DNA from: an uncultured Aliiroseovarius sp.
GTDB lineage: Bacteria > Pseudomonadota > Alphaproteobacteria > Rhodobacterales > Rhodobacteraceae
Assembly: GCF_947497285.1 (NCBI RefSeq)
Contig: NZ_CANMFT010000011.1
Span: 1 to 53,025 of the forward strand
DNA: 53,025 bases
Direction: 5' to 3'
In this document: piece after piece, positions 1 through 53,025 of the stretch
Numbering within the stretch: the stretch's first letter is position 1
Layout: each line of letters starts with the position of its first letter
Translations under genes and position numbers: made by a program
The notes under the pieces: model-generated
The model's input: only the letters and a program-made list of their open reading frames with translations
What the model was told of the DNA's origin: nothing
Databases searched by the model: none

Positions 1-548
1 TCCTTTGTGGTGCGACGTTTCGGGCTTGGTGCCTTCTTTCCGCCGATGGGCTGCGCCTCGGCTCTCTGATCTGACCGGAAACGCATGTTTCCGGCGGAAC
101 AGAGTGGAGAGGGCGTAAGCCCGACCCACGGTCCTGAACGGGACTGTCAACGGTCTCGGGGCAGGGGTGGTGCGGCCCGCAGCTCGGCACGAGCGAGGAC
201 ACGGCCCTGAACCGCGACGACCGCGCAGCGGGCGCTTGCCGATTGACCGGCCTGGGCAGGTCTGTTGGGCGGACAAACAAGAAATGGAAAACTGCCTGAT
301 CCGATAGAGCGCAAGCGGAATCGGGTCAGACCTTTGGGATGTGTGATCTGCGCGCCTCGCGCGGATCTCAAAAGACTGACTGCGCCAGTCGATCGTTACC
401 GGCATGGGCCGAACCGCGCTGTCCTGGGCGACCATGCTGGCCGTGTCGGGTGCTGGCTCATGTGAGACAGAAGCAGGCACACCAGGCCGCAAGGAGATAG
501 GGCAGGGTGGTTCGGGGTGAAAGCCGCCTGCCTGCTGAATCCTAGGAC
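1..548. repeat. Long structured leader repeat, copy A (continues from 52895-53025 across the circle junction)
   Basis: No convincing gene is seen here. The stretch closely matches 47643-48183 (copy D); shorter versions lie at 1086-1336 and 44109-44271. It is rich in hairpins: CCGGAAAC/GTTTCCGG at 75-94, an arm pair around CGCGCCTCGCGCG near 350-360, and a degenerate form of the GCCGGC palindrome near 522-540. If the molecule is circular, read on the minus strand this is the upstream leader of the DUF3768 gene at 52501-52887, just as copy D is the leader of the gene at 47402-47635. Confidence 0.8.
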
Positions 549-603
549 GTGGCCTTCACCAACCCTATACTTGACAAAGCGAAGACGATGGAAAGGAAGT
601 TAA

Positions 604-1047
604 ATGCCAAGTGAAATCAATGTAATAGGCTTGGAAAACTGGTACAAGCTGCTGTTCCTAGGAATCTCCTCAGTGAGTGCTTTGCTTACTGCCGCCGTGG
701 TGATTATTTGGTTAAGGCCAAAGCAACTAACTATGATTATTGACCGAAATCGATACTATCGTTGGTTAGTTTTTTTGATTGCATCACTACTGCCAGCATC
801 ACTGTTTATAGGCCTCTCATATTTAGCAATGGCCATTTGGTATCTTAGTGTAGAAATAATTGTCTTCAATGAGACCAATAGTTCTCTATTTGCTGGTGTC
901 ATGAAAAGCACCGATTATGTCCTGCGAGCGCTCAAGTTCATATTCGTTGGCTTGGTCCTGTTTATTACCAGCGCCAGCGCGCCCCTGTTTTTGCCATCTG
1001 CTAAACCATCACCCTCAGACGAAGAACAATCGGTTGCTAAAAAGTAA
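604..1047 (+). CDS. Small multi-pass membrane protein, unknown function
   Basis: 147 residues with an ATG preceded by a good Shine-Dalgarno (GAAAGGAAGT). Three or four hydrophobic segments are visible (about residues 15-37, 50-85 and 108-130), followed by a short polar Ser/Asp/Glu/Lys tail. The gene is more AT-rich than its flanks and sits alone between two copies of the leader repeat, which suggests a recent insertion. I do not recognise a family. Confidence 0.65.
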   Translation: MPSEINVIGLENWYKLLFLGISSVSALLTAAVVIIWLRPKQLTMIIDRNRYYRWLVFLIASLLPASLFIGLSYLAMAIWYLSVEIIVFNETNSSLFAGVMKSTDYVLRALKFIFVGLVLFITSASAPLFLPSAKPSPSDEEQSVAKK

Positions 1048-1085
1048 GTTCTCATCCGGGCAACCCTAAAACCTTAAACTGTCAG

Positions 1086-1336
1086 GTCCGATAGAGCGAA
1101 GCGGAGTCGGGCCTGTCTTGTGCTTCCTCGATCTGCGCGCCTCGCGCGGATCTCGAAAGACTGACTGCGACAGTCGATCGTTACCCGCATGGGCCGATCC
1201 GTGCCGTCCTGGGCGACCATGCTGGCCGTGTCGGGCGCTGGCTCATGTGAGACAGAAACCGGCACACTAGGCCGCAGGGAGACAGGGCAGGGTGGTTCGG
1301 GGCGAAAGCCGGACTGCCGGCTGAAGCCTAGAGCAC
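1086..1336. repeat. Partial leader repeat, copy B
   Basis: Matches the 3' half of copies A and D, from the CCGATAGAGCG block to the GAAGCCTAGA block. It keeps the GATC...GATC hairpin, the GACTGCGACAGTC hairpin and the GCCGG..CCGGC dyad near its end. Together with the flanking bases it fills the gene-free interval 1048-1467 in front of the XRE regulator. Confidence 0.75.
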
Positions 1337-1467
1337 GGTTTGGAGCGTTTCGCGACAAAGTTACCAAAAACCATCTATTGCAGCGTAAGCTAGTTTATGC
1401 CAGAAATTGAGTAATAAAAAAGATTCTCGTATTGAGCGAAACACAACGTCCACAGAAGGAAAAATCA

Positions 1468-1842
1468 TTGAAACATCCTGTTGATGTTCATGTCGGACGC
1501 CGCATTCGGCAAGCGCGCTGGCACGCTGGAAAGACCCAAAAGCAACTGGCAGCCAGCCTCAATATCAGCTTCCAACAGCTGCAAAAATACGAAACGGCCG
1601 GCAACAGGGTGAGTGCGTCACGGCTTACCGAAGTGGCAGACGAACTCGGCGTTCCCGTAACCTATTTTTTCGATGGCCTTCAGAAGAAAAACACAGGAAA
1701 GAAGCGCAAGGCTACTCTTTCAGAAACGCTGAATGATCGAGAAGCTGTCGAGCTGATGCGAATGTACCAAAACACGCCTGAAAAACTGAGAAAGCAAATT
1801 TTCGAGCTAACGGCAGCGCTCGCGACCAAGAACCCCGCGTGA
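1468..1842 (+). CDS. XRE-family transcriptional regulator
   Basis: About 124 residues. An HTH_3 (Cro/C1-type) domain spans roughly residues 6-62, with the pattern HVGRRIRQARW...KTQKQLAASLNIS..QLQKYETAGNRVSASRL..VADELGVPVTYFF. The usual start of this alphaproteobacterial family is H-P-V-D-V-H-V-G-R-R-I-R. I therefore chose the TTG at 1468, which has AGAAGGA seven bases upstream, over an in-frame TTG at 1432 with no Shine-Dalgarno. The C-terminal half is charged and probably mediates dimerisation. The target is unknown; nearby dyads in the leader repeat are candidates. Confidence 0.88.
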   Translation: MKHPVDVHVGRRIRQARWHAGKTQKQLAASLNISFQQLQKYETAGNRVSASRLTEVADELGVPVTYFFDGLQKKNTGKKRKATLSETLNDREAVELMRMYQNTPEKLRKQIFELTAALATKNPA

Positions 1843-1879
1843 CCGAGAGAACTATTGAAGATCAAGCAAAGTTCGCTTT

Positions 1880-2146
1880 ATGTTCTCTCCCATGCCATTC
1901 GAGGAAATCACTCTTGCTCCTGCCTGGGCGCTTAGGCTCAACGACCTCGCTGCTACAGACGCACTCGTAACAAAATGCTTCATTTGCAATCGTGTGTGGC
2001 GCGTACCGCCGCACCAACTGTATGCAAAATTTCGGCCCCATACCCATGTCAGAGAAATAGTAGACTATTTCAAGTGTAGAGAGTGTGGCGGAAGAACCTG
2101 CACTTGGCATGTTGAACGAGCCTTCCACGAACACGACTTGCTCTAA
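1880..2146 (+). CDS. Small zinc-ribbon protein
   Basis: 88 residues with two CxxC knuckles (CFIC near residue 33 and CREC near residue 68) separated by about 30 residues that include a VPPHQLYAKF segment. This is the arrangement of small Rhodobacterales proteins of unknown function that probably bind one zinc. The Shine-Dalgarno is weak; an in-frame ATG at 1895 is an alternative start. It follows the XRE gene on the same strand by 37 bases and may be co-transcribed. Confidence 0.6.
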   Translation: MFSPMPFEEITLAPAWALRLNDLAATDALVTKCFICNRVWRVPPHQLYAKFRPHTHVREIVDYFKCRECGGRTCTWHVERAFHEHDLL

Positions 2147-2260
2147 GGCCAACCGGGGTGAACGTACATTTCTGGCGCCACGAACCAAAATAGACGTTGG
2201 AAAAACGCTAGGTCAACGAGCGGGAACGATGGGCGTATCCGAAAGGCCGGGAATTCATCA

Positions 2261-2764
2261 TCAAGATTCAGGGAATACCGTGCAAACCCCATTAAGCAAT
2301 GGCTCACGCTTTTGGTTACTAGTGAAATAGCCGTTGCCAAAAGACAGGTGTGACAACCGTGTTCTTAGTTCAAAATCGTCGCCTCTAAATTCGAGGGCGA
2401 CCGATTGCGACCTGGTTCCAAAAGCACTTCCCCGAGCAACTTCCAAACCAGTCCTTGGAGCAAAGACAAAAAACTGAAACTCGGCCTTGATGGGACCACT
2501 ATGACTACGCAACTTGTAATTAGAAAAATCGGCATTCTCTTTATCGAGCTGTCTAATTTCTAGTTGATAACTCTCGCCGAGAGGGGCCGCAAGACGTGGC
2601 GTGTTCTGTCTATCCGGGTTGAATAAGCACTTTATTACGATCGGGTGGCCAACATAACGTTCGAGGGCTGGCATAGTAGAACCTAGCTCAAAGAATTCAT
2701 CATCTGCCAAGAGAGGAGCAGAGAACAGCAGACTACAGAAACAGAATAGAAGAATACGGCGCAT
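2261..2764 (-). CDS. Secreted protein of unknown function
   Basis: 167 residues with a clear signal peptide (MRRILLFCFCSLLFSAPLLA, cleavage near residue 20). The mature part is mostly predicted beta and has two cysteines, one near the start and one near the C-terminus, likely a disulfide. The C-terminal pattern (GYF..N.K..P..NGVC) resembles the ends of the secreted paralogues at 22891-23388 and 23414-23950, so it may be a distant third member. No known domain recognised. Confidence 0.65.
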   Translation of the reverse strand: MRRILLFCFCSLLFSAPLLADDEFFELGSTMPALERYVGHPIVIKCLFNPDRQNTPRLAAPLGESYQLEIRQLDKENADFSNYKLRSHSGPIKAEFQFFVFAPRTGLEVARGSAFGTRSQSVALEFRGDDFELRTRLSHLSFGNGYFTSNQKREPLLNGVCTVFPES

Positions 2765-2921
2765 GTATCACTACCCCCCGACAAAAACCTAGATTCTACT
2801 AACAAGCATAAGTCTTTTAATACTACATCGCGCACTACTCAGCGATGATGACGTTTGTTACTTTGTGCCTAATTGCGGTAATTGAGATCCAAATATACAC
2901 GTTCGATCCTTTAGACCGCAA

Positions 2922-2980
2922 GAGGGGCTTCCGCCCCCGCGCCTTGGCGCTCCCCCGAGGATATTTTGGGAAAGATGATG
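2922..2980. repeat. GC-rich hairpin element, copy 1
   Basis: Hairpin GGGGCTTCCGCCCC, then a Cys/Gly-codon-like GC tract, then CCCCCGAGGATATTTT and GAAAGATGA. The same element is at 18602-18660 and 45121-45180. From memory this sequence is widespread next to genes in Rhodobacterales genomes. The rest of the gene-free stretch 2765-3176 holds no ORF I can support; it contains TAGCTAGC-type dyads near 3009. Confidence 0.7.
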
Positions 2981-3176
2981 GCGCGAGATAACTAACGGTT
3001 GCTAAACTAGCTAGCGACTATACAATTATTGGTGCGGAACAGGCAGGGATGCCGATGGCCGTGAAAGGTGATAACCTAGAACCGGATGTTTGCGGTAAAC
3101 TTGCAAATATCCGGTTCAATCCACTCAAAGAAAACGCGCCGGGCGTAAGAACGTTACTGCAACGGCCCCTATCCCT

Positions 3177-3578
3177 TCAATCACAAAGGGGCAAACTGCA
3201 ATAGTCGTCACCAACCGCACATGTAATATCGGCCTTGCAGATCATAATAGTGGGTTTGGGAGAAACGCCATATTTCGCCAAAGTCTCTATCTTAAACCTA
3301 AGAGCTCTCGAAATATTTCTAACAATGCTGTCTATTCGATCTCTGGGTTGCTCCGTCCAGCAAAGGCTTTCGCACTCACTGATTTTGCGCGGAAGATCAG
3401 CGTTAACCTCGGCGGCAGACTTACCAAAAATAACTTGGTCGTACTGCATTTGCACTTCTATGTCTCGAAAGCACAAACCTTTGCACCCCTCGTAATATCG
3501 TCTTTCTTGTGCTTCAGCGATCCCTGCTGAAAGCGAAAGACCAAGCAACGCAACGCGCCATAGAGATAATCCAAACAT
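3177..3578 (-). CDS. Secreted cysteine-rich protein
   Basis: 133 residues. The signal peptide ends around AEAQ (residue 24). The mature part has eight cysteines, mostly in close pairs (CKGLC, CESLC, MICKADITC, DYCSLPLC), which suggests a disulfide-stabilised periplasmic or extracellular protein. No family recognised. It is transcribed in the same direction as repC but separated from it by about 250 bases. Confidence 0.6.
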   Translation of the reverse strand: MFGLSLWRVALLGLSLSAGIAEAQERRYYEGCKGLCFRDIEVQMQYDQVIFGKSAAEVNADLPRKISECESLCWTEQPRDRIDSIVRNISRALRFKIETLAKYGVSPKPTIMICKADITCAVGDDYCSLPLCD

Positions 3579-3581
3579 TGT

Positions 3582-3827
3582 CTACTCCATTCGCAATAAG
3601 GGCAGCATAGCAAAAACGCACGAAAATTGCGAAACCAGTGCGCAAAGCGCTAAATGGTAGCGTTTTTCAGGCCGAGCACCTGGGCAATGGCGCGCAAGAT
3701 CATGTACGAGGCCAACGAGAGGCGCGATTTCGAGCCCGAAATAGGGTGGAAAAACGCGCAAACCGACCAAGGCGAGGCCGCAGGATCCAAAACCAAGTTG
3801 CGGAAATTGGCCGATGAACTTGGGCAT
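3582..3827 (-). CDS. Possible small hydrophobic protein downstream of repC
   Basis: 81 residues. Its ATG overlaps the repC stop (TGATG), the usual sign of translational coupling. The sequence is hydrophobic with Phe/Leu/Gly-rich segments and no recognised motif. The opposite strand is also open over much of this interval, so this may be a shadow ORF; the region directly downstream of repC could instead be non-coding replication DNA. Confidence 0.3.
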   Translation of the reverse strand: MPKFIGQFPQLGFGSCGLALVGLRVFPPYFGLEIAPLVGLVHDLARHCPGARPEKRYHLALCALVSQFSCVFAMLPLLRME

Positions 3828-5029
3828 CAGAAACCGCGGCGGCGCGCGAGGCCAATGAGGCTGCCGACCAGGTTCAACTTACCCGATTTGTAGCGATCAG
3901 TCATGGCGCGCAGCGCCCCGCCCGGGTTGCGAATTGGCGTGCTGGGATGATTGCGATTGGCGTCGATCAGTAGAACACACAGGGCAGCGCCCACGTCGCC
4001 CATGAGGCTGACAGCTTTGATCCAAGCGTCGTGATTGATGCCAAGCGGGTGAATGATACGGGTTGCAGCGTCGATGATGTGGATTTCGCGCAAGGTGGGG
4101 GTATCGTCCTGACAGGCAAGGATGTAAGACTGCATATCATTACTTGCGAGGTTGAAAATGCGCTCCGGGGTCAGCTGGGCGATGAATTTGTTGTTGTGCG
4201 CCGCCCTCTCCGCTTCATGCTTTTTTTCTAAGCAATCTTCGGGGCCGATAGGCTCCGAACAAACAAATTCCATGTGCGCGGGCTTGCCCGCGCTCCGTTC
4301 ATCCACGCCAGCGTTACAGATTACAGATGAACTATCTTGGTTGTTCTCTTGTATAAAGCACGGGAAGTTTTCTGCCGCTTTGGCGGTAGAATCTGGACGT
4401 GTTTCAAGGAAATCATCCAAGGTTGTGCACAGGGCTTGGGCCTCGGAAACGTGACGTTCCAGCGCCTCGATCGGCATACTGGCGAGACGCGCGGCCACGG
4501 GCCAGGCGTCAAACGCCTCGATGATGCTCAGAAGGCGAGGATGGGTCAGCTCGTCGGCTGCGGCGTCTCTTAGGTGGCGCTTGATGTGGCGAACGTATGT
4601 GCTGCGACGGTTGCGTAGCTCCTTCCGGCGAAACCTCTCGGCCGCCATCTGCTCCTTTAGGTGTAGAAGATCGGGAACAAGCGCGATTAATTTGGAAAAC
4701 ACGATCCCGCACCCGCCAAAGGGCGAGCGAGATCCGTTGCCCTTAACCCGTTTTTCGATCAACCCAGCGGCTTCAAGGGCGGCTTCGTCGTCGTAAAGCG
4801 CGCGGCGGGTCTTGTTCAACGCCTCTGCGGTTTGATCCTGGGGTGCGAAAAAGACCGGCTCGCGGTCCGGCGCGGTCCAGTCACCGGGGGCGGTCTGTTT
4901 CATCATGTAAAGAAGCGCGTGAAGGCGCGCGCCGCGCAGCCCGAGGGCTGGGGCCAGCTCGATAAGAAGCTGTTCAACGGAAAAACGCTGGTGGCCTTGC
5001 GGCAGCGTCGGGAACGTCCTGTCTGTCAT
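3827..5029 (-). CDS. repC: Replication initiator RepC (solitary, no adjacent repAB)
   Basis: 400 residues. The N-terminal half carries the RepC winged-helix core (LYDDEAALEAAGLIEKR, then GSRSPFGGCGI) typical of alphaproteobacterial repABC-class plasmids. The C-terminal part ends in the family's NPGGALRAM..RYKSGKLNL..S block. I chose the ATG at 5029 because AAGGA lies seven bases upstream; an in-frame extension to 5113 lacks a Shine-Dalgarno. RepC binds the origin, which in this family usually lies inside repC. There is no repA/repB next to it; partition genes are 33 kb away at 38.4 kb. The upstream leader (5030-5620) contains two repeated terminator hairpins that may control expression. Confidence 0.9.
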   Translation of the reverse strand: MTDRTFPTLPQGHQRFSVEQLLIELAPALGLRGARLHALLYMMKQTAPGDWTAPDREPVFFAPQDQTAEALNKTRRALYDDEAALEAAGLIEKRVKGNGSRSPFGGCGIVFSKLIALVPDLLHLKEQMAAERFRRKELRNRRSTYVRHIKRHLRDAAADELTHPRLLSIIEAFDAWPVAARLASMPIEALERHVSEAQALCTTLDDFLETRPDSTAKAAENFPCFIQENNQDSSSVICNAGVDERSAGKPAHMEFVCSEPIGPEDCLEKKHEAERAAHNNKFIAQLTPERIFNLASNDMQSYILACQDDTPTLREIHIIDAATRIIHPLGINHDAWIKAVSLMGDVGAALCVLLIDANRNHPSTPIRNPGGALRAMTDRYKSGKLNLVGSLIGLARRRGF

Positions 5030-5182
5030 GTCCTGTCCTTGCTCGTTAGTGAAGCAAGACGGTGGCGGGCAAATCTTCTTCGTTCGCACTAATGCGTTTT
5101 TTGTTGCCAGCACTATGAGGGGGTGGTAAAACCGAGGTCAGAGAATTGGACCTACTGAAGAATTGGCGTTCTTCGGTTTCAG

Positions 5183-5220
5183 AACCCCCCCCGTTAGGTT
5201 TCCGCCTTGCGGGGGTTTCT
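5183..5220. terminator. Terminator-like hairpin 1 in the repC leader
   Basis: A run AACCCCCC at 5183-5190 pairs with GGGGGTTT at 5211-5218 across a loop containing GTTAGG and CCGCCTTG. It can form on either strand, so it could end an antisense RNA or attenuate repC mRNA. Confidence 0.5.
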
Positions 5221-5482
5221 ACTTTCTGGGGGCTGTTTTTCTCCTTTTGATTCTGTTCCGTTGCATAGACGTTAACACACAAGACTTTGCCTGTCGGCTC
5301 GTCGGTCTTACTGAGTGTTGTGTCTGAGACTAAACCTTGTGGTTTTTCGAGGCTCAGGCTGAGACACATCTTTCTCGTTCGCAAAAACTGCGTTTTTTAC
5401 TTGCTTGCGACGATGTGGTGATGTTAAAACCGGAGCTAACTTATGGAGCTTCTTCGGGATTGCCGTCCCTAGGCTTTAACAA

Positions 5483-5523
5483 AAACCCCCCGTTAGGTTG
5501 CCGCCTTGCGGGGGTTTGTTTTT
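5483..5523. terminator. Bidirectional terminator-like hairpin 2 in the repC leader
   Basis: AAACCCCC at 5483-5490 pairs with GGGGGTTT at 5510-5517, followed by GTTTTT on the plus strand. On the minus strand the same stem is followed by TTTTTGTT. This is a good rho-independent terminator in both directions. Confidence 0.6.
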
Positions 5524-5620
5524 GGGTGTTCTGCTCCTTTGTTTGGGTTTCATTGTATCTGCCTCGTGATTCTTATGTTCTTGGCTACAGACATATAGAA
5601 TTTAGTAGGTCGTCGCAATT

Positions 5621-5649
5621 ATTGTGGCCCCTGCGATAGGGACCACAAT
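5621..5649. terminator. Hairpin downstream of the TrbM-like gene
   Basis: ATTGTGG-C-CCCT, loop GCGAT, AGGG-A-CCACAAT: an almost perfect stem right after the stop of the minus-strand gene at 5652. There is no T-run, so it may protect the transcript end rather than terminate. Confidence 0.45.
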
Positions 5650-5651
5650 AA

Positions 5652-6404
5652 CTAGTAGTTCACCTGCTCGAACCCATACTTGCCTTCATGATCGCGCCAA
5701 TCGACAAAGACAGATCGGTGGAACACACTCGGGCAGCTTTGGCCGAAACCTTCCATCCCTGTATGGGCAGCTGGCAAGGCGGTATACGAAACGGTACTTG
5801 TTCTGTATCCACCTTGGGGACCATAGGTCCCAAGTTCGACGCCGCCTCCCATTCGATCACAACCGCCAGTGTCGCCTTCAGCTTGCATCGCCAGCCGAAC
5901 ATGGAAAACCCGAATAGAACGCACAAAGTCGAAATCTTTGCCGCTGATGTCGATGTCGGCAGTACCGTTGATCAGTTGCAACATCATATCTTCGGGCAAT
6001 GGTCGCGCAGACCCCCCGTTCATTTTCAGAACGGCGGGCTGCGCTTCCATCGGTTCCGTGAGTGGCACGGGAGGAAACGATTGTTGCGGGACGGTGCTGT
6101 TGTCCATGAGAATTTCGTAAATTCGATCAGCTGTAAGCTCAGATGGGTCAACGTTGAAAGAAGCGCCCATAGGACAGCGCCAAATCTGCAAAGGTGGCTC
6201 AATCGGCCAGGGTGTTATTCGGCGGATGAACTCTGCACGGGCGCGAACGCAAGGCACGGAACCGGGCCAACCTCCAGACAGACAAAGCAGAATAGCGCAG
6301 TCGATCGGATAAGATTGAGCATTGGCTGGTGCCGGTGCTCCAACAAGCGAAAGCAGCGAAGCGGCGCCAGCGGCGGCGTGAAAAAGATTGCGGGGTAGCT
6401 TCAT
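5652..6404 (-). CDS. TrbM/KikA-like secreted conjugation protein
   Basis: 250 residues with a signal peptide ending near PANAQ (residue 30). The start of the mature protein has the TrbM/KikA pattern: C-AILLCLSGG...C...RAEFIRRITPWP......IWRCPMGA. TrbM-like proteins are periplasmic accessories of conjugation systems. The C-terminal 150 residues form an additional Gly/Ser-rich region with further cysteines, longer than classical TrbM. It is encoded opposite to the T4SS operon and shares a promoter motif with it. Confidence 0.55.
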   Translation of the reverse strand: MKLPRNLFHAAAGAASLLSLVGAPAPANAQSYPIDCAILLCLSGGWPGSVPCVRARAEFIRRITPWPIEPPLQIWRCPMGASFNVDPSELTADRIYEILMDNSTVPQQSFPPVPLTEPMEAQPAVLKMNGGSARPLPEDMMLQLINGTADIDISGKDFDFVRSIRVFHVRLAMQAEGDTGGCDRMGGGVELGTYGPQGGYRTSTVSYTALPAAHTGMEGFGQSCPSVFHRSVFVDWRDHEGKYGFEQVNY

Positions 6405-6421
6405 GACAAATCTCCACTCAA

Positions 6422-6470
6422 TTAATAGCTAATAAGCACAAAACTACCTGTCATTGCAATAGATAGCTCT
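6422..6470 (-). promoter_or_regulatory. Candidate operator/promoter with TAGCTA motifs
   Basis: Upstream of the TrbM-like gene, the minus strand reads AGCTATCTA and then, about 30 bases later, TTAGCTATTAATT. The same two blocks occur in front of 7132 and 44509. This suggests a shared regulator. Confidence 0.4.
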
Positions 6471-6492
6471 CAGAGCCGCCAGCTACTCCTTG

Positions 6493-6843
6493 TCACGGCC
6501 TTTCCGTGAGGTTAAGGAGGTGGTTGTAGTCGTCAATCGCTTGCTGAATACCCTCACGAGTGGCCGAACCGGAAGCGTTCAGGCAGTTAAGGTACTCAGC
6601 GGCAAGGCGAAAGTAGTCATTATACTCTTGCGAGAGTTCGCTTCGGTATTCGATCTGCATTTCGGGGTCGGATGGCAACAAAGGAAGGGCAGGCGGGACG
6701 CAATAGACTTCTTGTGAGGAAGCCGAATGTGCACCGACGAAAAACAAATGAATAGCCAAGATAAGTATATGTATAATCTTGCAAATATCGGTTCTGCAAC
6801 AGGCGATAGAATGACATGAGGGTGATGAAGACAGTGCCATCAT
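6493..6843 (-). CDS. Small secreted protein associated with the T4SS locus
   Basis: About 116 residues. A hydrophobic segment (IIHILILAIHLFFVGAHSA) is followed by EVYCVPPALPLLPSDPEMQ and a helical region ending in a conserved-looking DDYNHLLNLTERP tail. The start is uncertain: no ATG has a good Shine-Dalgarno, and the ATG pair at 6840-6843 gives a long signal region. It probably acts in the periplasm. No family recognised. Confidence 0.5.
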   Translation of the reverse strand: MMALSSSPSCHSIACCRTDICKIIHILILAIHLFFVGAHSASSQEVYCVPPALPLLPSDPEMQIEYRSELSQEYNDYFRLAAEYLNCLNASGSATREGIQQAIDDYNHLLNLTERP

Positions 6844-6977
6844 AGGCTGATTCAGGTATGCCGATAGATTTGGTGTCATAACAAACGCTGATCAACCTCA
6901 GATTAAAGTTGCCGGTGGCACTGTTTGAAGCGGGTGGGTATCTGAGAAGAACATAAGGCCAAGAACCTAGCGACTGC

Positions 6978-7037
6978 AATAGCTATCTAAAATCGCGTTA
7001 AATAGCTATTGACACTCTTAACCACTTCCCGCATCAA
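6978..7037 (+). promoter_or_regulatory. Candidate T4SS operon promoter with palindromic operator
   Basis: AATAGCTATCTA at 6978-6989, then GCGTTAAATAGCTATTGACA (6995-7014), which contains the perfect palindrome AATAGCTATT (7001-7010) overlapping a consensus -35 TTGACA (7009-7014). The -10 is less clear (around 7032-7040). It lies about 100 bases before the first operon gene. The rest of 6844-7131 holds no gene. Confidence 0.5.
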
Positions 7038-7131
7038 TAACTAGCTAACGGCATCTTGACTATGGTGACGTAAGCAAAAGTTGGTTATTGCTCCTGTCGT
7101 CCACAAACTAAAAAACGACCGGAGCCCCAAA

Positions 7132-7479
7132 ATGGAAACGATCTCGCCAGTGAGTGTCTTAGCGAAAGTGAAGAAGGATCTGGCAGAGGGGGGGCGGCTC
7201 GAAGTCGAATGCGAAAAAACAGTCCATAAGGACGGAAGCCAGATGCGCGGACGTTGGATCTTCTTTTTGCTCTATGAGGGCGAAGACGGCGAAACATACC
7301 GATCTCAGGTAGTTGTGTGGAAGACTGTGGAACCCAAGGCAATTGTGACCGTAAATGGTCTCGCCGCCTTTGCAAAAGAACTTCGAATTACTGTCCCTGA
7401 TTTCCCGCTGAATGCGGGTGATAAAGGGGTGTGGCGAATTGACGAAGGCTGTTCAAGTACGAGTAGCGACCGCAAGTAA
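7132..7479 (+). CDS. Conserved hypothetical protein at the head of the T4SS operon
   Basis: 115 residues. The ATG at 7132 has GGAG seven bases upstream. Cytoplasmic, mixed alpha/beta, with a segment RGRWIFFLLYEGEDGE.YRSQVVVWKT; no signal peptide or membrane segment. It overlaps the transglycosylase gene by 41 bases, so it belongs to the operon. Function unknown. Confidence 0.6.
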   Translation: METISPVSVLAKVKKDLAEGGRLEVECEKTVHKDGSQMRGRWIFFLLYEGEDGETYRSQVVVWKTVEPKAIVTVNGLAAFAKELRITVPDFPLNAGDKGVWRIDEGCSSTSSDRK

Positions 7480-8140
7480 AGGGTTTCTTTGGTCAGTTCT
7501 GGCATCAACCTTCTGCCAGGTCGCACAAGCCGAAGTTTTGGATGTTTCAGGCGGTGAGTATTCGACTGTTCAAAGGTCTTCAGGGACTTTTGTGTCGGGT
7601 GTTCTAGACCTTGAGCGACCAAAACAACCCCTTCCACAAGCAGAGGAAGAGGCGCCGCCTCCTAAGGCAGCGGCTCTTCCGATTCCAAACAACACCGGTC
7701 GGCGCGGTAGTCCGCAGATCGAAGGTTTGATTCAAGAAATTGCACTACATTACTCGCGACACAAAGGCATTCGCGCAGCGCGCCTTTCGACTACCGAATG
7801 GGTTGCTCTGTTTCGAGCCAATATCGCCATTGAAAGCAATTTCAAACAGTCTGCACGCTCGCATGTAGGGGCCATAGGTTTAGGCCAGCTCATGCCCGAA
7901 ACAGCACGACGGCTTGGCGTAAACCCGAATGACGCAAGGCAAAACCTTCATGGATCAGCCCGATATTTGCTGATGCAACTCGAACGGTTTGGGTCAAAGG
8001 AATTGGCTTTGGCTGCGTACAACGCAGGGCCAGAGGCAGTCACTCGGCATGGTGGTATTCCGCCTTATCGAGAAACACAGGGGCACGTCAGGAAAGTGCT
8101 CGCAATCTTCCATAAAACAACTGGACAGGAGACCACATGA
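7439..8140 (+). CDS. virB1: VirB1-like lytic transglycosylase
   Basis: 233 residues. The signal region ends near CQVAQA, followed by a proline-rich linker and an SLT domain (about residues 95-225). The catalytic glutamate is in IAIESNFKQSARS, followed by VGAIGLGQLMPETARRLG and [12 protein letters not shown]. It opens peptidoglycan for assembly of the secretion channel. The TTG at 7439 was chosen (AAAGGGG nine bases upstream); an ATG at 7412 lacks a Shine-Dalgarno. Its stop overlaps the virB2 start. Confidence 0.88.
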   Translation: MTKAVQVRVATASKGFLWSVLASTFCQVAQAEVLDVSGGEYSTVQRSSGTFVSGVLDLERPKQPLPQAEEEAPPPKAAALPIPNNTGRRGSPQIEGLIQEIALHYSRHKGIRAARLSTTEWVALFRANIAIESNFKQSARSHVGAIGLGQLMPETARRLGVNPNDARQNLHGSARYLLMQLERFGSKELALAAYNAGPEAVTRHGGIPPYRETQGHVRKVLAIFHKTTGQETT

Positions 8141-8442
8141 AAACCTTTGGGAAGTGGATGAAAGAAAGAGTGGGATTGTTTCTGGCAATTCTACCAGTTT
8201 TCGTTTTAGCGGCTGAACCTGCGCTGGCGCAGAACCTCGATCCGCTGGAAAATATGTTGCAGACGATTGTGGACGCGCTGACCGGCCCGATCGGGCGACT
8301 GATCGCAATCCTGGCCGTAGTGGCAGCCGGATACATGATGTTCACCGGGCGTCTGAATTGGCCTTTGTTCCTCGCCATTTTCTTTGGTGTGGTTCTGGTC
8401 TTCTCGGCAGCAACAATCATCGACGGATTTGCGACGCCTTAA
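8137..8442 (+). CDS. virB2: VirB2/TrbC-like pilin
   Basis: 101 residues. Long signal peptide ending in AEPALAQ, then two hydrophobic segments (about residues 51-68 and 76-95) separated by a short polar loop TGRLNWP, as in VirB2 major pilins. The ATG overlaps the virB1 stop. Forms the conjugative pilus. Confidence 0.9.
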   Translation: MKTFGKWMKERVGLFLAILPVFVLAAEPALAQNLDPLENMLQTIVDALTGPIGRLIAILAVVAAGYMMFTGRLNWPLFLAIFFGVVLVFSAATIIDGFATP

Positions 8443-8503
8443 GCAAAGACTTTGCCTCGTGCCCAACTGCTGGGCGCGAGGTTTAACCACTTGAGTATGC
8501 GAT

Positions 8504-11158
8504 ATGAGAGCAACACCAGTATTTCTTGGCCTGACGCGACCGCCGAAGTTCTTTGGACTGCCAATCGGCTACTTCATTGGGCTGATGCTCGGCGCACTTA
8601 TCCCTTTCGTCGCACTGGATCAGTGGAAGTTTATGCTGCTGATCCCGGTTGTTTACCCCGTTTTGTGGCTCATTGCAGATCGCAATCCGCACCTCTTTGA
8701 GATTATGGCGACGGTTTATTCGAAAACGCCGCCAACTAAACAACGGAAACTCCACGGCGGCGACAGTTATGGTCCGATGTTGACCACCCCAAACAAAGCG
8801 ACACAAGAACTACTTGGAGCTGAGGTATTGAAAGAAGATCCTGCGGCACGACACATCCCATATCTCGCCGGCTTGACCGACGAAATCATTATCACGCGGC
8901 AAGGGGATCTGATGGCAAGCGCTGTGATCGGCGGACTGGATAGTCTGACGGTCGAAGAAGTTGAAGTAGACGCTCAGGCCGAAGCGTTTGCACGGCAAGT
9001 TGGTCAACTAGGTGAACAGTTCGGATTTTACATCAATAAGATCACTGTACCACAAAAGCTTGACCTTAAGCCGGTCGATTATGACGGGTTTTCAACAGAG
9101 GTGGATACGCGCTGGCGGAGTGAACTTAACAGGCGCAAGTTGCAACGGCGCGTAATCATTTTATCCGTCTTTCTCCGTCCATCACTCACGGACAAGCTTG
9201 GCCTAGGAGCTTGGCTCTCGCCTCAAAAAGAAGAAGCCGAGTATCGGGCGGAGTTGATGGAGCGCATTGACCGTCTCAATGAAGCGATGCGTATTCTCGA
9301 AGGAATGCAGAAAGAAACCGGGTTTAGGCGTCTAAATCTAAAGGACGGTGAGTGGCTGGGACTGTTGGGGACAATCCAAGGACAACCCTTCCAAAAACGT
9401 CATGCTTTGCCAGGGCAGTATCTTTCGAATGTTGTTTCAAATAGCACCTTCACCTTCAAGGACCGTGTTGTAGAAATTAGCGACGGTCAGAACAAGCGAT
9501 ATGCCTCGATGTTGGGCATTCACGCATATTGTGCGCAATCCGCACCGGACATGCTGGACAAGCTAGATCTGCCGCATGACATTGTGATCACCAACAGTTT
9601 CACGCCGCTGCGGAACAACACGACCGTAGAGAAAATGAAGCTGGTGCGTCGGCAGATGAAGGCAACCGACGACGCGGCGGTTTCAGATGCTCTCGCACTG
9701 GAAGAGTCGGCAGACAATGTGGCATCCGGGCGGCAGGTTTACGGATTGCATCACATGTCAATCATGATCGTTGCCAACACGCATGACGAGCTTGAAAAAG
9801 CTACGTCTGAGGTATGGCAAGCGGCGCAGGAAACAGGCGCAACGCTTATCCGAGAACGCGCGGAGTTTGCTGTGTTTAAGGGCGCGTTCTCCACGACCTT
9901 TTATGGTCAGGCACCTGGCAACTGGTCTTATCGGCCTCGTGCGGTCATGAACTCATCAAACAACTTTTCGGAGTTTGCGGCGTTCCACAAAAGCGCGGGG
10001 GGCAGGTTGCCGGAAATGTCCCCTTGGGGTGAAAACATCACGGTCCTGCCAACGGTTTCATCCAGCGCATACCGCTTCAATTTTCATGAAGAGGGTAAAC
10101 GTACAGAAGAACCGAGTGCTGGACATACGCTTGTAATTGGTCGTCCCGGCTCTGGTAAGACACTGGGGACGGCATTTCTGATGGCCCAAGCGCGCCGTGT
10201 TGGCGCTCGGGTGATTGTCTTTGACAAGGATCAGGGATTGGAAATGGCTATTCGCGCAATGAATGGCAGTTACAGCGCAATCCGGGTGGGTGAAGCAACC
10301 GGGTTCAACCCGTTTCAAACTGAGACCGATGATCGAGGGACAGCATGGCTCACCGATTGGCTGAGCGACATTCTGGGGCGCCACAAGGCGCTAGATACGA
10401 CGCAGACGGTCGCATTGAACAACGCTGTGCGTCAGATCGTAACAGCAGCTCCAAACCTAAGAAATTTCAAGGGTCTGGAATCGCTCGTCGCGTCCACGGA
10501 TGATGAGGGTGAACTGCTGGAAAGAGTACGGGAGTGGACGGAGCAAGGTCGATACGGCTGGCTTTTCAGCAAGAAATCGGACGCACCGATTGAAGTAGGT
10601 GAAGAAATTGTGGGCATTGATATGTCTGAAATTCTTGACCTCGACACAGAACGTTCCGCCGTCCTTGCTTACCTGTTCCGACGTATCGAACGCGTTATCG
10701 AAGACCGCGAACCAACAATGATCGTGATTGATGAAGCTTGGAAGATGCTCAATGACGAGATCTTTGTAAAGCGGCTGCACGACTGGCTTGTGACCATGCG
10801 AAAAAAGAATTGTGTGGTTGTCATGCTGACGCAGACGCCGGGGCATTTGGAGCAAAGCCAAGTCGGGCAGATCATCGCGGAAACCGTCAACACACAAATC
10901 CTGTTCCCAAACAATCGCGCTAAACCCGAAGATTACAAAATTCTGCGGACCAATGAAAGCGAAGCGGCATTCCTTTGTGCTGGCGCTGCCGGACTTCGCA
11001 TCGCTTTGATCAGATCGGCTGGAGACAGCGTTTTCGTGGACTACGATCTCTCCGGTTTGGGAGGTGCTCTGACTGTTCTTGGTGGCGGTCGAACCGGCGA
11101 TGAAAAGGCACCCCACGGATGGCGACAAAACCCTCAATTCTGGAAGGAAATGCTATGA
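8504..11158 (+). CDS. virB4: VirB3-VirB4 fusion, T4SS ATPase
   Basis: 884 residues. The first ~90 residues are VirB3-like, with two membrane segments and the pattern FLGLTRPPKFFGLP....RNPHLFEIM; the rest is the VirB4 ATPase. Walker A GRPGSGKT is near residue 546 and Walker B MIVIDEAWK near residue 739, followed by the LTQTPGHLEQS and INTQILFPNNRA-type motifs of the CagE/VirB4 family. It energises pilus assembly and substrate transfer at the inner membrane. Natural B3-B4 fusions are known in other T4SS. It ends in an ATGA overlap with the lipoprotein gene. Confidence 0.95.
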   Translation: MRATPVFLGLTRPPKFFGLPIGYFIGLMLGALIPFVALDQWKFMLLIPVVYPVLWLIADRNPHLFEIMATVYSKTPPTKQRKLHGGDSYGPMLTTPNKATQELLGAEVLKEDPAARHIPYLAGLTDEIIITRQGDLMASAVIGGLDSLTVEEVEVDAQAEAFARQVGQLGEQFGFYINKITVPQKLDLKPVDYDGFSTEVDTRWRSELNRRKLQRRVIILSVFLRPSLTDKLGLGAWLSPQKEEAEYRAELMERIDRLNEAMRILEGMQKETGFRRLNLKDGEWLGLLGTIQGQPFQKRHALPGQYLSNVVSNSTFTFKDRVVEISDGQNKRYASMLGIHAYCAQSAPDMLDKLDLPHDIVITNSFTPLRNNTTVEKMKLVRRQMKATDDAAVSDALALEESADNVASGRQVYGLHHMSIMIVANTHDELEKATSEVWQAAQETGATLIRERAEFAVFKGAFSTTFYGQAPGNWSYRPRAVMNSSNNFSEFAAFHKSAGGRLPEMSPWGENITVLPTVSSSAYRFNFHEEGKRTEEPSAGHTLVIGRPGSGKTLGTAFLMAQARRVGARVIVFDKDQGLEMAIRAMNGSYSAIRVGEATGFNPFQTETDDRGTAWLTDWLSDILGRHKALDTTQTVALNNAVRQIVTAAPNLRNFKGLESLVASTDDEGELLERVREWTEQGRYGWLFSKKSDAPIEVGEEIVGIDMSEILDLDTERSAVLAYLFRRIERVIEDREPTMIVIDEAWKMLNDEIFVKRLHDWLVTMRKKNCVVVMLTQTPGHLEQSQVGQIIAETVNTQILFPNNRAKPEDYKILRTNESEAAFLCAGAAGLRIALIRSAGDSVFVDYDLSGLGGALTVLGGGRTGDEKAPHGWRQNPQFWKEML

Positions 11159-11355
11159 GAACTATTCTGTTGATTGCGGCTGTGGCCGCCCTCGCAGCTT
11201 GCGAGGGAACAACCACTGGCCGGAAATCAGATTGCTTTGGTCAAAAGAGCGCTGATGGAAGCTATATCGCCACGCGGAACGCGACAGATCTCTTCACGAT
11301 TAGCGCGAGTGATACTCCGGGGGGCCGCTATGATTGCGACTACCAAAGCCTCTAA
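11155..11355 (+). CDS. Small lipoprotein, VirB7 position
   Basis: 66 residues with a lipobox LAAC (Cys near residue 18) right after a hydrophobic signal. Two further cysteines follow in the mature part. A small lipoprotein between virB4 and virB5 could be a VirB7 analogue or an entry-exclusion lipoprotein; sequence alone does not decide. The ATG overlaps the virB4 stop. Confidence 0.75.
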
Positions 11356-12445
11356 GTCTGCTGTTTTTGTTCTGGTAGCCAGTGTCGCCTCGTCGGCGCT
11401 GGCACAAGGCGTTCCAGTGATCGACGGGAGTAATCTGGCACAGAATATTTCACGACTTACTGAAGCGCTGCGTGATGCAACGGAACAGGGCAATAAGATC
11501 GAAAATCGTGACAGTTTGATTGAGCTGAAGGAAGAGCAACGGGAAGCATATGAGCGCTTCCTAGCAGAATCGACAGGCACGACTAACGTCGCCGGGATCG
11601 AGGGTGGTTCTGTGAACTTCCCAAGCGCAGATGAAGCCTACCCGGTCTCGGAAGTGGGAAATCAAGATGCTGATCGCTTGTTTGGTGACAACGCTTCAGT
11701 TGAACAGATGATCATTACCGTCGCACGGCGCTATGAGGGTCATCCGGGGGTGTCGGCAGCTGGATTAAATCCGTTGACTTGGCGCATCCTGTTTCAATCC
11801 CTGATCAAACAGGAAAGTCGTTTCAACAACGCAGCTGTAAGTCATGTGGGCGCGCGAGGGTTTTGCCAGCTGATGCCCGGAACCGCTGCGGATCTTGGAG
11901 TGAACCCTTACGATCCATGGGAAAATCTTGACGGTGGCGCACGTTACATTCTGACCCAGCTCGCGAAGTATGGGCGCGTTGATTATGCCCTTGCGGCATA
12001 TAACGCTGGCCCTGGAAACGTGAACAAGTACGGCGGCATTCCTCCCTTCGAAGAAACACAAAACTATGTTCGACGCATCAAGGGCTACTACGACGAATAT
12101 TTGTCGGTGATCACCGGTGTCGATATGACCGGATCATTGGATGGGATCGACGGGGCTAATGCCGCGTGGGGCAACTATGCCGATGCTTCGATGGGCTATG
12201 GCTCCTATCAATCTGAACAGATCAATGGAGCGATGCGTCGGATTGCTGCAATCCTTGATCAAGGCGATCCAAAGAACGTCAAAGAAGCCTACGACTGGAA
12301 CACATACCTCATGGCCGAGAGGGCACGCCTGATGGCGCTGACGCTGCGCCTACGCGCAGCTCATGTGAAAGTCGAGGCCGCGCAGGGCTTGAACGAAGCT
12401 GCGCAACAACTTCAAGCAACAACCTTTTGGGAGTACGACGAATGA
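11330..12445 (+). CDS. VirB5-like protein with embedded lytic transglycosylase domain
   Basis: 371 residues. The ATG at 11330 has a GGGGGG tract upstream, giving a signal peptide that ends at SSALAQ. The mature start [15 protein letters not shown] is nearly the same as that of the next gene, a VirB5 homologue. The middle (about residues 150-260) is an SLT domain: [46 protein letters not shown]. The C-terminal 50 residues again resemble VirB5. So the lytic domain seems inserted into a VirB5 scaffold. It is the second transglycosylase of this operon. Confidence 0.85.
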
Positions 12446-13254
12446 AACTGAAACATTTTCTTTGCACAACCCTGTTGGCGGCTGGCTTGACCGCAAGTCT
12501 TGGTGCCGCGCCAGTTTACGCGCAGGGTGTACCTGTTATCGACGGTTCAAATCTCGCCAAAAACATCCAGCAACTGCAACAGGCGCTGGCGGACGCTGAC
12601 CGGCAACTTCAGCAGATCCAACAGCTACAAGCCCAAATCCAGCAACTGACCGATATTAACGGGTTGCTGGATAGCGTCTTGGGATCAATCACGGGCCTCA
12701 ATCAAATCGGTGATCTATACAACACGGCTGCGGATATTCGTAGTCGCGCCGAGAAAATCACTGATCTGGGCGGGTTCATGGACTCGCTTGCTATTGGTGA
12801 TTTTGATGGCCTCATAGATAGCCTTCTGGATGGGCAAGTCACCATGGGCGATAAGATGGCCGCCGAAGCTGTTGAAGAAACGCTTGCAGGCGCTGGGTTT
12901 ACATCTGATACCCTGAGCGATCTTTCCACATCGGATAATGTCTCGGATGGCACAATCGCGCAAACAGCTGCCGCTAACGCAACAGCTATGGCAGCGGCCC
13001 AGATGTCTTACGAAGAGTCGGGCGAAAGTATCGAGCGCACATCCGGCCTTGTTGATGAAATTGGCGGCGCGGACACTCTGAAAGAATCCGTTGACCTCAA
13101 CACCAGAATGGCAGCGGAAACCAACTATATGCTGGGTCAAATGTGGCGTTTGAACGCCGCGCAAGGGCTTGCCTCGGGACAGAACGGCATCAATTGGGCT
13201 GCGGAACAGGCAAAAGAGCGTTCGTTCTTTGACTTCTCAGGGGCGGATGACTGA
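12442..13254 (+). CDS. virB5: VirB5/TrbJ-like minor pilin
   Basis: 270 residues. Signal peptide ending near PVYAQ, then [14 protein letters not shown] and a long Gln-rich helix ([17 protein letters not shown]), typical of VirB5/TrbJ. The C-terminal part is Ala-rich helical. The start overlaps the upstream stop (ATGA). VirB5 sits at the pilus tip and helps with recipient contact. Confidence 0.88.
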
Positions 13255-13754
13255 TGCGGAGAAGCATACTCACATTCTGCCTAATTGCCGCCTGTTCGCC
13301 CGTGTTCGCGCAGGACGTCGAAGCGATGAACCCGAAAGAGCTGCAAGATGCTGCGGCCGCGGCTGTCATTGCTGAAGACGCAGACTCGCTTCTGGAAATC
13401 ATGCAGGAAATGCAACGTCGAGAAATGTTGTTTTTCCGGGCAGCGGAAAATCCATTGTGTGATCGTGAACCGCAGAAAGAGGGGTATTTCTCGACCGCAC
13501 ATCCTGGCCATTTCTCAACGGCAAGACAGTGGTATTTTATGAAGCTGAGAGAAACACGCCTCGATGAAGAAAGCTGTGAATGCCTGATGGCCTCAGCAAG
13601 CTTTAACGACCTTTTGCAAGAACATTTTGGCATCAATGATAGCGATATTTCCAAAAGCACGATTGCGACGATGCAGCAGGAACGTGACGCGTTTGGCCGC
13701 TTGATTGAAGGGCAATATGAGTCGTTTCACCGCGCAAGTTGTCGGGGAGAATAA
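13254..13754 (+). CDS. Secreted T4SS-associated protein, unknown
   Basis: 166 residues. Signal peptide ending at SPVFAQ, then an acidic Ala-rich helix and a C-terminal part with several cysteines (PLCD, ESCECL, SCRGE). No family recognised. The start overlaps the virB5 stop and virB6 follows four bases later, so it is part of the apparatus operon. Confidence 0.65.
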   Translation: MRRSILTFCLIAACSPVFAQDVEAMNPKELQDAAAAAVIAEDADSLLEIMQEMQRREMLFFRAAENPLCDREPQKEGYFSTAHPGHFSTARQWYFMKLRETRLDEESCECLMASASFNDLLQEHFGINDSDISKSTIATMQQERDAFGRLIEGQYESFHRASCRGE

Positions 13755-13757
13755 GGC

Positions 13758-14762
13758 ATGGCGGTAATCGAAGATCTTTTGGGACAAATTGATGCAACGG
13801 TCGCCACTATTGGCGGCACCATCTTCAATTCGGTTGCCGCCGAAGTTCTGCCAATCGTCCAAACTGGCTCCATTCTTGTCCTTGCTTTGACGGGGGCAAA
13901 CTTGGCGATCCAAGCGATACCAATGACACTGCAAAATGGTGTCAGTTTGATGCTGAGAATTGCATTGGTTTATGTTTTCGTTCGCACTTTCAATAACTTC
14001 GACGCTGTTTATGGAGTTCTGACTGATGCACCCGCCGAGTTTGGTGGGATTATTCTTAATGAAGTAACTGGTGGATCAGTAACCAATCTCTATGCGGGGT
14101 TGGATGAGCTTTATGGTCGAGCGCTCGATGTAGGAGACGCTATTAGCCAAAATGGCAGCTTTATAGCAGGGGCGATTGCTGGCGTTGTGATGTTTTTGGT
14201 CGCCGCACTGATGGCGGTTGTCAGTGTAATCATGATCGGCGGCGCTAAGCTGATGATCGGTGTACTGATTATTCTTGGGCCAGTTGCAGTGGCAACGGCC
14301 TTGTTCAAGCAGACGGCACCGTTCTTTGAGGCCTACGTAAAGTTGGCGCTTGGTTTCGCGCTGGTTCCGTTGTTGGCAGCTGCGATGGCTGGTTTCACCA
14401 TTATGTCAGCACAAGCCGTTACACCATCAAACTTAAGCACAGTGGATACCATCGGCGACATGGTGAGCTTCATCGTTGTTATGTTGCTCGGCACCGGCCT
14501 AATGGCAATGATCCCCAGCACATCTTCTTCACTTGCACAAACAGGGATCGGCCTGACCGCTGCTGCCGCAGCAACCTATGTGCAGGGCCGCAAAGGGTAC
14601 GATGCCGGTAAAGCCGGTGCCAGTGCAGCTGGTGGAGCTGTCGGAGGGGCTTACCGCGCCGCCACAGGGCAGGCCCTCGATGCCGGGGCAAGCCGCGCTT
14701 CGAAACTTGGTCACGCGACTGTCAGCAAGGTTCAATATCTTGCGAACCGACTGAGAAAATAA
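13758..14762 (+). CDS. virB6: VirB6/TrbL-like polytopic inner-membrane protein
   Basis: 334 residues with about six to eight membrane segments, the most hydrophobic at residues 135-180 and 195-255. Contains the family signature region GPVAVATALFKQTAPFFEAYVK. The C-terminal ~80 residues are Ala/Gly-rich and soluble. It forms part of the inner-membrane channel. Confidence 0.9.
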   Translation: MAVIEDLLGQIDATVATIGGTIFNSVAAEVLPIVQTGSILVLALTGANLAIQAIPMTLQNGVSLMLRIALVYVFVRTFNNFDAVYGVLTDAPAEFGGIILNEVTGGSVTNLYAGLDELYGRALDVGDAISQNGSFIAGAIAGVVMFLVAALMAVVSVIMIGGAKLMIGVLIILGPVAVATALFKQTAPFFEAYVKLALGFALVPLLAAAMAGFTIMSAQAVTPSNLSTVDTIGDMVSFIVVMLLGTGLMAMIPSTSSSLAQTGIGLTAAAAATYVQGRKGYDAGKAGASAAGGAVGGAYRAATGQALDAGASRASKLGHATVSKVQYLANRLRK

Positions 14763-14795
14763 ACGGAATTAACGAGTTTGAAAGAAAGGCAGCCA

Positions 14796-15449
14796 ATGTC
14801 AGAAAAAGGATTCGATGTAGACCTTGTGTTGCAGCCGAAACGTAGTGAACGGCTGGCTTGGAAGGTGGCAACTGCATCTTGCGCTCTGTCGATCGTACTC
14901 GGCACAGCAATTGTCTTCATGATGCCGTTGAAGAAAACGGAAGTCTTTACTGTGCTTGTTGATAAAACAACCGGTGCAGCTGAGCGGATCGTTCAAGTAC
15001 AGCCGACGGGAATTTCAGATGAAGAAGCGGTTAAGGAAGCGCTTCTGGTTGCCTATGTGACGGATCGGGAGAGCTACATTCTTGCGGGTATCCAGGAGCG
15101 CCTTGAAAGCGTGCAGCGCCGGTCTGGAGGCAATGCCCAAAGCTCTCTCCGTCGCCTCTGGACAGACAATAGTGACAACGAAAGCTATCCGCCGCGTGTT
15201 TACGGGCAAGGATCAGAAGTCACAGTGAGGATCAAGGCAATCAATTTCCTTGAACCACAAGTGGCGCAAGTCCGCTTTGAAAAGTCACTTCGCCGGCCTC
15301 GTCAAGAGGCCGTAACCAGATCCTTCGTTGCAACCGTCGGATTTGAGTTCGACCCAAGACGGGAACGCCTGCTTCAAAGAGTTTGGGAAAACCCTCTTGG
15401 ATTTACAGTCACGACCTTCCGTGTCGATGCCGAAACGCTTGGGGAGTAA
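14796..15449 (+). CDS. virB8: VirB8-like bitopic assembly protein
   Basis: 217 residues. Short cytoplasmic N-terminus, one membrane helix (about residues 25-45), then a periplasmic VirB8 fold with SYPPRVYGQGSEVTVRI and FEFDPRRERL....NPLGFTVTTF near the end. The ATG at 14796 was chosen over an in-frame TTG at 14778 because GAAAGG precedes it. Confidence 0.93.
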   Translation: MSEKGFDVDLVLQPKRSERLAWKVATASCALSIVLGTAIVFMMPLKKTEVFTVLVDKTTGAAERIVQVQPTGISDEEAVKEALLVAYVTDRESYILAGIQERLESVQRRSGGNAQSSLRRLWTDNSDNESYPPRVYGQGSEVTVRIKAINFLEPQVAQVRFEKSLRRPRQEAVTRSFVATVGFEFDPRRERLLQRVWENPLGFTVTTFRVDAETLGE

Positions 15450-15455
15450 AGAGCA

Positions 15456-16196
15456 ATGCACAAGAAACTTAACATAACTATCATTATCGGCGCAGCGTTT
15501 TTGCTGGCAGCGACCCCCGCTTTGGCTGAGCGAAAACCGACGACAATGGGTTCTGATGCAAGGGTTATGCACGTCAACTATAACCCAACTGATGTGATCC
15601 GTGTTCATACTCATCTGCGTGTAAACACGGCAATCGAGCTTGGGAATGGCGAGCGGATTACCCAAGTGCTTTTAGGCGACAGCGAAAGCTTTGAAGTGGA
15701 AGTTCTTTCAAATCGTCAGACAATTTCCATTAAACCCGTGATCGCCCGCGCGAGCTCGAACATGACGGTTTATACGAACCGCCGCGCCATCGCCTTTTAT
15801 GTGACGGAGGGAAGTGTTCAACGTCAAACCTTCCGTGTGGTGGTCAACTTTCCTGATAACAAACAGCGCCGAACTGTCGCCGCGACCGGATCGCGTGACA
15901 CCGGATACCAGTTTTCAGGAAAGGCGCGATTCCGTCCTGTACGTGTTTGGAACAACGGTCAAAACACTTTTTTTGAGTTTCGGACCGATACACGTCCATC
16001 GATTTTTCGCGTCAACGCCTCGGGATATGAAGTCACAACAAACACCGCGTCAAAGCGCCGGGTTGTTCGTGTAAGCGGCGTTCATACGGAATACTCGATC
16101 CGGATCGGAAACGAAGTGATCTGCATTCGCCGCATTCAAGGCGGTAAGGTTAGCAACCAGTCAACTGTCGCCGCGCTTGCCGGGAAGGAGTTCTAA
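15456..16196 (+). CDS. virB9: VirB9-like outer-membrane core protein
   Basis: 246 residues. Signal peptide ending at TPALAE, then a VirB9 N-domain (VHTHLRVNTAIELGNGERI..VLLGDS) and a C-terminal beta domain (PVRVWNNGQNTFFEF..DTRPSIF..N..G, later VRVSGVHTEYSIRIGNEVICI). It forms the outer-membrane core complex with VirB10 and a lipoprotein. Confidence 0.95.
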   Translation: MHKKLNITIIIGAAFLLAATPALAERKPTTMGSDARVMHVNYNPTDVIRVHTHLRVNTAIELGNGERITQVLLGDSESFEVEVLSNRQTISIKPVIARASSNMTVYTNRRAIAFYVTEGSVQRQTFRVVVNFPDNKQRRTVAATGSRDTGYQFSGKARFRPVRVWNNGQNTFFEFRTDTRPSIFRVNASGYEVTTNTASKRRVVRVSGVHTEYSIRIGNEVICIRRIQGGKVSNQSTVAALAGKEF

Positions 16197-16197
16197 T

Positions 16198-17610
16198 ATG
16201 GCTGATGATCAAGAGTACGAAGTAAAACCGAAAAAGAAAGCCAAAGGACCAAGCGCAGCTGCAAAAACATTTGTGGGTGCTAGCGTTGTCGGTTTGTTGG
16301 GGTTCCTAGCGTATCCGTTGATCGCACCGGACAGCAAGACACCCCTAGAAACGTCCGGTTCACTCGAATTTCAGGAAGGTTCTCCGGACAACAGCTTTGC
16401 TCGCATTCAACCAGGCGCAACCGATCCCGAACCGTCCTTTGATTTTTCGGGTGTTGATGCTCAACTAGAAGAACAGCGCAAAGCCATGGCCGAGCGAGAA
16501 CGCGCGTTGCAAGAACAAGTTCGACAGCTGGAAGCTCAGCTTCGCGGAATATCGGACAATGCGGGCGCAGGGCAGCAAGAACTGGCCGAACAAATCTCGG
16601 CCGCTGTGACGGCAGCAAATGAAGAGAACGCCCGTATTCTTCGAGAAATGCAGGCTGCAATGAACCAGCAAATCGAAGGACTTCAAAGCCGATTGAGCGA
16701 GGCTGAACAAAAGAACGCGTCAGCTGAAATGGCGCGGCTCGAAGCGGAACGCCTTGCAGCTGAGCGAATGTCGCAAGACGCTCAAGCTCAGAGGTTAGCT
16801 GAAGAACAGGCAGCGGCGGAAAGGGAAAGAAGGGCTGAGCTTGAGCGTATTCGGCAGGAACAACGCGCTATTATGGCAGCGCGAATTAAATCACCCTCGG
16901 TGATCTATGATGAGCGGGCTACAAGCGGATCTGCAAACCAATCATCGGGTCAGAGTTCTTCAACATCGGCAAACCCAACAGCGGACGAACGCAATCGCGC
17001 ATTTGTTGAAAGTGGGGCATCGCCAGTCCAAGTAACGTCCGCGGAAGTGATTGCAAATCCTTCAAAGACTGTGGTTCAGGGTACAATGATCGCGGCAACA
17101 CTGGAAAATGCTATCGATTCATCGTTGCCGGGTGCCGTTACAGCAATGGTAAACGAGCCTGTGTACTCGTTTGATGGATCGGACGTTCTAATCCCGTCAG
17201 GATCGAAGGTTTTTGGACAATACAGCTCGGACATATCGCTCGGACAAGGGCGTATTCTCGTTCGCTGGTCCCGTTTGGTAACGCCTGAAGGCCAGTCAGT
17301 CCAAATTGCTGCTTACGGTGGTGATCAACAGGGTCGATCGGGCGTAACGGGCCATATTAACTCCCGTTTTGGAATGCGTTTTGGTGGTGCAGCACTAGTA
17401 TCTTTGATCGGCGCAGCACCCTCGATCGCAGCTAACGCATACGCATCTGATAGTGCGCTGGCCGCCGAAACCGCAGAAGATATTGGCGACGACCTTGCCA
17501 ATGCAAGTGCTGACGTAATCAATGAATATGCAACACTGCCACCCATTATTACGGTCGAACAAGGCGCGCGTGTGACGATCATGGTTGATCGAGATTTGGA
17601 GTTCTATTGA
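16198..17610 (+). CDS. virB10: VirB10-like channel protein
   Basis: 470 residues. Lys-rich cytoplasmic N-terminus, one membrane helix (about residues 27-45), a long Glu/Gln/Ala coiled coil (about 85-230), a Ser-rich linker, and a VirB10 beta-barrel domain (VVQGTMIAATLENAIDSSLPG, IPSGSKVFGQY, TIMVDRDLEF at the end). The ATG at 16198 has GGAAGGAG upstream. It spans both membranes. Confidence 0.95.
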   Translation: MADDQEYEVKPKKKAKGPSAAAKTFVGASVVGLLGFLAYPLIAPDSKTPLETSGSLEFQEGSPDNSFARIQPGATDPEPSFDFSGVDAQLEEQRKAMAERERALQEQVRQLEAQLRGISDNAGAGQQELAEQISAAVTAANEENARILREMQAAMNQQIEGLQSRLSEAEQKNASAEMARLEAERLAAERMSQDAQAQRLAEEQAAAERERRAELERIRQEQRAIMAARIKSPSVIYDERATSGSANQSSGQSSSTSANPTADERNRAFVESGASPVQVTSAEVIANPSKTVVQGTMIAATLENAIDSSLPGAVTAMVNEPVYSFDGSDVLIPSGSKVFGQYSSDISLGQGRILVRWSRLVTPEGQSVQIAAYGGDQQGRSGVTGHINSRFGMRFGGAALVSLIGAAPSIAANAYASDSALAAETAEDIGDDLANASADVINEYATLPPIITVEQGARVTIMVDRDLEFY

Positions 17611-18602
17611 TGGACGACGCCGGCTCTTTTCTCGAAGCCTATTTCACGCCGATCAAGGATCTTCTCAAGGACAGTGAGATAGTTGAGATAGCCATTAACA
17701 GCGACGGAACCGTTTGGCTGGAAAAGCAAGGAGCGCCGTACATGACGCTCCATTCGCAACACAAGTTCGAAACAATGGATGCAAACAACATCGGCACAGC
17801 GATTGCATCCGACATTGGGGCTCAATTCTCAGTGGCAAAGCCGGTGCTTTCCGGAAAGATTTCATATGGTGGCCGCCCACTACGCGCCCAAGTTATCGCG
17901 GAACCTGCGATCGAGGGCGGAACTGTTATTACGCTTCGATCCTATAGCCATACAAAAATCTCCCTTGAGAATATGGGCCTCCTGCATGGGGGCCTTATTG
18001 ATCTTGAGAAAAAGCGGCGCGAGCGCGCCCAACATGTTGCGGATCTCGCCCAGCAAGGAAAAGTGAAAGAAGCGATGCAGGTCTGCATCGAGGATAGGCT
18101 GAATATCTTAATCTCTGGCGGGACCTCTAGCGGCAAGACGACTTTCGCTCGTGGCCTTCTCGATCTCGTTGAGCCGCAAGAGCGGATTGTCACAATTGAA
18201 GACGCCTTTGAACTATTTCCAGAACAGCCAAACTCTGTTTGCCTTCGGGCAAAGCGGGTTGAAGGCGGAGAAGTCACCGCCGCGAAATTGCTTGAAGCGA
18301 CGCTCCGGCTGCGACCAGATCGTATCATACTAGGTGAACTTCGAGGCACCGAATGCAAGACTTTCCTAGATGCTATTAACACCGGACACGGCGGTAGTTT
18401 CACGACGATTCACGCCGATACTGCGAAAAAGGCGCTGGACCAGCTGGCGCTGATGGTGATGGACGTTGGCATGAATATGACCTTTGGCGAGGTATGGCGA
18501 TACTGCGCGAATAGCATTGATCTCGTTGTGCAGCTCGGCAGACATGAGGGGCGGCGAGGCGTAGCTGAAATTTACCTTCCTGGGCTTCACGTCGAAAAAT
18601 AG
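17610..18602 (+). CDS. virB11: VirB11-like traffic ATPase
   Basis: 330 residues. Walker A SGGTSSGKTTF near residues 168-178, Asp box IVTIEDAFELF, Walker B region RPDRIILGELRG, and the His box GHGGSFTTIHAD. Hexameric ATPase that drives pilus assembly and substrate transfer. The ATG overlaps the virB10 stop. It is the last gene of the operon; a hairpin element follows directly. Confidence 0.96.
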   Translation: MDDAGSFLEAYFTPIKDLLKDSEIVEIAINSDGTVWLEKQGAPYMTLHSQHKFETMDANNIGTAIASDIGAQFSVAKPVLSGKISYGGRPLRAQVIAEPAIEGGTVITLRSYSHTKISLENMGLLHGGLIDLEKKRRERAQHVADLAQQGKVKEAMQVCIEDRLNILISGGTSSGKTTFARGLLDLVEPQERIVTIEDAFELFPEQPNSVCLRAKRVEGGEVTAAKLLEATLRLRPDRIILGELRGTECKTFLDAINTGHGGSFTTIHADTAKKALDQLALMVMDVGMNMTFGEVWRYCANSIDLVVQLGRHEGRRGVAEIYLPGLHVEK

Positions 18603-18660
18603 GGGGCGTCTGCCCCCTGCCCTCCGGCACACCCCCGAGGATACTTTGTGGAAAGATGAA
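18602..18660. repeat. GC-rich hairpin element, copy 2 (end of T4SS operon)
   Basis: GGGGGCGTCTGCCCCC hairpin, GC tract, then CCCCCGAGGATACTTT and GAAAGATGA. It begins at the last base of virB11, so it probably acts as a terminator or 3'-end stabiliser. The following 190 bases to 18849 hold no gene I can support. Confidence 0.7.
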
Positions 18661-18849
18661 ATCTGGGCCGGGTGCTTAGTAAGGGGTGCTTAGGCCCCAC
18701 CTTTCTTGAACGCGTCTGATCTGCGATGAGAACGGGTAGGTTCGGGACCGCACCCATAAGTAGAGCAACATTCTTGCTTAGCAGCCATCCTACTGTCACA
18801 GTGCCGGGGCGGAAAGAAGAAGTGGCTGCCGTACGCTCAAGGGGATCAT

Positions 18850-19386
18850 ATGAATTGGCTAAGATCAAAGCTGATTGGCTCAAAGCCATCACGAGAGGAG
18901 CAACTTGCGGAGAATTTGTACGCTGCGCTTGTTCTTGACGGTGGGCCATCAAACGCATCGCCGAACCATATAGGCTCCTCTGAATTGGAGATTCCTCTCG
19001 GAAGGCTGGAACAGTTTAGCCAGAAGCGGCTAATCTCCTTGGAGGCTCTTCTTTTTGTAGCTGCCCAGATCGAGACGGCCGAGCGCAGTAAGAAACTTCA
19101 GATGGCATTTGGCGATAGTCAGCTTCACCCATTTGCATTGGCGACCGGACGGCTCATTTCAAAGAAGTGGCAAGACCGCGGGATTGATATTGAACAATTC
19201 GATGCAGGCGAAAGATGCTTCGATGAAGTCGAAGTTTTTCTGGAGAAACCCTTTCGATGGGGTAGGGAATGGCTCGATGAGTTCTTTGGTGATCCAGAGA
19301 AGTCAGGTAAGCATTACATCCTCTGGACTGAACAATGGCTGAAGGAATTCGAGGTCATGCGTCAGATGGTAAGACAGGTTGTCTAA
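18850..19386 (+). CDS. Hypothetical protein, start of accessory island
   Basis: 178 residues. The ATG has AGGGG eight bases upstream. Helical and charged, with a Trp/Phe-rich C-terminal half (KPFRWGREWLDEFFGDPEKS). No signal peptide and no recognised domain. It is the first gene after the T4SS operon, and its end does not carry the junction tag seen in later genes. Confidence 0.6.
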   Translation: MNWLRSKLIGSKPSREEQLAENLYAALVLDGGPSNASPNHIGSSELEIPLGRLEQFSQKRLISLEALLFVAAQIETAERSKKLQMAFGDSQLHPFALATGRLISKKWQDRGIDIEQFDAGERCFDEVEVFLEKPFRWGREWLDEFFGDPEKSGKHYILWTEQWLKEFEVMRQMVRQVV

Positions 19387-19397
19387 GGTATAGGACA

Positions 19398-19691
19398 GTG
19401 AATTTTGATAGGTTGACCATAAAGACCCTTGCCGGCCAACTTGAAGAAATCGGGTATGCAAATGACGAGCAATTTCTGGGCGCTTACACATTCGAGCATC
19501 GGGTTGACGAGGTCTTTCAAGACCTATCAGAGATAGGGTACACACGCCGGCTCTTGCATGAAGGGAAGTACTGCTCTGAATCGGGGGCACTGTACTGGTA
19601 CTACGACCCAGAAATGATCAGCAGCGATGAAGCGTTCACTCATACGTCGCGCCGGGTCAATGATACATCCAATAGAGGTAACAAGCGTTGA
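19398..19691 (+). CDS. Hypothetical island protein
   Basis: 97 residues from a GTG at 19398 with AAGG and AGGA upstream; a longer frame back to 19335 would overlap the previous gene. Acidic, with EHRVDEVFQDLSEIGYTRRLL. It ends in TSNRGNKR, an in-frame form of the island junction tag, and its stop overlaps the TTG start of the next gene. Confidence 0.5.
   Translation: MNFDRLTIKTLAGQLEEIGYANDEQFLGAYTFEHRVDEVFQDLSEIGYTRRLLHEGKYCSESGALYWYYDPEMISSDEAFTHTSRRVNDTSNRGNKR
19667..19691 (+). repeat. Junction tag J0
   Basis: ATCCAATAGAGGTA, a weaker match to the island tag TTCCARMAAAGGTGC, followed by the overlapping stop/start TTGA. In frame with the upstream gene (TSNRG...). Confidence 0.4.
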
Positions 19692-20104
19692 CAGGCGATC
19701 AGATCATTGTGGCCGAGCTCAATCTGCGCCCGCAGGATCGTTTCACCAATCCAAAGAAATATCCACTCGCACGAGAATATGATACGCACTACTGCTCATT
19801 CAAAGTCGACGCCCCCAAACGGTCCGGAGTTTACTGGATATTGTTGGATGGCGCGGTAGTATACATCGGCCGTGCCAAATCTTTGCACAACAGGCTCAGC
19901 ATTCAATATGGAACAGTGTCACCTCGTCACCCGTACAAGGGTGGGCAGCTGCAAAAGTGCCGCACAAATGCAAAGATCAATAAAGCGCTTGGAGCTGGCC
20001 GTTCGGTCGTCTTTCGATGGGAGGCGTGTGAAGATTATGAAGATCGTGAAAAGCGTATGCTTGAAGATCCTGAAATGCGACCGCCATGGAACCTGAGATC
20101 GTGA
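19688..20104 (+). CDS. GIY-YIG-domain protein
   Basis: 138 residues from a TTG start. Residues about 45-130 match a compact GIY-YIG nuclease fold: SGVYWILLDGAVVYIGRAK with the GIY-like and YIG strands, LHNRL with the conserved Arg, and a Glu in EKRMLEDP. Such domains cut DNA; in a small stand-alone protein this may be a repair or invasion-defence nuclease. Catalytic competence is not certain from sequence alone. Confidence 0.72.
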   Translation: MTGDQIIVAELNLRPQDRFTNPKKYPLAREYDTHYCSFKVDAPKRSGVYWILLDGAVVYIGRAKSLHNRLSIQYGTVSPRHPYKGGQLQKCRTNAKINKALGAGRSVVFRWEACEDYEDREKRMLEDPEMRPPWNLRS

Positions 20105-20114
20105 ACCACAAGAC

Positions 20115-20138
20115 ATCCAGAAAAGGTGCAAACGAATG
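20115..20138 (+). repeat. Junction tag J1
   Basis: ATCCAGAAAAGGTGCA and then the ATGA of the next gene. Here the tag lies after the stop of the GIY-YIG gene and is not in frame with it; read in its own frame it would encode TSRKGANE and a stop. Confidence 0.6.
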
Positions 20139-20360
20139 ATAAAAAAGTCCCGAATAGCAGGAGTGATAGCTGGCGCTTCCGCGGGCGCAGTCGTTGGAGC
20201 GGGTACCGGGATCGTTGGCGGTCCATTTGGCGCAGTAGCTGGTGCATCCGTTTTTACCCTTGTCGGAGCGGGATGGGGCTTCAGCGCCGGACCTGATGCG
20301 GCTCAAAAGATTGAAGAGTGGCGTAATAAAAGTTCTTCCAAGAAAGGTGCAGCAGAGTGA
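20136..20360 (+). CDS. Glycine-zipper membrane protein
   Basis: 74 residues. Two hydrophobic Gly/Ala-rich segments with GxxxG spacing (AGVIAGASAGAVVGAGTG, GGPFGAVAGASVF) and a polar tail ending in SSSKKGAAE, an in-frame junction tag. It could be a small pore-like or membrane-anchoring protein; function unknown. The Shine-Dalgarno is the AAAAGG within tag J1. Confidence 0.6.
   Translation: MIKKSRIAGVIAGASAGAVVGAGTGIVGGPFGAVAGASVFTLVGAGWGFSAGPDAAQKIEEWRNKSSSKKGAAE
20336..20360 (+). repeat. Junction tag J2
   Basis: TTCCAAGAAAGGTGCAG followed by GTGA, which is both the stop of the glycine-zipper gene and the GTG start of the next. Confidence 0.65.
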
Positions 20361-20800
20361 CTGAGAAACCCAAATACGTTCTTGGTGATGCCGACAGAGG
20401 TTTGCAGATTTTTGTTTTCGACCAATACGGAAGCTTGTCCTTTGACAGTTTTTACGTCCTTGATCCAAGCGAAAGCAAAAGCAAAGCATGGGAGGTCTGG
20501 CTGGCGGAATGGAGTGATCCAGACATGAAACGAGCTGATCTCATTCGTAAGCAGATCGAAATTCACAGTGATTGGGTGACGACAACCCAGCATGTCCATT
20601 TGGTCTGTCAGAGCCTAGAGTACGGATATGACATTGGTGAATTTGACGGTGAAACCAGAATGCAGGCTATCAACCGATTTGCTCACGCGGCTTTGACAGG
20701 TGAGGCTGATGCGACAGAGCTTTATGAAGCCACACACCAAGCCGGGTTTGGCATTGAAGAGGACGGAAGCAATTATTCCAGAAAAGGTGCCGAGAAATGA
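20357..20800 (+). CDS. Hypothetical island protein
   Basis: 147 residues from a GTG that overlaps the upstream stop, with AAAGGTG as Shine-Dalgarno. Soluble and acidic; contains WEVWLAEWSDPDMKRADLIRKQIE and a C-terminal NYSRKGAEK tag. No recognised family. Its size and acidity would suit an immunity-like protein, but that is only a guess. Confidence 0.55.
   Translation: MTEKPKYVLGDADRGLQIFVFDQYGSLSFDSFYVLDPSESKSKAWEVWLAEWSDPDMKRADLIRKQIEIHSDWVTTTQHVHLVCQSLEYGYDIGEFDGETRMQAINRFAHAALTGEADATELYEATHQAGFGIEEDGSNYSRKGAEK
20776..20800 (+). repeat. Junction tag J3
   Basis: TTCCAGAAAAGGTGCC and then AATGA, the overlapping stop/start between the 147-residue gene and the tiny membrane protein. Confidence 0.65.
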
Positions 20801-20895
20801 GCTTCTGGAAAACTGTTCTAGCCGTCTTTGTTGGGGTTACGATTCACGGTGTCTTAGATAACATCGTCATGGCAATAATGGCCGGGGTTCAATGA
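20797..20895 (+). CDS. Tiny single-pass membrane protein
   Basis: 32 residues (MSFWKTVLAVFVGVTIHG, then VLDNIVMAIMAGVQ). One hydrophobic helix. Supported by its ATGA overlap with the previous gene and by the strong AAAAGGTG Shine-Dalgarno of tag J3. Too short for family assignment. Confidence 0.5.
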   Translation: MSFWKTVLAVFVGVTIHGVLDNIVMAIMAGVQ

Positions 20896-20961
20896 TAATA
20901 CGGCAAACACCGGATGTGCCCATGGATCAGAACACATGTGGCTCACCACGAACCGCATGAC

Positions 20962-20992
20962 CTCCAAGAAAGGTGCAAAGGAAAATCTATGA
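20962..20992 (+). repeat. Junction tag J4
   Basis: CTCCAAGAAAGGTGCA, then AAGG and ATGA at the next start. It is not in frame with an annotated upstream gene; a short open frame ending TSKKGAKENL reads through it. Confidence 0.6.
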
Positions 20993-21180
20993 CAAAAAAC
21001 AATAGCCACACAGATGAAGAACGCGCTGCATGGTACGAGGATCGCCGCCGTGAGCAGCAAGGTGACGCAGGCGCTGAAAGTTCTTCCGTGAGTGGGGATA
21101 CCTGTATCAATTGCGGCAACCCGCTTGGGCGTGAAATTCCTGACGGCTACGAAGCCGCCCTATGTGACGCCTGCGATTAG
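20989..21180 (+). CDS. Small zinc-knuckle protein
   Basis: 63 residues. Polar helical N-terminus (DEERAAWYEDRRREQQ), then CINCGNPLG....GYEAALCDACD, a CxxC/CxxC zinc ribbon like those of DksA/TraR-type or rubredoxin-like knuckles. The start at 20989 is set by GGTGCAAAGG upstream. Confidence 0.55.
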   Translation: MTKNNSHTDEERAAWYEDRRREQQGDAGAESSSVSGDTCINCGNPLGREIPDGYEAALCDACD

Positions 21181-21215
21181 GTAGCTTTCGCTCGCAACCC
21201 CTTTCATCAAATGAC

Positions 21216-21240
21216 TTCCAACAAAGGTGCAGATGAATGA
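21216..21240 (+). repeat. Junction tag J5
   Basis: TTCCAACAAAGGTGCAG and then ATGAATGA; the final ATGA is the start of the next gene. The tag follows about 35 bases after the zinc-knuckle gene stop and would encode TSNKGADE in its own frame. Confidence 0.65.
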
Positions 21241-21638
21241 CCGATGCTTCTACAAGCCTCTTCTCGGAAATACTCGAACCGGGAACCTTGGAAAGTGGAA
21301 CGCCGCATTCACGGGCGCAGAACTTCATGGCACATGTGGGTCTTGCCATGATCCTCACAGTGTCTTTTGGAGCTTTAGGGCTTAGTGCAACCACGGCAGC
21401 GCTTGTAGTGATCGCCACAGGCATTGTTTGGGAAGTGAGGGGAATTTTGATCGCCGAAAGAACACTCAAGTTGGCTGCCACTCGAAAATCAATAGTGGAC
21501 GTTGTTTCTTACTCTATTGGCGCTACCTTTGTGACAATTGAAGAAAGTGCGATAACACTTGTCTTTGGAGCTCTGGCCTTAGCCGGGAGTTACTTGGCGG
21601 CCAACCCGAACTTGCTGTCCCGAAAGGGTGAAGATTGA
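21237..21638 (+). CDS. Membrane protein, unknown function
   Basis: 133 residues. Polar N-terminus (about 30 residues), then three or four hydrophobic segments (about 33-60, 88-125). Ends in LLSRKGED, again a form of the island tag. No recognised family. Confidence 0.6.
   Translation: MTDASTSLFSEILEPGTLESGTPHSRAQNFMAHVGLAMILTVSFGALGLSATTAALVVIATGIVWEVRGILIAERTLKLAATRKSIVDVVSYSIGATFVTIEESAITLVFGALALAGSYLAANPNLLSRKGED
21617..21638 (+). repeat. Junction tag J6 (degenerate)
   Basis: GTCCCGAAAGGGTGAAG and then TTGA, the overlapping stop/TTG start between the membrane protein and the ClpP-like gene. Confidence 0.4.
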
Positions 21639-22633
21639 TCGGCAGCAACATCACTGATCCTGATCGGAGCCCGAAAGTGAGCGTAAAACACCCAATAAGA
21701 TTTGCTGCCTTTCTTATTACGGTGTGCCTTCTGTGGGTTCTGGGAATTTCGTCAGCTCATGCGAAGAGTTGGGAGCAGGCGATTTTAGATGTTGAGAACA
21801 TGTCAGAAGAGTTTTGGCAGAAGTCTAGGGAATTAGGGTTTAATGAGGCGCTTGGAACTGCGTACAATGAAGTCGATGTAAATATGCATCTGTGCGCAAT
21901 CTTGGGTAGAATGGTCGGGCATAAGGAGGGTATTCGGCACCTTGAACCTCCACAGCCTGCTGATGGGGCAAGCGGTCGAGAGTTTGCAATAGCTTCTGTT
22001 TCACTAAGTAACTGGGCAATTGCTGCTAAGTATCATTCCAAGATCACCGCTGCGGAAAAGAAAAGAATCTGGAATCTCGATTGTGTGGGTAATTACGATA
22101 TCCCTGCTGATCTATATGTGAATGTAGAACGCGGATTTTCTGTCCGATATGATGATGAACGAAAGTCAATCTACATTCAGGGAGATATTGTTGAAGGCTT
22201 TTCAGAAACTGTCAAAGAAGCAATAAACGCTTACCCAGATGCGAAAGTAGTGGGTTTGGGTAGTGGTGGTGGGGCCGTCTACGAGGCTATGCGCGCGGGT
22301 CGTTATATACGGGCAGCGGGTTTAGAAACTGAGTTGCTGAATGATTGCTATTCAGCATGCCCGCTAGCCCTTTTTGGTGGGACGGTGCGATTCATGTGGT
22401 ATCCGCATAGCGCTGTAGGATTCCATCAGGTTTCTGTTCGAGGAATTGCGTTACCACTGGACGATCCAACATATCGCGACATCGCCAATTATGTCGCTCT
22501 AATGGGAGGAGATGTTTCTTTGGTTTTGGGGTTCATGTTCAGTGCTAACCCGCGAGAAATGTATCTTGCTGATGAATTGGAACGTTGTGCATCTCGAGTT
22601 GTGACAAACCACCAGCGCGGATGTATTAACTGA
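21635..22633 (+). CDS. Secreted ClpP/crotonase-fold protease-like protein
   Basis: 332 residues. Signal peptide ending near SSAHAKS. The C-terminal half has a Clp-like core: VVGLGSGGGAVYEAMRAGRYI, then LLNDCYSACPLALFGG with a candidate nucleophile Ser, and HSAVGFHQVS with a candidate His, as in periplasmic Clp-like serine proteases of proteobacteria. The first 100 residues are helical. TTG at 21635 overlaps the upstream stop; GTG at 21677 would start closer to the signal peptide. The substrate is unknown. Confidence 0.65.
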   Translation: MIGSNITDPDRSPKVSVKHPIRFAAFLITVCLLWVLGISSAHAKSWEQAILDVENMSEEFWQKSRELGFNEALGTAYNEVDVNMHLCAILGRMVGHKEGIRHLEPPQPADGASGREFAIASVSLSNWAIAAKYHSKITAAEKKRIWNLDCVGNYDIPADLYVNVERGFSVRYDDERKSIYIQGDIVEGFSETVKEAINAYPDAKVVGLGSGGGAVYEAMRAGRYIRAAGLETELLNDCYSACPLALFGGTVRFMWYPHSAVGFHQVSVRGIALPLDDPTYRDIANYVALMGGDVSLVLGFMFSANPREMYLADELERCASRVVTNHQRGCIN

Positions 22634-22890
22634 TCGAGCACAGGGACTGCCCTATCGTGTTTGTTCCGTGAAGCGTTGCCATCGACACCTTCCGCACCCT
22701 CTCGCCCGCTCAATTATGAAGAGTTTAGAACAGAACCGGTAGCGATTTCTAGGTGTAGCAACCAGCATTCATAAGTATGTTGTGTCTCGCTATATTTTTC
22801 ATGGTCAGTGGTCTCAGACGAGCGATTTGTTCTTTGACCAATTTCTGGGTAATCTTTGCAACAAGTATTTATGTGACGGAGCATTCGAAG

Positions 22891-23388
22891 ATGAGGGTTT
22901 TTATATTTGTTTTGGTAGCAAATGCTCTGTTTGCGACAAGTGCGACAGCAAGTGAAAAGCCTACGTTGGTAAGAATTGTGTGTGAGCAAGTTGACCACAA
23001 AGGTGTGAACTTGGGCACAACATTAATACTAGATCAGGTGTCAGCAGAAGAACACACTGGAATGGATTTATTAGAAAACATCGTAAAAGGCGGCCTTTAC
23101 GCTCCTTTTAGGTTGCGGCTTTTCCAAGCCAGATTGAGCGATAAGACAGACATGAAGGCAGAAGCCGAATTAATTTCAAAGCAGCCGCCGATCAATGGTG
23201 ATGGCGTTGTCGGAGAAGGCTATTTTCTCGCCCGAAACTTTTCCTTTAACCACATTGGAACAGATCGAGTAGATTTTCGGTTTAGTACCAGCAACCTTCA
23301 AACAGGATCGTACCATTTCAATAGCAAATACGCCCGAACCGGGCGGTTCTTTTGTCAAACGCCTTATTTGATCGACCAACCCAATTGA
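22891..23388 (+). CDS. Secreted protein, paralogue 1 of a tandem pair
   Basis: 165 residues from the ATG at 22891, giving a signal peptide (VFIFVLVANALFATSATAS). The mature part starts LVRIVCEQVDHKG and ends TGSYHFNSKYARTGRFFC. The next gene has the same plan (RFVCYEVKFDGS...TGSFYQGDKYKRVAGFTC), so the two are diverged tandem duplicates with one likely disulfide. Function unknown. The 257 bases before it contain no supported gene. Confidence 0.65.
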   Translation: MRVFIFVLVANALFATSATASEKPTLVRIVCEQVDHKGVNLGTTLILDQVSAEEHTGMDLLENIVKGGLYAPFRLRLFQARLSDKTDMKAEAELISKQPPINGDGVVGEGYFLARNFSFNHIGTDRVDFRFSTSNLQTGSYHFNSKYARTGRFFCQTPYLIDQPN

Positions 23389-23413
23389 ACGACTCAAGCA
23401 TTCGAGGTTTGAT

Positions 23414-23950
23414 ATGCCAAGATTACTAATTCTGCTGATTTCACTCACTTGCATTTTCGCACAGCCCGCATTGGCGGGCGGCGTAATTCGTTTCGTCTGC
23501 TACGAAGTCAAGTTTGATGGTTCGACGCTCGATCGGATTTTGGTTATCGATCAGATATCATCCGAGAAAATGGATGGGGAAACGATGCTCGAAGACACGA
23601 CAAGAGGACCGAAAGTTCTCGCGTTGCTGCGGGTGTTAAATGGTAAGATAGGTTCTTCCGAAGGGATGGAAGACCAGTTAGCTGAATTGCTCCTTAGAAA
23701 GCCATTACTGGCTTCCGTCGGCCACGTTCATTTCGCGGCAAACGGTTACGTTTTTACGAGTACGGGTTATACTGACGATCCGGCTGAGAATCACAGAAAG
23801 ATTCGTAATAACACTACGGGCTATTTAGCGTTCAAATCTTCTCTTATAGACCTAACCACTGGTTCTTTTTACCAAGGCGATAAATACAAGAGAGTCGCCG
23901 GTTTCACCTGTCTCCCTCCATACATTGTAGATGAAACTAACCGAAATTAG
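23414..23950 (+). CDS. Secreted protein, paralogue 2 of a tandem pair
   Basis: 178 residues, signal peptide ending at AQPALAG. It shares the N- and C-terminal cysteine motifs and LVIDQISSEKMDG with the preceding gene (LILDQVSAEEHTG). No known domain. Confidence 0.65.
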   Translation: MPRLLILLISLTCIFAQPALAGGVIRFVCYEVKFDGSTLDRILVIDQISSEKMDGETMLEDTTRGPKVLALLRVLNGKIGSSEGMEDQLAELLLRKPLLASVGHVHFAANGYVFTSTGYTDDPAENHRKIRNNTTGYLAFKSSLIDLTTGSFYQGDKYKRVAGFTCLPPYIVDETNRN

Positions 23951-24042
23951 AGTTAGGCGTAAGCGGTGCTTAGATATTTGGAAAGGGTAAATTGTAATGA
24001 GCGCACACGGAAAAAAATGTTGTTGGAATTGCGAAGCTCTCT

Positions 24043-24639
24043 GTGTTTCAATTTCCAATTAATTTCACAATTTGGAGTCAACATCGTGCACGGGCGTATG
24101 ACCCGGCAGCAGGCGTGTTTGTGCAAAGCGATCCGATTGGGTTCGTTTCAGGCGCATTTTCTTTGTACGGATATGTTGATGTGAATCCCTACAATTGGAC
24201 AGATCCTACCGGGAACAACAAAAGTGCAGCCGTGCTTTCTGGAGGGGGCGCTGTTATGGCCGGAAACTCCGTAATGGCCGTTTCAACGGGACTCGCTGCC
24301 TTGGTCCTGTCGATACAAAATGCACAGTTCCAATCAATGGACCTCTGGGATGTAGTTCCAGGTGATGCTACTCGCAATAGAGATCCAGACGATGACGATC
24401 GCTGTGCTGAAGCTCGTGTCAAACTGGATAGAGCAAAAGAAATAACGAATCAGCTCGGCCGTTGTTATGCGGATATGGGGCTAGCAGAGAGGTTTTTACG
24501 ACACACTGCTTGGCGACGCGAGTTGTTCGCACGATCAGAAAGAGATATTGCGTGCCACGGAGCCCCTGATGGCGGTCATGGAATCGCTCAGAAGAATGCA
24601 CTAAATCAAATGCGTCGATGTGCTACTGGAGGACTCTGA
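24043..24639 (+). pseudogene. Orphan Rhs C-terminal tip (core end plus toxin-like domain)
   Basis: The open frame (GTG at 24043) joins the very end of an Rhs core (RARAYDPAAGVFVQSDPIG, SLYGYVDVNPYNWTDPTG) to a variable C-terminal region of about 140 residues. The upstream thousand-plus residues of a real Rhs protein are missing, so this is a displaced tip rather than a complete toxin. The variable part has a Gly/Ala-rich hydrophobic stretch, then a charged domain ending in CHGAPDGGHGIAQKNALNQ and a final cysteine pair. I do not recognise the toxin family. The next gene starts at its stop. Confidence 0.7.
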
Positions 24640-25178
24640 TGAGCGTTCGTTCAATCGTAAAAGATATGAAAATGAGCCTAGGTGAGCTTGATGTAGCGGA
24701 TCTTCCGGATAGTGCAAGTATTGTAGTGCGCGACAATCCAGATAAGTTTGAGCAATTGAAACTGTCAATGGATGCGTCCAGCGCGGACGCCTTGCTTCTT
24801 GATGATCTGCTTCATACGTTTTGGCTGCATTTGGACTTGGTGGCGAAGAGTCATTTTCTCATGCGCCTCATGATCGCTTCGATGGAAGAAAACGTATTGA
24901 CTAGATTGACCGCCCAAACTGTCATTTCTGAAACCACAGGAGACTTCTGTGAAATTGATGACGTCGATATGTGGGGGGACGCATTTTGGTCCTTCTGGCC
25001 GCACCTAAAACCTGAGTTCCTTGATCACGTGATTTCTTGGATCGAGTTGATGGAGGAAATATCGGAAAGCAGGGTAAATCCGGTCCGTGGGGTAGAGAGT
25101 AAGTATGCAAGCGTAGCCGTATGCACTCTAAAGAAGATTCAACGGAAACAAATTGGTCCTAAGATCATAGCACTATAA
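24639..25178 (+). CDS. Putative immunity protein for the Rhs tip
   Basis: 179 residues from the ATG at 24639, which overlaps the Rhs stop (TGATG) and has GGAGGA six bases upstream. Acidic and soluble, with WGDAFWSFWPHLKPEFLDHVISWIE. Position and composition fit a cognate immunity protein, but no family was recognised. Retained immunity next to a broken toxin is common in orphan Rhs cassettes. Confidence 0.55.
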   Translation: MSVRSIVKDMKMSLGELDVADLPDSASIVVRDNPDKFEQLKLSMDASSADALLLDDLLHTFWLHLDLVAKSHFLMRLMIASMEENVLTRLTAQTVISETTGDFCEIDDVDMWGDAFWSFWPHLKPEFLDHVISWIELMEEISESRVNPVRGVESKYASVAVCTLKKIQRKQIGPKIIAL

Positions 25179-25218
25179 GCCGTGACCTGCTCCCCGAAAC
25201 TTTTCTCGCTTTGAATGA

Positions 25219-25416
25219 GGGAGCCTCAGGGGGCAAGTCAACTATCCAAATGTTGAGTTTTGGGACGAAAAGTTCATTGCAAAATGGGCCGACATGACGA
25301 GTGAACAATACGACTTGATTGAGATGTGTTTGAACAGGTGCGGACCGGCATTGGGCGAGTTGAATCTTAACCGGGCACATTCGACTTTGTCAGCGCTGAG
25401 GCAGCTGAGTGCATAG
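25219..25416 (+). pseudogene. C-terminal remnant of a small protein
   Basis: A 65-codon open stretch without an obvious start, reading VEFWDEKFIAKWADMTSEQY and LIEMCLNRCGPALGELNL, ends at 25416. It looks like real coding sequence, perhaps another immunity protein that lost its 5' part. An internal ATG at 25294 exists but has no clear Shine-Dalgarno. It lies just left of the IS66 block. Confidence 0.4.
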
Positions 25417-25663
25417 CGATGTGTTTGTAGCTACTGGACGATTTTAGCGTAAGCGCTTTTTCAGCCCTTGAAGTTCCACGGTAGCAGCAAGTCGATATCC
25501 TTCTGTTTATGGCCATTCACGATGGCCGAGAGGACGCCTGTCAGATAGCTGTGCGGCTCGACGTGGTTCAACTTGCACGTCTCGATGAGCGAGGCGATGA
25601 CGGCCCAGTTCTGGGCACCGGCATCGTGGCCTGCAAAGAGCGCGTTCTTGCGTAAGCGCTTTT

Positions 25664-27187
25664 TCAGCCCTTGAAGTTCCACGGTAGCAGCAAGTCGATA
25701 TCCTTCTGTTTATGGCCATTCACGATGGCCGAGAGGACGCCTGTCAGATAGCTGTGCGGCTCGACGTGGTTCAACTTGCACGTCTCGATGAGCGAGGCGA
25801 TGACGGCCCAGTTCTGGGCACCGGCATCGTGGCCTGCAAAGAGCGCGTTCTTGCGCTGTAGAGCGATGGGGCGGATCGTGCGCTCGACGGCGTTGCTGTC
25901 CATCTCGATGCGGCCATCGGTGAGGAACAGGATGAGCCCATCCCAGTATTTGGCGATGTATTTGAGCGCCTCCCCCGTTGGGGATTTGGCAGAGACCTGC
26001 GTGCGGGCATGATCCAGCCAGGTTTTGAAGGCAGCTACTTTGGGCGCGGACTTTTGGTTCCGAACAACGAGACGTTCTTCAGCTGACTGGCCACGGATCT
26101 GCTTCTCGATCCGGTAAAGCGCCGCGATCTGCTTGAGCCCGTCCTCGGCAATGGGGGCCACATTGTTGTGGGTCAGATCATAGAGCTTGCGACGGGCATG
26201 GGCCCAGCAATAGGCCAGCTCGATCGGCGCATTGTCACGCAGATCAAGCACGCGGTTGTAGCCAGCATAGCCGTCCACTTGCAGGATGCCGCTAAAGCCC
26301 TGCAATATCTGGGATGCGTATTTGCCGGATCGGCCGGGTGTGTATGTGAAGGCTACGCCGGGCGGTTCAAGACCATTCCACGCCCTGTCGTCCCGCGCCA
26401 GCGCCCAGAAGTAACCTTTCTTCACCTTGCCCCGTCCCGGATCGAGCACCGGCGCTGGTGTCTCATCCATGAAGAGCTTGGAACTTGTTTTGAGATGCGC
26501 CAGCATAACGTCATGGATAGGCTTGAGTTCGTGGGCCGCTTTGCCCACCCATGAGGCCAAGGTGGATCGCTCGATATTGACGCCTTGGCGGGCATATATC
26601 TGGCTTTGCCGAAACAGCGGCAGGTGATCTGCGAACTTTGACACCAGCACCGTTGCGACGGTCGCCTCAGTGGGCATGCCGCCCTCAATGAGATGCGGCT
26701 TCGCCGGGGTCTGCACAAAGCTGCCTTCACATTTGCGGCAAGCATATCGCGGGCGGCGGGTGACGATCACCCGGAACTGTGCGGGCACGATGTCCAACCG
26801 CTCGCTCACATCCTCGCTGATGACGTGGCGCTCGTGGCCGCAAGAACAGGTGGTGCTGTCTGGTTCGATGATCTCTTCCACGCGCGGAAGATGCTTAGGC
26901 AGGAGCCCGCGCGGCTTGCGCTTGGCGGGCTTGGTCTTCGGCGGATCAATCGCCTCATCTTCGGCATGAACCACGGCCATTGCTGTTTCGATATCTTCCA
27001 GCGCCAGATGATACTGGTCCGGATGACCCTTCTCGGACTTCGCGCCATAGAGCGCACGCTTGAAGTCCGCCAATAACTTTTCCAGCCGTTCGATCCGCAC
27101 ATCCTTGCGCGCATTACGTTCCTCCGAGGCGATAATGATCGCCTTCAAAGCATCAATATTGTTGGGAAGTTGGTCAAGCGCAGTCAT
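25664..27187 (-). CDS. tnpC: IS66 transposase TnpC
   Basis: 507 residues. Coiled-coil N-terminus with ERNARKDVRIERLEKLLADF, a zinc-binding region (CSCGHERH, YACRKCEG), then the DDE-type catalytic part with LFMDETPAPVLDPG, LQVDGYAGYNRV, AHARRKLYDL and ERTIRPIALQRKN, ending in HVEPHSYLTGVLSAI. Full length for the family; the inner copy is intact. Confidence 0.96.
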   Translation of the reverse strand: MTALDQLPNNIDALKAIIIASEERNARKDVRIERLEKLLADFKRALYGAKSEKGHPDQYHLALEDIETAMAVVHAEDEAIDPPKTKPAKRKPRGLLPKHLPRVEEIIEPDSTTCSCGHERHVISEDVSERLDIVPAQFRVIVTRRPRYACRKCEGSFVQTPAKPHLIEGGMPTEATVATVLVSKFADHLPLFRQSQIYARQGVNIERSTLASWVGKAAHELKPIHDVMLAHLKTSSKLFMDETPAPVLDPGRGKVKKGYFWALARDDRAWNGLEPPGVAFTYTPGRSGKYASQILQGFSGILQVDGYAGYNRVLDLRDNAPIELAYCWAHARRKLYDLTHNNVAPIAEDGLKQIAALYRIEKQIRGQSAEERLVVRNQKSAPKVAAFKTWLDHARTQVSAKSPTGEALKYIAKYWDGLILFLTDGRIEMDSNAVERTIRPIALQRKNALFAGHDAGAQNWAVIASLIETCKLNHVEPHSYLTGVLSAIVNGHKQKDIDLLLPWNFKG

Positions 27188-27241
27188 GCCGTTGATCTAC
27201 TAAATTCCGGTGGGGAGCACCTGTACAAAACGCCACCCGAG

Positions 27242-27595
27242 TCATTCTGCCGCAGCCGGAGATGGCACGTCCAGTGACGTCACCCTCCGCCAGTCCAGCC
27301 CCGCAAAAAGGGCTTCAAACTGGGCCGGGTCCAAGCGCAACACGCCGTCGCGAATGGCAGGCCATTTGAACGCATTCTGCTCCAGCCGTTTGTATGCCAT
27401 GACCAAACCCGTGCCGTCCCACCAGATCATCTTCAGCCGGTCCGCCCGCTTGGCGCGAAACACATAGACCGCGCCATCAAAGGGCAGCATCTTCAGATGG
27501 CTTTGAACCAGAGCGGTCAGACCATCGTGACCCTTGCGGAAGTCCACAGGCTTGGTCGCCACAAAGATCTTCACCCCATGCGATGGATGGATCAC
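27242..27595 (-). CDS. tnpB: IS66 accessory protein TnpB (Orf2)
   Basis: 117 residues with the TnpB hallmark ATKPVDFRKGHDGL, then VYVFRAKRADRLKMIWWDGTG. Needed for IS66 transposition. It overlaps the tnpA stop by four bases. Confidence 0.96.
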   Translation of the reverse strand: MIHPSHGVKIFVATKPVDFRKGHDGLTALVQSHLKMLPFDGAVYVFRAKRADRLKMIWWDGTGLVMAYKRLEQNAFKWPAIRDGVLRLDPAQFEALFAGLDWRRVTSLDVPSPAAAE

Positions 27596-27978
27596 AGTGC
27601 AAGAGCCAGTTCAATTATCCGCGGCGTGGGGGTCGAGGCCGCAAGCCGAATTGTTACCTCACCCTTCACCAGTTCAATCTTGTCGTCACAAACCGGAAAG
27701 GGCGATGAAGGCACCGTAGGTGGAAGAGGAGTTTCCAAAACCACAGGGGCGAAGTTAACGCCCTCAAGGTTCGGCAACACCAATTTGCCTTCCCGCGCTT
27801 GCCTGCGCCAATCGGAAACATGACTGGGCACGATGTCATAACGCTCCGCGACCCCCTTGACCGTCGCACCATCCATCAACGTCTCGGCAACAATATGTGC
27901 CTTGACCTCGTCAGGCCAACGGCGCTTGCCATCGGATCCGCGACGCACACCAACGAGTAACTCGTTCATAGTCTCCAT
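27592..27978 (-). CDS. tnpA: IS66 accessory protein TnpA (Orf1)
   Basis: 128 residues. HTH region RRWPDEVKAHIVAETL...TVKGVAERYDIVPSHVSDWRRQ, as in IS66/IS3 OrfA-type proteins. First gene of the element, preceded by GGAG in the leader. Confidence 0.95.
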   Translation of the reverse strand: METMNELLVGVRRGSDGKRRWPDEVKAHIVAETLMDGATVKGVAERYDIVPSHVSDWRRQAREGKLVLPNLEGVNFAPVVLETPLPPTVPSSPFPVCDDKIELVKGEVTIRLAASTPTPRIIELALAL

Positions 27979-27990
27979 GGAGAAACTCCC

Positions 27991-29400
27991 TCAAATCAAC
28001 GAGGCAAGGAATCTCAGATCACGAAACGATTGGGAAGGTCGGGTCAAAACACCGCTTACGTTCTTGCGCTGTAGAGCGATGGGGCGGATCGTGCGCTCGA
28101 CGGCGTTGCTGTCCATCTCGATGCGGCCATCGGTGAGGAACAGGATGAGCCCATCCCAGTATTTGGCGATGTATTTGAGCGCCTCCCCCGTTGGGGATTT
28201 GGCAGAGACCTGCGTGCGGGCATGATCCAGCCAGGTTTTGAAGGCAGCTACTTTGGGCGCGGACTTTTGGTTCCGAACAACGAGACGTTCTTCAGCTGAC
28301 TGGCCACGGATCTGCTTCTCGATCCGGTAAAGCGCCGCGATCTGCTTGAGCCCGTCCTCGGCAATGGGGGCCACATTGTTGTGGGTCAGATCATAGAGCT
28401 TGCGACGGGCATGGGCCCAGCAATAGGCCAGCTCGATCGGCGCATTGTCACGCAGATCAAGCACGCGGTTGTAGCCAGCATAGCCGTCCACTTGCAGGAT
28501 GCCGCTAAAGCCCTGCAATATCTGGGATGCGTATTTGCCGGATCGGCCGGGTGTGTATGTGAAGGCTACGCCGGGCGGTTCAAGACCATTCCACGCCCTG
28601 TCGTCCCGCGCCAGCGCCCAGAAGTAACCTTTCTTCACCTTGCCCCGTCCCGGATCGAGCACCGGCGCTGGTGTCTCATCCATGAAGAGCTTGGAACTTG
28701 TTTTGAGATGCGCCAGCATAACGTCATGGATAGGCTTGAGTTCGTGGGCCGCTTTGCCCACCCATGAGGCCAAGGTGGATCGCTCGATATTGACGCCTTG
28801 GCGGGCATATATCTGGCTTTGCCGAAACAGCGGCAGGTGATCTGCGAACTTTGACACCAGCACCGTTGCGACGGTCGCCTCAGTGGGCATGCCGCCCTCA
28901 ATGAGATGCGGCTTCGCCGGGGTCTGCACAAAGCTGCCTTCACATTTGCGGCAAGCATATCGCGGGCGGCGGGTGACGATCACCCGGAACTGTGCGGGCA
29001 CGATGTCCAACCGCTCGCTCACATCCTCGCTGATGACGTGGCGCTCGTGGCCGCAAGAACAGGTGGTGCTGTCTGGTTCGATGATCTCTTCCACGCGCGG
29101 AAGATGCTTAGGCAGGAGCCCGCGCGGCTTGCGCTTGGCGGGCTTGGTCTTCGGCGGATCAATCGCCTCATCTTCGGCATGAACCACGGCCATTGCTGTT
29201 TCGATATCTTCCAGCGCCAGATGATACTGGTCCGGATGACCCTTCTCGGACTTCGCGCCATAGAGCGCACGCTTGAAGTCCGCCAATAACTTTTCCAGCC
29301 GTTCGATCCGCACATCCTTGCGCGCATTACGTTCCTCCGAGGCGATAATGATCGCCTTCAAAGCATCAATATTGTTGGGAAGTTGGTCAAGCGCAGTCAT
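27991..29400 (-). pseudogene. tnpC: Outer tnpC, interrupted
   Basis: Identical to the inner tnpC for about 444 codons, up to LQRKN, then runs into the end of the inner element and stops after about 25 foreign residues. The missing C-terminal part remains at 25461-25651. Without the intact catalytic C-terminus it is unlikely to work. Confidence 0.93.
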
Positions 29401-29454
29401 GCCGTTGATCTACTAAATTCCGGTGGGGAGCACCTGTACAAAACGCCACCCGAG

Positions 29455-29808
29455 TCATTCTGCCGCAGCCGGAGATGGCACGTCCAGTGACGTCACCCTC
29501 CGCCAGTCCAGCCCCGCAAAAAGGGCTTCAAACTGGGCCGGGTCCAAGCGCAACACGCCGTCGCGAATGGCAGGCCATTTGAACGCATTCTGCTCCAGCC
29601 GTTTGTATGCCATGACCAAACCCGTGCCGTCCCACCAGATCATCTTCAGCCGGTCCGCCCGCTTGGCGCGAAACACATAGACCGCGCCATCAAAGGGCAG
29701 CATCTTCAGATGGCTTTGAACCAGAGCGGTCAGACCATCGTGACCCTTGCGGAAGTCCACAGGCTTGGTCGCCACAAAGATCTTCACCCCATGCGATGGA
29801 TGGATCAC
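29455..29808 (-). CDS. tnpB: IS66 TnpB, outer copy
   Basis: Identical to the inner copy at 27242-27595. Intact, but its element has lost tnpC; it could still act in trans. Confidence 0.95.
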   Translation of the reverse strand: MIHPSHGVKIFVATKPVDFRKGHDGLTALVQSHLKMLPFDGAVYVFRAKRADRLKMIWWDGTGLVMAYKRLEQNAFKWPAIRDGVLRLDPAQFEALFAGLDWRRVTSLDVPSPAAAE

Positions 29809-30191
29809 AGTGCAAGAGCCAGTTCAATTATCCGCGGCGTGGGGGTCGAGGCCGCAAGCCGAATTGTTACCTCACCCTTCACCAGTTCAATCTTGTCGTC
29901 ACAAACCGGAAAGGGCGATGAAGGCACCGTAGGTGGAAGAGGAGTTTCCAAAACCACAGGGGCGAAGTTAACGCCCTCAAGGTTCGGCAACACCAATTTG
30001 CCTTCCCGCGCTTGCCTGCGCCAATCGGAAACATGACTGGGCACGATGTCATAACGCTCCGCGACCCCCTTGACCGTCGCACCATCCATCAACGTCTCGG
30101 CAACAATATGTGCCTTGACCTCGTCAGGCCAACGGCGCTTGCCATCGGATCCGCGACGCACACCAACGAGTAACTCGTTCATAGTCTCCAT
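29805..30191 (-). CDS. tnpA: IS66 TnpA, outer copy
   Basis: Identical to the inner copy at 27592-27978, overlapping tnpB by four bases. Confidence 0.95.
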   Translation of the reverse strand: METMNELLVGVRRGSDGKRRWPDEVKAHIVAETLMDGATVKGVAERYDIVPSHVSDWRRQAREGKLVLPNLEGVNFAPVVLETPLPPTVPSSPFPVCDDKIELVKGEVTIRLAASTPTPRIIELALAL

Positions 30192-30272
30192 GGAGAAACT
30201 CCCTCAAATCAACGAGGCAAGGAATCTCAGATCACGAAACGATTGGGAAGGTCGGGTCAAAACACCGCTTAC

Positions 30273-30459
30273 TCAACATCTGCGACCCTTACCAGAGTTC
30301 GATGCAGTCCCATACGGGATTCTAGTCGTGGCAGGGTTGTTTTTTCTTGGGATTACTCTTCGTAGATCGGTGGTAATAACGACTTTGAATTCTCGCTACG
30401 ACACCTCCGAAATTCCACATTTGATTATAGTTCCAACTTCCAACAAAGGTGCCGAGTAA
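30273..30459 (+). pseudogene. Membrane-protein gene cut off by the IS66 end
   Basis: From the IS66 border the frame reads PYGILVVAGLFFLGITLRR, a membrane helix, and ends IIVPTSNKGAE, the same C-terminal tag as other island genes. The 5' part is missing. The next gene starts on its stop (TAATG). This shows that the cassette island once continued across the place now held by the IS66 pair. Confidence 0.6.
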
Positions 30460-30461
30460 TG
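30438..30461 (+). repeat. Junction tag J7
   Basis: TTCCAACAAAGGTGCCG and then TAATG. In frame with the truncated gene, and it supplies the Shine-Dalgarno (AAAGGTG) for the next gene. Confidence 0.65.
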
Positions 30462-30833
30462 GCCGCTAAATACCTCCGAAAACTTGGGTGGATAGCTTTA
30501 GCAAGCTCAATTGCGTTGTTTTCGCTAGGATGCTTTTTGTTGACTGAAACACAAAGCCCCTATGTAGGAGTAGACTTCGCATCAGGAGCGAACCGTGCAC
30601 CGGCCTGCTTCTACATCGGAACGTGTCCCTCCTACTTCCGGTTCTTTACTATTACAAATGCAACCTTTGCAGCATCCATGGTTACTTTGATCGTCACGGT
30701 TTGGGCTTTCGTTGTGGACAGACGCATCAAGCTCAACACCGAGGACAGAGACGCTCAAAGATTTGCCTGGGAGCAAGACGAACGTGCTCGAAAAGCTGAA
30801 ATTGAAAAGCAAACCAACAAAAGTGCAAAGTGA
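30459..30833 (+). CDS. Two-pass membrane protein of the island
   Basis: 124 residues. Membrane helices at about residues 9-28 and 66-88, with a periplasmic loop containing two cysteines (PACFYIGTCPSYF) and a charged cytoplasmic C-terminal helix ending in KQTNKSAK. The ending is a variant of the junction tag. No family recognised. Confidence 0.6.
   Translation: MAAKYLRKLGWIALASSIALFSLGCFLLTETQSPYVGVDFASGANRAPACFYIGTCPSYFRFFTITNATFAASMVTLIVTVWAFVVDRRIKLNTEDRDAQRFAWEQDERARKAEIEKQTNKSAK
30813..30833 (+). repeat. Junction tag J8
   Basis: ACCAACAAAAGTGCAAAG and then TGATG. A 17-codon frame follows but nothing convincing, so this seems to be the last tag. CAACAAAAGTGCA here is identical to the bases just after the DPTG codons of the Rhs tip at about 24214-24226. 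Confidence 0.5.
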
Positions 30834-30886
30834 TGCGGGTAGCGGCGCTCGGTTTGAAACTCCCGGCTCTCAAGCCCTTGGGATGA

Positions 30887-31090
30887 TCAGTCGTGTAAGA
30901 AAAAAATCTTATGTTCTATTTCACTAGCAGGCAAAGCCCAATCGACCAATAGGTTGCCATCGTCACCGCGGTATCTCCTACCGACCTGTATCAGCTCACC
31001 CTCGACGCGAATAGAGATCTTCAGCTCGTCGGCAAACTGGTTCGTCCGAGTTTCCGCTACGGTATATGCGTTTGCGGTTTCATCACCCAT
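30887..31090 (-). CDS. Small conserved protein downstream of luxI
   Basis: 67 residues. The core LKISIRVEGELIQVGRRYRGDDGNLL is clearly related to LKISMRINGELVEVGQRYRG in the protein at 40665-40859, so the plasmid carries two paralogues. Its ATG overlaps the luxI stop by eight bases, so it is likely co-transcribed and quorum-regulated. Function unknown. Confidence 0.65.
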   Translation of the reverse strand: MGDETANAYTVAETRTNQFADELKISIRVEGELIQVGRRYRGDDGNLLVDWALPASEIEHKIFFLHD

Positions 31091-31802
31091 TGAACAACAC
31101 CTTGTTAAAAGAATTGGAAATATAATCTGTTAAAGCGTAGAGGTCCGTGCTGCCGTCTTCAAACGGGGGTAACACCTCCGTTTCGAAAGCGAGAAAGCTG
31201 TCGCCAGGAGTTCCTACAACCGGTCCCATCGGTACAGGAGTATAGCCCATTCCCTTAGCCATTCGCATGAAGGCCCTTGGACCGAGAAACAAGCATTTGG
31301 TCGCCTTCTGTGCGTGTAGAAAATCGTTCGAAGCCTTCAGCACGGAGCGAGCAACGGACGGGTCAGCATCGCCGACGACAAGGCGCGTCAGCTCCCAAAC
31401 ATTTTCGTCTTGGGGTGGTTGTGAATCACAAATGTTCGTTGGCAAGCCCTTTAGGACACCCTTAAAAGCGTCATTGATCATATACGTTGACGACTGATTG
31501 CGAGGACTCTTGTGCACTCGGTCGGTACAGACAAGCCTTGCGCCACCAAGTACACGATTGGAACGAGGTTCATAAGCGATGATGTAAAGAGCGTCGAAGC
31601 AATCATAGCTGTCCAGATCGTTTTTGGTTGGCAACCACACATCCCACCCTTTTTCGTTTGTGAAAACACGCGTGCGAAGGTCCATGTACTTTGCAAAGAG
31701 GTCATTGTTCAGCTCCTCGGCGGTGCTTGCAGGCATTCTTCCTGCAGGAACGGTCACAATCGAACATACGTAGCTCATAGGGATTCTGGTGATGTTGGTC
31801 AT
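31083..31802 (-). CDS. luxI: LuxI-type acyl-homoserine-lactone synthase
   Basis: 239 residues. LuxI pattern: YMDLRTRVFTNEKGWDVWL (conserved Arg, Phe and Trp), DSYDCFDALYIIAYE, RVLGGARLVCTD, and ENVWELTRLVV. It makes the diffusible acyl-HSL signal. The ATG at 31802 was chosen (AAGGA ten bases upstream); one further in-frame start exists upstream. Divergent to luxR, with two dyads between them, the usual arrangement of an autoinduced pair. Confidence 0.92.
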   Translation of the reverse strand: MTNITRIPMSYVCSIVTVPAGRMPASTAEELNNDLFAKYMDLRTRVFTNEKGWDVWLPTKNDLDSYDCFDALYIIAYEPRSNRVLGGARLVCTDRVHKSPRNQSSTYMINDAFKGVLKGLPTNICDSQPPQDENVWELTRLVVGDADPSVARSVLKASNDFLHAQKATKCLFLGPRAFMRMAKGMGYTPVPMGPVVGTPGDSFLAFETEVLPPFEDGSTDLYALTDYISNSFNKVLFNG

Positions 31803-31890
31803 GGCGCGTCGATTCCTTCTCGGTTGCATGTATCAACATCGGGAATGTGATCGGAGGAATCCAGTTTTACGAGAATATTACCTTGCATAA

Positions 31891-31936
31891 CCAACTCAGG
31901 TTAGTTTTGGTGGGTATGCGACCTAACTCAGGTTAG
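31891..31936. promoter_or_regulatory. Two lux-box-like dyads between luxI and luxR
   Basis: CCAAC-TCAG-GTTAG at 31891-31904 and CTAAC-TCAG-GTTAG at 31923-31936. The second has perfect 5-bp arms. Their centres are 32 bp apart, three helical turns. They lie about 90-130 bases before luxI and 40-85 bases before luxR, and are the likely LuxR-AHL binding sites. Confidence 0.7.
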
Positions 31937-31977
31937 TTTTTCGGGGTAAATGAGGTCTGGAGCAAACGAGTAGTGTA

Positions 31978-32646
31978 ATGAGCAAGAGTTCTAAAGCTGG
32001 AAAGTACCGAGCCAGAACGACAAGTATGATTTCAGCGGCATTCCAGGCCCACCTTGATGATGTGGAAGCTATAGGAACCGCTGGGTATAGCATGGTGGTT
32101 AACGGTCGTTTGCTCGGCCCAGAGCATTTTGAAACCACCTATCCTGATAGTTGGCAAGAGCGATACGAAAAGCTGAACTGGATCGCTCTTGATCCGATCC
32201 TGAATTGGGCTTTCAGAGGTCCAGGTGGCGATGAACGCTGGTCAGAAATTGTTGTTGGCTCCATCGGCGCCAAGAGGTTCATGAAAGCGGCCAAAGATGT
32301 TGGGCTATGCTATGGCGGAATTTTCGTGCGAAATATCGGCACAGGCACGTCATTCCTGAGTGTTGCACGATCAGATCGAGAACTGACTGCCGCTGAAATG
32401 GTGAAAATGAGCACTATCGCCACAGAGTTTTTTGCTGACATAACAACAGAAGAACGGATCTCGGGCAAAGCTATTGATGTTTTGCAACGGCTTGCGGACA
32501 ATCAAAGTATTTCTGAGATTGCCGAAGCCCTGAATATCAGCGAGAGCGCTGTCAAAGCTCGCTTAAATGACGCGCGAAAGAAAACTGGTGTACCAACCAC
32601 CAACGGGCTTATCGCTCACTTGAGGCGCAAAGGGTTAGTGCAGTAA
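31978..32646 (+). CDS. luxR: LuxR-family quorum-sensing regulator
   Basis: 222 residues. N-terminal autoinducer-binding domain (YSMVVNGRLL, WQERYEKLNWIALDPILNWAF with the conserved Trp-Asp-Pro context) and a C-terminal GerE-type HTH (ISEIAEALNISESAVKARLNDARKKTGVPTTNGLIAHL). It pairs with the divergent luxI. Shine-Dalgarno is weak at the ATG at 31978. It probably controls luxI and the small gene behind it; control of transfer genes nearby is possible but not shown. Confidence 0.9.
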   Translation: MSKSSKAGKYRARTTSMISAAFQAHLDDVEAIGTAGYSMVVNGRLLGPEHFETTYPDSWQERYEKLNWIALDPILNWAFRGPGGDERWSEIVVGSIGAKRFMKAAKDVGLCYGGIFVRNIGTGTSFLSVARSDRELTAAEMVKMSTIATEFFADITTEERISGKAIDVLQRLADNQSISEIAEALNISESAVKARLNDARKKTGVPTTNGLIAHLRRKGLVQ

Positions 32647-32710
32647 GAGATTGTCGGAACAGACCTCACCTCCATTAAAACCAGTCTATGCGACGCAAAG
32701 AGGCGCGAGT

Positions 32711-32959
32711 ATGCAAACAAAAGAAGATTTGGTTTTAGCGGCGGGAACGCACACGTTTCGTTACCGATCTCCAATGCGTGGTGGGGATCTCCATGTATTC
32801 GAGAACATGGATACCGGAGCACAGAGCGTTATAACCAATACGACATACAAGCTCGCTAAGCCGTTCCTTCAGAAAACAGGGCATTTCTATGTCTATCCGA
32901 AAGACAAATTACCGGCAGCCGTGTGCACGGGACTTTCCATTCCCACAGTGAAAGAATAG
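32711..32959 (+). CDS. Small hypothetical protein downstream of luxR
   Basis: 82 residues from the ATG at 32711 (AAGAGG eight bases upstream); an in-frame TTG at 32651 would add 20 residues. Mixed beta, with THTFRYRSPMRGGDLHVFENMD. No recognised family. Convergent with virD4, only 11 bases apart. Confidence 0.5.
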   Translation: MQTKEDLVLAAGTHTFRYRSPMRGGDLHVFENMDTGAQSVITNTTYKLAKPFLQKTGHFYVYPKDKLPAAVCTGLSIPTVKE

Positions 32960-32970
32960 GCGCATCACAC

Positions 32971-34887
32971 TCAGCCAGCCAGTTTCTTTCTAGGCGGGCG
33001 TCTTCGCATTTTTGCCGCAGCTGATATGCTCGCAAACCCTTCCTCAGCTTTTTCGAGTATCGCCTGACGCTGCTCATCGGTCTGAGGATGCTTTGACTTC
33101 GAACCGGACAGGTGACTTAGCTTTGCCACTTTGGTTTTTTTCCGCTCATGTTCAAGAGGCGGGTATGGAAGCAAATGCGTTCCCCTTGCAGCGTCAATCG
33201 GAGCAAAATGATTGTCTTCATAGAAGCGAATGTGGTCAGCTTTGATCGGATACTGACCTTCCGGAAGGATCAATACCTTATCCAGGGGGAACCGTAGAAG
33301 CTCGCTTGCGGAAACCAAAGGCCGTTCCTCAGACCGGCGACTAACATGAGCACTATCGTCCAAATCACGGACACGCGACTGGCTTTCGCTTTTTGATGTG
33401 ATGGTGTGTTTGCCGAGCGCTTGGGCGAGAACTTCGGCGGTCCTGTCGTCCTGAGGTGTCATATAGATCTGAATACCCGCACCGGCCAACAATGACCGTC
33501 GATCAGCTTCCCCATACAGCGACGGTGAATCAAGGCCTGCGATAGATTGGGAAATAATGAAAAACCGACCGCCGAAGGCGCGAATGGTCTTGATTGACTG
33601 CAACACAAGAGGTTGTCGGCCGAGCTGGTCAAACTCGTCCATGAGAAACATGACAGTATGTGGCTCGTCTGAACCGGGCTCAGACCGTTGCAATGACGAA
33701 ATAGCATCGGCAAAGAGAAGTCGGATCAAAGGAGCAAGGGTTTTCAGATGTTCGGATTGCACCGAAATATAGAGCGTCTGGGGGTCTTTGCGGAAAGTTG
33801 TAAAATCAAAATCGCTCTCTGATGTTGATCGCACCACTGATGGATCTGACCAAAGCTCAAATCCCGCGCCATTGATCACAGAAATATAGCTATCCACAAT
33901 CTTCTGGGTCTCGCCAGCCATTTCGTTGAATGTTCTTGAAACAATGGGAATGGCTGTCATGTCCGCGTATGATCTGTAATTATCCGTGCGGCGTCCACCT
34001 CCGCCCATAATCTCAGAAGCGTATCCAAGCGTCGGATTGCCTTGTTCGATAGCAAACAAACAAGACGCCACAAAAAGCCGTTTCCCTGCTTGATAAAACC
34101 CTTTGGCATTATCGCCTTCGACCACAAGAAAAAGGTCGGCCATCGCATTCAAAGCGGTGTACTGCTCATCGGTTGATGCCATATCAGCGATACGCTGAAG
34201 TGGATTAAACCGGTGTGTCCTCGTGACTCGGCCCGCAGTCGGTTTGCCTTCCATGGCAGGCATGTCAACATAATCGAACGGTGAAAAATACCAGATTTCA
34301 TTGCCCAAGCCTTTCTGGCGGTGCACTGATGATTTCTGGAAATTCTCTCCCTTAACATCAAGGACAATGGCAGAACCATTGAAATGAAGAAGGTTAGGCA
34401 GCACGAAGCCGATCCCCTTTCCTCGACCCGTAGGAGCAATCATGATCGCATGTGGAAAACGATCGGGTGACGCCGAAATAAATGGCTTGTCACTTTTTGG
34501 GCGTCCCAGCTTGCCGTACACGAAACCATTCACATCGAAGCCGCCAATCATCTTGTTGCGTCGGATCTCTGATTTCGATTGAAAATGAGCATCGTCATAT
34601 TGTGTAAGGCTGCCTCGATAGACACCGGCAACGCCAACAGCGGTCAAAGCGAATGTCACAGCTCCGGTAATCAACAACGCGGACTGTAGAATAGCAGGTG
34701 ATGCCTCAAGGGTTGCCCAGGAATACCGAAGAAAGAACGGTTGAAGCGGATCAATCGTTGCTACGGATTCCTTTCTAGCTACTACAACGTAGATGGTCGC
34801 CAGCATCGAACCGATGTAGCCACCCGCAAGCAATCCGCCGAAAAGCGCCAATACATAGCGCCAGCGAGTTTCAATATCCTGGATCAT
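32971..34887 (-). CDS. virD4: VirD4/TraG type IV coupling protein
   Basis: 638 residues. Two N-terminal membrane helices (about 11-37 and 66-90), Walker A APTGRGKG at 151-158, Walker B region VMFLMDEFDQLG, and IISQSIAGLD. It links the relaxosome to the VirB channel. Its ATG follows the relaxase stop by 17 bases with AGGAG upstream, so relaxase and coupling protein form one operon. Confidence 0.95.
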   Translation of the reverse strand: MIQDIETRWRYVLALFGGLLAGGYIGSMLATIYVVVARKESVATIDPLQPFFLRYSWATLEASPAILQSALLITGAVTFALTAVGVAGVYRGSLTQYDDAHFQSKSEIRRNKMIGGFDVNGFVYGKLGRPKSDKPFISASPDRFPHAIMIAPTGRGKGIGFVLPNLLHFNGSAIVLDVKGENFQKSSVHRQKGLGNEIWYFSPFDYVDMPAMEGKPTAGRVTRTHRFNPLQRIADMASTDEQYTALNAMADLFLVVEGDNAKGFYQAGKRLFVASCLFAIEQGNPTLGYASEIMGGGGRRTDNYRSYADMTAIPIVSRTFNEMAGETQKIVDSYISVINGAGFELWSDPSVVRSTSESDFDFTTFRKDPQTLYISVQSEHLKTLAPLIRLLFADAISSLQRSEPGSDEPHTVMFLMDEFDQLGRQPLVLQSIKTIRAFGGRFFIISQSIAGLDSPSLYGEADRRSLLAGAGIQIYMTPQDDRTAEVLAQALGKHTITSKSESQSRVRDLDDSAHVSRRSEERPLVSASELLRFPLDKVLILPEGQYPIKADHIRFYEDNHFAPIDAARGTHLLPYPPLEHERKKTKVAKLSHLSGSKSKHPQTDEQRQAILEKAEEGFASISAAAKMRRRPPRKKLAG

Positions 34888-34904
34888 GGCAAACTCCTGA
34901 ACTC

Positions 34905-37223
34905 TTAAAGACTAATATCATCTGACAGGTCTGGTGTGACGCTGTGATCTTTTTCACCAACCTTGATAGCTGCGCTTTGACGGGCGAGCTGCTGGAACTG
35001 GTCAACAGGCTCGCTATGGCGCTCGTTCCCATCTGAAACATCAGCTTCGTTGCGAAGCTCAGATCCCACTGCGGCACGAATAGCCGGGTCTTTGATTTCT
35101 TCACGCAATGCAGTGTAGTCCCCTGCCCTTACGTCGTCCAAATCTTCTTGCGATAGTTCTTGCGACATGCGCTCAACAATCATTTCGATGGCCGGGACGT
35201 CAGACAGTCGCTGATACCTCTCGCCATAGATCAGCTGATCGCGAGCAATGACCTCCTGAAGATCACGTGGAACTTCATAGTCAGCGAAAATATTGGCAGC
35301 TTCTTCGGATAGGTCGCGCTCAAGTCGGTCATAGGACACTGGAAGTTGACCCGTAATCTCATCGAGCGCAGAAACTTGCCCATCTACGAGCTGATCAACC
35401 TGCCGTTCTGCGGCCTCCGGATCGAACATTGCACCATCTTCGTGCTGCGCAAGATCCAAGTGATTGCGACGCGAAATATCCAGTGAGGTGCGCAAACCAG
35501 TTTCGTCACGTTCCATGAGCGCTGGCAAAGCGGCCATATATTGCCGTTCTTCGTTCGTCATAGACGATTCAGATGCCATCAGATCGCGCAATGAATCAAC
35601 ATAGTCGCCCGCTGTTTCATGGCCTTCGTGTTCTGTGCCGAGAGCTGTGGCGGAAACGATCAATGTTTCATACTTGGAGTAAACGCTGTCGCTGTCGAAA
35701 TTTTCACCCACTCCATTCTCCAGCTCTGCCAAAACTGTGCGCGAGTGGTCCATATCTACCTCTGGGCCGATACCCTGAGCGCGCCAAGCCTCGACTTGGC
35801 CTGCGGTGCGATTGGACAACATAAACCGCTCCGCCATTTCTTCGGCATTCGTCCCCGCCCTTTCAAGTCGATCTTCATGCACGGTAAACGCCGCTTCAAG
35901 TCGCTGCCTTAGATCGTCCATCGCCATTTCCGATGTACGGTGCGCAGCGGGATCGTCGCCAAGGTGATCACGGACAGAATGAATATCGCGAACAATATCC
36001 AAGCTGTAAGGATCGTTATCTTGTGATAGTTCGCGAGCGTGGTGCTCCATGAAGGGCTCCGATACTGCTGCATCCCGCATCAAACGGGTTTCTTCAGCAA
36101 ATCGCTCTTCCAGATGGGCACGCTCTGCTCCGGGTTCCATTTCCTGAATGTCGGCCCAGGTCTCGCGGGCAGACGCAAAAATTCGTTCAACATCTTGCGA
36201 GAAGCGTTCTGTCGGGTCGATGCTAGGCGGTTGGGTGTCGGTTGCAGTCATGAGTGAGCCTCCTTCTTTCAAAATATCAGATGCAGCGGAAAACATGCCG
36301 CTCAGTTTCTCCATGAACCCCCCCTGCCCTTCTGAGACGGTGGTCAGGCGGGCTATCGAACTTAGGGATTGGTATTGATTGGCAAAGCTTCTCAGCATTG
36401 CTTCGCGCTTCATGCGCTCAACAATCGACATTTTAGGCGCTTCAACGGACGGTGTTTCCTCGCCGGTCATTTTGAGATTGTCGTGTGCTGCGCGATATTC
36501 CGTCTCTCGGGGCGGATATTCGACAACACCACGAGACAAACGAGACGAAGCATTCAAAGCGACACCATGTTCATTGGCTATTTTGGCATGAAGCTCTCGC
36601 ATAACGTCATAGTTAAGTTCCGACTTCATGCTGATAGACAAAAACTGGCCGTGATCATTGCCGCGCTTATCAACGACGAAATGAGCATGGACATGATCAG
36701 TGTTGGCATGCAGTGCAGCAACATAGCGCCACTGATCCCCAAAATCGCCTGACCCAAACACCGCCCTGCCCCACTCTTTTGCGATGTTCTCTGCTGCCTC
36801 TACATTGGTATCCTTTGGAAAACTCAAAATGATATGATCAGAGTGACCTCGCTTGGGATTACCTGCCCAACTGCTTGTCCATAATGGAACTGTGGTTTCC
36901 ACAGAGTTCTTGTAAAGGCCGCGCTCAATTCCATTGAAGTTCAACCATGTTGATTTTGTTGCCTCGTCGCGTGTGATGTAATCAAGCTGGCGGCGCAATT
37001 CCTTGGGAGAGTGCGCACCTCCATTGCGAACCCGCTTTACAACTGATTGCGGAACTCTTTGTGCATTGCCTGCCATTGCACGGCTGGCGCGCTGCTGACG
37101 GGTGCCGAGCCGAAGCATGATCGCCTTTTCTATCGGGTCAGATCGCATTCCCGCGTGGCGACGTCCGATGTTAGGCAACACCTCTCCGATGATGGCGTCT
37201 TGAATTGAAACCTGGTTACTCAT
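34905..37223 (-). CDS. VirD2-like relaxase
   Basis: 772 residues. Relaxase domain in the first ~260: candidate nicking Tyr at about 82 in LRRQLDYITRDEA, and the metal-binding histidines in ALHANTDHVHAHFVVDKRG (about 171-187), the MOBP/VirD2-type three-His motif. The long C-terminal part is acidic and helical, probably for partner binding and secretion. It overlaps the MobC gene by eight bases. It cuts oriT and leads the strand into the recipient. Confidence 0.9.
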   Translation of the reverse strand: MSNQVSIQDAIIGEVLPNIGRRHAGMRSDPIEKAIMLRLGTRQQRASRAMAGNAQRVPQSVVKRVRNGGAHSPKELRRQLDYITRDEATKSTWLNFNGIERGLYKNSVETTVPLWTSSWAGNPKRGHSDHIILSFPKDTNVEAAENIAKEWGRAVFGSGDFGDQWRYVAALHANTDHVHAHFVVDKRGNDHGQFLSISMKSELNYDVMRELHAKIANEHGVALNASSRLSRGVVEYPPRETEYRAAHDNLKMTGEETPSVEAPKMSIVERMKREAMLRSFANQYQSLSSIARLTTVSEGQGGFMEKLSGMFSAASDILKEGGSLMTATDTQPPSIDPTERFSQDVERIFASARETWADIQEMEPGAERAHLEERFAEETRLMRDAAVSEPFMEHHARELSQDNDPYSLDIVRDIHSVRDHLGDDPAAHRTSEMAMDDLRQRLEAAFTVHEDRLERAGTNAEEMAERFMLSNRTAGQVEAWRAQGIGPEVDMDHSRTVLAELENGVGENFDSDSVYSKYETLIVSATALGTEHEGHETAGDYVDSLRDLMASESSMTNEERQYMAALPALMERDETGLRTSLDISRRNHLDLAQHEDGAMFDPEAAERQVDQLVDGQVSALDEITGQLPVSYDRLERDLSEEAANIFADYEVPRDLQEVIARDQLIYGERYQRLSDVPAIEMIVERMSQELSQEDLDDVRAGDYTALREEIKDPAIRAAVGSELRNEADVSDGNERHSEPVDQFQQLARQSAAIKVGEKDHSVTPDLSDDISL

Positions 37224-37761
37224 TCATCGCACCTCCGATTGGAAAGGCTGCTTCCACGAACGCCCTTTGGCGACTTGCAGATACAAAAGCGACCAACTGA
37301 TTGACCGCCCCATCAACCTTTACGTCGAGCTGCTGCACAAGCCTGCCGTCCCTTGCATTCCAAGTAAGACGCCCCGATTGAGCCAACGCAACGAGCTGGT
37401 TTAGGTTCACACCGATGGCGTTGAGCTCTTTTCGCAACGCCGCAAGCGCCTCAATTTCTTCAGTCTGTAGATCCAGAACACCCAAAGAATGGCGAACAAG
37501 ACGCCTTACACCATCCGACATGGTGATACCAAGCGCCTCAGTTTTTGCTTTGAATGCCGCGTGTTCTTCGTCTGAAACACGACCTCGGACGTTCTGACCG
37601 CCGGTAGTTACGCTTCTTTTTTGTTTGCTCAATCTGATTTTCGTCACCGTCGAGCGGTGACGACCGAGCTTTCGCGCAATGGAAGCATCGCTTTCACCCT
37701 CAGCAATAAGTGCCTGAATTTTCAGGCGTTCCTTGTTGGTGATGCGTCGTTGTTTAGGCAC
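37216..37761 (-). CDS. mobC: HTH-MobC fusion, relaxosome accessory protein
   Basis: 181 residues from a GTG at 37761 (GGAG about ten bases upstream); the frame is open to 37863. The first 50 residues form an HTH (RRITNKERLKIQALIAEGES, DASIARKLGRHRSTVTKIRL) like that of IS30/Hin-type proteins. The rest is MobC-like: RGRVSDEEHAAFKAKTEALG, then LRKELNAIGVNLNQLVALAQ. It probably binds oriT and may regulate its own operon. Confidence 0.75.
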   Translation of the reverse strand: MPKQRRITNKERLKIQALIAEGESDASIARKLGRHRSTVTKIRLSKQKRSVTTGGQNVRGRVSDEEHAAFKAKTEALGITMSDGVRRLVRHSLGVLDLQTEEIEALAALRKELNAIGVNLNQLVALAQSGRLTWNARDGRLVQQLDVKVDGAVNQLVAFVSASRQRAFVEAAFPIGGAMNE

Positions 37762-37782
37762 AGATTTTGGCTCCGTCAAAAG

Positions 37783-37802
37783 TGTGATAAACTCATACCA
37801 CA
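37783..37802. promoter_or_regulatory. Candidate operator of the mob operon
   Basis: TGTGATA-AACTCA-TACCACA, an imperfect 7-bp inverted repeat just upstream of the HTH-MobC start. The HTH protein itself is the obvious candidate ligand. Confidence 0.4.
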
Positions 37803-37959
37803 ATATACCGTTCCAGCCAACCGACCTTTTAGGCCGGTTTTCGCTCCTTCGGAGAAGTATCACTTGCGAAAATCGAACAGCTTAAAAGGTCTCCGTTTAC
37901 GCCACCGGAAACCGATGCAAATCGCGTTTCCACAGCAGGTGGCGAAAGCAATGAGGACA

Positions 37960-38045
37960 CACAGTGTCCGAATTTCCGTTTGGTGGCCCGTCACGGCCAC
38001 CTATGCGCCCTCGCCCGCCCACGGCGGGCGCTAGGGCGCGCGCAG
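37960..38045. other. oriT: Candidate oriT region
   Basis: Strong inverted repeats between the mob operon and parA: GACAC-ACA-GTGTC around 37960-37972, GGTGGCC/GGCCACC at 37982-38001 and CGCCCGCC-CAC-GGCGGGCG at 38012-38030. Location directly upstream of the relaxosome genes fits oriT. I could not identify a nic motif with certainty. Confidence 0.35.
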
Positions 38046-38084
38046 CCCATCAGCGCCACACACGGTCAAAAAAAGTAAGTAACC

Positions 38085-38396
38085 TCCGCATATCATCGCT
38101 TCATCATTTCCGCTTTTATGTTTTTCCGCATTAACGGTTATCAGCAATAGCGTAAAAGCGCATCGCAGCACCAGCGCAACAGCGTCACTCCTTACCTAAG
38201 CAACTCCGCAACTGCGTAATTCCTTGTTTACGCATCTGTGTGGTTGGGAGGTTCCGTGTTGACGCATTTCCGCTACTCAGCTATTCCATGAAAGAGCAGT
38301 AGGGAACTTCATCGGTTCCGCAAAACATTAAAAGCGGTATTCAACAAATCCGCGCAAGGCCGCTTCCGCAAATCCGCACAAGTGCAATTCAGATGA
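38085..38396. repeat. Contiguous degenerate octamer array, probable centromere (parS/parH-like)
   Basis: TCCGC occurs at 38085, 38109, 38125, 38205, 38269, 38317, 38349, 38365 and 38373; every interval is a multiple of 8. Read in that phase, nearly all of the intervening octamers are relatives of TCCGCAAT (e.g. TACGCATC, AGCGCAAC, TCAGCAAT, TGCGTAAT), about 38-39 units. The array lies directly upstream of parA and fits binding by the ribbon-helix-helix protein encoded after it. It ends just before the parA Shine-Dalgarno. Confidence 0.8.
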
Positions 38397-38407
38397 GGCA
38401 AACGACG

Positions 38408-39172
38408 ATGCAGGTAGTAACACTCATTCAAACCAAAGGTGGATCAGGCAAAACCACCTTGGCAATGACCCTGGCGAGCGCAGCTCTTGCCAAGGGTCAC
38501 AAAGTTCAAATGTTCGACGGCGATGTAAACAAGCAGCTTTTGAGCTGGAAGCCATCCTTCGAAGATGCTGATTGGGCACACATCGAAAAACCTGACTGGC
38601 CCGAAGACCTAAAGATTGATGAACCACCAGTTGACGTGAACGAGCTCTACGCAAAGCTTGATGAGTTAGAAGAAAGCGGCACAGATCTCGTGATCATCGA
38701 CACAAGGCCCGGCAGTTACGAAAGCACTGAAGATTTTGCCAACGCGGCAAACATTGTGTTGATACCTGCGAGACCAGCTCAAGCAGAATGGAGACTGGTA
38801 CTATCCGCTTTTGAATGGATGACTGCATTGAAAGGCACGCTTGCCAAGGGTGAACGCTTTCCCAAAGTAAAATCAGTTATTGCCAACGTGCCTACAAAAA
38901 TCATCAAAGCAGCAGCTGGTGTTGGCAGCTCAGGCTCACTCCCTAAGCGCGACCAAGATGTACTGAATAACATCCTCGAAACACCTCACTTGGACACGAT
39001 GATCCCAAACAGTCGAATTTTGGAAAATCTGTTGTTCCATGGTCCATTGCCTACGGCTGAAAAAGCACATCGAAATGGGCGAGGCGGCAAGCTCATGGCG
39101 GATCATTTTGAAGACCTGAAAGACATAGCCGTAAGCCTTTATGACGAAATCATCGAGGGGGACGAACAATGA
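38408..39172 (+). CDS. parA: ParA-type partition ATPase (ParF-like, no N-terminal HTH)
   Basis: 254 residues. Deviant Walker A KGGSGKTT at about 10-17 near the very N-terminus and Walker B DLVIIDTRPG. The short N-terminus without HTH is typical of type Ib (ParF-like) ATPases. I chose the ATG at 38408 (GAGG nine bases upstream); ATG at 38393 would lie within the octamer array. It drives plasmid positioning together with the next gene. Confidence 0.92.
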   Translation: MQVVTLIQTKGGSGKTTLAMTLASAALAKGHKVQMFDGDVNKQLLSWKPSFEDADWAHIEKPDWPEDLKIDEPPVDVNELYAKLDELEESGTDLVIIDTRPGSYESTEDFANAANIVLIPARPAQAEWRLVLSAFEWMTALKGTLAKGERFPKVKSVIANVPTKIIKAAAGVGSSGSLPKRDQDVLNNILETPHLDTMIPNSRILENLLFHGPLPTAEKAHRNGRGGKLMADHFEDLKDIAVSLYDEIIEGDEQ

Positions 39173-39831
39173 GCCGTAGACGCCCACCATTAAAAGTAGC
39201 TCCGAGTCCAGCGGCTCAACGCGACGAAACCAAGCAAGTCGAAAAAATCGTTGAAAGCAGCCGCGCTCTTCAAGAGAGAATGAAGAAATCGGCTGACAGT
39301 CACGGTACAGCAAAGCCAACAAATGCTGTTCTCGATGAAAAACCATCAGCTCCAAAGCCTCGATCCAAGCCGAAGTCAAAGACCGTCGAACAATCGACGC
39401 CAAAGCCCGCTGATCAGGCGCCAACCGCTCACGAACCAGAAGCCAAGCCCAAAACGGCTTCACCTTCGCGGCGCATGAGCATTTGCGTTCCTATTAATTT
39501 GACTATGCGTAATAGGGCAGGGGAGATTGCTAAAAAGCTCGACAAAGACGCGGACTACGTAATCAACGCCTATCTTAAACGAACCAAACAAGGTCTATTT
39601 GAACGCTGGAAAAGCGGACAGCTGGAAGACCTTGCTTCGGATGCAAATCTCCTACTGGATCAGCAAGCAGACAAAGGAACGCGCCAACATAGAATAGACG
39701 CAACACTGGAAGAAGCTCTTTCAGATGACATTCGCAGTTTGATGGATGATCCATTGGACCTTGTTACGATCAACAAGAAAGCAGCTGCGTTTTTCGGTGC
39801 GGAAATGCTCGCGCAGCTTACAAAGGAATGA
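39169..39831 (+). CDS. ParG-like ribbon-helix-helix centromere-binding protein
   Basis: 220 residues; the ATG overlaps the parA stop. The first ~95 residues are Lys/Pro/Ser-rich and probably disordered (a ParG-like flexible arm). Then RRMSICVPINLTMRNRAGEI and KKLDKDADYVINAYLKRT look like a beta-strand and two helices of an RHH fold. A helical C-terminal extension of about 70 residues is longer than in classic ParG. It should bind the octamers upstream and repress parA. Confidence 0.7.
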   Translation: MSRRRPPLKVAPSPAAQRDETKQVEKIVESSRALQERMKKSADSHGTAKPTNAVLDEKPSAPKPRSKPKSKTVEQSTPKPADQAPTAHEPEAKPKTASPSRRMSICVPINLTMRNRAGEIAKKLDKDADYVINAYLKRTKQGLFERWKSGQLEDLASDANLLLDQQADKGTRQHRIDATLEEALSDDIRSLMDDPLDLVTINKKAAAFFGAEMLAQLTKE

Positions 39832-39852
39832 CCCGCAAAAGCGGGTCATTCC
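39825..39852. terminator. Perfect hairpin between convergent genes
   Basis: GGAATGACCCGC (39825-39836), loop AAAA, GCGGGTCATTCC (39841-39852). It overlaps the partition-gene stop and sits just before the end of the convergent gene, so it probably serves both strands. No T-run. Confidence 0.65.
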
Positions 39853-39854
39853 GA

Positions 39855-40280
39855 TCAGCAAGACATGTCGGCAATTGGCTCCATACCTGACAATTGCAAT
39901 GAATCCTGGCTGGTTACGAAAGCATAGTCACCGCCTTCGCCAATGATCGCCACCATCTTTGACCATTGTTCCTCGTCAGCCTTAAACTCAGACACGACAC
40001 CATTATCAACCGTGAATGCCGCCTGTTCACCAGATTGCGCGAGCAACACCACCTGCGCCGGGGCGGGGTGGTTTGCGAACTGAACGGAGAGAGTGGCGTT
40101 CGATTTGTCGCCAAATACCCGATCAGGATCACAAGCCAACGTGATTGAGTAACCGTTTTCTGCATAGGAAAACACAGTCATTCCACGCGAAATGGATTGT
40201 TCCCATTGAGAGCCTGCTAACGCAGGCGTTGCAGCTGCAATGAGGCTCATTGCAAGCGAAAGCCGTAAACTAGTTTTCAT
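39855..40280 (-). CDS. Secreted hypothetical protein
   Basis: 141 residues from the ATG at 40280; an in-frame GTG pair lies just upstream. Signal peptide ending at TPALAG. The mature part is mainly beta (YSITLACDPDRVF, ATLSVQFANHPAPAQVVLL) with two cysteines, one near the middle and one at the end. No known function. Confidence 0.7.
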   Translation of the reverse strand: MKTSLRLSLAMSLIAAATPALAGSQWEQSISRGMTVFSYAENGYSITLACDPDRVFGDKSNATLSVQFANHPAPAQVVLLAQSGEQAAFTVDNGVVSEFKADEEQWSKMVAIIGEGGDYAFVTSQDSLQLSGMEPIADMSC

Positions 40281-40449
40281 CACCACTAACCTTCTATTGA
40301 CATGTTCAACTCATGGCAGAATCCAAGCAATGTGACAACATGCTTATGAAAGAATGTGCGGACACGCGCCAAGGCGCGCGACATTCGTTTGGTAGTCCGC
40401 CGCCACCTTTCGTCAAAGGCGTAAAGGGGCGAGCACCAGCAAAGCTGGC

Positions 40450-40511
40450 GTCAATCTGTCTAACCGGGTCCTCGCGCTACGCGCTGCGGGCCGCACCATA
40501 GACAGATTGAC
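40450..40511. repeat. Inverted repeat enclosing a reversed piece of the leader repeat
   Basis: GTCAATCTGTC (40450-40460) and GACAGATTGAC (40501-40511). Between them the minus strand reads GGTGCGGCCCGCAGCG and GAGGAC, matching part of leader copies A and D. A second hairpin, GAAAAACC-GTG-GGGTTTTTC, is at 40570-40589. The stretch 40281-40664 otherwise has no gene. Confidence 0.5.
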
Positions 40512-40664
40512 CCCTTGACCCCTCCGCCCAAAGTCGTCGGTCGGGCGTTGCCCTCCCTCCTTTGCCCCCGAAAAACCGTGGGGTTTTTCAGGACAAAGGC
40601 GCGAGGCCCCGCCAATGCGGGCAGTTTGTCGCGTGTTGATAGCGCTGTGAGAGAAAGGGAAGCC

Positions 40665-40859
40665 ATGAACGCGGCAAAGGCTGGCAGACAGAAATGGCCT
40701 GACAGGTTGAAGATCTCCATGCGGATCAATGGTGAGCTGGTGGAAGTGGGGCAGCGATACCGTGGACAAGACGGGAAGCTCTGCGTTGCCTGGACAGTAC
40801 CATTCAGCAAGATCAAATACGAGATCATCTATCTCGAACGGGCAGGGCGGCGCTCTTAG
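40665..40859 (+). CDS. Small conserved protein, paralogue of the luxI-linked gene
   Basis: 64 residues from the ATG at 40665 (GAAAGGGAAG upstream). LKISMRINGELVEVGQRYRG and AWTVPFSKIKYEI align with the protein at 30887-31090. Basic at both ends. Followed by a good terminator. Function unknown. Confidence 0.65.
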   Translation: MNAAKAGRQKWPDRLKISMRINGELVEVGQRYRGQDGKLCVAWTVPFSKIKYEIIYLERAGRRS

Positions 40860-40929
40860 CGCTGCCCACGGTTTGAAATCGCCCGCGAGGGAGGTTTCAA
40901 ACCCAATTTCAAATCTGACCAAAGGTTAG

Positions 40930-40972
40930 ATTGGGGCGAGGCTGGGCGAAGCTCGGTCTCGCCCCAATTTTC
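40930..40972 (+). terminator. Rho-independent terminator
   Basis: ATTGGGGCGAG (40930-40940) pairs with CTCGCCCCAAT (40958-40968) followed by TTTTC. It serves the small gene ending at 40859. A further stem GAAAGG-CCG/CGG-CCTTTC at about 40989-41015 could end the convergent gene at 41033. Confidence 0.7.
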
Positions 40973-41032
40973 AATACTAGCACATAAGAAAGGGCCGCGC
41001 GGACGGTCCTTTCTTTCGATCTCTCGGGCTGG

Positions 41033-41620
41033 CTAAACTTTCGACCAGTCACGTTGCATGAATCGACTGATGCGGCATGTCGTGCCTGTGTCCACACATT
41101 CAAAGCATGTGGTTGCGCGGCGGTAGCCCGCAAAACGCTCTTTGATAACCTTGAACGTCTGGCGCTCGATTCCGTCACCAAAGGTCAAAGGCTGCTCGAA
41201 ACGAACAACGTCACCGTGATTTACTTTCCGGCTCACCAAAGCCGCATTTTTCCGGCAACGCTCACGCCACGACACGGCATATTCGCGGTCAGTTTCGCTC
41301 AACAGGTCAAGCAACTTCTTGGGGGCCATTGCCTCACATGGACCCATGCTTTCCTCCATGTCCTTGTAGCACCATTCGCCACCACCGCGACGGGTCAGGA
41401 TCACGGCTGCAAAAACATACCGGCCCAAGCTATCACGGGTGTATCCATAGGTTTCGGTTTCCTCTGTTTTACAGGTCACTTCAACGGCGACATACCAGAC
41501 TGATCCCTTGCGGGTGGTGAGGATGGGCCGCATGGCCCGGTCCTCGTTCTCAAATGTGACAAGACGCTCAATCTCTGCCTTTTCGTCACGGGGCGGGGTG
41601 TAGTGGCAGGTCCAGCCCAT
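41033..41620 (-). CDS. Conserved hypothetical protein coupled to ardC
   Basis: 195 residues. The start overlaps the ardC stop (TAATG). N-terminus MGWTCHYTPPRDEKAEIERL, then a beta-rich segment (GSVWYVAVEVT...YVFAAVILTRRGGGEW), and a C-terminal part with several cysteines. Similar proteins often accompany ArdC on Rhodobacterales plasmids as far as I recall. Role unknown, perhaps anti-defence. Confidence 0.7.
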   Translation of the reverse strand: MGWTCHYTPPRDEKAEIERLVTFENEDRAMRPILTTRKGSVWYVAVEVTCKTEETETYGYTRDSLGRYVFAAVILTRRGGGEWCYKDMEESMGPCEAMAPKKLLDLLSETDREYAVSWRERCRKNAALVSRKVNHGDVVRFEQPLTFGDGIERQTFKVIKERFAGYRRATTCFECVDTGTTCRISRFMQRDWSKV

Positions 41621-42501
41621 TACGCTGCCTCCGACACTGCGGACACGTTCTGCTTGTCCAACACATAATCAAAAGCTTTCTGGGCCTGCGCTGCCGCCTT
41701 AAAAATAGCGTTCTTGTCGTCCTTAAGTGCTTTCAACCACCCTTCAACGTAAGCTGCGGTTTGGTCAAAATGCGGCTCAAACCCCAGATGCACGGCAAGA
41801 AATGCGCTGAAAATCTCGGCTTCAAGTTCTCCCATGGAATACTCGGCACGGTTCGCAAACTTCTTCTGGGTGCCAATGCGGTGATCGGCCAAGACATAAT
41901 GCCCGATTTCATGGCTCAAGGTGCCGTAGTATCCAGCTGCATCGTAGAACGTGGCAACAGGTGGCATATGAACCTGATCGTTTTTCGGGTCATAGTAGGC
42001 TTTTGGTTTGTCACTGGTGACAATCTCAGCTCCGATAGCGTCAAAGAATGAATCAAGTTCCGGGTTCGCTTCGGTGCCAAGATCGCGGGGCGGTTCAGGG
42101 CGAATATAGTATTCCTCGGGCAAGCCTTCGATCTGATCGACGTTGAAAACGCTGAAATACTTGACCACGCGCACGGTTTCGGCCTCGCCATCGACCTCTT
42201 TTTCATAGGTTCCATAGTAAACCGATTTCGTGGACTTCGCGCCCTTTTTGACGCAACCGCCCAAATCGAGAGCTTGCTTAAACGTCATCCAGCGCGCGGA
42301 CTGGTAGCCATGCATCATGGCTGTCGCCCAAAGCATCAACACATTGACGCCCTGATACTTCTCGCCATTGTGCCGCAACGGGAAAGATGCACCCGCCATG
42401 TCACCCGTCCAAGGTTTGCGCCAAGGCGGGGTGCCTGCCTCGATCTGCTCAAAGATCGTGTCAGTAACGTGCTGTTTAATGTCGAACCGTGCTTTTGCCA
42501 T
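41620..42501 (-). CDS. ardC: ArdC-like antirestriction protein
   Basis: 293 residues. N-terminal ssDNA-binding part (IFEQIEAGTPPWRKPW, NGEKYQGVNVLML) and a C-terminal zinc-metallopeptidase-like domain with TLSHEIGHYVLADHR (HExxH). ArdC protects incoming plasmid DNA from restriction. The ATG at 42501 has AAGGAGG seven bases upstream. The 5' leader (42502-42948) has no gene but begins with a diverged piece of the same leader repeat (TTGTGGTGCGCCCGTTTCG). Confidence 0.92.
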   Translation of the reverse strand: MAKARFDIKQHVTDTIFEQIEAGTPPWRKPWTGDMAGASFPLRHNGEKYQGVNVLMLWATAMMHGYQSARWMTFKQALDLGGCVKKGAKSTKSVYYGTYEKEVDGEAETVRVVKYFSVFNVDQIEGLPEEYYIRPEPPRDLGTEANPELDSFFDAIGAEIVTSDKPKAYYDPKNDQVHMPPVATFYDAAGYYGTLSHEIGHYVLADHRIGTQKKFANRAEYSMGELEAEIFSAFLAVHLGFEPHFDQTAAYVEGWLKALKDDKNAIFKAAAQAQKAFDYVLDKQNVSAVSEAA

Positions 42502-42948
42502 GTCTGGCCTCCTTGTGGTGCGCCCGTTTCGATCTGGTGCCGAAAATGGGCATCGGGGTTTCTGGACAGCGCGAATGCGCCTGCTCCTGAAACTTCGAAT
42601 GCGATGAAAGAAAGGATTAGGAGCCAGCGGGCCAAATCGACATGACTGGCGCGGGCAGGCGGTGTAGCCGCCAACACGGGAATGTCTATTTTGCTTGCTG
42701 GCGGCGGCATCCCTGCCGCCAACTAGCCGAAGTGGCGTTCGGCTTGCCCGAACCCCAAGGCTCAATACCCAGCAGGATACGGATGATGGTGTGGGAGTTG
42801 GGCATTGGCCGTCGCGACGCGATGAGCCATGTCCGGAGCTGCAATCGTTATAGCTCAAATGGGTGGGGGATAATGAAAATTGCTTAGATTTGTGCTATCG
42901 AGAGCGTGCTCACATTTGCTAAAACTTACAGATTGAAAGGATGAGACT

Positions 42949-43368
42949 ATGCCTAACCCAATTTCTTTAGACATATCGAAGCGCGCGCAAGTGCATGTTG
43001 GTCGCGATGCGGCTTATAATCAGCGATTAACGTTCGAAAGTTCGGACGTAGCGTTCTTGATGGATGTCTACGGCATAGCGACAACCGGACAGAATAAATT
43101 TATTATACATCTCGATCCGGGCAGATGGACGGTGAAGCACGAATTTAAACAATTTGGTGAAGTCTCACCTTGGCTTCTCGGCAAAGGAAAGGTTCTTAAT
43201 CATCAATTTGCTTATTTCGATGACGGTGGTGAAAACGAGGGTGATCATGACTTTAACGACGTCTTGTTACGAGTATATTACAACTACAACGATCCAGGAA
43301 TAATCCGAAACCTTAGGATTACTCCAATCACCGGTACTCCAAATTTACAGTTTAAGTCGACCAAATGA
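42949..43368 (+). CDS. Putative secreted or surface protein with DxDFND motif
   Basis: 139 residues, AT-rich compared with neighbours. The motif GDHDFNDVLLRVYY resembles the Ca-binding D-x-D-(F/Y)-N-D stretch of DUF4114-like and related extracellular domains. No signal peptide seen. Good Shine-Dalgarno (GAAAGGATGAG). Looks like a late acquisition. Function unknown. Confidence 0.6.
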   Translation: MPNPISLDISKRAQVHVGRDAAYNQRLTFESSDVAFLMDVYGIATTGQNKFIIHLDPGRWTVKHEFKQFGEVSPWLLGKGKVLNHQFAYFDDGGENEGDHDFNDVLLRVYYNYNDPGIIRNLRITPITGTPNLQFKSTK

Positions 43369-43422
43369 AGTCAAAGGCGAACGAAGCCGCCCTGCCGCGC
43401 GCGGCTTCCCGAACACGGGAAA

Positions 43423-43442
43423 GGGCGGTCTCTCGACCGCCC
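43423..43442. terminator. Hairpin between convergent genes
   Basis: GGGCGGTC-TCTC-GACCGCCC, a perfect 8-bp stem between the ends of the genes at 42949 and 43458. No T-run. Confidence 0.5.
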
Positions 43443-43457
43443 AGGTACGTTAGCGCC

Positions 43458-43652
43458 TTAGTCCTGATTTTCCTCCTTCGGTTTGGCAGGGAACGCAGCC
43501 ATTTCCACGCCGGGGAACATGTCGTGCTTCACTGTGACCGAAGTGACGTTGCCGTCGTCGTCGGTGTTCAGGAAGAGAACCCCGCAGGTGTTCCAGAAGT
43601 TTGTGCCGTCTTTTTCGCCGGTTTTAACGCGCAGTTTCAGAGCTTGTGCCAT
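43458..43652 (-). CDS. Small conserved protein, family shared with 44509
   Basis: 64 residues; AAGGA nine bases before the ATG. It has FLNTDDDGNVTSVTVKHDMF and ends VEMAAFPAKPKEENQD, matching the end TELVAFPAKAADENDGTE of the protein at 44509-44718. A beta-rich fold is likely. Unknown function. Confidence 0.65.
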   Translation of the reverse strand: MAQALKLRVKTGEKDGTNFWNTCGVLFLNTDDDGNVTSVTVKHDMFPGVEMAAFPAKPKEENQD

Positions 43653-44108
43653 TTTGTAGATCCTTCATCTTGTGTTTCGATAAACAATCTTTGGCGTGCA
43701 GCTAAGAGGGGTGTGTCAGCAGGTTTTTTGTCTCGCGAGGAATGCCCGTAGGGCAGGGGAAAATACCTGTTGAAGCGGTTCTTGAACCGCGGCTCTCCCC
43801 GGCTGCGCGCGATGTTTTATCAGATAGAAACACATATGAGGGATCGGAAATGGCGCCCCAAGCTCGACTGTGATTATGACAAGCAAGAAAGGCAAAGGCG
43901 TTTGGATCAGCTGAAGAAGCTCCAACACCCATCGACAATGACGGCTGTCTCAACACAGGCTAGATGATGCCGCCGACATGTACCCTGTGGAGATCCGCAT
44001 TCCATACAAGCCAATCTGGAAAATCAGAAAGGTGCAGGCCCGGGCAACACGAGAGACAGGCCCGAAGGGATGAAAAGCGCGGCAGGGCGGCTCCGCCGCC
44101 TGGACAAG

Positions 44109-44271
44109 TCGATCGTTACCCGCACGGGCCGATCCACGCTGACCTTGGCGACCATGCGGGCCTCGCCAGATGCTGGCTCGTAAGAGACAGTAGCCGGCGT
44201 TTTGGCCGCAGGGAGACAGGGCAGGGGGGTTCGGAGCGAAAGCCGGCATGCCGGCTGAAGCTTAGAGCACG
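44109..44271. repeat. Partial leader repeat, copy C
   Basis: Matches the last ~170 bases of copies A and D, from GTCGATCGTTACCCGC to GAAGCTTAGA, including the perfect palindrome AGCCGGCATGCCGGCT. It lies in a gene-poor interval (43653-44508); a weak 43-codon frame at 43836-43967 is the only other ORF there and lacks a Shine-Dalgarno. Confidence 0.7.
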
Positions 44272-44354
44272 GTCACGAGCTGCAAGCTCGGGATGGCCCA
44301 AAACCCTTTCGAAACCGTTCCGAAACCCTTACTGAAAACAATGTCCAAAAGTCA

Positions 44355-44391
44355 TTAACTATCTATAAGGGGCGTTAAATAGCTACTGGAA
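44355..44391 (+). promoter_or_regulatory. Promoter/operator shared with the T4SS operon
   Basis: TTAACTATCTATAA and then GCGTTAAATAGCTACTGGAA. These blocks are nearly the same, in the same order and spacing, as at 6978-7014. It lies about 120 bases before the gene at 44509. Confidence 0.45.
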
Positions 44392-44508
44392 CTGTGAGCA
44401 TTCTTTCACTACGGTTCTCCCCGACGACATGAAAACGAAGATCGTAATCGTCCACGGCGCTCACGGTCTTCAATCGTCACCGGAAAAAGTGAAACCAAGG
44501 AGATCACG

Positions 44509-44718
44509 ATGGCACACTACACACTAAACGTCCCTGTCAAATATGACGACAACGGCACCGAGAAAACGAGCTTTCGCCGCGTCGGAGCTGTTTTCGAAAA
44601 TCAGCGCCGCGACAAAGACGAAACCGTTCTTTCGATCAAACTCGACTTCCCCGTTGGCGCGACCGAGCTGGTGGCCTTCCCAGCTAAGGCAGCCGACGAA
44701 AACGACGGGACCGAATAG
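44509..44718 (+). CDS. Small conserved protein, paralogue of 43458
   Basis: 69 residues; Shine-Dalgarno AAGGAG six bases upstream. YTLNVPVKYDDNGTEKTSFR and LVAFPAKAADENDGTE. The C-terminal motif is shared with the gene at 43458. Likely beta-rich; unknown function. Possibly under the same regulator as the T4SS. Confidence 0.7.
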   Translation: MAHYTLNVPVKYDDNGTEKTSFRRVGAVFENQRRDKDETVLSIKLDFPVGATELVAFPAKAADENDGTE

Positions 44719-44731
44719 GCTAAACGCGGCG

Positions 44732-44751
44732 GGCGGCCGACACCGGCCGCC
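44732..44751. terminator. Hairpin between convergent genes
   Basis: GGCGGCCG-ACAC-CGGCCGCC, extended by outer GGCTA/TAGCC arms. Confidence 0.6.
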
Positions 44752-44762
44752 GCCTAGCCGGG

Positions 44763-44924
44763 CTACTTGTCCCGGCTTTTGACCTCGAACGTGATTTTCA
44801 GAAAAACCAAGTTGATTTCGATAGCCAAGCTCAGGTCGATGCGCTGAAGCTGCTTTCGGATTGTCTTCAATCTGCGCGCTGCGATGCGACGAAGGCGCGT
44901 TGCTGTTTTACGAATGTATTTCAT
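44763..44924 (-). CDS. Small basic protein
   Basis: 53 residues from the ATG at 44924 (AAGGAG seven bases upstream). Very basic N-terminal half (KYIRKTATRLRRIAARRLK) and a hydrophobic C-terminal strand (LAIEINLVFLKITFEVK). May bind nucleic acid or membrane; no family recognised. Confidence 0.55.
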   Translation of the reverse strand: MKYIRKTATRLRRIAARRLKTIRKQLQRIDLSLAIEINLVFLKITFEVKSRDK

Positions 44925-45120
44925 GATCTGTCTCCTTAGTGAATAAACGAGGCAGAAAGACACGGCGGGAAAGGGGACCAGTCAACACGCGCGGCACGCG
45001 CCCGAAGGCTTGGTGTTTACAGGTTCCCGCGCCGTGTAAATTGGCCGATGGTGTTCATGGAGACAGGCAGGGTATATTTGAAAGCACCCCGCAACGCATT
45101 GCAGCTAGGGTGACAAGCTA

Positions 45121-45180
45121 GGGGGCTTCAGCCCCCGCGCCTCCGGCGCTCCCCCGAGGATATTTTTAGAAAGATGATGA
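45121..45180. repeat. GC-rich hairpin element, copy 3
   Basis: GGGGGCTTCAGCCCCC, then CGCGCCTCCGGCGCT, CCCCCGAGGATATTTTT and GAAAGATGATGA. It lies only six bases before the start of the next gene, whose Shine-Dalgarno it may supply. Confidence 0.75.
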
Positions 45181-45186
45181 GAGAAG

Positions 45187-45384
45187 ATGAGCAAAACAGG
45201 AAAGTGCGGGCATTGTGGCTATGAACCGGTAGCGATGCGCGCCAAGATTTGTCCAAATTGCCACGGAGAAGACCCCATACTTGCTGGCGCAACCTTGGGA
45301 GATTGGGGCAAGGTTTTGGGGTTGGTCGGTGTTGCTTTGGCGCTGATGATTGGGATGATCGCTGTATTCGGGTTTCCCAACTAA
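45187..45384 (+). CDS. Zinc-ribbon membrane protein
   Basis: 65 residues. An N-terminal zinc ribbon (CGHCGYEP...ICPNCHG) and one C-terminal membrane helix (VLGLVGVALALMIGMIAVFG). Small tail-anchored-like sensor or scaffold; unknown function. Confidence 0.65.
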   Translation: MSKTGKCGHCGYEPVAMRAKICPNCHGEDPILAGATLGDWGKVLGLVGVALALMIGMIAVFGFPN

Positions 45385-45405
45385 GCGCGGGGAGAAACGG
45401 GAAAA

Positions 45406-45423
45406 GCGGCCCCGAAGGGCCGC
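45406..45423. terminator. Hairpin between convergent genes
   Basis: GCGGCCC-CGAA-GGGCCGC between the genes ending at 45384 and 45432. Confidence 0.6.
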
Positions 45424-45431
45424 TAACCGTG

Positions 45432-45611
45432 TCAGCCGAAGCCGATCAGGGAGTTCAAAACGACGACGACGCCAACAACGATGGCAAACATGAAGCCTTG
45501 AACGGTCAGAACCGATTGGTAAACGTCTGACTTCCTGACCATGTTGCTCTCGATGTGTTCGAGGCGGCTCATTAGTTGTTCGAACTGGTCTTTGCTCATT
45601 TGCTCGCTCAT
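45432..45611 (-). CDS. Small coiled-coil membrane protein
   Basis: 59 residues from the ATG at 45611 (AAGGA seven bases upstream). A short coiled coil (QFEQLMSRLEHIESNMV) followed by one membrane helix (FMFAIVVGVVVVLNSLIG). The following 382 bases (45612-45993) contain no supported gene. Confidence 0.6.
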   Translation of the reverse strand: MSEQMSKDQFEQLMSRLEHIESNMVRKSDVYQSVLTVQGFMFAIVVGVVVVLNSLIGFG

Positions 45612-45993
45612 GGTGAGATCCTTTCTTAATTTAGGTTGAAAACCGTCTAAAAGCAATGAAAGCACTGCCCCATGCGGTCGCAGGCATTTGGACACGCCAC
45701 GTCAAGGACGGCCTGCAAGGCCGCGTGCGAGCTGCGCCCTCTTTGGCGCAGCGAAGTCCTTTACGGGTGTGGGATAATGCAAAGACCGTGTGGGGTGGGG
45801 ATGTTCGGCCCTGGGCCGCGCGACCAGCGGGGACCAGGTTAACAGCCGGACACGATCTGCACGGGTCGATCTTGGCGCACCGAGTCAGGAAATACCGCCG
45901 CGCAATGCGGCTTCTGCGCGAATAGCGCACGTCCCTGATGCAGATGGCCGCAAGGTTATCTGGGGCAGGGACTACACAGGCAGGTAGCCACCC

Positions 45994-46803
45994 TCAAAAG
46001 AGGGTGAGCTGATCACCTGCAATGGCTGGACCCGTCCCGAGATTTTCAAGACGCTCTGCGCGCTCAGCCTCGATGCGATTTGTGCGCTCTTTTTCAGCGG
46101 CTTCCCATTGGGCGGCGCGCTCTTTCTGCTTGGCAAACGGATCGCCATTGGCATTGAGAAAGACCGTCGCGGCGGCGGTATAGGCGCCAGTGAAAACCTC
46201 AAGGGAAATACTGTTGCCGCAAATGATCTTACCAGCAAGGCCACGGGCTGCGCATTGCAGATAGCACATATGATAGGTCGATCGCGAAAGCTCTACAGCC
46301 TCGATCCAGACGGTTGTTTCCAGATTATGACCCTTACCCTCGATCACGTCAGCCACCGCCATAAGCATTCCCCCTGCGCCTGCTGCTGGTTCCTGCAAGG
46401 TAATGAACCCTTGTTCTTCAATCATCTGGTCAACGGCAGATAGGTTGATTTCGGCCATGAGGCGCGAAACTTCGTAGGGCGTGAAAAACTGCCCTAACCT
46501 GCTGTCCAGTGCGCCGATCTCACCGGCGACCATGCCCAGAAAATCGCAACCACCATTGCCAATTTCGCCTAGGGCAATGCCCATGAGTTCGGGCATTTTG
46601 CGCACATCGTCCTTGTCGCGGTAGCGTCCAACAACTTCCATATATTGCGCTTCTAGGGCGTCCTTTTGCTCGGCAAACGGGCTGGCCTTCTTAGCCAACG
46701 CGCAATAGCCCATTTCGCAGAAGTCGGAGAAAACCTCGGTACGGTATTTTGAGCGGTCAATATCGTTAATCAACCGCACAAATTCTTTCGCTGCTGGTGT
46801 CAT
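45994..46803 (-). CDS. N6-adenine methyltransferase-like protein lacking the NPPY motif
   Basis: 269 residues. HsdM-like helical N-terminus, GQFFTPYEVSRLMAEI, and the SAM-binding motif I QEPAAGAGGMLMAVAD at about 138-153. After ICGNSIS the sequence reads FLNANGDPF where an NPPY/NPPF catalytic motif would be expected. So it may bind SAM or DNA without methylating, or act as a decoy. It ends the operon that starts at 47635. Confidence 0.75.
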   Translation of the reverse strand: MTPAAKEFVRLINDIDRSKYRTEVFSDFCEMGYCALAKKASPFAEQKDALEAQYMEVVGRYRDKDDVRKMPELMGIALGEIGNGGCDFLGMVAGEIGALDSRLGQFFTPYEVSRLMAEINLSAVDQMIEEQGFITLQEPAAGAGGMLMAVADVIEGKGHNLETTVWIEAVELSRSTYHMCYLQCAARGLAGKIICGNSISLEVFTGAYTAAATVFLNANGDPFAKQKERAAQWEAAEKERTNRIEAERAERLENLGTGPAIAGDQLTLF

Positions 46804-47006
46804 GCTGCCACCTCAGAAATATAGAAATCCTCTGGGCGTCCGTTCAACTTGTCGCCTGCGCGATTGGTCAAACCGACCGAGTTTTGGTTTGGCTTGAAGG
46901 TGATGAAATATTGACCGTGGCAATCAAGGGTGACGGCGTAACCGTCATGGACCCAGCGAACGGGTTTTCCTGCATCAACGGCGGCTTTGATTTCTTCGAT
47001 GGTCAT
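46800..47006 (-). CDS. Small conserved hypothetical protein
   Basis: 68 residues. TIEEIKAAVDAGKPVRWVHD, then YAVTLDCHGQYFITFKPN. The start overlaps the next upstream stop and its own stop overlaps the methylase-like start (ATGA), so translation is coupled. Found next to anti-restriction genes here; function unknown. Confidence 0.65.
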   Translation of the reverse strand: MTIEEIKAAVDAGKPVRWVHDGYAVTLDCHGQYFITFKPNQNSVGLTNRAGDKLNGRPEDFYISEVAA

Positions 47007-47209
47007 TGTTCAATCACCTTTTCAACGGCTGTATCCTCGCTGCCGCAATCGTCGCAAACGGTGTGGTCGAAAATCGCGCTAAGCTCCCATTGCTGAAGCT
47101 CTGCATTCCATTCGGCGTAAGCGTCCTTTCGGACGTTCTCGCCGCCGCAAGCACCGCAATGGATGGTCACGTCAGGATCGGGGCGGGGGATGGTGGCTGT
47201 CTGGTTCAC
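47003..47209 (-). CDS. Small zinc-ribbon protein
   Basis: 68 residues from a GTG at 47209 that overlaps the upstream stop (GTGA), with AGGCAGG upstream. Two CxxC knuckles (HCGACGGENV and VCDDCGSED). Part of a tightly overlapping five-gene operon. Confidence 0.65.
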   Translation of the reverse strand: MNQTATIPRPDPDVTIHCGACGGENVRKDAYAEWNAELQQWELSAIFDHTVCDDCGSEDTAVEKVIEQ

Positions 47210-47409
47210 TGGCCTGCCTCCACCCAATCAACCGCCCATGCGTCCATTGAGGCCAGCGTTTTGCCGTATGGATCGGCAAGCGCAAGGTCTGGTTTTGTGG
47301 TGGCAGCGCGGTGATGGTCGCGGCCCAAAACCCGCAATGTGACTTCACATGCTGATTGAACAGTTTCCGTTCCCGTCCGGTCGGGGTGGTCAATCGTCAG
47401 CTTAAACAT
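47206..47409 (-). CDS. Small hypothetical protein
   Basis: 67 residues from the ATG at 47409 (GGAGGAT upstream), overlapping the previous gene by eight bases. MFKLTIDHPDRTGTETVQSA start, CEVTLRVLGRDHH. Longer upstream frame to 47583 is inside the previous gene. Unknown function. Confidence 0.6.
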   Translation of the reverse strand: MFKLTIDHPDRTGTETVQSACEVTLRVLGRDHHRAATTKPDLALADPYGKTLASMDAWAVDWVEAGQ

Positions 47410-47635
47410 GCGATTCATCCTCCACAGAGAAGACAACGGTTTCGTTTTCAACTGTGTAGGCAACTTCCTTGGAAAGAAGCTGACGAGCTGCGCTGGTGGG
47501 TAGGTTTGGAAAGGTGTCGCAAACCACCTTAACCATTTGCGCCCGATCTTTTTCGAAGGCATAGCCATTGATCGCCCAAGCAATAATGCCGGGTGTGTGA
47601 ACTGCTGGGGATGAACCCAAACGATATGTCGTCAT
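47402..47635 (-). CDS. First gene of the anti-restriction operon, hypothetical
   Basis: 77 residues from the ATG at 47635; AAAGGA lies seven bases upstream. GIIAWAINGYAFEKDRAQMV, later EVAYTVENETVVFSVED. The frame stays open into the leader repeat (to 47728), but the Shine-Dalgarno favours 47635. The leader, copy D, starts seven bases before the ATG. Confidence 0.65.
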   Translation of the reverse strand: MTTYRLGSSPAVHTPGIIAWAINGYAFEKDRAQMVKVVCDTFPNLPTSAARQLLSKEVAYTVENETVVFSVEDESHV

Positions 47636-47642
47636 AGATTTG

Positions 47643-48183
47643 TCCTTTGTGGTGCGACGTTTCGGGCTTGGTGCCTTCTTTCCGCCGATGGGCTGCGCCT
47701 CGGCTCTCTGATCTGACCGGAAACGCATGTTTCCGGCGGAACAGAGTGGAGAGGGCGTAAGCCCGACCCACGGGCCTGAACGGGACTGTCAACGGTCTCG
47801 GGGCAGGGGTGGTGCGGCCCGCAGCGTAGCGAGGACACGGCCCTGACACGCGACGACCGCGCAGCGGGCGCTTGCCGATTGACCGGCCAGGGCAGGTCTG
47901 TTGGGCGGACAAACAAGAAATGGAAAACTGCCTGATCCGATAGAGCGCAAGCGGAATCGGGTCAGACCTTTGGGATGTGCGATCTGCGCGCCTCGCGCGG
48001 ATCTCGAAAGACTGACTGCGACAGTCGGTCGTTACCCTCAAGGGCCGATCCGCGCTGTCTAGGGCAACCATGCTGGCCGTGTCGGGTGCTGGCTCATGTG
48101 AGACAGAAACCGGCACACTAGGCCGCAGGGAGACAGGGCAGGGGGGTTCGGGGCGAAAGCCGGCATGCCGGCTGAAGCCTAGA
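47643..48183. repeat. Long structured leader repeat, copy D
   Basis: Full-length copy, most similar to copy A; its first 131 bases equal 52895-53025 and 1-131 exactly. Hairpins: CCGGAAAC-GCAT-GTTTCCGG near 47717-47736, CCGAT...ATCGG near 47938-47960, GATC..GCGCGCCTCGCGC..GATC near 47980-48003, GACTGCGACAGTC near 48014-48027, and the perfect palindrome AGCCGGCATGCCGGCT near 48159-48174. On the minus strand it leads into the gene at 47635. Confidence 0.85.
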
Positions 48184-48459
48184 AAGCGCGATTGTTGCCA
48201 GACTTGGGATTAACTGCTGGCCTTGAAATAAGATTTAGGAACACCACATTGGAATCTGCATGACGCCTCGGTACAGAAATTCTGTTCAGTGCACTTTTTG
48301 TCTATCCAGGGGAAAAAAGTGCCAGAGGGAGTATGAACCGGTTACGCAAGACACCGGGCACTGGAAAAGTTTGAGCATGACAGAGCCGAAAGGTGACGCC
48401 ATGTCTGGAAGGAACTGTTCGGAAGTGAGTAGGCTCGCCATGAAGGGGAGCATCAGCTT

Positions 48460-48561
48460 ATGCCCGAACTTTCATTTGCGGCAAGTATTGCCGAAATGAT
48501 CGCGGCCCTCGCGACGCTCGGGGTAGCATACCTCGTGTATCGCCAGAGCCGCAAAAAATAA
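48460..48561 (+). CDS. Tiny single-pass membrane protein
   Basis: 33 residues (PELSFAASIAEMIAALATLG, then VAYLVYRQSRKK). One hydrophobic helix and a basic end. AAGGGGAG about ten bases upstream and a strong terminator three bases after the stop support it. The 275 bases before it hold no other supported gene. Confidence 0.6.
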   Translation: MPELSFAASIAEMIAALATLGVAYLVYRQSRKK

Positions 48562-48563
48562 TC

Positions 48564-48595
48564 GAAGGGGCTGCATCTGTGGCCCCTTCTTTTTT
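48564..48595 (+). terminator. Strong rho-independent terminator
   Basis: GAAGGGGC (48564-48571), ten-base loop, GCCCCTTC (48582-48589), then T6. Confidence 0.9.
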
Positions 48596-48605
48596 AGGCT
48601 GCGAA

Positions 48606-48806
48606 CTAAGTTAAACCTTCCTCATATCTAGAGCTTCCGTAGGGGTTAGCAGGACCATACTTGATGCCAGCCTCTTCAAACCAGCCGTAATAACCGCATA
48701 ACCATGCCCGGTGAAGGCCCGAGCGCGCTAACTTGCGGCGCATCCAGCGCGGCGCTTCCCAGCCGCCGTACGCATAAAGATAAACACGATGATATGCAGC
48801 CTTCAT
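48606..48806 (-). CDS. Small basic aromatic protein coupled to the toxin gene
   Basis: 66 residues from the ATG at 48806, which overlaps the toxin stop (ATGA). Rich in Tyr/Trp/Arg (YHRVYLYAYGGWEAPRWMRR, AWLCGYYGWFEEAG). No recognised family; a third member of the toxin-antitoxin operon. Confidence 0.6.
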   Translation of the reverse strand: MKAAYHRVYLYAYGGWEAPRWMRRKLARSGLHRAWLCGYYGWFEEAGIKYGPANPYGSSRYEEGLT

Positions 48807-49234
48807 GACTTTGGCCCTTGCCACGGGTTAATCACATCAAGCCTAAATGCCTTAAAGGGTGTCGTGTCTCGCGAGGCGACAGGCGCGGTATTATTCGCAA
48901 TAGCGATAGAAGCAATTTGCCCATCTGCAAAACCAACGGCGATGCCCTCACTGCGGACTAAGGCCATTCGCATACCGTAGTAGTAAGCAGCGGTTGCATC
49001 GAATGGCAAAATTCTGCCCCTGAATTGGTCCTCAATGATGTGGGCCACAGCGTCTTGTAACTCTGCCGCCCGCTTTCCGTTGGGTAGACAATGCGCCCCA
49101 AACATAAGCTCCGCTGCAGTGATTGACGTTAGATACAGATTTGTCGGCTCCTGCTGATCCAACCACTCCACGACATTTGGATTGGGGGCGGGCTTTTGAA
49201 GCTCAGAAATTACGTTCGTGTCGAGAATGATCAT
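48803..49234 (-). CDS. fitB: PIN-domain toxin, FitB/VapC type
   Basis: 143 residues. MIILDTNVISELQKP with the first acidic residue, TAAELMFGA with the conserved Glu, and GFADGQIASIAIANN and ASRD with later acidic residues of the PIN site. Predicted RNase toxin. Overlaps the antitoxin gene by four bases. Confidence 0.9.
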   Translation of the reverse strand: MIILDTNVISELQKPAPNPNVVEWLDQQEPTNLYLTSITAAELMFGAHCLPNGKRAAELQDAVAHIIEDQFRGRILPFDATAAYYYGMRMALVRSEGIAVGFADGQIASIAIANNTAPVASRDTTPFKAFRLDVINPWQGPKS

Positions 49235-49470
49235 TCTAGCTCCAATGGCTGTGCAGCGGTTTTGTCTCTGGCAATGTCTAGCTCATCACCTTCGATACCC
49301 TCGAAGCAAGCCCGTAAGCGTGTGCCAAATCCACCCTTCTGTTCCGCCTCGAAGGTTTCAACCAAAAGCGCTCTAACCTCGGCCTCGGCACTTCGGTTGT
49401 TCTGCGCCGCCCTGTGTTTCAAGGCTTCGTGAATTTCGTCTGGTAAGTTTCTGATCGACATATTTCCCAT
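49231..49470 (-). CDS. fitA: RHH antitoxin, FitA type
   Basis: 79 residues from the ATG at 49470 (AAGGAG eight bases upstream). N-terminal RHH: MSIRNLPDEIHEALKHRAAQ, NNRSAEAEVRALL, typical of FitA; the C-terminal tail should bind the toxin. It probably represses its own operon through the repeats just upstream. Adds to plasmid stability. Confidence 0.9.
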   Translation of the reverse strand: MGNMSIRNLPDEIHEALKHRAAQNNRSAEAEVRALLVETFEAEQKGGFGTRLRACFEGIEGDELDIARDKTAAQPLELE

Positions 49471-49500
49471 AGGCTCACTCCTTGATGGCAATTTACAAAG

Positions 49501-49545
49501 TGATAGCAACTTTTAAGGATGATAGCAAACAGAAAAGTGCTATCA
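49501..49545. promoter_or_regulatory. Operator of the fitAB operon
   Basis: TGATAGCA at 49501-49508 and 49520-49527 and its inverse TGCTATCA at 49538-49545. Three half-sites upstream of the antitoxin start, the pattern expected for an RHH antitoxin. Confidence 0.6.
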
Positions 49546-49583
49546 ACCTGCACACTGGAAGTTAATTGTCACAGCACGAAGGA

Positions 49584-49619
49584 CAAAAAAAGGCCCCGTC
49601 GCATGTCGCGAACGGGGCC
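49584..49619 (-). terminator. Rho-independent terminator of the parB-like operon
   Basis: On the minus strand GGCCCCGT (49619-49612) pairs with ACGGGGCC (49599-49592), followed by T7. It closes the operon that ends at 49648. Confidence 0.88.
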
Positions 49620-49647
49620 AGTTGATCCTCACCACAAGGAATTTCTA

Positions 49648-50022
49648 TCAGGTGGACGGGGCGTTTCGTCCTTCAGGTAGTTCGGCGACCGTGGCGCATG
49701 GCAGCACCTCGTCAATCCTGTTCAGATAAACGGCCATGGCGACCGTCAGGTCTTTCAGATCGGCTTGCTCGGCCATGTCGTGAACGCTGGCCCAATGCGG
49801 AGCCTTGCTGGTCCATGTTCCTCGTTGTTCCTGGCTAACGTCCTGCGCCACGGTTGGCGCGGCGACTGCACCCAGACCGGCCAGCTCATCGGTCAACGGT
49901 CGTAGCATGTTTTGAACATCCGCATCCTCGGCACGATTGGACTGCGCTGATTTCAAAATAAGCTGCAACGTCTCAACCATTTTCAGCACACGACCTTCGT
50001 TCGTTTGGTTCACAAAAGGCAT
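49648..50022 (-). CDS. Hypothetical protein, end of the parB-like operon
   Basis: 124 residues. Helical, with MVETLQLILKSAQSNRAEDA and an Ala/Val-rich middle. Overlaps the preceding gene by 13 bases; followed by a strong terminator. Unknown function. Confidence 0.6.
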   Translation of the reverse strand: MPFVNQTNEGRVLKMVETLQLILKSAQSNRAEDADVQNMLRPLTDELAGLGAVAAPTVAQDVSQEQRGTWTSKAPHWASVHDMAEQADLKDLTVAMAVYLNRIDEVLPCATVAELPEGRNAPST

Positions 50023-50285
50023 GACTGCTCATCCTCATCAACGGTTTCGGTCTCTTTCAGAATATCGCGCAATACCGTCTCAGCATCTTGCTTCGCGTCT
50101 GCCAAAAGCCGGTAATAGCCACCAAACTCGTCCGGCACGTTCGGCCCCGCCAAGTAGTACGGACGGAGCGGGCGGTTTCCGGTGTAGCGCTTCACCCCAA
50201 TTTTTCCGATATGGCCCTCAATTTGATATTCGCGGGGTCGGCCATCGGGGCCGGGTGCGGTTGGTATCCATTTGAAGCAGGTCAT
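50010..50285 (-). CDS. Small hypothetical protein
   Basis: 91 residues from the ATG at 50285 (GGAG ten bases upstream). MTCFKWIPTAPGPDGRPREY, then a segment RPLRPYYLAGPNVPDEFGGY and an acidic end. The longer frame to 50423 lies inside the ParB-like gene. Unknown function. Confidence 0.6.
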   Translation of the reverse strand: MTCFKWIPTAPGPDGRPREYQIEGHIGKIGVKRYTGNRPLRPYYLAGPNVPDEFGGYYRLLADAKQDAETVLRDILKETETVDEDEQSCLL

Positions 50286-50340
50286 AGATCGTTTCTCCAT
50301 CGGTGGATGGGGCAGGGCGCTAAGCGCCCTGCCATTGTTT

Positions 50341-52194
50341 TCACGCCATGCCTTCGGGCAACCATGCGTCGATCTTGGCGGCTTGCTCGTCGGTGACGTT
50401 GTGCGCTTTGCGCATGTCGGCATCGGAAAACAGCTTCTCCAACTTCTCGGCCTTCTCGCCCTTTTTCAGCTTGGCAAAGGTAGTGGCGGTCGGATGATCT
50501 TCGGACAGGTCCAGAAGATCGCGCCAAATCTCGACCATGTAAGGACCACCAACGCGACCAAAGAAGTTTTCAGCGGTCGGCGTCCAAACCTCGCGAATGC
50601 TCGGCTTGGTTTCCTTTGCTACCATCGCCGCCAGCTTGGCCTCACCACCTTGATACTGCGCAGCCAGAAAGCGGGTCAGTTCGCCTTTGATGTGATCCGC
50701 ACCCTTCTTGCGGAACGCGCGGAAGGATGCGCCAAGGTCTTTTGCATCGTACATGTCGCGCGGCGGATTGCTGGTCAGACGTTCGTCCAGTTCATAGCCA
50801 TTGCCCTCGGTGGTGGGCCAGTTCGGGACAGTATTCATGGAAATTCCAAAGGGAGTTTTCCAGAAAAGATTGTGGCTCAACTGGTAGGCCAGAAGGTCGA
50901 TCAGCAAGTCAGGATCGCGCAAGATCGCGTGTTGCTGCGCCCCTTGGGCGATGCGAGACAGATCGTCGGCCAGCTTTTGAGAAATAGGCGACTTCTTCAC
51001 ATCACTGTTGCCAGTGCTGTGCGCCGATTTTTTGAGAATGCCAGCGTCGATAGCAGCCTGTTTATCTTCGGGCTTCACCATACCAGCCGAAAGTTTCACC
51101 GCGCCTTCGCGGTCCACATAGACAAACGCGCCTGCATGGGCCTTCTGTTCTTCGGTGAAATCACCGTCAAGGATCACCTGCAAGGCATCAAGCTCTGCTT
51201 GGCCTTCCTCGTCCAACACGCCACCATCTTCAAGCTCGCCCAACTCGTCAAAACGCTCAACCTGTTCTTCGGTCAGGATGCCCTCAACCGGATAGATACG
51301 GCCAAACTTTTCCAAACCCATACTGTAGGTGCACACATACGGCTCGGTGACTGTATCAACCCACTTCCAGCCTTCGGCCTCGCAAACTTCCTTCGCGGCG
51401 GCGTCCAGTTTCGCGTTGAACACCTCGTCCAGAATTTCGGGGTTGTCGAATAGGGTAACTTCGGCAAACAGATCACCGCCGATCTTGCCACCTGCTGCTT
51501 TATAGGCTTCCTCGCCTACGTAAACTGCGCGACGGTTGGACCCTTCCACACTGTCAGGTTTCAGCAAGCTTTTCAGTTGATAGTCAGACCAGCTTTCGCC
51601 GCGAACATGCTCCAAAACCTCAAGGCTGCGTTTCTCGTCGTCGCTGATCGTGAAACATGCAGCCATGCTTAGATTGATTTCGCCTGCCGCCAATGCCTCG
51701 ATGATCGGATCGGACAAATGCGCCAGCGCAAGGCGGCGATAGACGTGCTTTTCCGTGACCGCGAAAGAGCGAGCGATAGCGGCTGGTGTCGATCCTGCGG
51801 CTTCCATTTTGCCATAGGCACGGATTTCATCGGCGGGTGACAGATCGCGTCGTGCCACGTTCTCGGCATAAGCCCATTGTTCGGCGGTTTCTGCGTCCGG
51901 TGCCAGCATCACCATAGGGTTTGCCAGTTCGGGGCGCGTATCTGCCATGTTCGGGTGTTGTTCTGCGAGATACTGCAACGCGCGCAAGCGGCGACCGCCT
52001 GCAACAATGTCGGCTCCACCCATATCGTCGCCAAGGCCAGCGATAGGCTGGATCAGACCAGCGGCCCAGATGCTTTGTGCCAGTTCGGCAACTTCATGCT
52101 CGGGAACATGTTGGCGCGGGTTCAACGGGGAAAGTGTCAACATAGCCAGCGGAATGCGGGCTTCGGTTGCGATGATTTTGGATTGCTTAGTCAT
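50341..52194 (-). CDS. Large ParB-like (ParB/Srx-fold) protein of the anti-restriction block
   Basis: 617 residues from the ATG at 52194 (AAGGA eight bases upstream). ParB N-domain at about 10-110: LSPLNPRQHVPEHEVAELAQ, then DIVAGGRRLRALQYL; an HTH follows (TPAAIARSFAVTEKHVYRRL). The C-terminal ~400 residues are an acidic extension seen in ParB-like proteins of anti-restriction islands. It is distant from parA, so partition is less likely than a role in establishment after transfer. It might also have nuclease-like activity. Confidence 0.85.
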   Translation of the reverse strand: MTKQSKIIATEARIPLAMLTLSPLNPRQHVPEHEVAELAQSIWAAGLIQPIAGLGDDMGGADIVAGGRRLRALQYLAEQHPNMADTRPELANPMVMLAPDAETAEQWAYAENVARRDLSPADEIRAYGKMEAAGSTPAAIARSFAVTEKHVYRRLALAHLSDPIIEALAAGEINLSMAACFTISDDEKRSLEVLEHVRGESWSDYQLKSLLKPDSVEGSNRRAVYVGEEAYKAAGGKIGGDLFAEVTLFDNPEILDEVFNAKLDAAAKEVCEAEGWKWVDTVTEPYVCTYSMGLEKFGRIYPVEGILTEEQVERFDELGELEDGGVLDEEGQAELDALQVILDGDFTEEQKAHAGAFVYVDREGAVKLSAGMVKPEDKQAAIDAGILKKSAHSTGNSDVKKSPISQKLADDLSRIAQGAQQHAILRDPDLLIDLLAYQLSHNLFWKTPFGISMNTVPNWPTTEGNGYELDERLTSNPPRDMYDAKDLGASFRAFRKKGADHIKGELTRFLAAQYQGGEAKLAAMVAKETKPSIREVWTPTAENFFGRVGGPYMVEIWRDLLDLSEDHPTATTFAKLKKGEKAEKLEKLFSDADMRKAHNVTDEQAAKIDAWLPEGMA

Positions 52195-52268
52195 TAGGTT
52201 CATCCTTGTTTGGTGGTGAGATTTTGTGTTATGGATGCCCCAGCCCTGACGGGCTGAGGCGAGAGGGC

Positions 52269-52379
52269 TTAAATGGCCCCATGCTGGATCAGGAAGCGGC
52301 GTCCGATACCAAACTGATCGCCCTTCCTGAGAAGCGCCCAAGCCTCGGCAATGTGGCGCTTCTTCTTTTCATTGCTCAT
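52269..52379 (-). CDS. Very small protein in the parB-like operon
   Basis: 36 residues (MSNEKKKRHIAEAWALLRKG, then DQFGIGRRFLIQHGAI). Excellent Shine-Dalgarno AAGGAAGGTG. It lies between DUF3768 and the ParB-like gene on the same strand. The sequence looks like a short helical, basic protein. Confidence 0.6.
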   Translation of the reverse strand: MSNEKKKRHIAEAWALLRKGDQFGIGRRFLIQHGAI

Positions 52380-52500
52380 GTGTTTCACCTTCCTTTCTGC
52401 TTGTGGTGATGGGTGGGAAGGGCGTTTGCCGCCCCTCCCTTGGACCTGCTCAACAGGCCAGCCTCGGTGCGGGATCGGGAGAATACCCCGCCAACCGAAC

Positions 52501-52887
52501 TCAGTAATCGCTTGGGAAAAGGATGGTCAGAACGCGGCGTGTCTTGGTGACTTCTGACGGATCATCCGAACCGCCTTCATAGTTCGCGTCATAAAGGTCG
52601 ATCTTGAACCAGACCGCCTTGCCTTCAATCTCAAGCCGCCCCATTGAACGCTCGCCATATGGGTCCATTTCTTCGGTGAAGTCTTCGAACTTGCGCACGG
52701 CCAAGATGCAAGCCGCAACAAAAGCGGGGCCTTCTGCATAAACGGCACGGGTCACGACCCAACGTCCTACGCTCTCGTCCAGCATGATCATCTTGCGAAA
52801 AGCATCGTTTTGCTTGGCAATCGCCTCACGGCGCAACGCTTCGCCAAACTGTTCAACAGTCACTTTGTCGATCTTGATAGAAGTCAT
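52501..52887 (-). CDS. DUF3768 family protein
   Basis: 128 residues from the ATG at 52887 (AAAGGA seven bases upstream). Family hallmarks: GRWVVTRAVYAEGPAFVAAC and DPYGERSMGRLEIEGKAVWF followed by KIDLYD. Function unknown, but the family is common on alphaproteobacterial plasmids near ArdC and ParB-like genes. First gene of the operon that ends at 49648. Its leader is the repeat that crosses the window ends. Confidence 0.88.
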   Translation of the reverse strand: MTSIKIDKVTVEQFGEALRREAIAKQNDAFRKMIMLDESVGRWVVTRAVYAEGPAFVAACILAVRKFEDFTEEMDPYGERSMGRLEIEGKAVWFKIDLYDANYEGGSDDPSEVTKTRRVLTILFPSDY

Positions 52888-52894
52888 AGATTTT

Positions 52895-53025
52895 TCCTTT
52901 GTGGTGCGACGTTTCGGGCTTGGTGCCTTCTTTCCGCCGATGGGCTGCGCCTCGGCTCTCTGATCTGACCGGAAACGCATGTTTCCGGCGGAACAGAGTG
53001 GAGAGGGCGTAAGCCCGACCCACGG
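52895..53025. repeat. Terminal 131-bp repeat, identical to 1-131
   Basis: Identical to 1-131 and to 47643-47773. The base before it (t at 52894, g at 47642) and the base after it (t at 132, g at 47774) differ, so 131 bp is the exact shared length. This is what an assembler leaves when a circular molecule is cut at a repeat. Confidence 0.9.

Follow-up and report, generated by a model that had tools for sequence, protein, structure and literature searches.

An array of 39 contiguous octamers, all in one phase and without spacers, occupies 312 bp (38085..38396, forward strand) of the window, by which we mean the whole 53-kb contig analysed here (53,025 nucleotides), whose positions serve as coordinates throughout. 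The array stands between a nic-like site and the gene for a VirC1-like ParA ATPase, and we propose, with a probability of about 0.6, that it forms the binding lattice for a VirC1/VirC2-type module beside the origin of transfer (oriT), on which the ParA-like ATPase would be loaded. That the module is of the VirC type is likely, we hold it rather probable that transfer is its main function, and the odds of some role in partition on the window plasmid are about even.

The octamers follow a consensus of about TCCGCAAT (T-C-C-G-C-A-(A)-T), in which position 4 (G) and position 1 (T) are the most informative. Nine TCCGC cores (38085, 38109, 38125, 38205, 38269, 38317, 38349, 38365 and 38373) share one phase modulo 8, and both their positions and their spacing by multiples of 8 are as the original prediction described. 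The lag-8 autocorrelation proposed there as a check gave a self-match of 0.447 against 0.251 ± 0.025 in dinucleotide shuffles, none of 2000 reaching 0.447, and self-matches at lags 16, 24, 32, 40 and 48 likewise exceeded all 2000. Period-8 information in the array amounts to 174 bits, compared with 15.5 ± 4.8 in 500 shuffles (z 33), and period 4 yields 53 bits; across the 53 kb, the period-8 maximum (176 bits) falls on the array region and the best non-overlapping place reaches 38. Leave-one-out scores are positive for 33 of the 39 octamers, and the suggestion that almost every octamer is a variant of the consensus thus holds in substance, if worded a little strongly. Scores are negative for all 11 octamers that precede 38085 and for the 10 that directly follow 38396 (the eleventh following, inside parA, is positive), so the array ends sharply on both sides, and the best run of six octamers scores 32 inside it versus 14 outside. 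The octamers are also oriented, the forward profile averaging 4.5 in phase and the reverse strand 0.15 at best.

The 3′ end of the array lies 11 bp before the likely start of parA, an ATG at 38408 where the homologues begin (the listed ORF starts at 38393). The ATPase gene (38408..39172, forward strand; 254 aa) and that of its VirC2-like partner (39169..39831, forward strand; 220 aa) are divergent from three genes on the reverse strand. These encode a VirD1/MobC-like auxiliary relaxosome protein (37216..37761; HTH_38 at 5e-9, a NikA-like match at 6e-6, just under the cut-off, and a weak VirD1 match), a VirD2-like MOBP relaxase (34905..37223; PF03432 at 1e-12, and NCBIfam VirD2 at 2e-25, below its cut-off) and a VirD4-like coupling protein (32971..34887; PF02534 at 8e-68, and NCBIfam VirD4 at 3e-108, below its cut-off). 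For the start of the VirD1/MobC-like gene we followed the start annotated in L001, which is pGal_E78; L-numbers here label the compared loci. On Ti plasmids virC1-virC2 is divergent from virD1-virD2, and the window shows this same order with a nic-like site between the two gene pairs. Close to these transfer genes we also noticed, by eye, a LuxI/LuxR quorum-sensing-like pair (31083-31829, reverse strand, and 31978-32646, forward strand). Elsewhere in the window, two ORFs that look transposase-like by eye (25664-27187 and 27991-29400, reverse strand) are identical over most of their length.

The nic-like core, CCACAATATACCGTTCCAGCCAACC (37798..37822, forward strand), is kept among 11 chosen aligned sequences, the window included, and the array starts about 270 bp from it. 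By analogy with RP4-type nic sites, the nick would fall near 37816/37817; an RP4 oriT oligonucleotide carrying CCTATCCTGCCC appears in a published account (PMC3772185). Inverted repeats lie 3′ of the core within 37823..37891 (37823-37834/37880-37891 and 37835-37844/37866-37875), and a consensus fold of oriT has 14 pairs with weak energy, the 3′ half of the alignment being poor. In the predicted stem of 37817-37891, one position pairs as C-G in 7 of the 11 sequences and as G-C in the other 4. Another candidate near 38000, TGCGCCCTC, which we take to resemble an IncQ-type nic, was rejected because the element conserved in the aligned relatives is 37798-37822.

The assignment of the ATPase draws on PF07015, on alignment A2 and on its phylogeny. 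PF07015 (VirC1) is its best Pfam match, at 53.3 bits against a curated cut-off of 24, over profile positions 1-130 of 231. Against the NCBIfam VirC1 equivalog NF010423 it scores 51.1 bits, below the cut-off of 313, and the 'ParA family partition ATPase' profile scores higher (67.8), both values being below cut-off; the L101 ATPase itself reaches only 237 against NF010423. In a 46-row tree, a 100/100 branch separates all 22 transfer-associated ATPases from all 24 others and places the window ATPase on the VirC1 side, together with the L101, L104 and L107 ATPases, which give full-length VirC1 matches (2e-71, 1e-69 and 7e-67) and join the window clade with weak support (83/51). This split is valid for the chosen rows, since these were picked after a first tree, with ParF and Ti VirC1 absent and most of the 24 others being ParAs of untested function. 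The first tree had 96 rows, and a filter on P-loop letters had removed L101, L102, L104, L106 and L108, all five of which were restored in the 46-row tree; in the first tree, the long-branch L082, L061 and L074, labelled as being without transfer genes, sat on the transfer side. The 46-row tree leaves out these three and L024, and near-copies were thinned. Grouping with partition ParAs, as expected of a type Ib ParF/ParG system, was thus not seen for the window ATPase in the 46-row tree, from which ParF is absent.

For the partner, the N-terminal half is of low complexity, and AlphaFold2 modelling of the C-terminal 128 residues (11 sequences; mean pLDDT 91.5) predicts the order b-a-a-a-b-a-a, that is, strand-helix-helix, a linker helix and strand-helix-helix, giving two ribbon-helix-helix (RHH)-like halves in a single chain. 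The product of the gene at 39169 is the likely partner of the array, as originally supposed, with an RHH fold by prediction. The supposed 'ParG-type' identity is not supported and we dropped it, because the tree and the predicted fold disagree with it: the ATPase stands on the VirC1 side of the 100/100 split, and the predicted partner is a single-chain double RHH in place of a small single-RHH protein acting as a dimer. The position of the array, with a nic-like site on one side, parA on the other and VirD1-, VirD2- and VirD4-like genes reading away, does not suggest that identity either.

The partner has no useful family match in Pfam or NCBIfam, with neither an RHH nor a VirC2 (PF07181) match in Pfam at E up to 1. 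Foldseek returns the VirC2 structure 2rh3 second by E-value, a weak match (E 0.41) with the highest probability among the 50 rows listed (0.66). The partner of a sister clade with 7-bp arrays is predicted to have a similar double RHH in the same order, the linker helix being absent, and for it 2rh3 ranks first (probability 0.92, E 0.028). Profile comparison of window-clade partners with those of L101, L104 and L107 gave a modest probability of 35% (E 4e-4 for that single pair), against 60% for sister-clade partners with the same set and 68% for the window clade with the sister clade. The L101-L104-L107 profile found 2rh3 in the PDB (E 1e-4), and neither the window-clade profile (alignment A1) nor the sister-clade profile did so. 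Among 15 partners scanned with PF07181, only those of L101 (1e-4) and L104 (0.06) matched, both below curated cut-offs, and that of L107 did not. All three clades of partners share a DP motif in their second half, usually as DPL or DPM; exceptions include L002 (DPW) and L004 (DS).

Periodic arrays recur beside related ATPase genes. A tblastn search found relatives of the ATPase in 92 plasmid records, and 21 loci were chosen from the 60 records listed, Agrobacterium being left out: 19 from transfer regions, and two, L109 and L110, with no transfer genes within the retrieved sequence. In 18 of the 19 transfer loci the upstream annotation includes a relaxase; the exception, L108, shows a hypothetical protein in that place, its plasmid being typed MOBP. 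Judged against matched shuffles (40 each), 18 of the 19 carry a periodic array, and L006 has transfer genes and no array. The step is 8 in eight loci (L001, L004, L005, L007, L097, L098, L101 and L104), 4 in three where 8 does no better (L002, L003 and L108), 7 in five (L099, L100, L105, L106 and, marginally, L103, at 28.5 versus at most 23.8 in shuffles over 200 bp and clearer over 120 bp), 13 in L102 and 17 in L107, which gave no signal at the periods examined first. The repeat units differ between relatives while the steps are kept. Several of these loci are near-copies, such as L002/L003, L007/L098, L005/L097 and L099/L100, so the independent cases are fewer than 19. In L101 and L104 the 8-bp array precedes virC1, with period-8 scores of 94 and 94 (40 shuffles of each reached no more than 19 and 17), and a ATATATCCTGCC nic-like site is visible. 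L004, a Maritalea plasmid, carries perfect GCAAAACA copies followed by degenerate ones (3582-3781), and its array lies near the gene for a MobF, not a MobP, relaxase. We also observed 7-bp arrays before VirC1-like ATPases in L014, L016, L017, L031, L039, L053, L087, L099, L100, L103, L105 and L106. A small conserved ORF with a signal-peptide-like start by eye adjoins the module in the window (39855-40286, reverse strand), and among the 8-bp-type loci examined, which did not include L097 and L098, it has the same neighbour in all but L004 and the truncated L013.

A scan of genomes points the same way. Among the 79 of 80 ParA loci that could be scored, a period-7 or period-8 array is present in 9 of the 10 whose upstream stretch matches a relaxase or coupling protein and in 3 of the 69 lacking such a match (Fisher p 1e-8), at a threshold of 40 that was chosen after the scores were seen and that control periods, reaching 33.6, do not attain. 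The one transfer-linked locus lacking an array, L082, has only a 23% coupling-protein match on the opposite strand, and of the three array-positive loci without a transfer match, two (L008 and L009) lie on short contigs and the third is L053. L041 scores 36.4, between the control maximum and the threshold, and L012, a close relative, is array-negative on a contig that begins 394 bp before the match. In a search of 390 genomes of the order, 8, the source genome included, showed a relative at E 1e-20; the seven further loci from it were scored at period 8 without a shuffle control, six giving 37-53 and one 28. Period-9 signals, seen at many unrelated loci, were taken for codon periodicity and rejected.

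We envisage the following mechanism. Each VirC2-like chain would be a pseudo-dimer whose two unlike RHH halves read one octamer, an arrangement that would suit the orientation of the octamers, given the forward and reverse profile scores above. Successive chains would align head to tail, for as many as 39 steps, and the resulting filament would load the VirC1-like ATPase, which in turn would bind parts of the relaxosome and the VirD4-like coupling protein and so deliver the plasmid, once nicked, to the type IV channel. A protein lattice on 8-bp steps adjoining a ParA gene, the core of the original prediction, is retained as probable. Since the lattice reaches to 11 bp before the parA start, repression of the operon by its own filament is also probable, and the complex may double as a centromere on the window plasmid. 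Some observations count against a VirC reading: the partner's missing VirC2 match in Pfam, its weak fold match to 2rh3 and the modest profile match to the VirC2 set; the position of the array 3′ of the putative nick, overdrive being 5′ of the nick; and a divergence from pGal_E78, confined to the module, that would fit a partition determinant better.

This divergence is one of several points that would suit a plain type Ib-like centromere, with the RHH protein bound along the array, ParA moving the plasmid copies apart and oriT close by only incidentally. Over the roughly 9 kb compared with pGal_E78, the flanks are 85-98% identical and the stretch at about 37982-39744, which takes in the array, parA and the greater part of the partner gene, is only 51-73% identical, the nic-like core and relaxase being conserved; this may reflect a module-sized swap or fast divergence, and could fit an incompatibility specificity cassette, although simple recombination could look alike. 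(In L007 and L011 the blast gap covers part of the array only; in L007 it is 3695-3837, with flanks of 96% and 93%.) The ATPase is also the sole ParA (PF13614) match on the 53-kb contig, contigs C9 and C10 of the same genome carrying ParA-ParB pairs, and the module ParA is the only one above cut-off in 9 of 19 complete relatives, six of these nine having weak, below-cut-off CbiA matches inside long frames; from sequence, the lone ParA and the divergent module may thus favour use as a centromere. A search with the ParM-type partition profile PF06406 gave no match, the controls likewise giving none. Finally, in L109 and L110 an 8-bp array precedes a ParA whose best score is as a partition ATPase, and because of these two loci a lattice alone does not imply transfer. 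We nevertheless consider the centromere-only reading improbable: the ATPase lies on the VirC1 side of the tree, relaxase and coupling genes are consistently associated with the arrays, the other 10 of the 19 relatives have a second ParA (adjoining a ParB-type gene in 4 of 7 checked), and L006 lacks an array though its plasmid has no other ParA above cut-off. Among further features of the window, a RepC-like replication gene (3827-5113, reverse strand) was found, with no RepA-type match elsewhere on the contig, and a large ParB-domain protein (666 aa; 50341-52341, reverse strand) has no adjacent ParA, similar long ParB-type frames occurring on several relatives. A 131-bp repeat lies at 1-131, 47643-47773 and 52895-53025; two copies form the contig ends, and because of the third, at 47643, the shared ends do not establish a complete circular plasmid.

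Somewhat less improbable, though still doubtful, is a dual use in which a single nucleoprotein complex sited at oriT would keep vertical inheritance and transfer in balance, as for R388 stb. The evidence for transfer and that for partition would both count towards it, and there is precedent in StbA, described as binding repeats beside oriT and affecting both stability and transfer (PMC3098194). In the window both functions are read from sequence, and the stbDRs, 9-bp repeats with 2-bp spacers, offer an analogy only. An array serving solely as autoregulatory operator of the parA operon would explain why its end is 11 bp from the start of parA, yet 312 bp and 39 sites are long for an operator, the best 200-bp periodic stretch in L002 and L003 begins about 500 bp before parA, and a weak scan of 37750-38450 found no sigma-70-like promoter, so that we regard this as very unlikely. 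To a functionless, decaying tandem repeat we give almost no credence: the octamers do vary much, but the phase is held across 312 bp between sharp ends, and relatives keep their steps with different repeat units.

The preferred reading, a VirC1/VirC2-type lattice beside oriT, bears on a wider question. To our knowledge, the DNA read by VirC2-type proteins and the loading of VirC1 at the transfer origin are poorly defined, and among titles and abstract openings on VirC1/VirC2, oriT repeats, overdrive and conjugative plasmids, a body of literature that leaves most subscription journals outside, we found no arrays like this described. The long, regular lattices of alphaproteobacteria are clean targets for footprinting, come with natural variants of differing step, and allow one to ask directly if one complex serves both partition and conjugation. 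More speculatively, VirC1/VirC2-type phased lattices, stepped by 4, 7, 8, 13 or 17 bp according to lineage, could be combined oriT-centromeres in which array, ATPase and partner change together as a specificity cassette under incompatibility, oriT and relaxase remaining in place and the Ti overdrive being a reduced and displaced remnant; were this tentative idea true, the same lattice would partition the plasmid and pass it to the conjugation channel.

Among known systems, the omega/delta partition system of the Gram-positive pSM19035 uses a homodimeric RHH repressor on contiguous short direct heptad repeats, a step comparable only to that of the 7-bp sister clade and different from the octamers of the window. 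The type Ib system ParF-ParG-parH of TP228 resembles the window in its short ParA, RHH partner and degenerate array of short boxes. ParG, however, is a dimer forming one RHH domain from two chains, whereas the window partner is a predicted double-RHH chain, and parH is described as tetramer boxes with AT-rich spacers (PMC7308502), in contrast to contiguous octamers at an oriT position. R388 stbABC-stbDR shares with the window a ParA-like protein, a DNA-binding protein and direct repeats beside oriT, but stbDR is reported as having five 9-bp repeats in each of two sets, separated by 2-bp spacers (PMC3098194), and we rejected a filing under R388 stb because this geometry differs from a spacer-free period of 8. 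The Agrobacterium Ti VirC1/VirC2-overdrive system matches the window in its VirC1-type ATPase, a single-chain double RHH (VirC2-like by prediction in the window), the divergent VirD1/VirD2/VirD4-like genes and the nearby nic-like site. In published accounts VirC1 and VirC2 both aid relaxosome assembly, and VirC1 also binds overdrive and places the transfer intermediate at the pole (PMC4949242, PMC4285021); one review assigns overdrive binding to VirC1 and not VirC2 (PMC4285021), which counts against the VirC-type reading. The Ti system further differs in that the window partner does not match the VirC2 sequence family, in that overdrive lies to the right of the T-DNA right border (PMC4285021), unlike the array, and in length, overdrive being a short element (24 nt in its vector form; PMC5030305) against a lattice of 312 bp.
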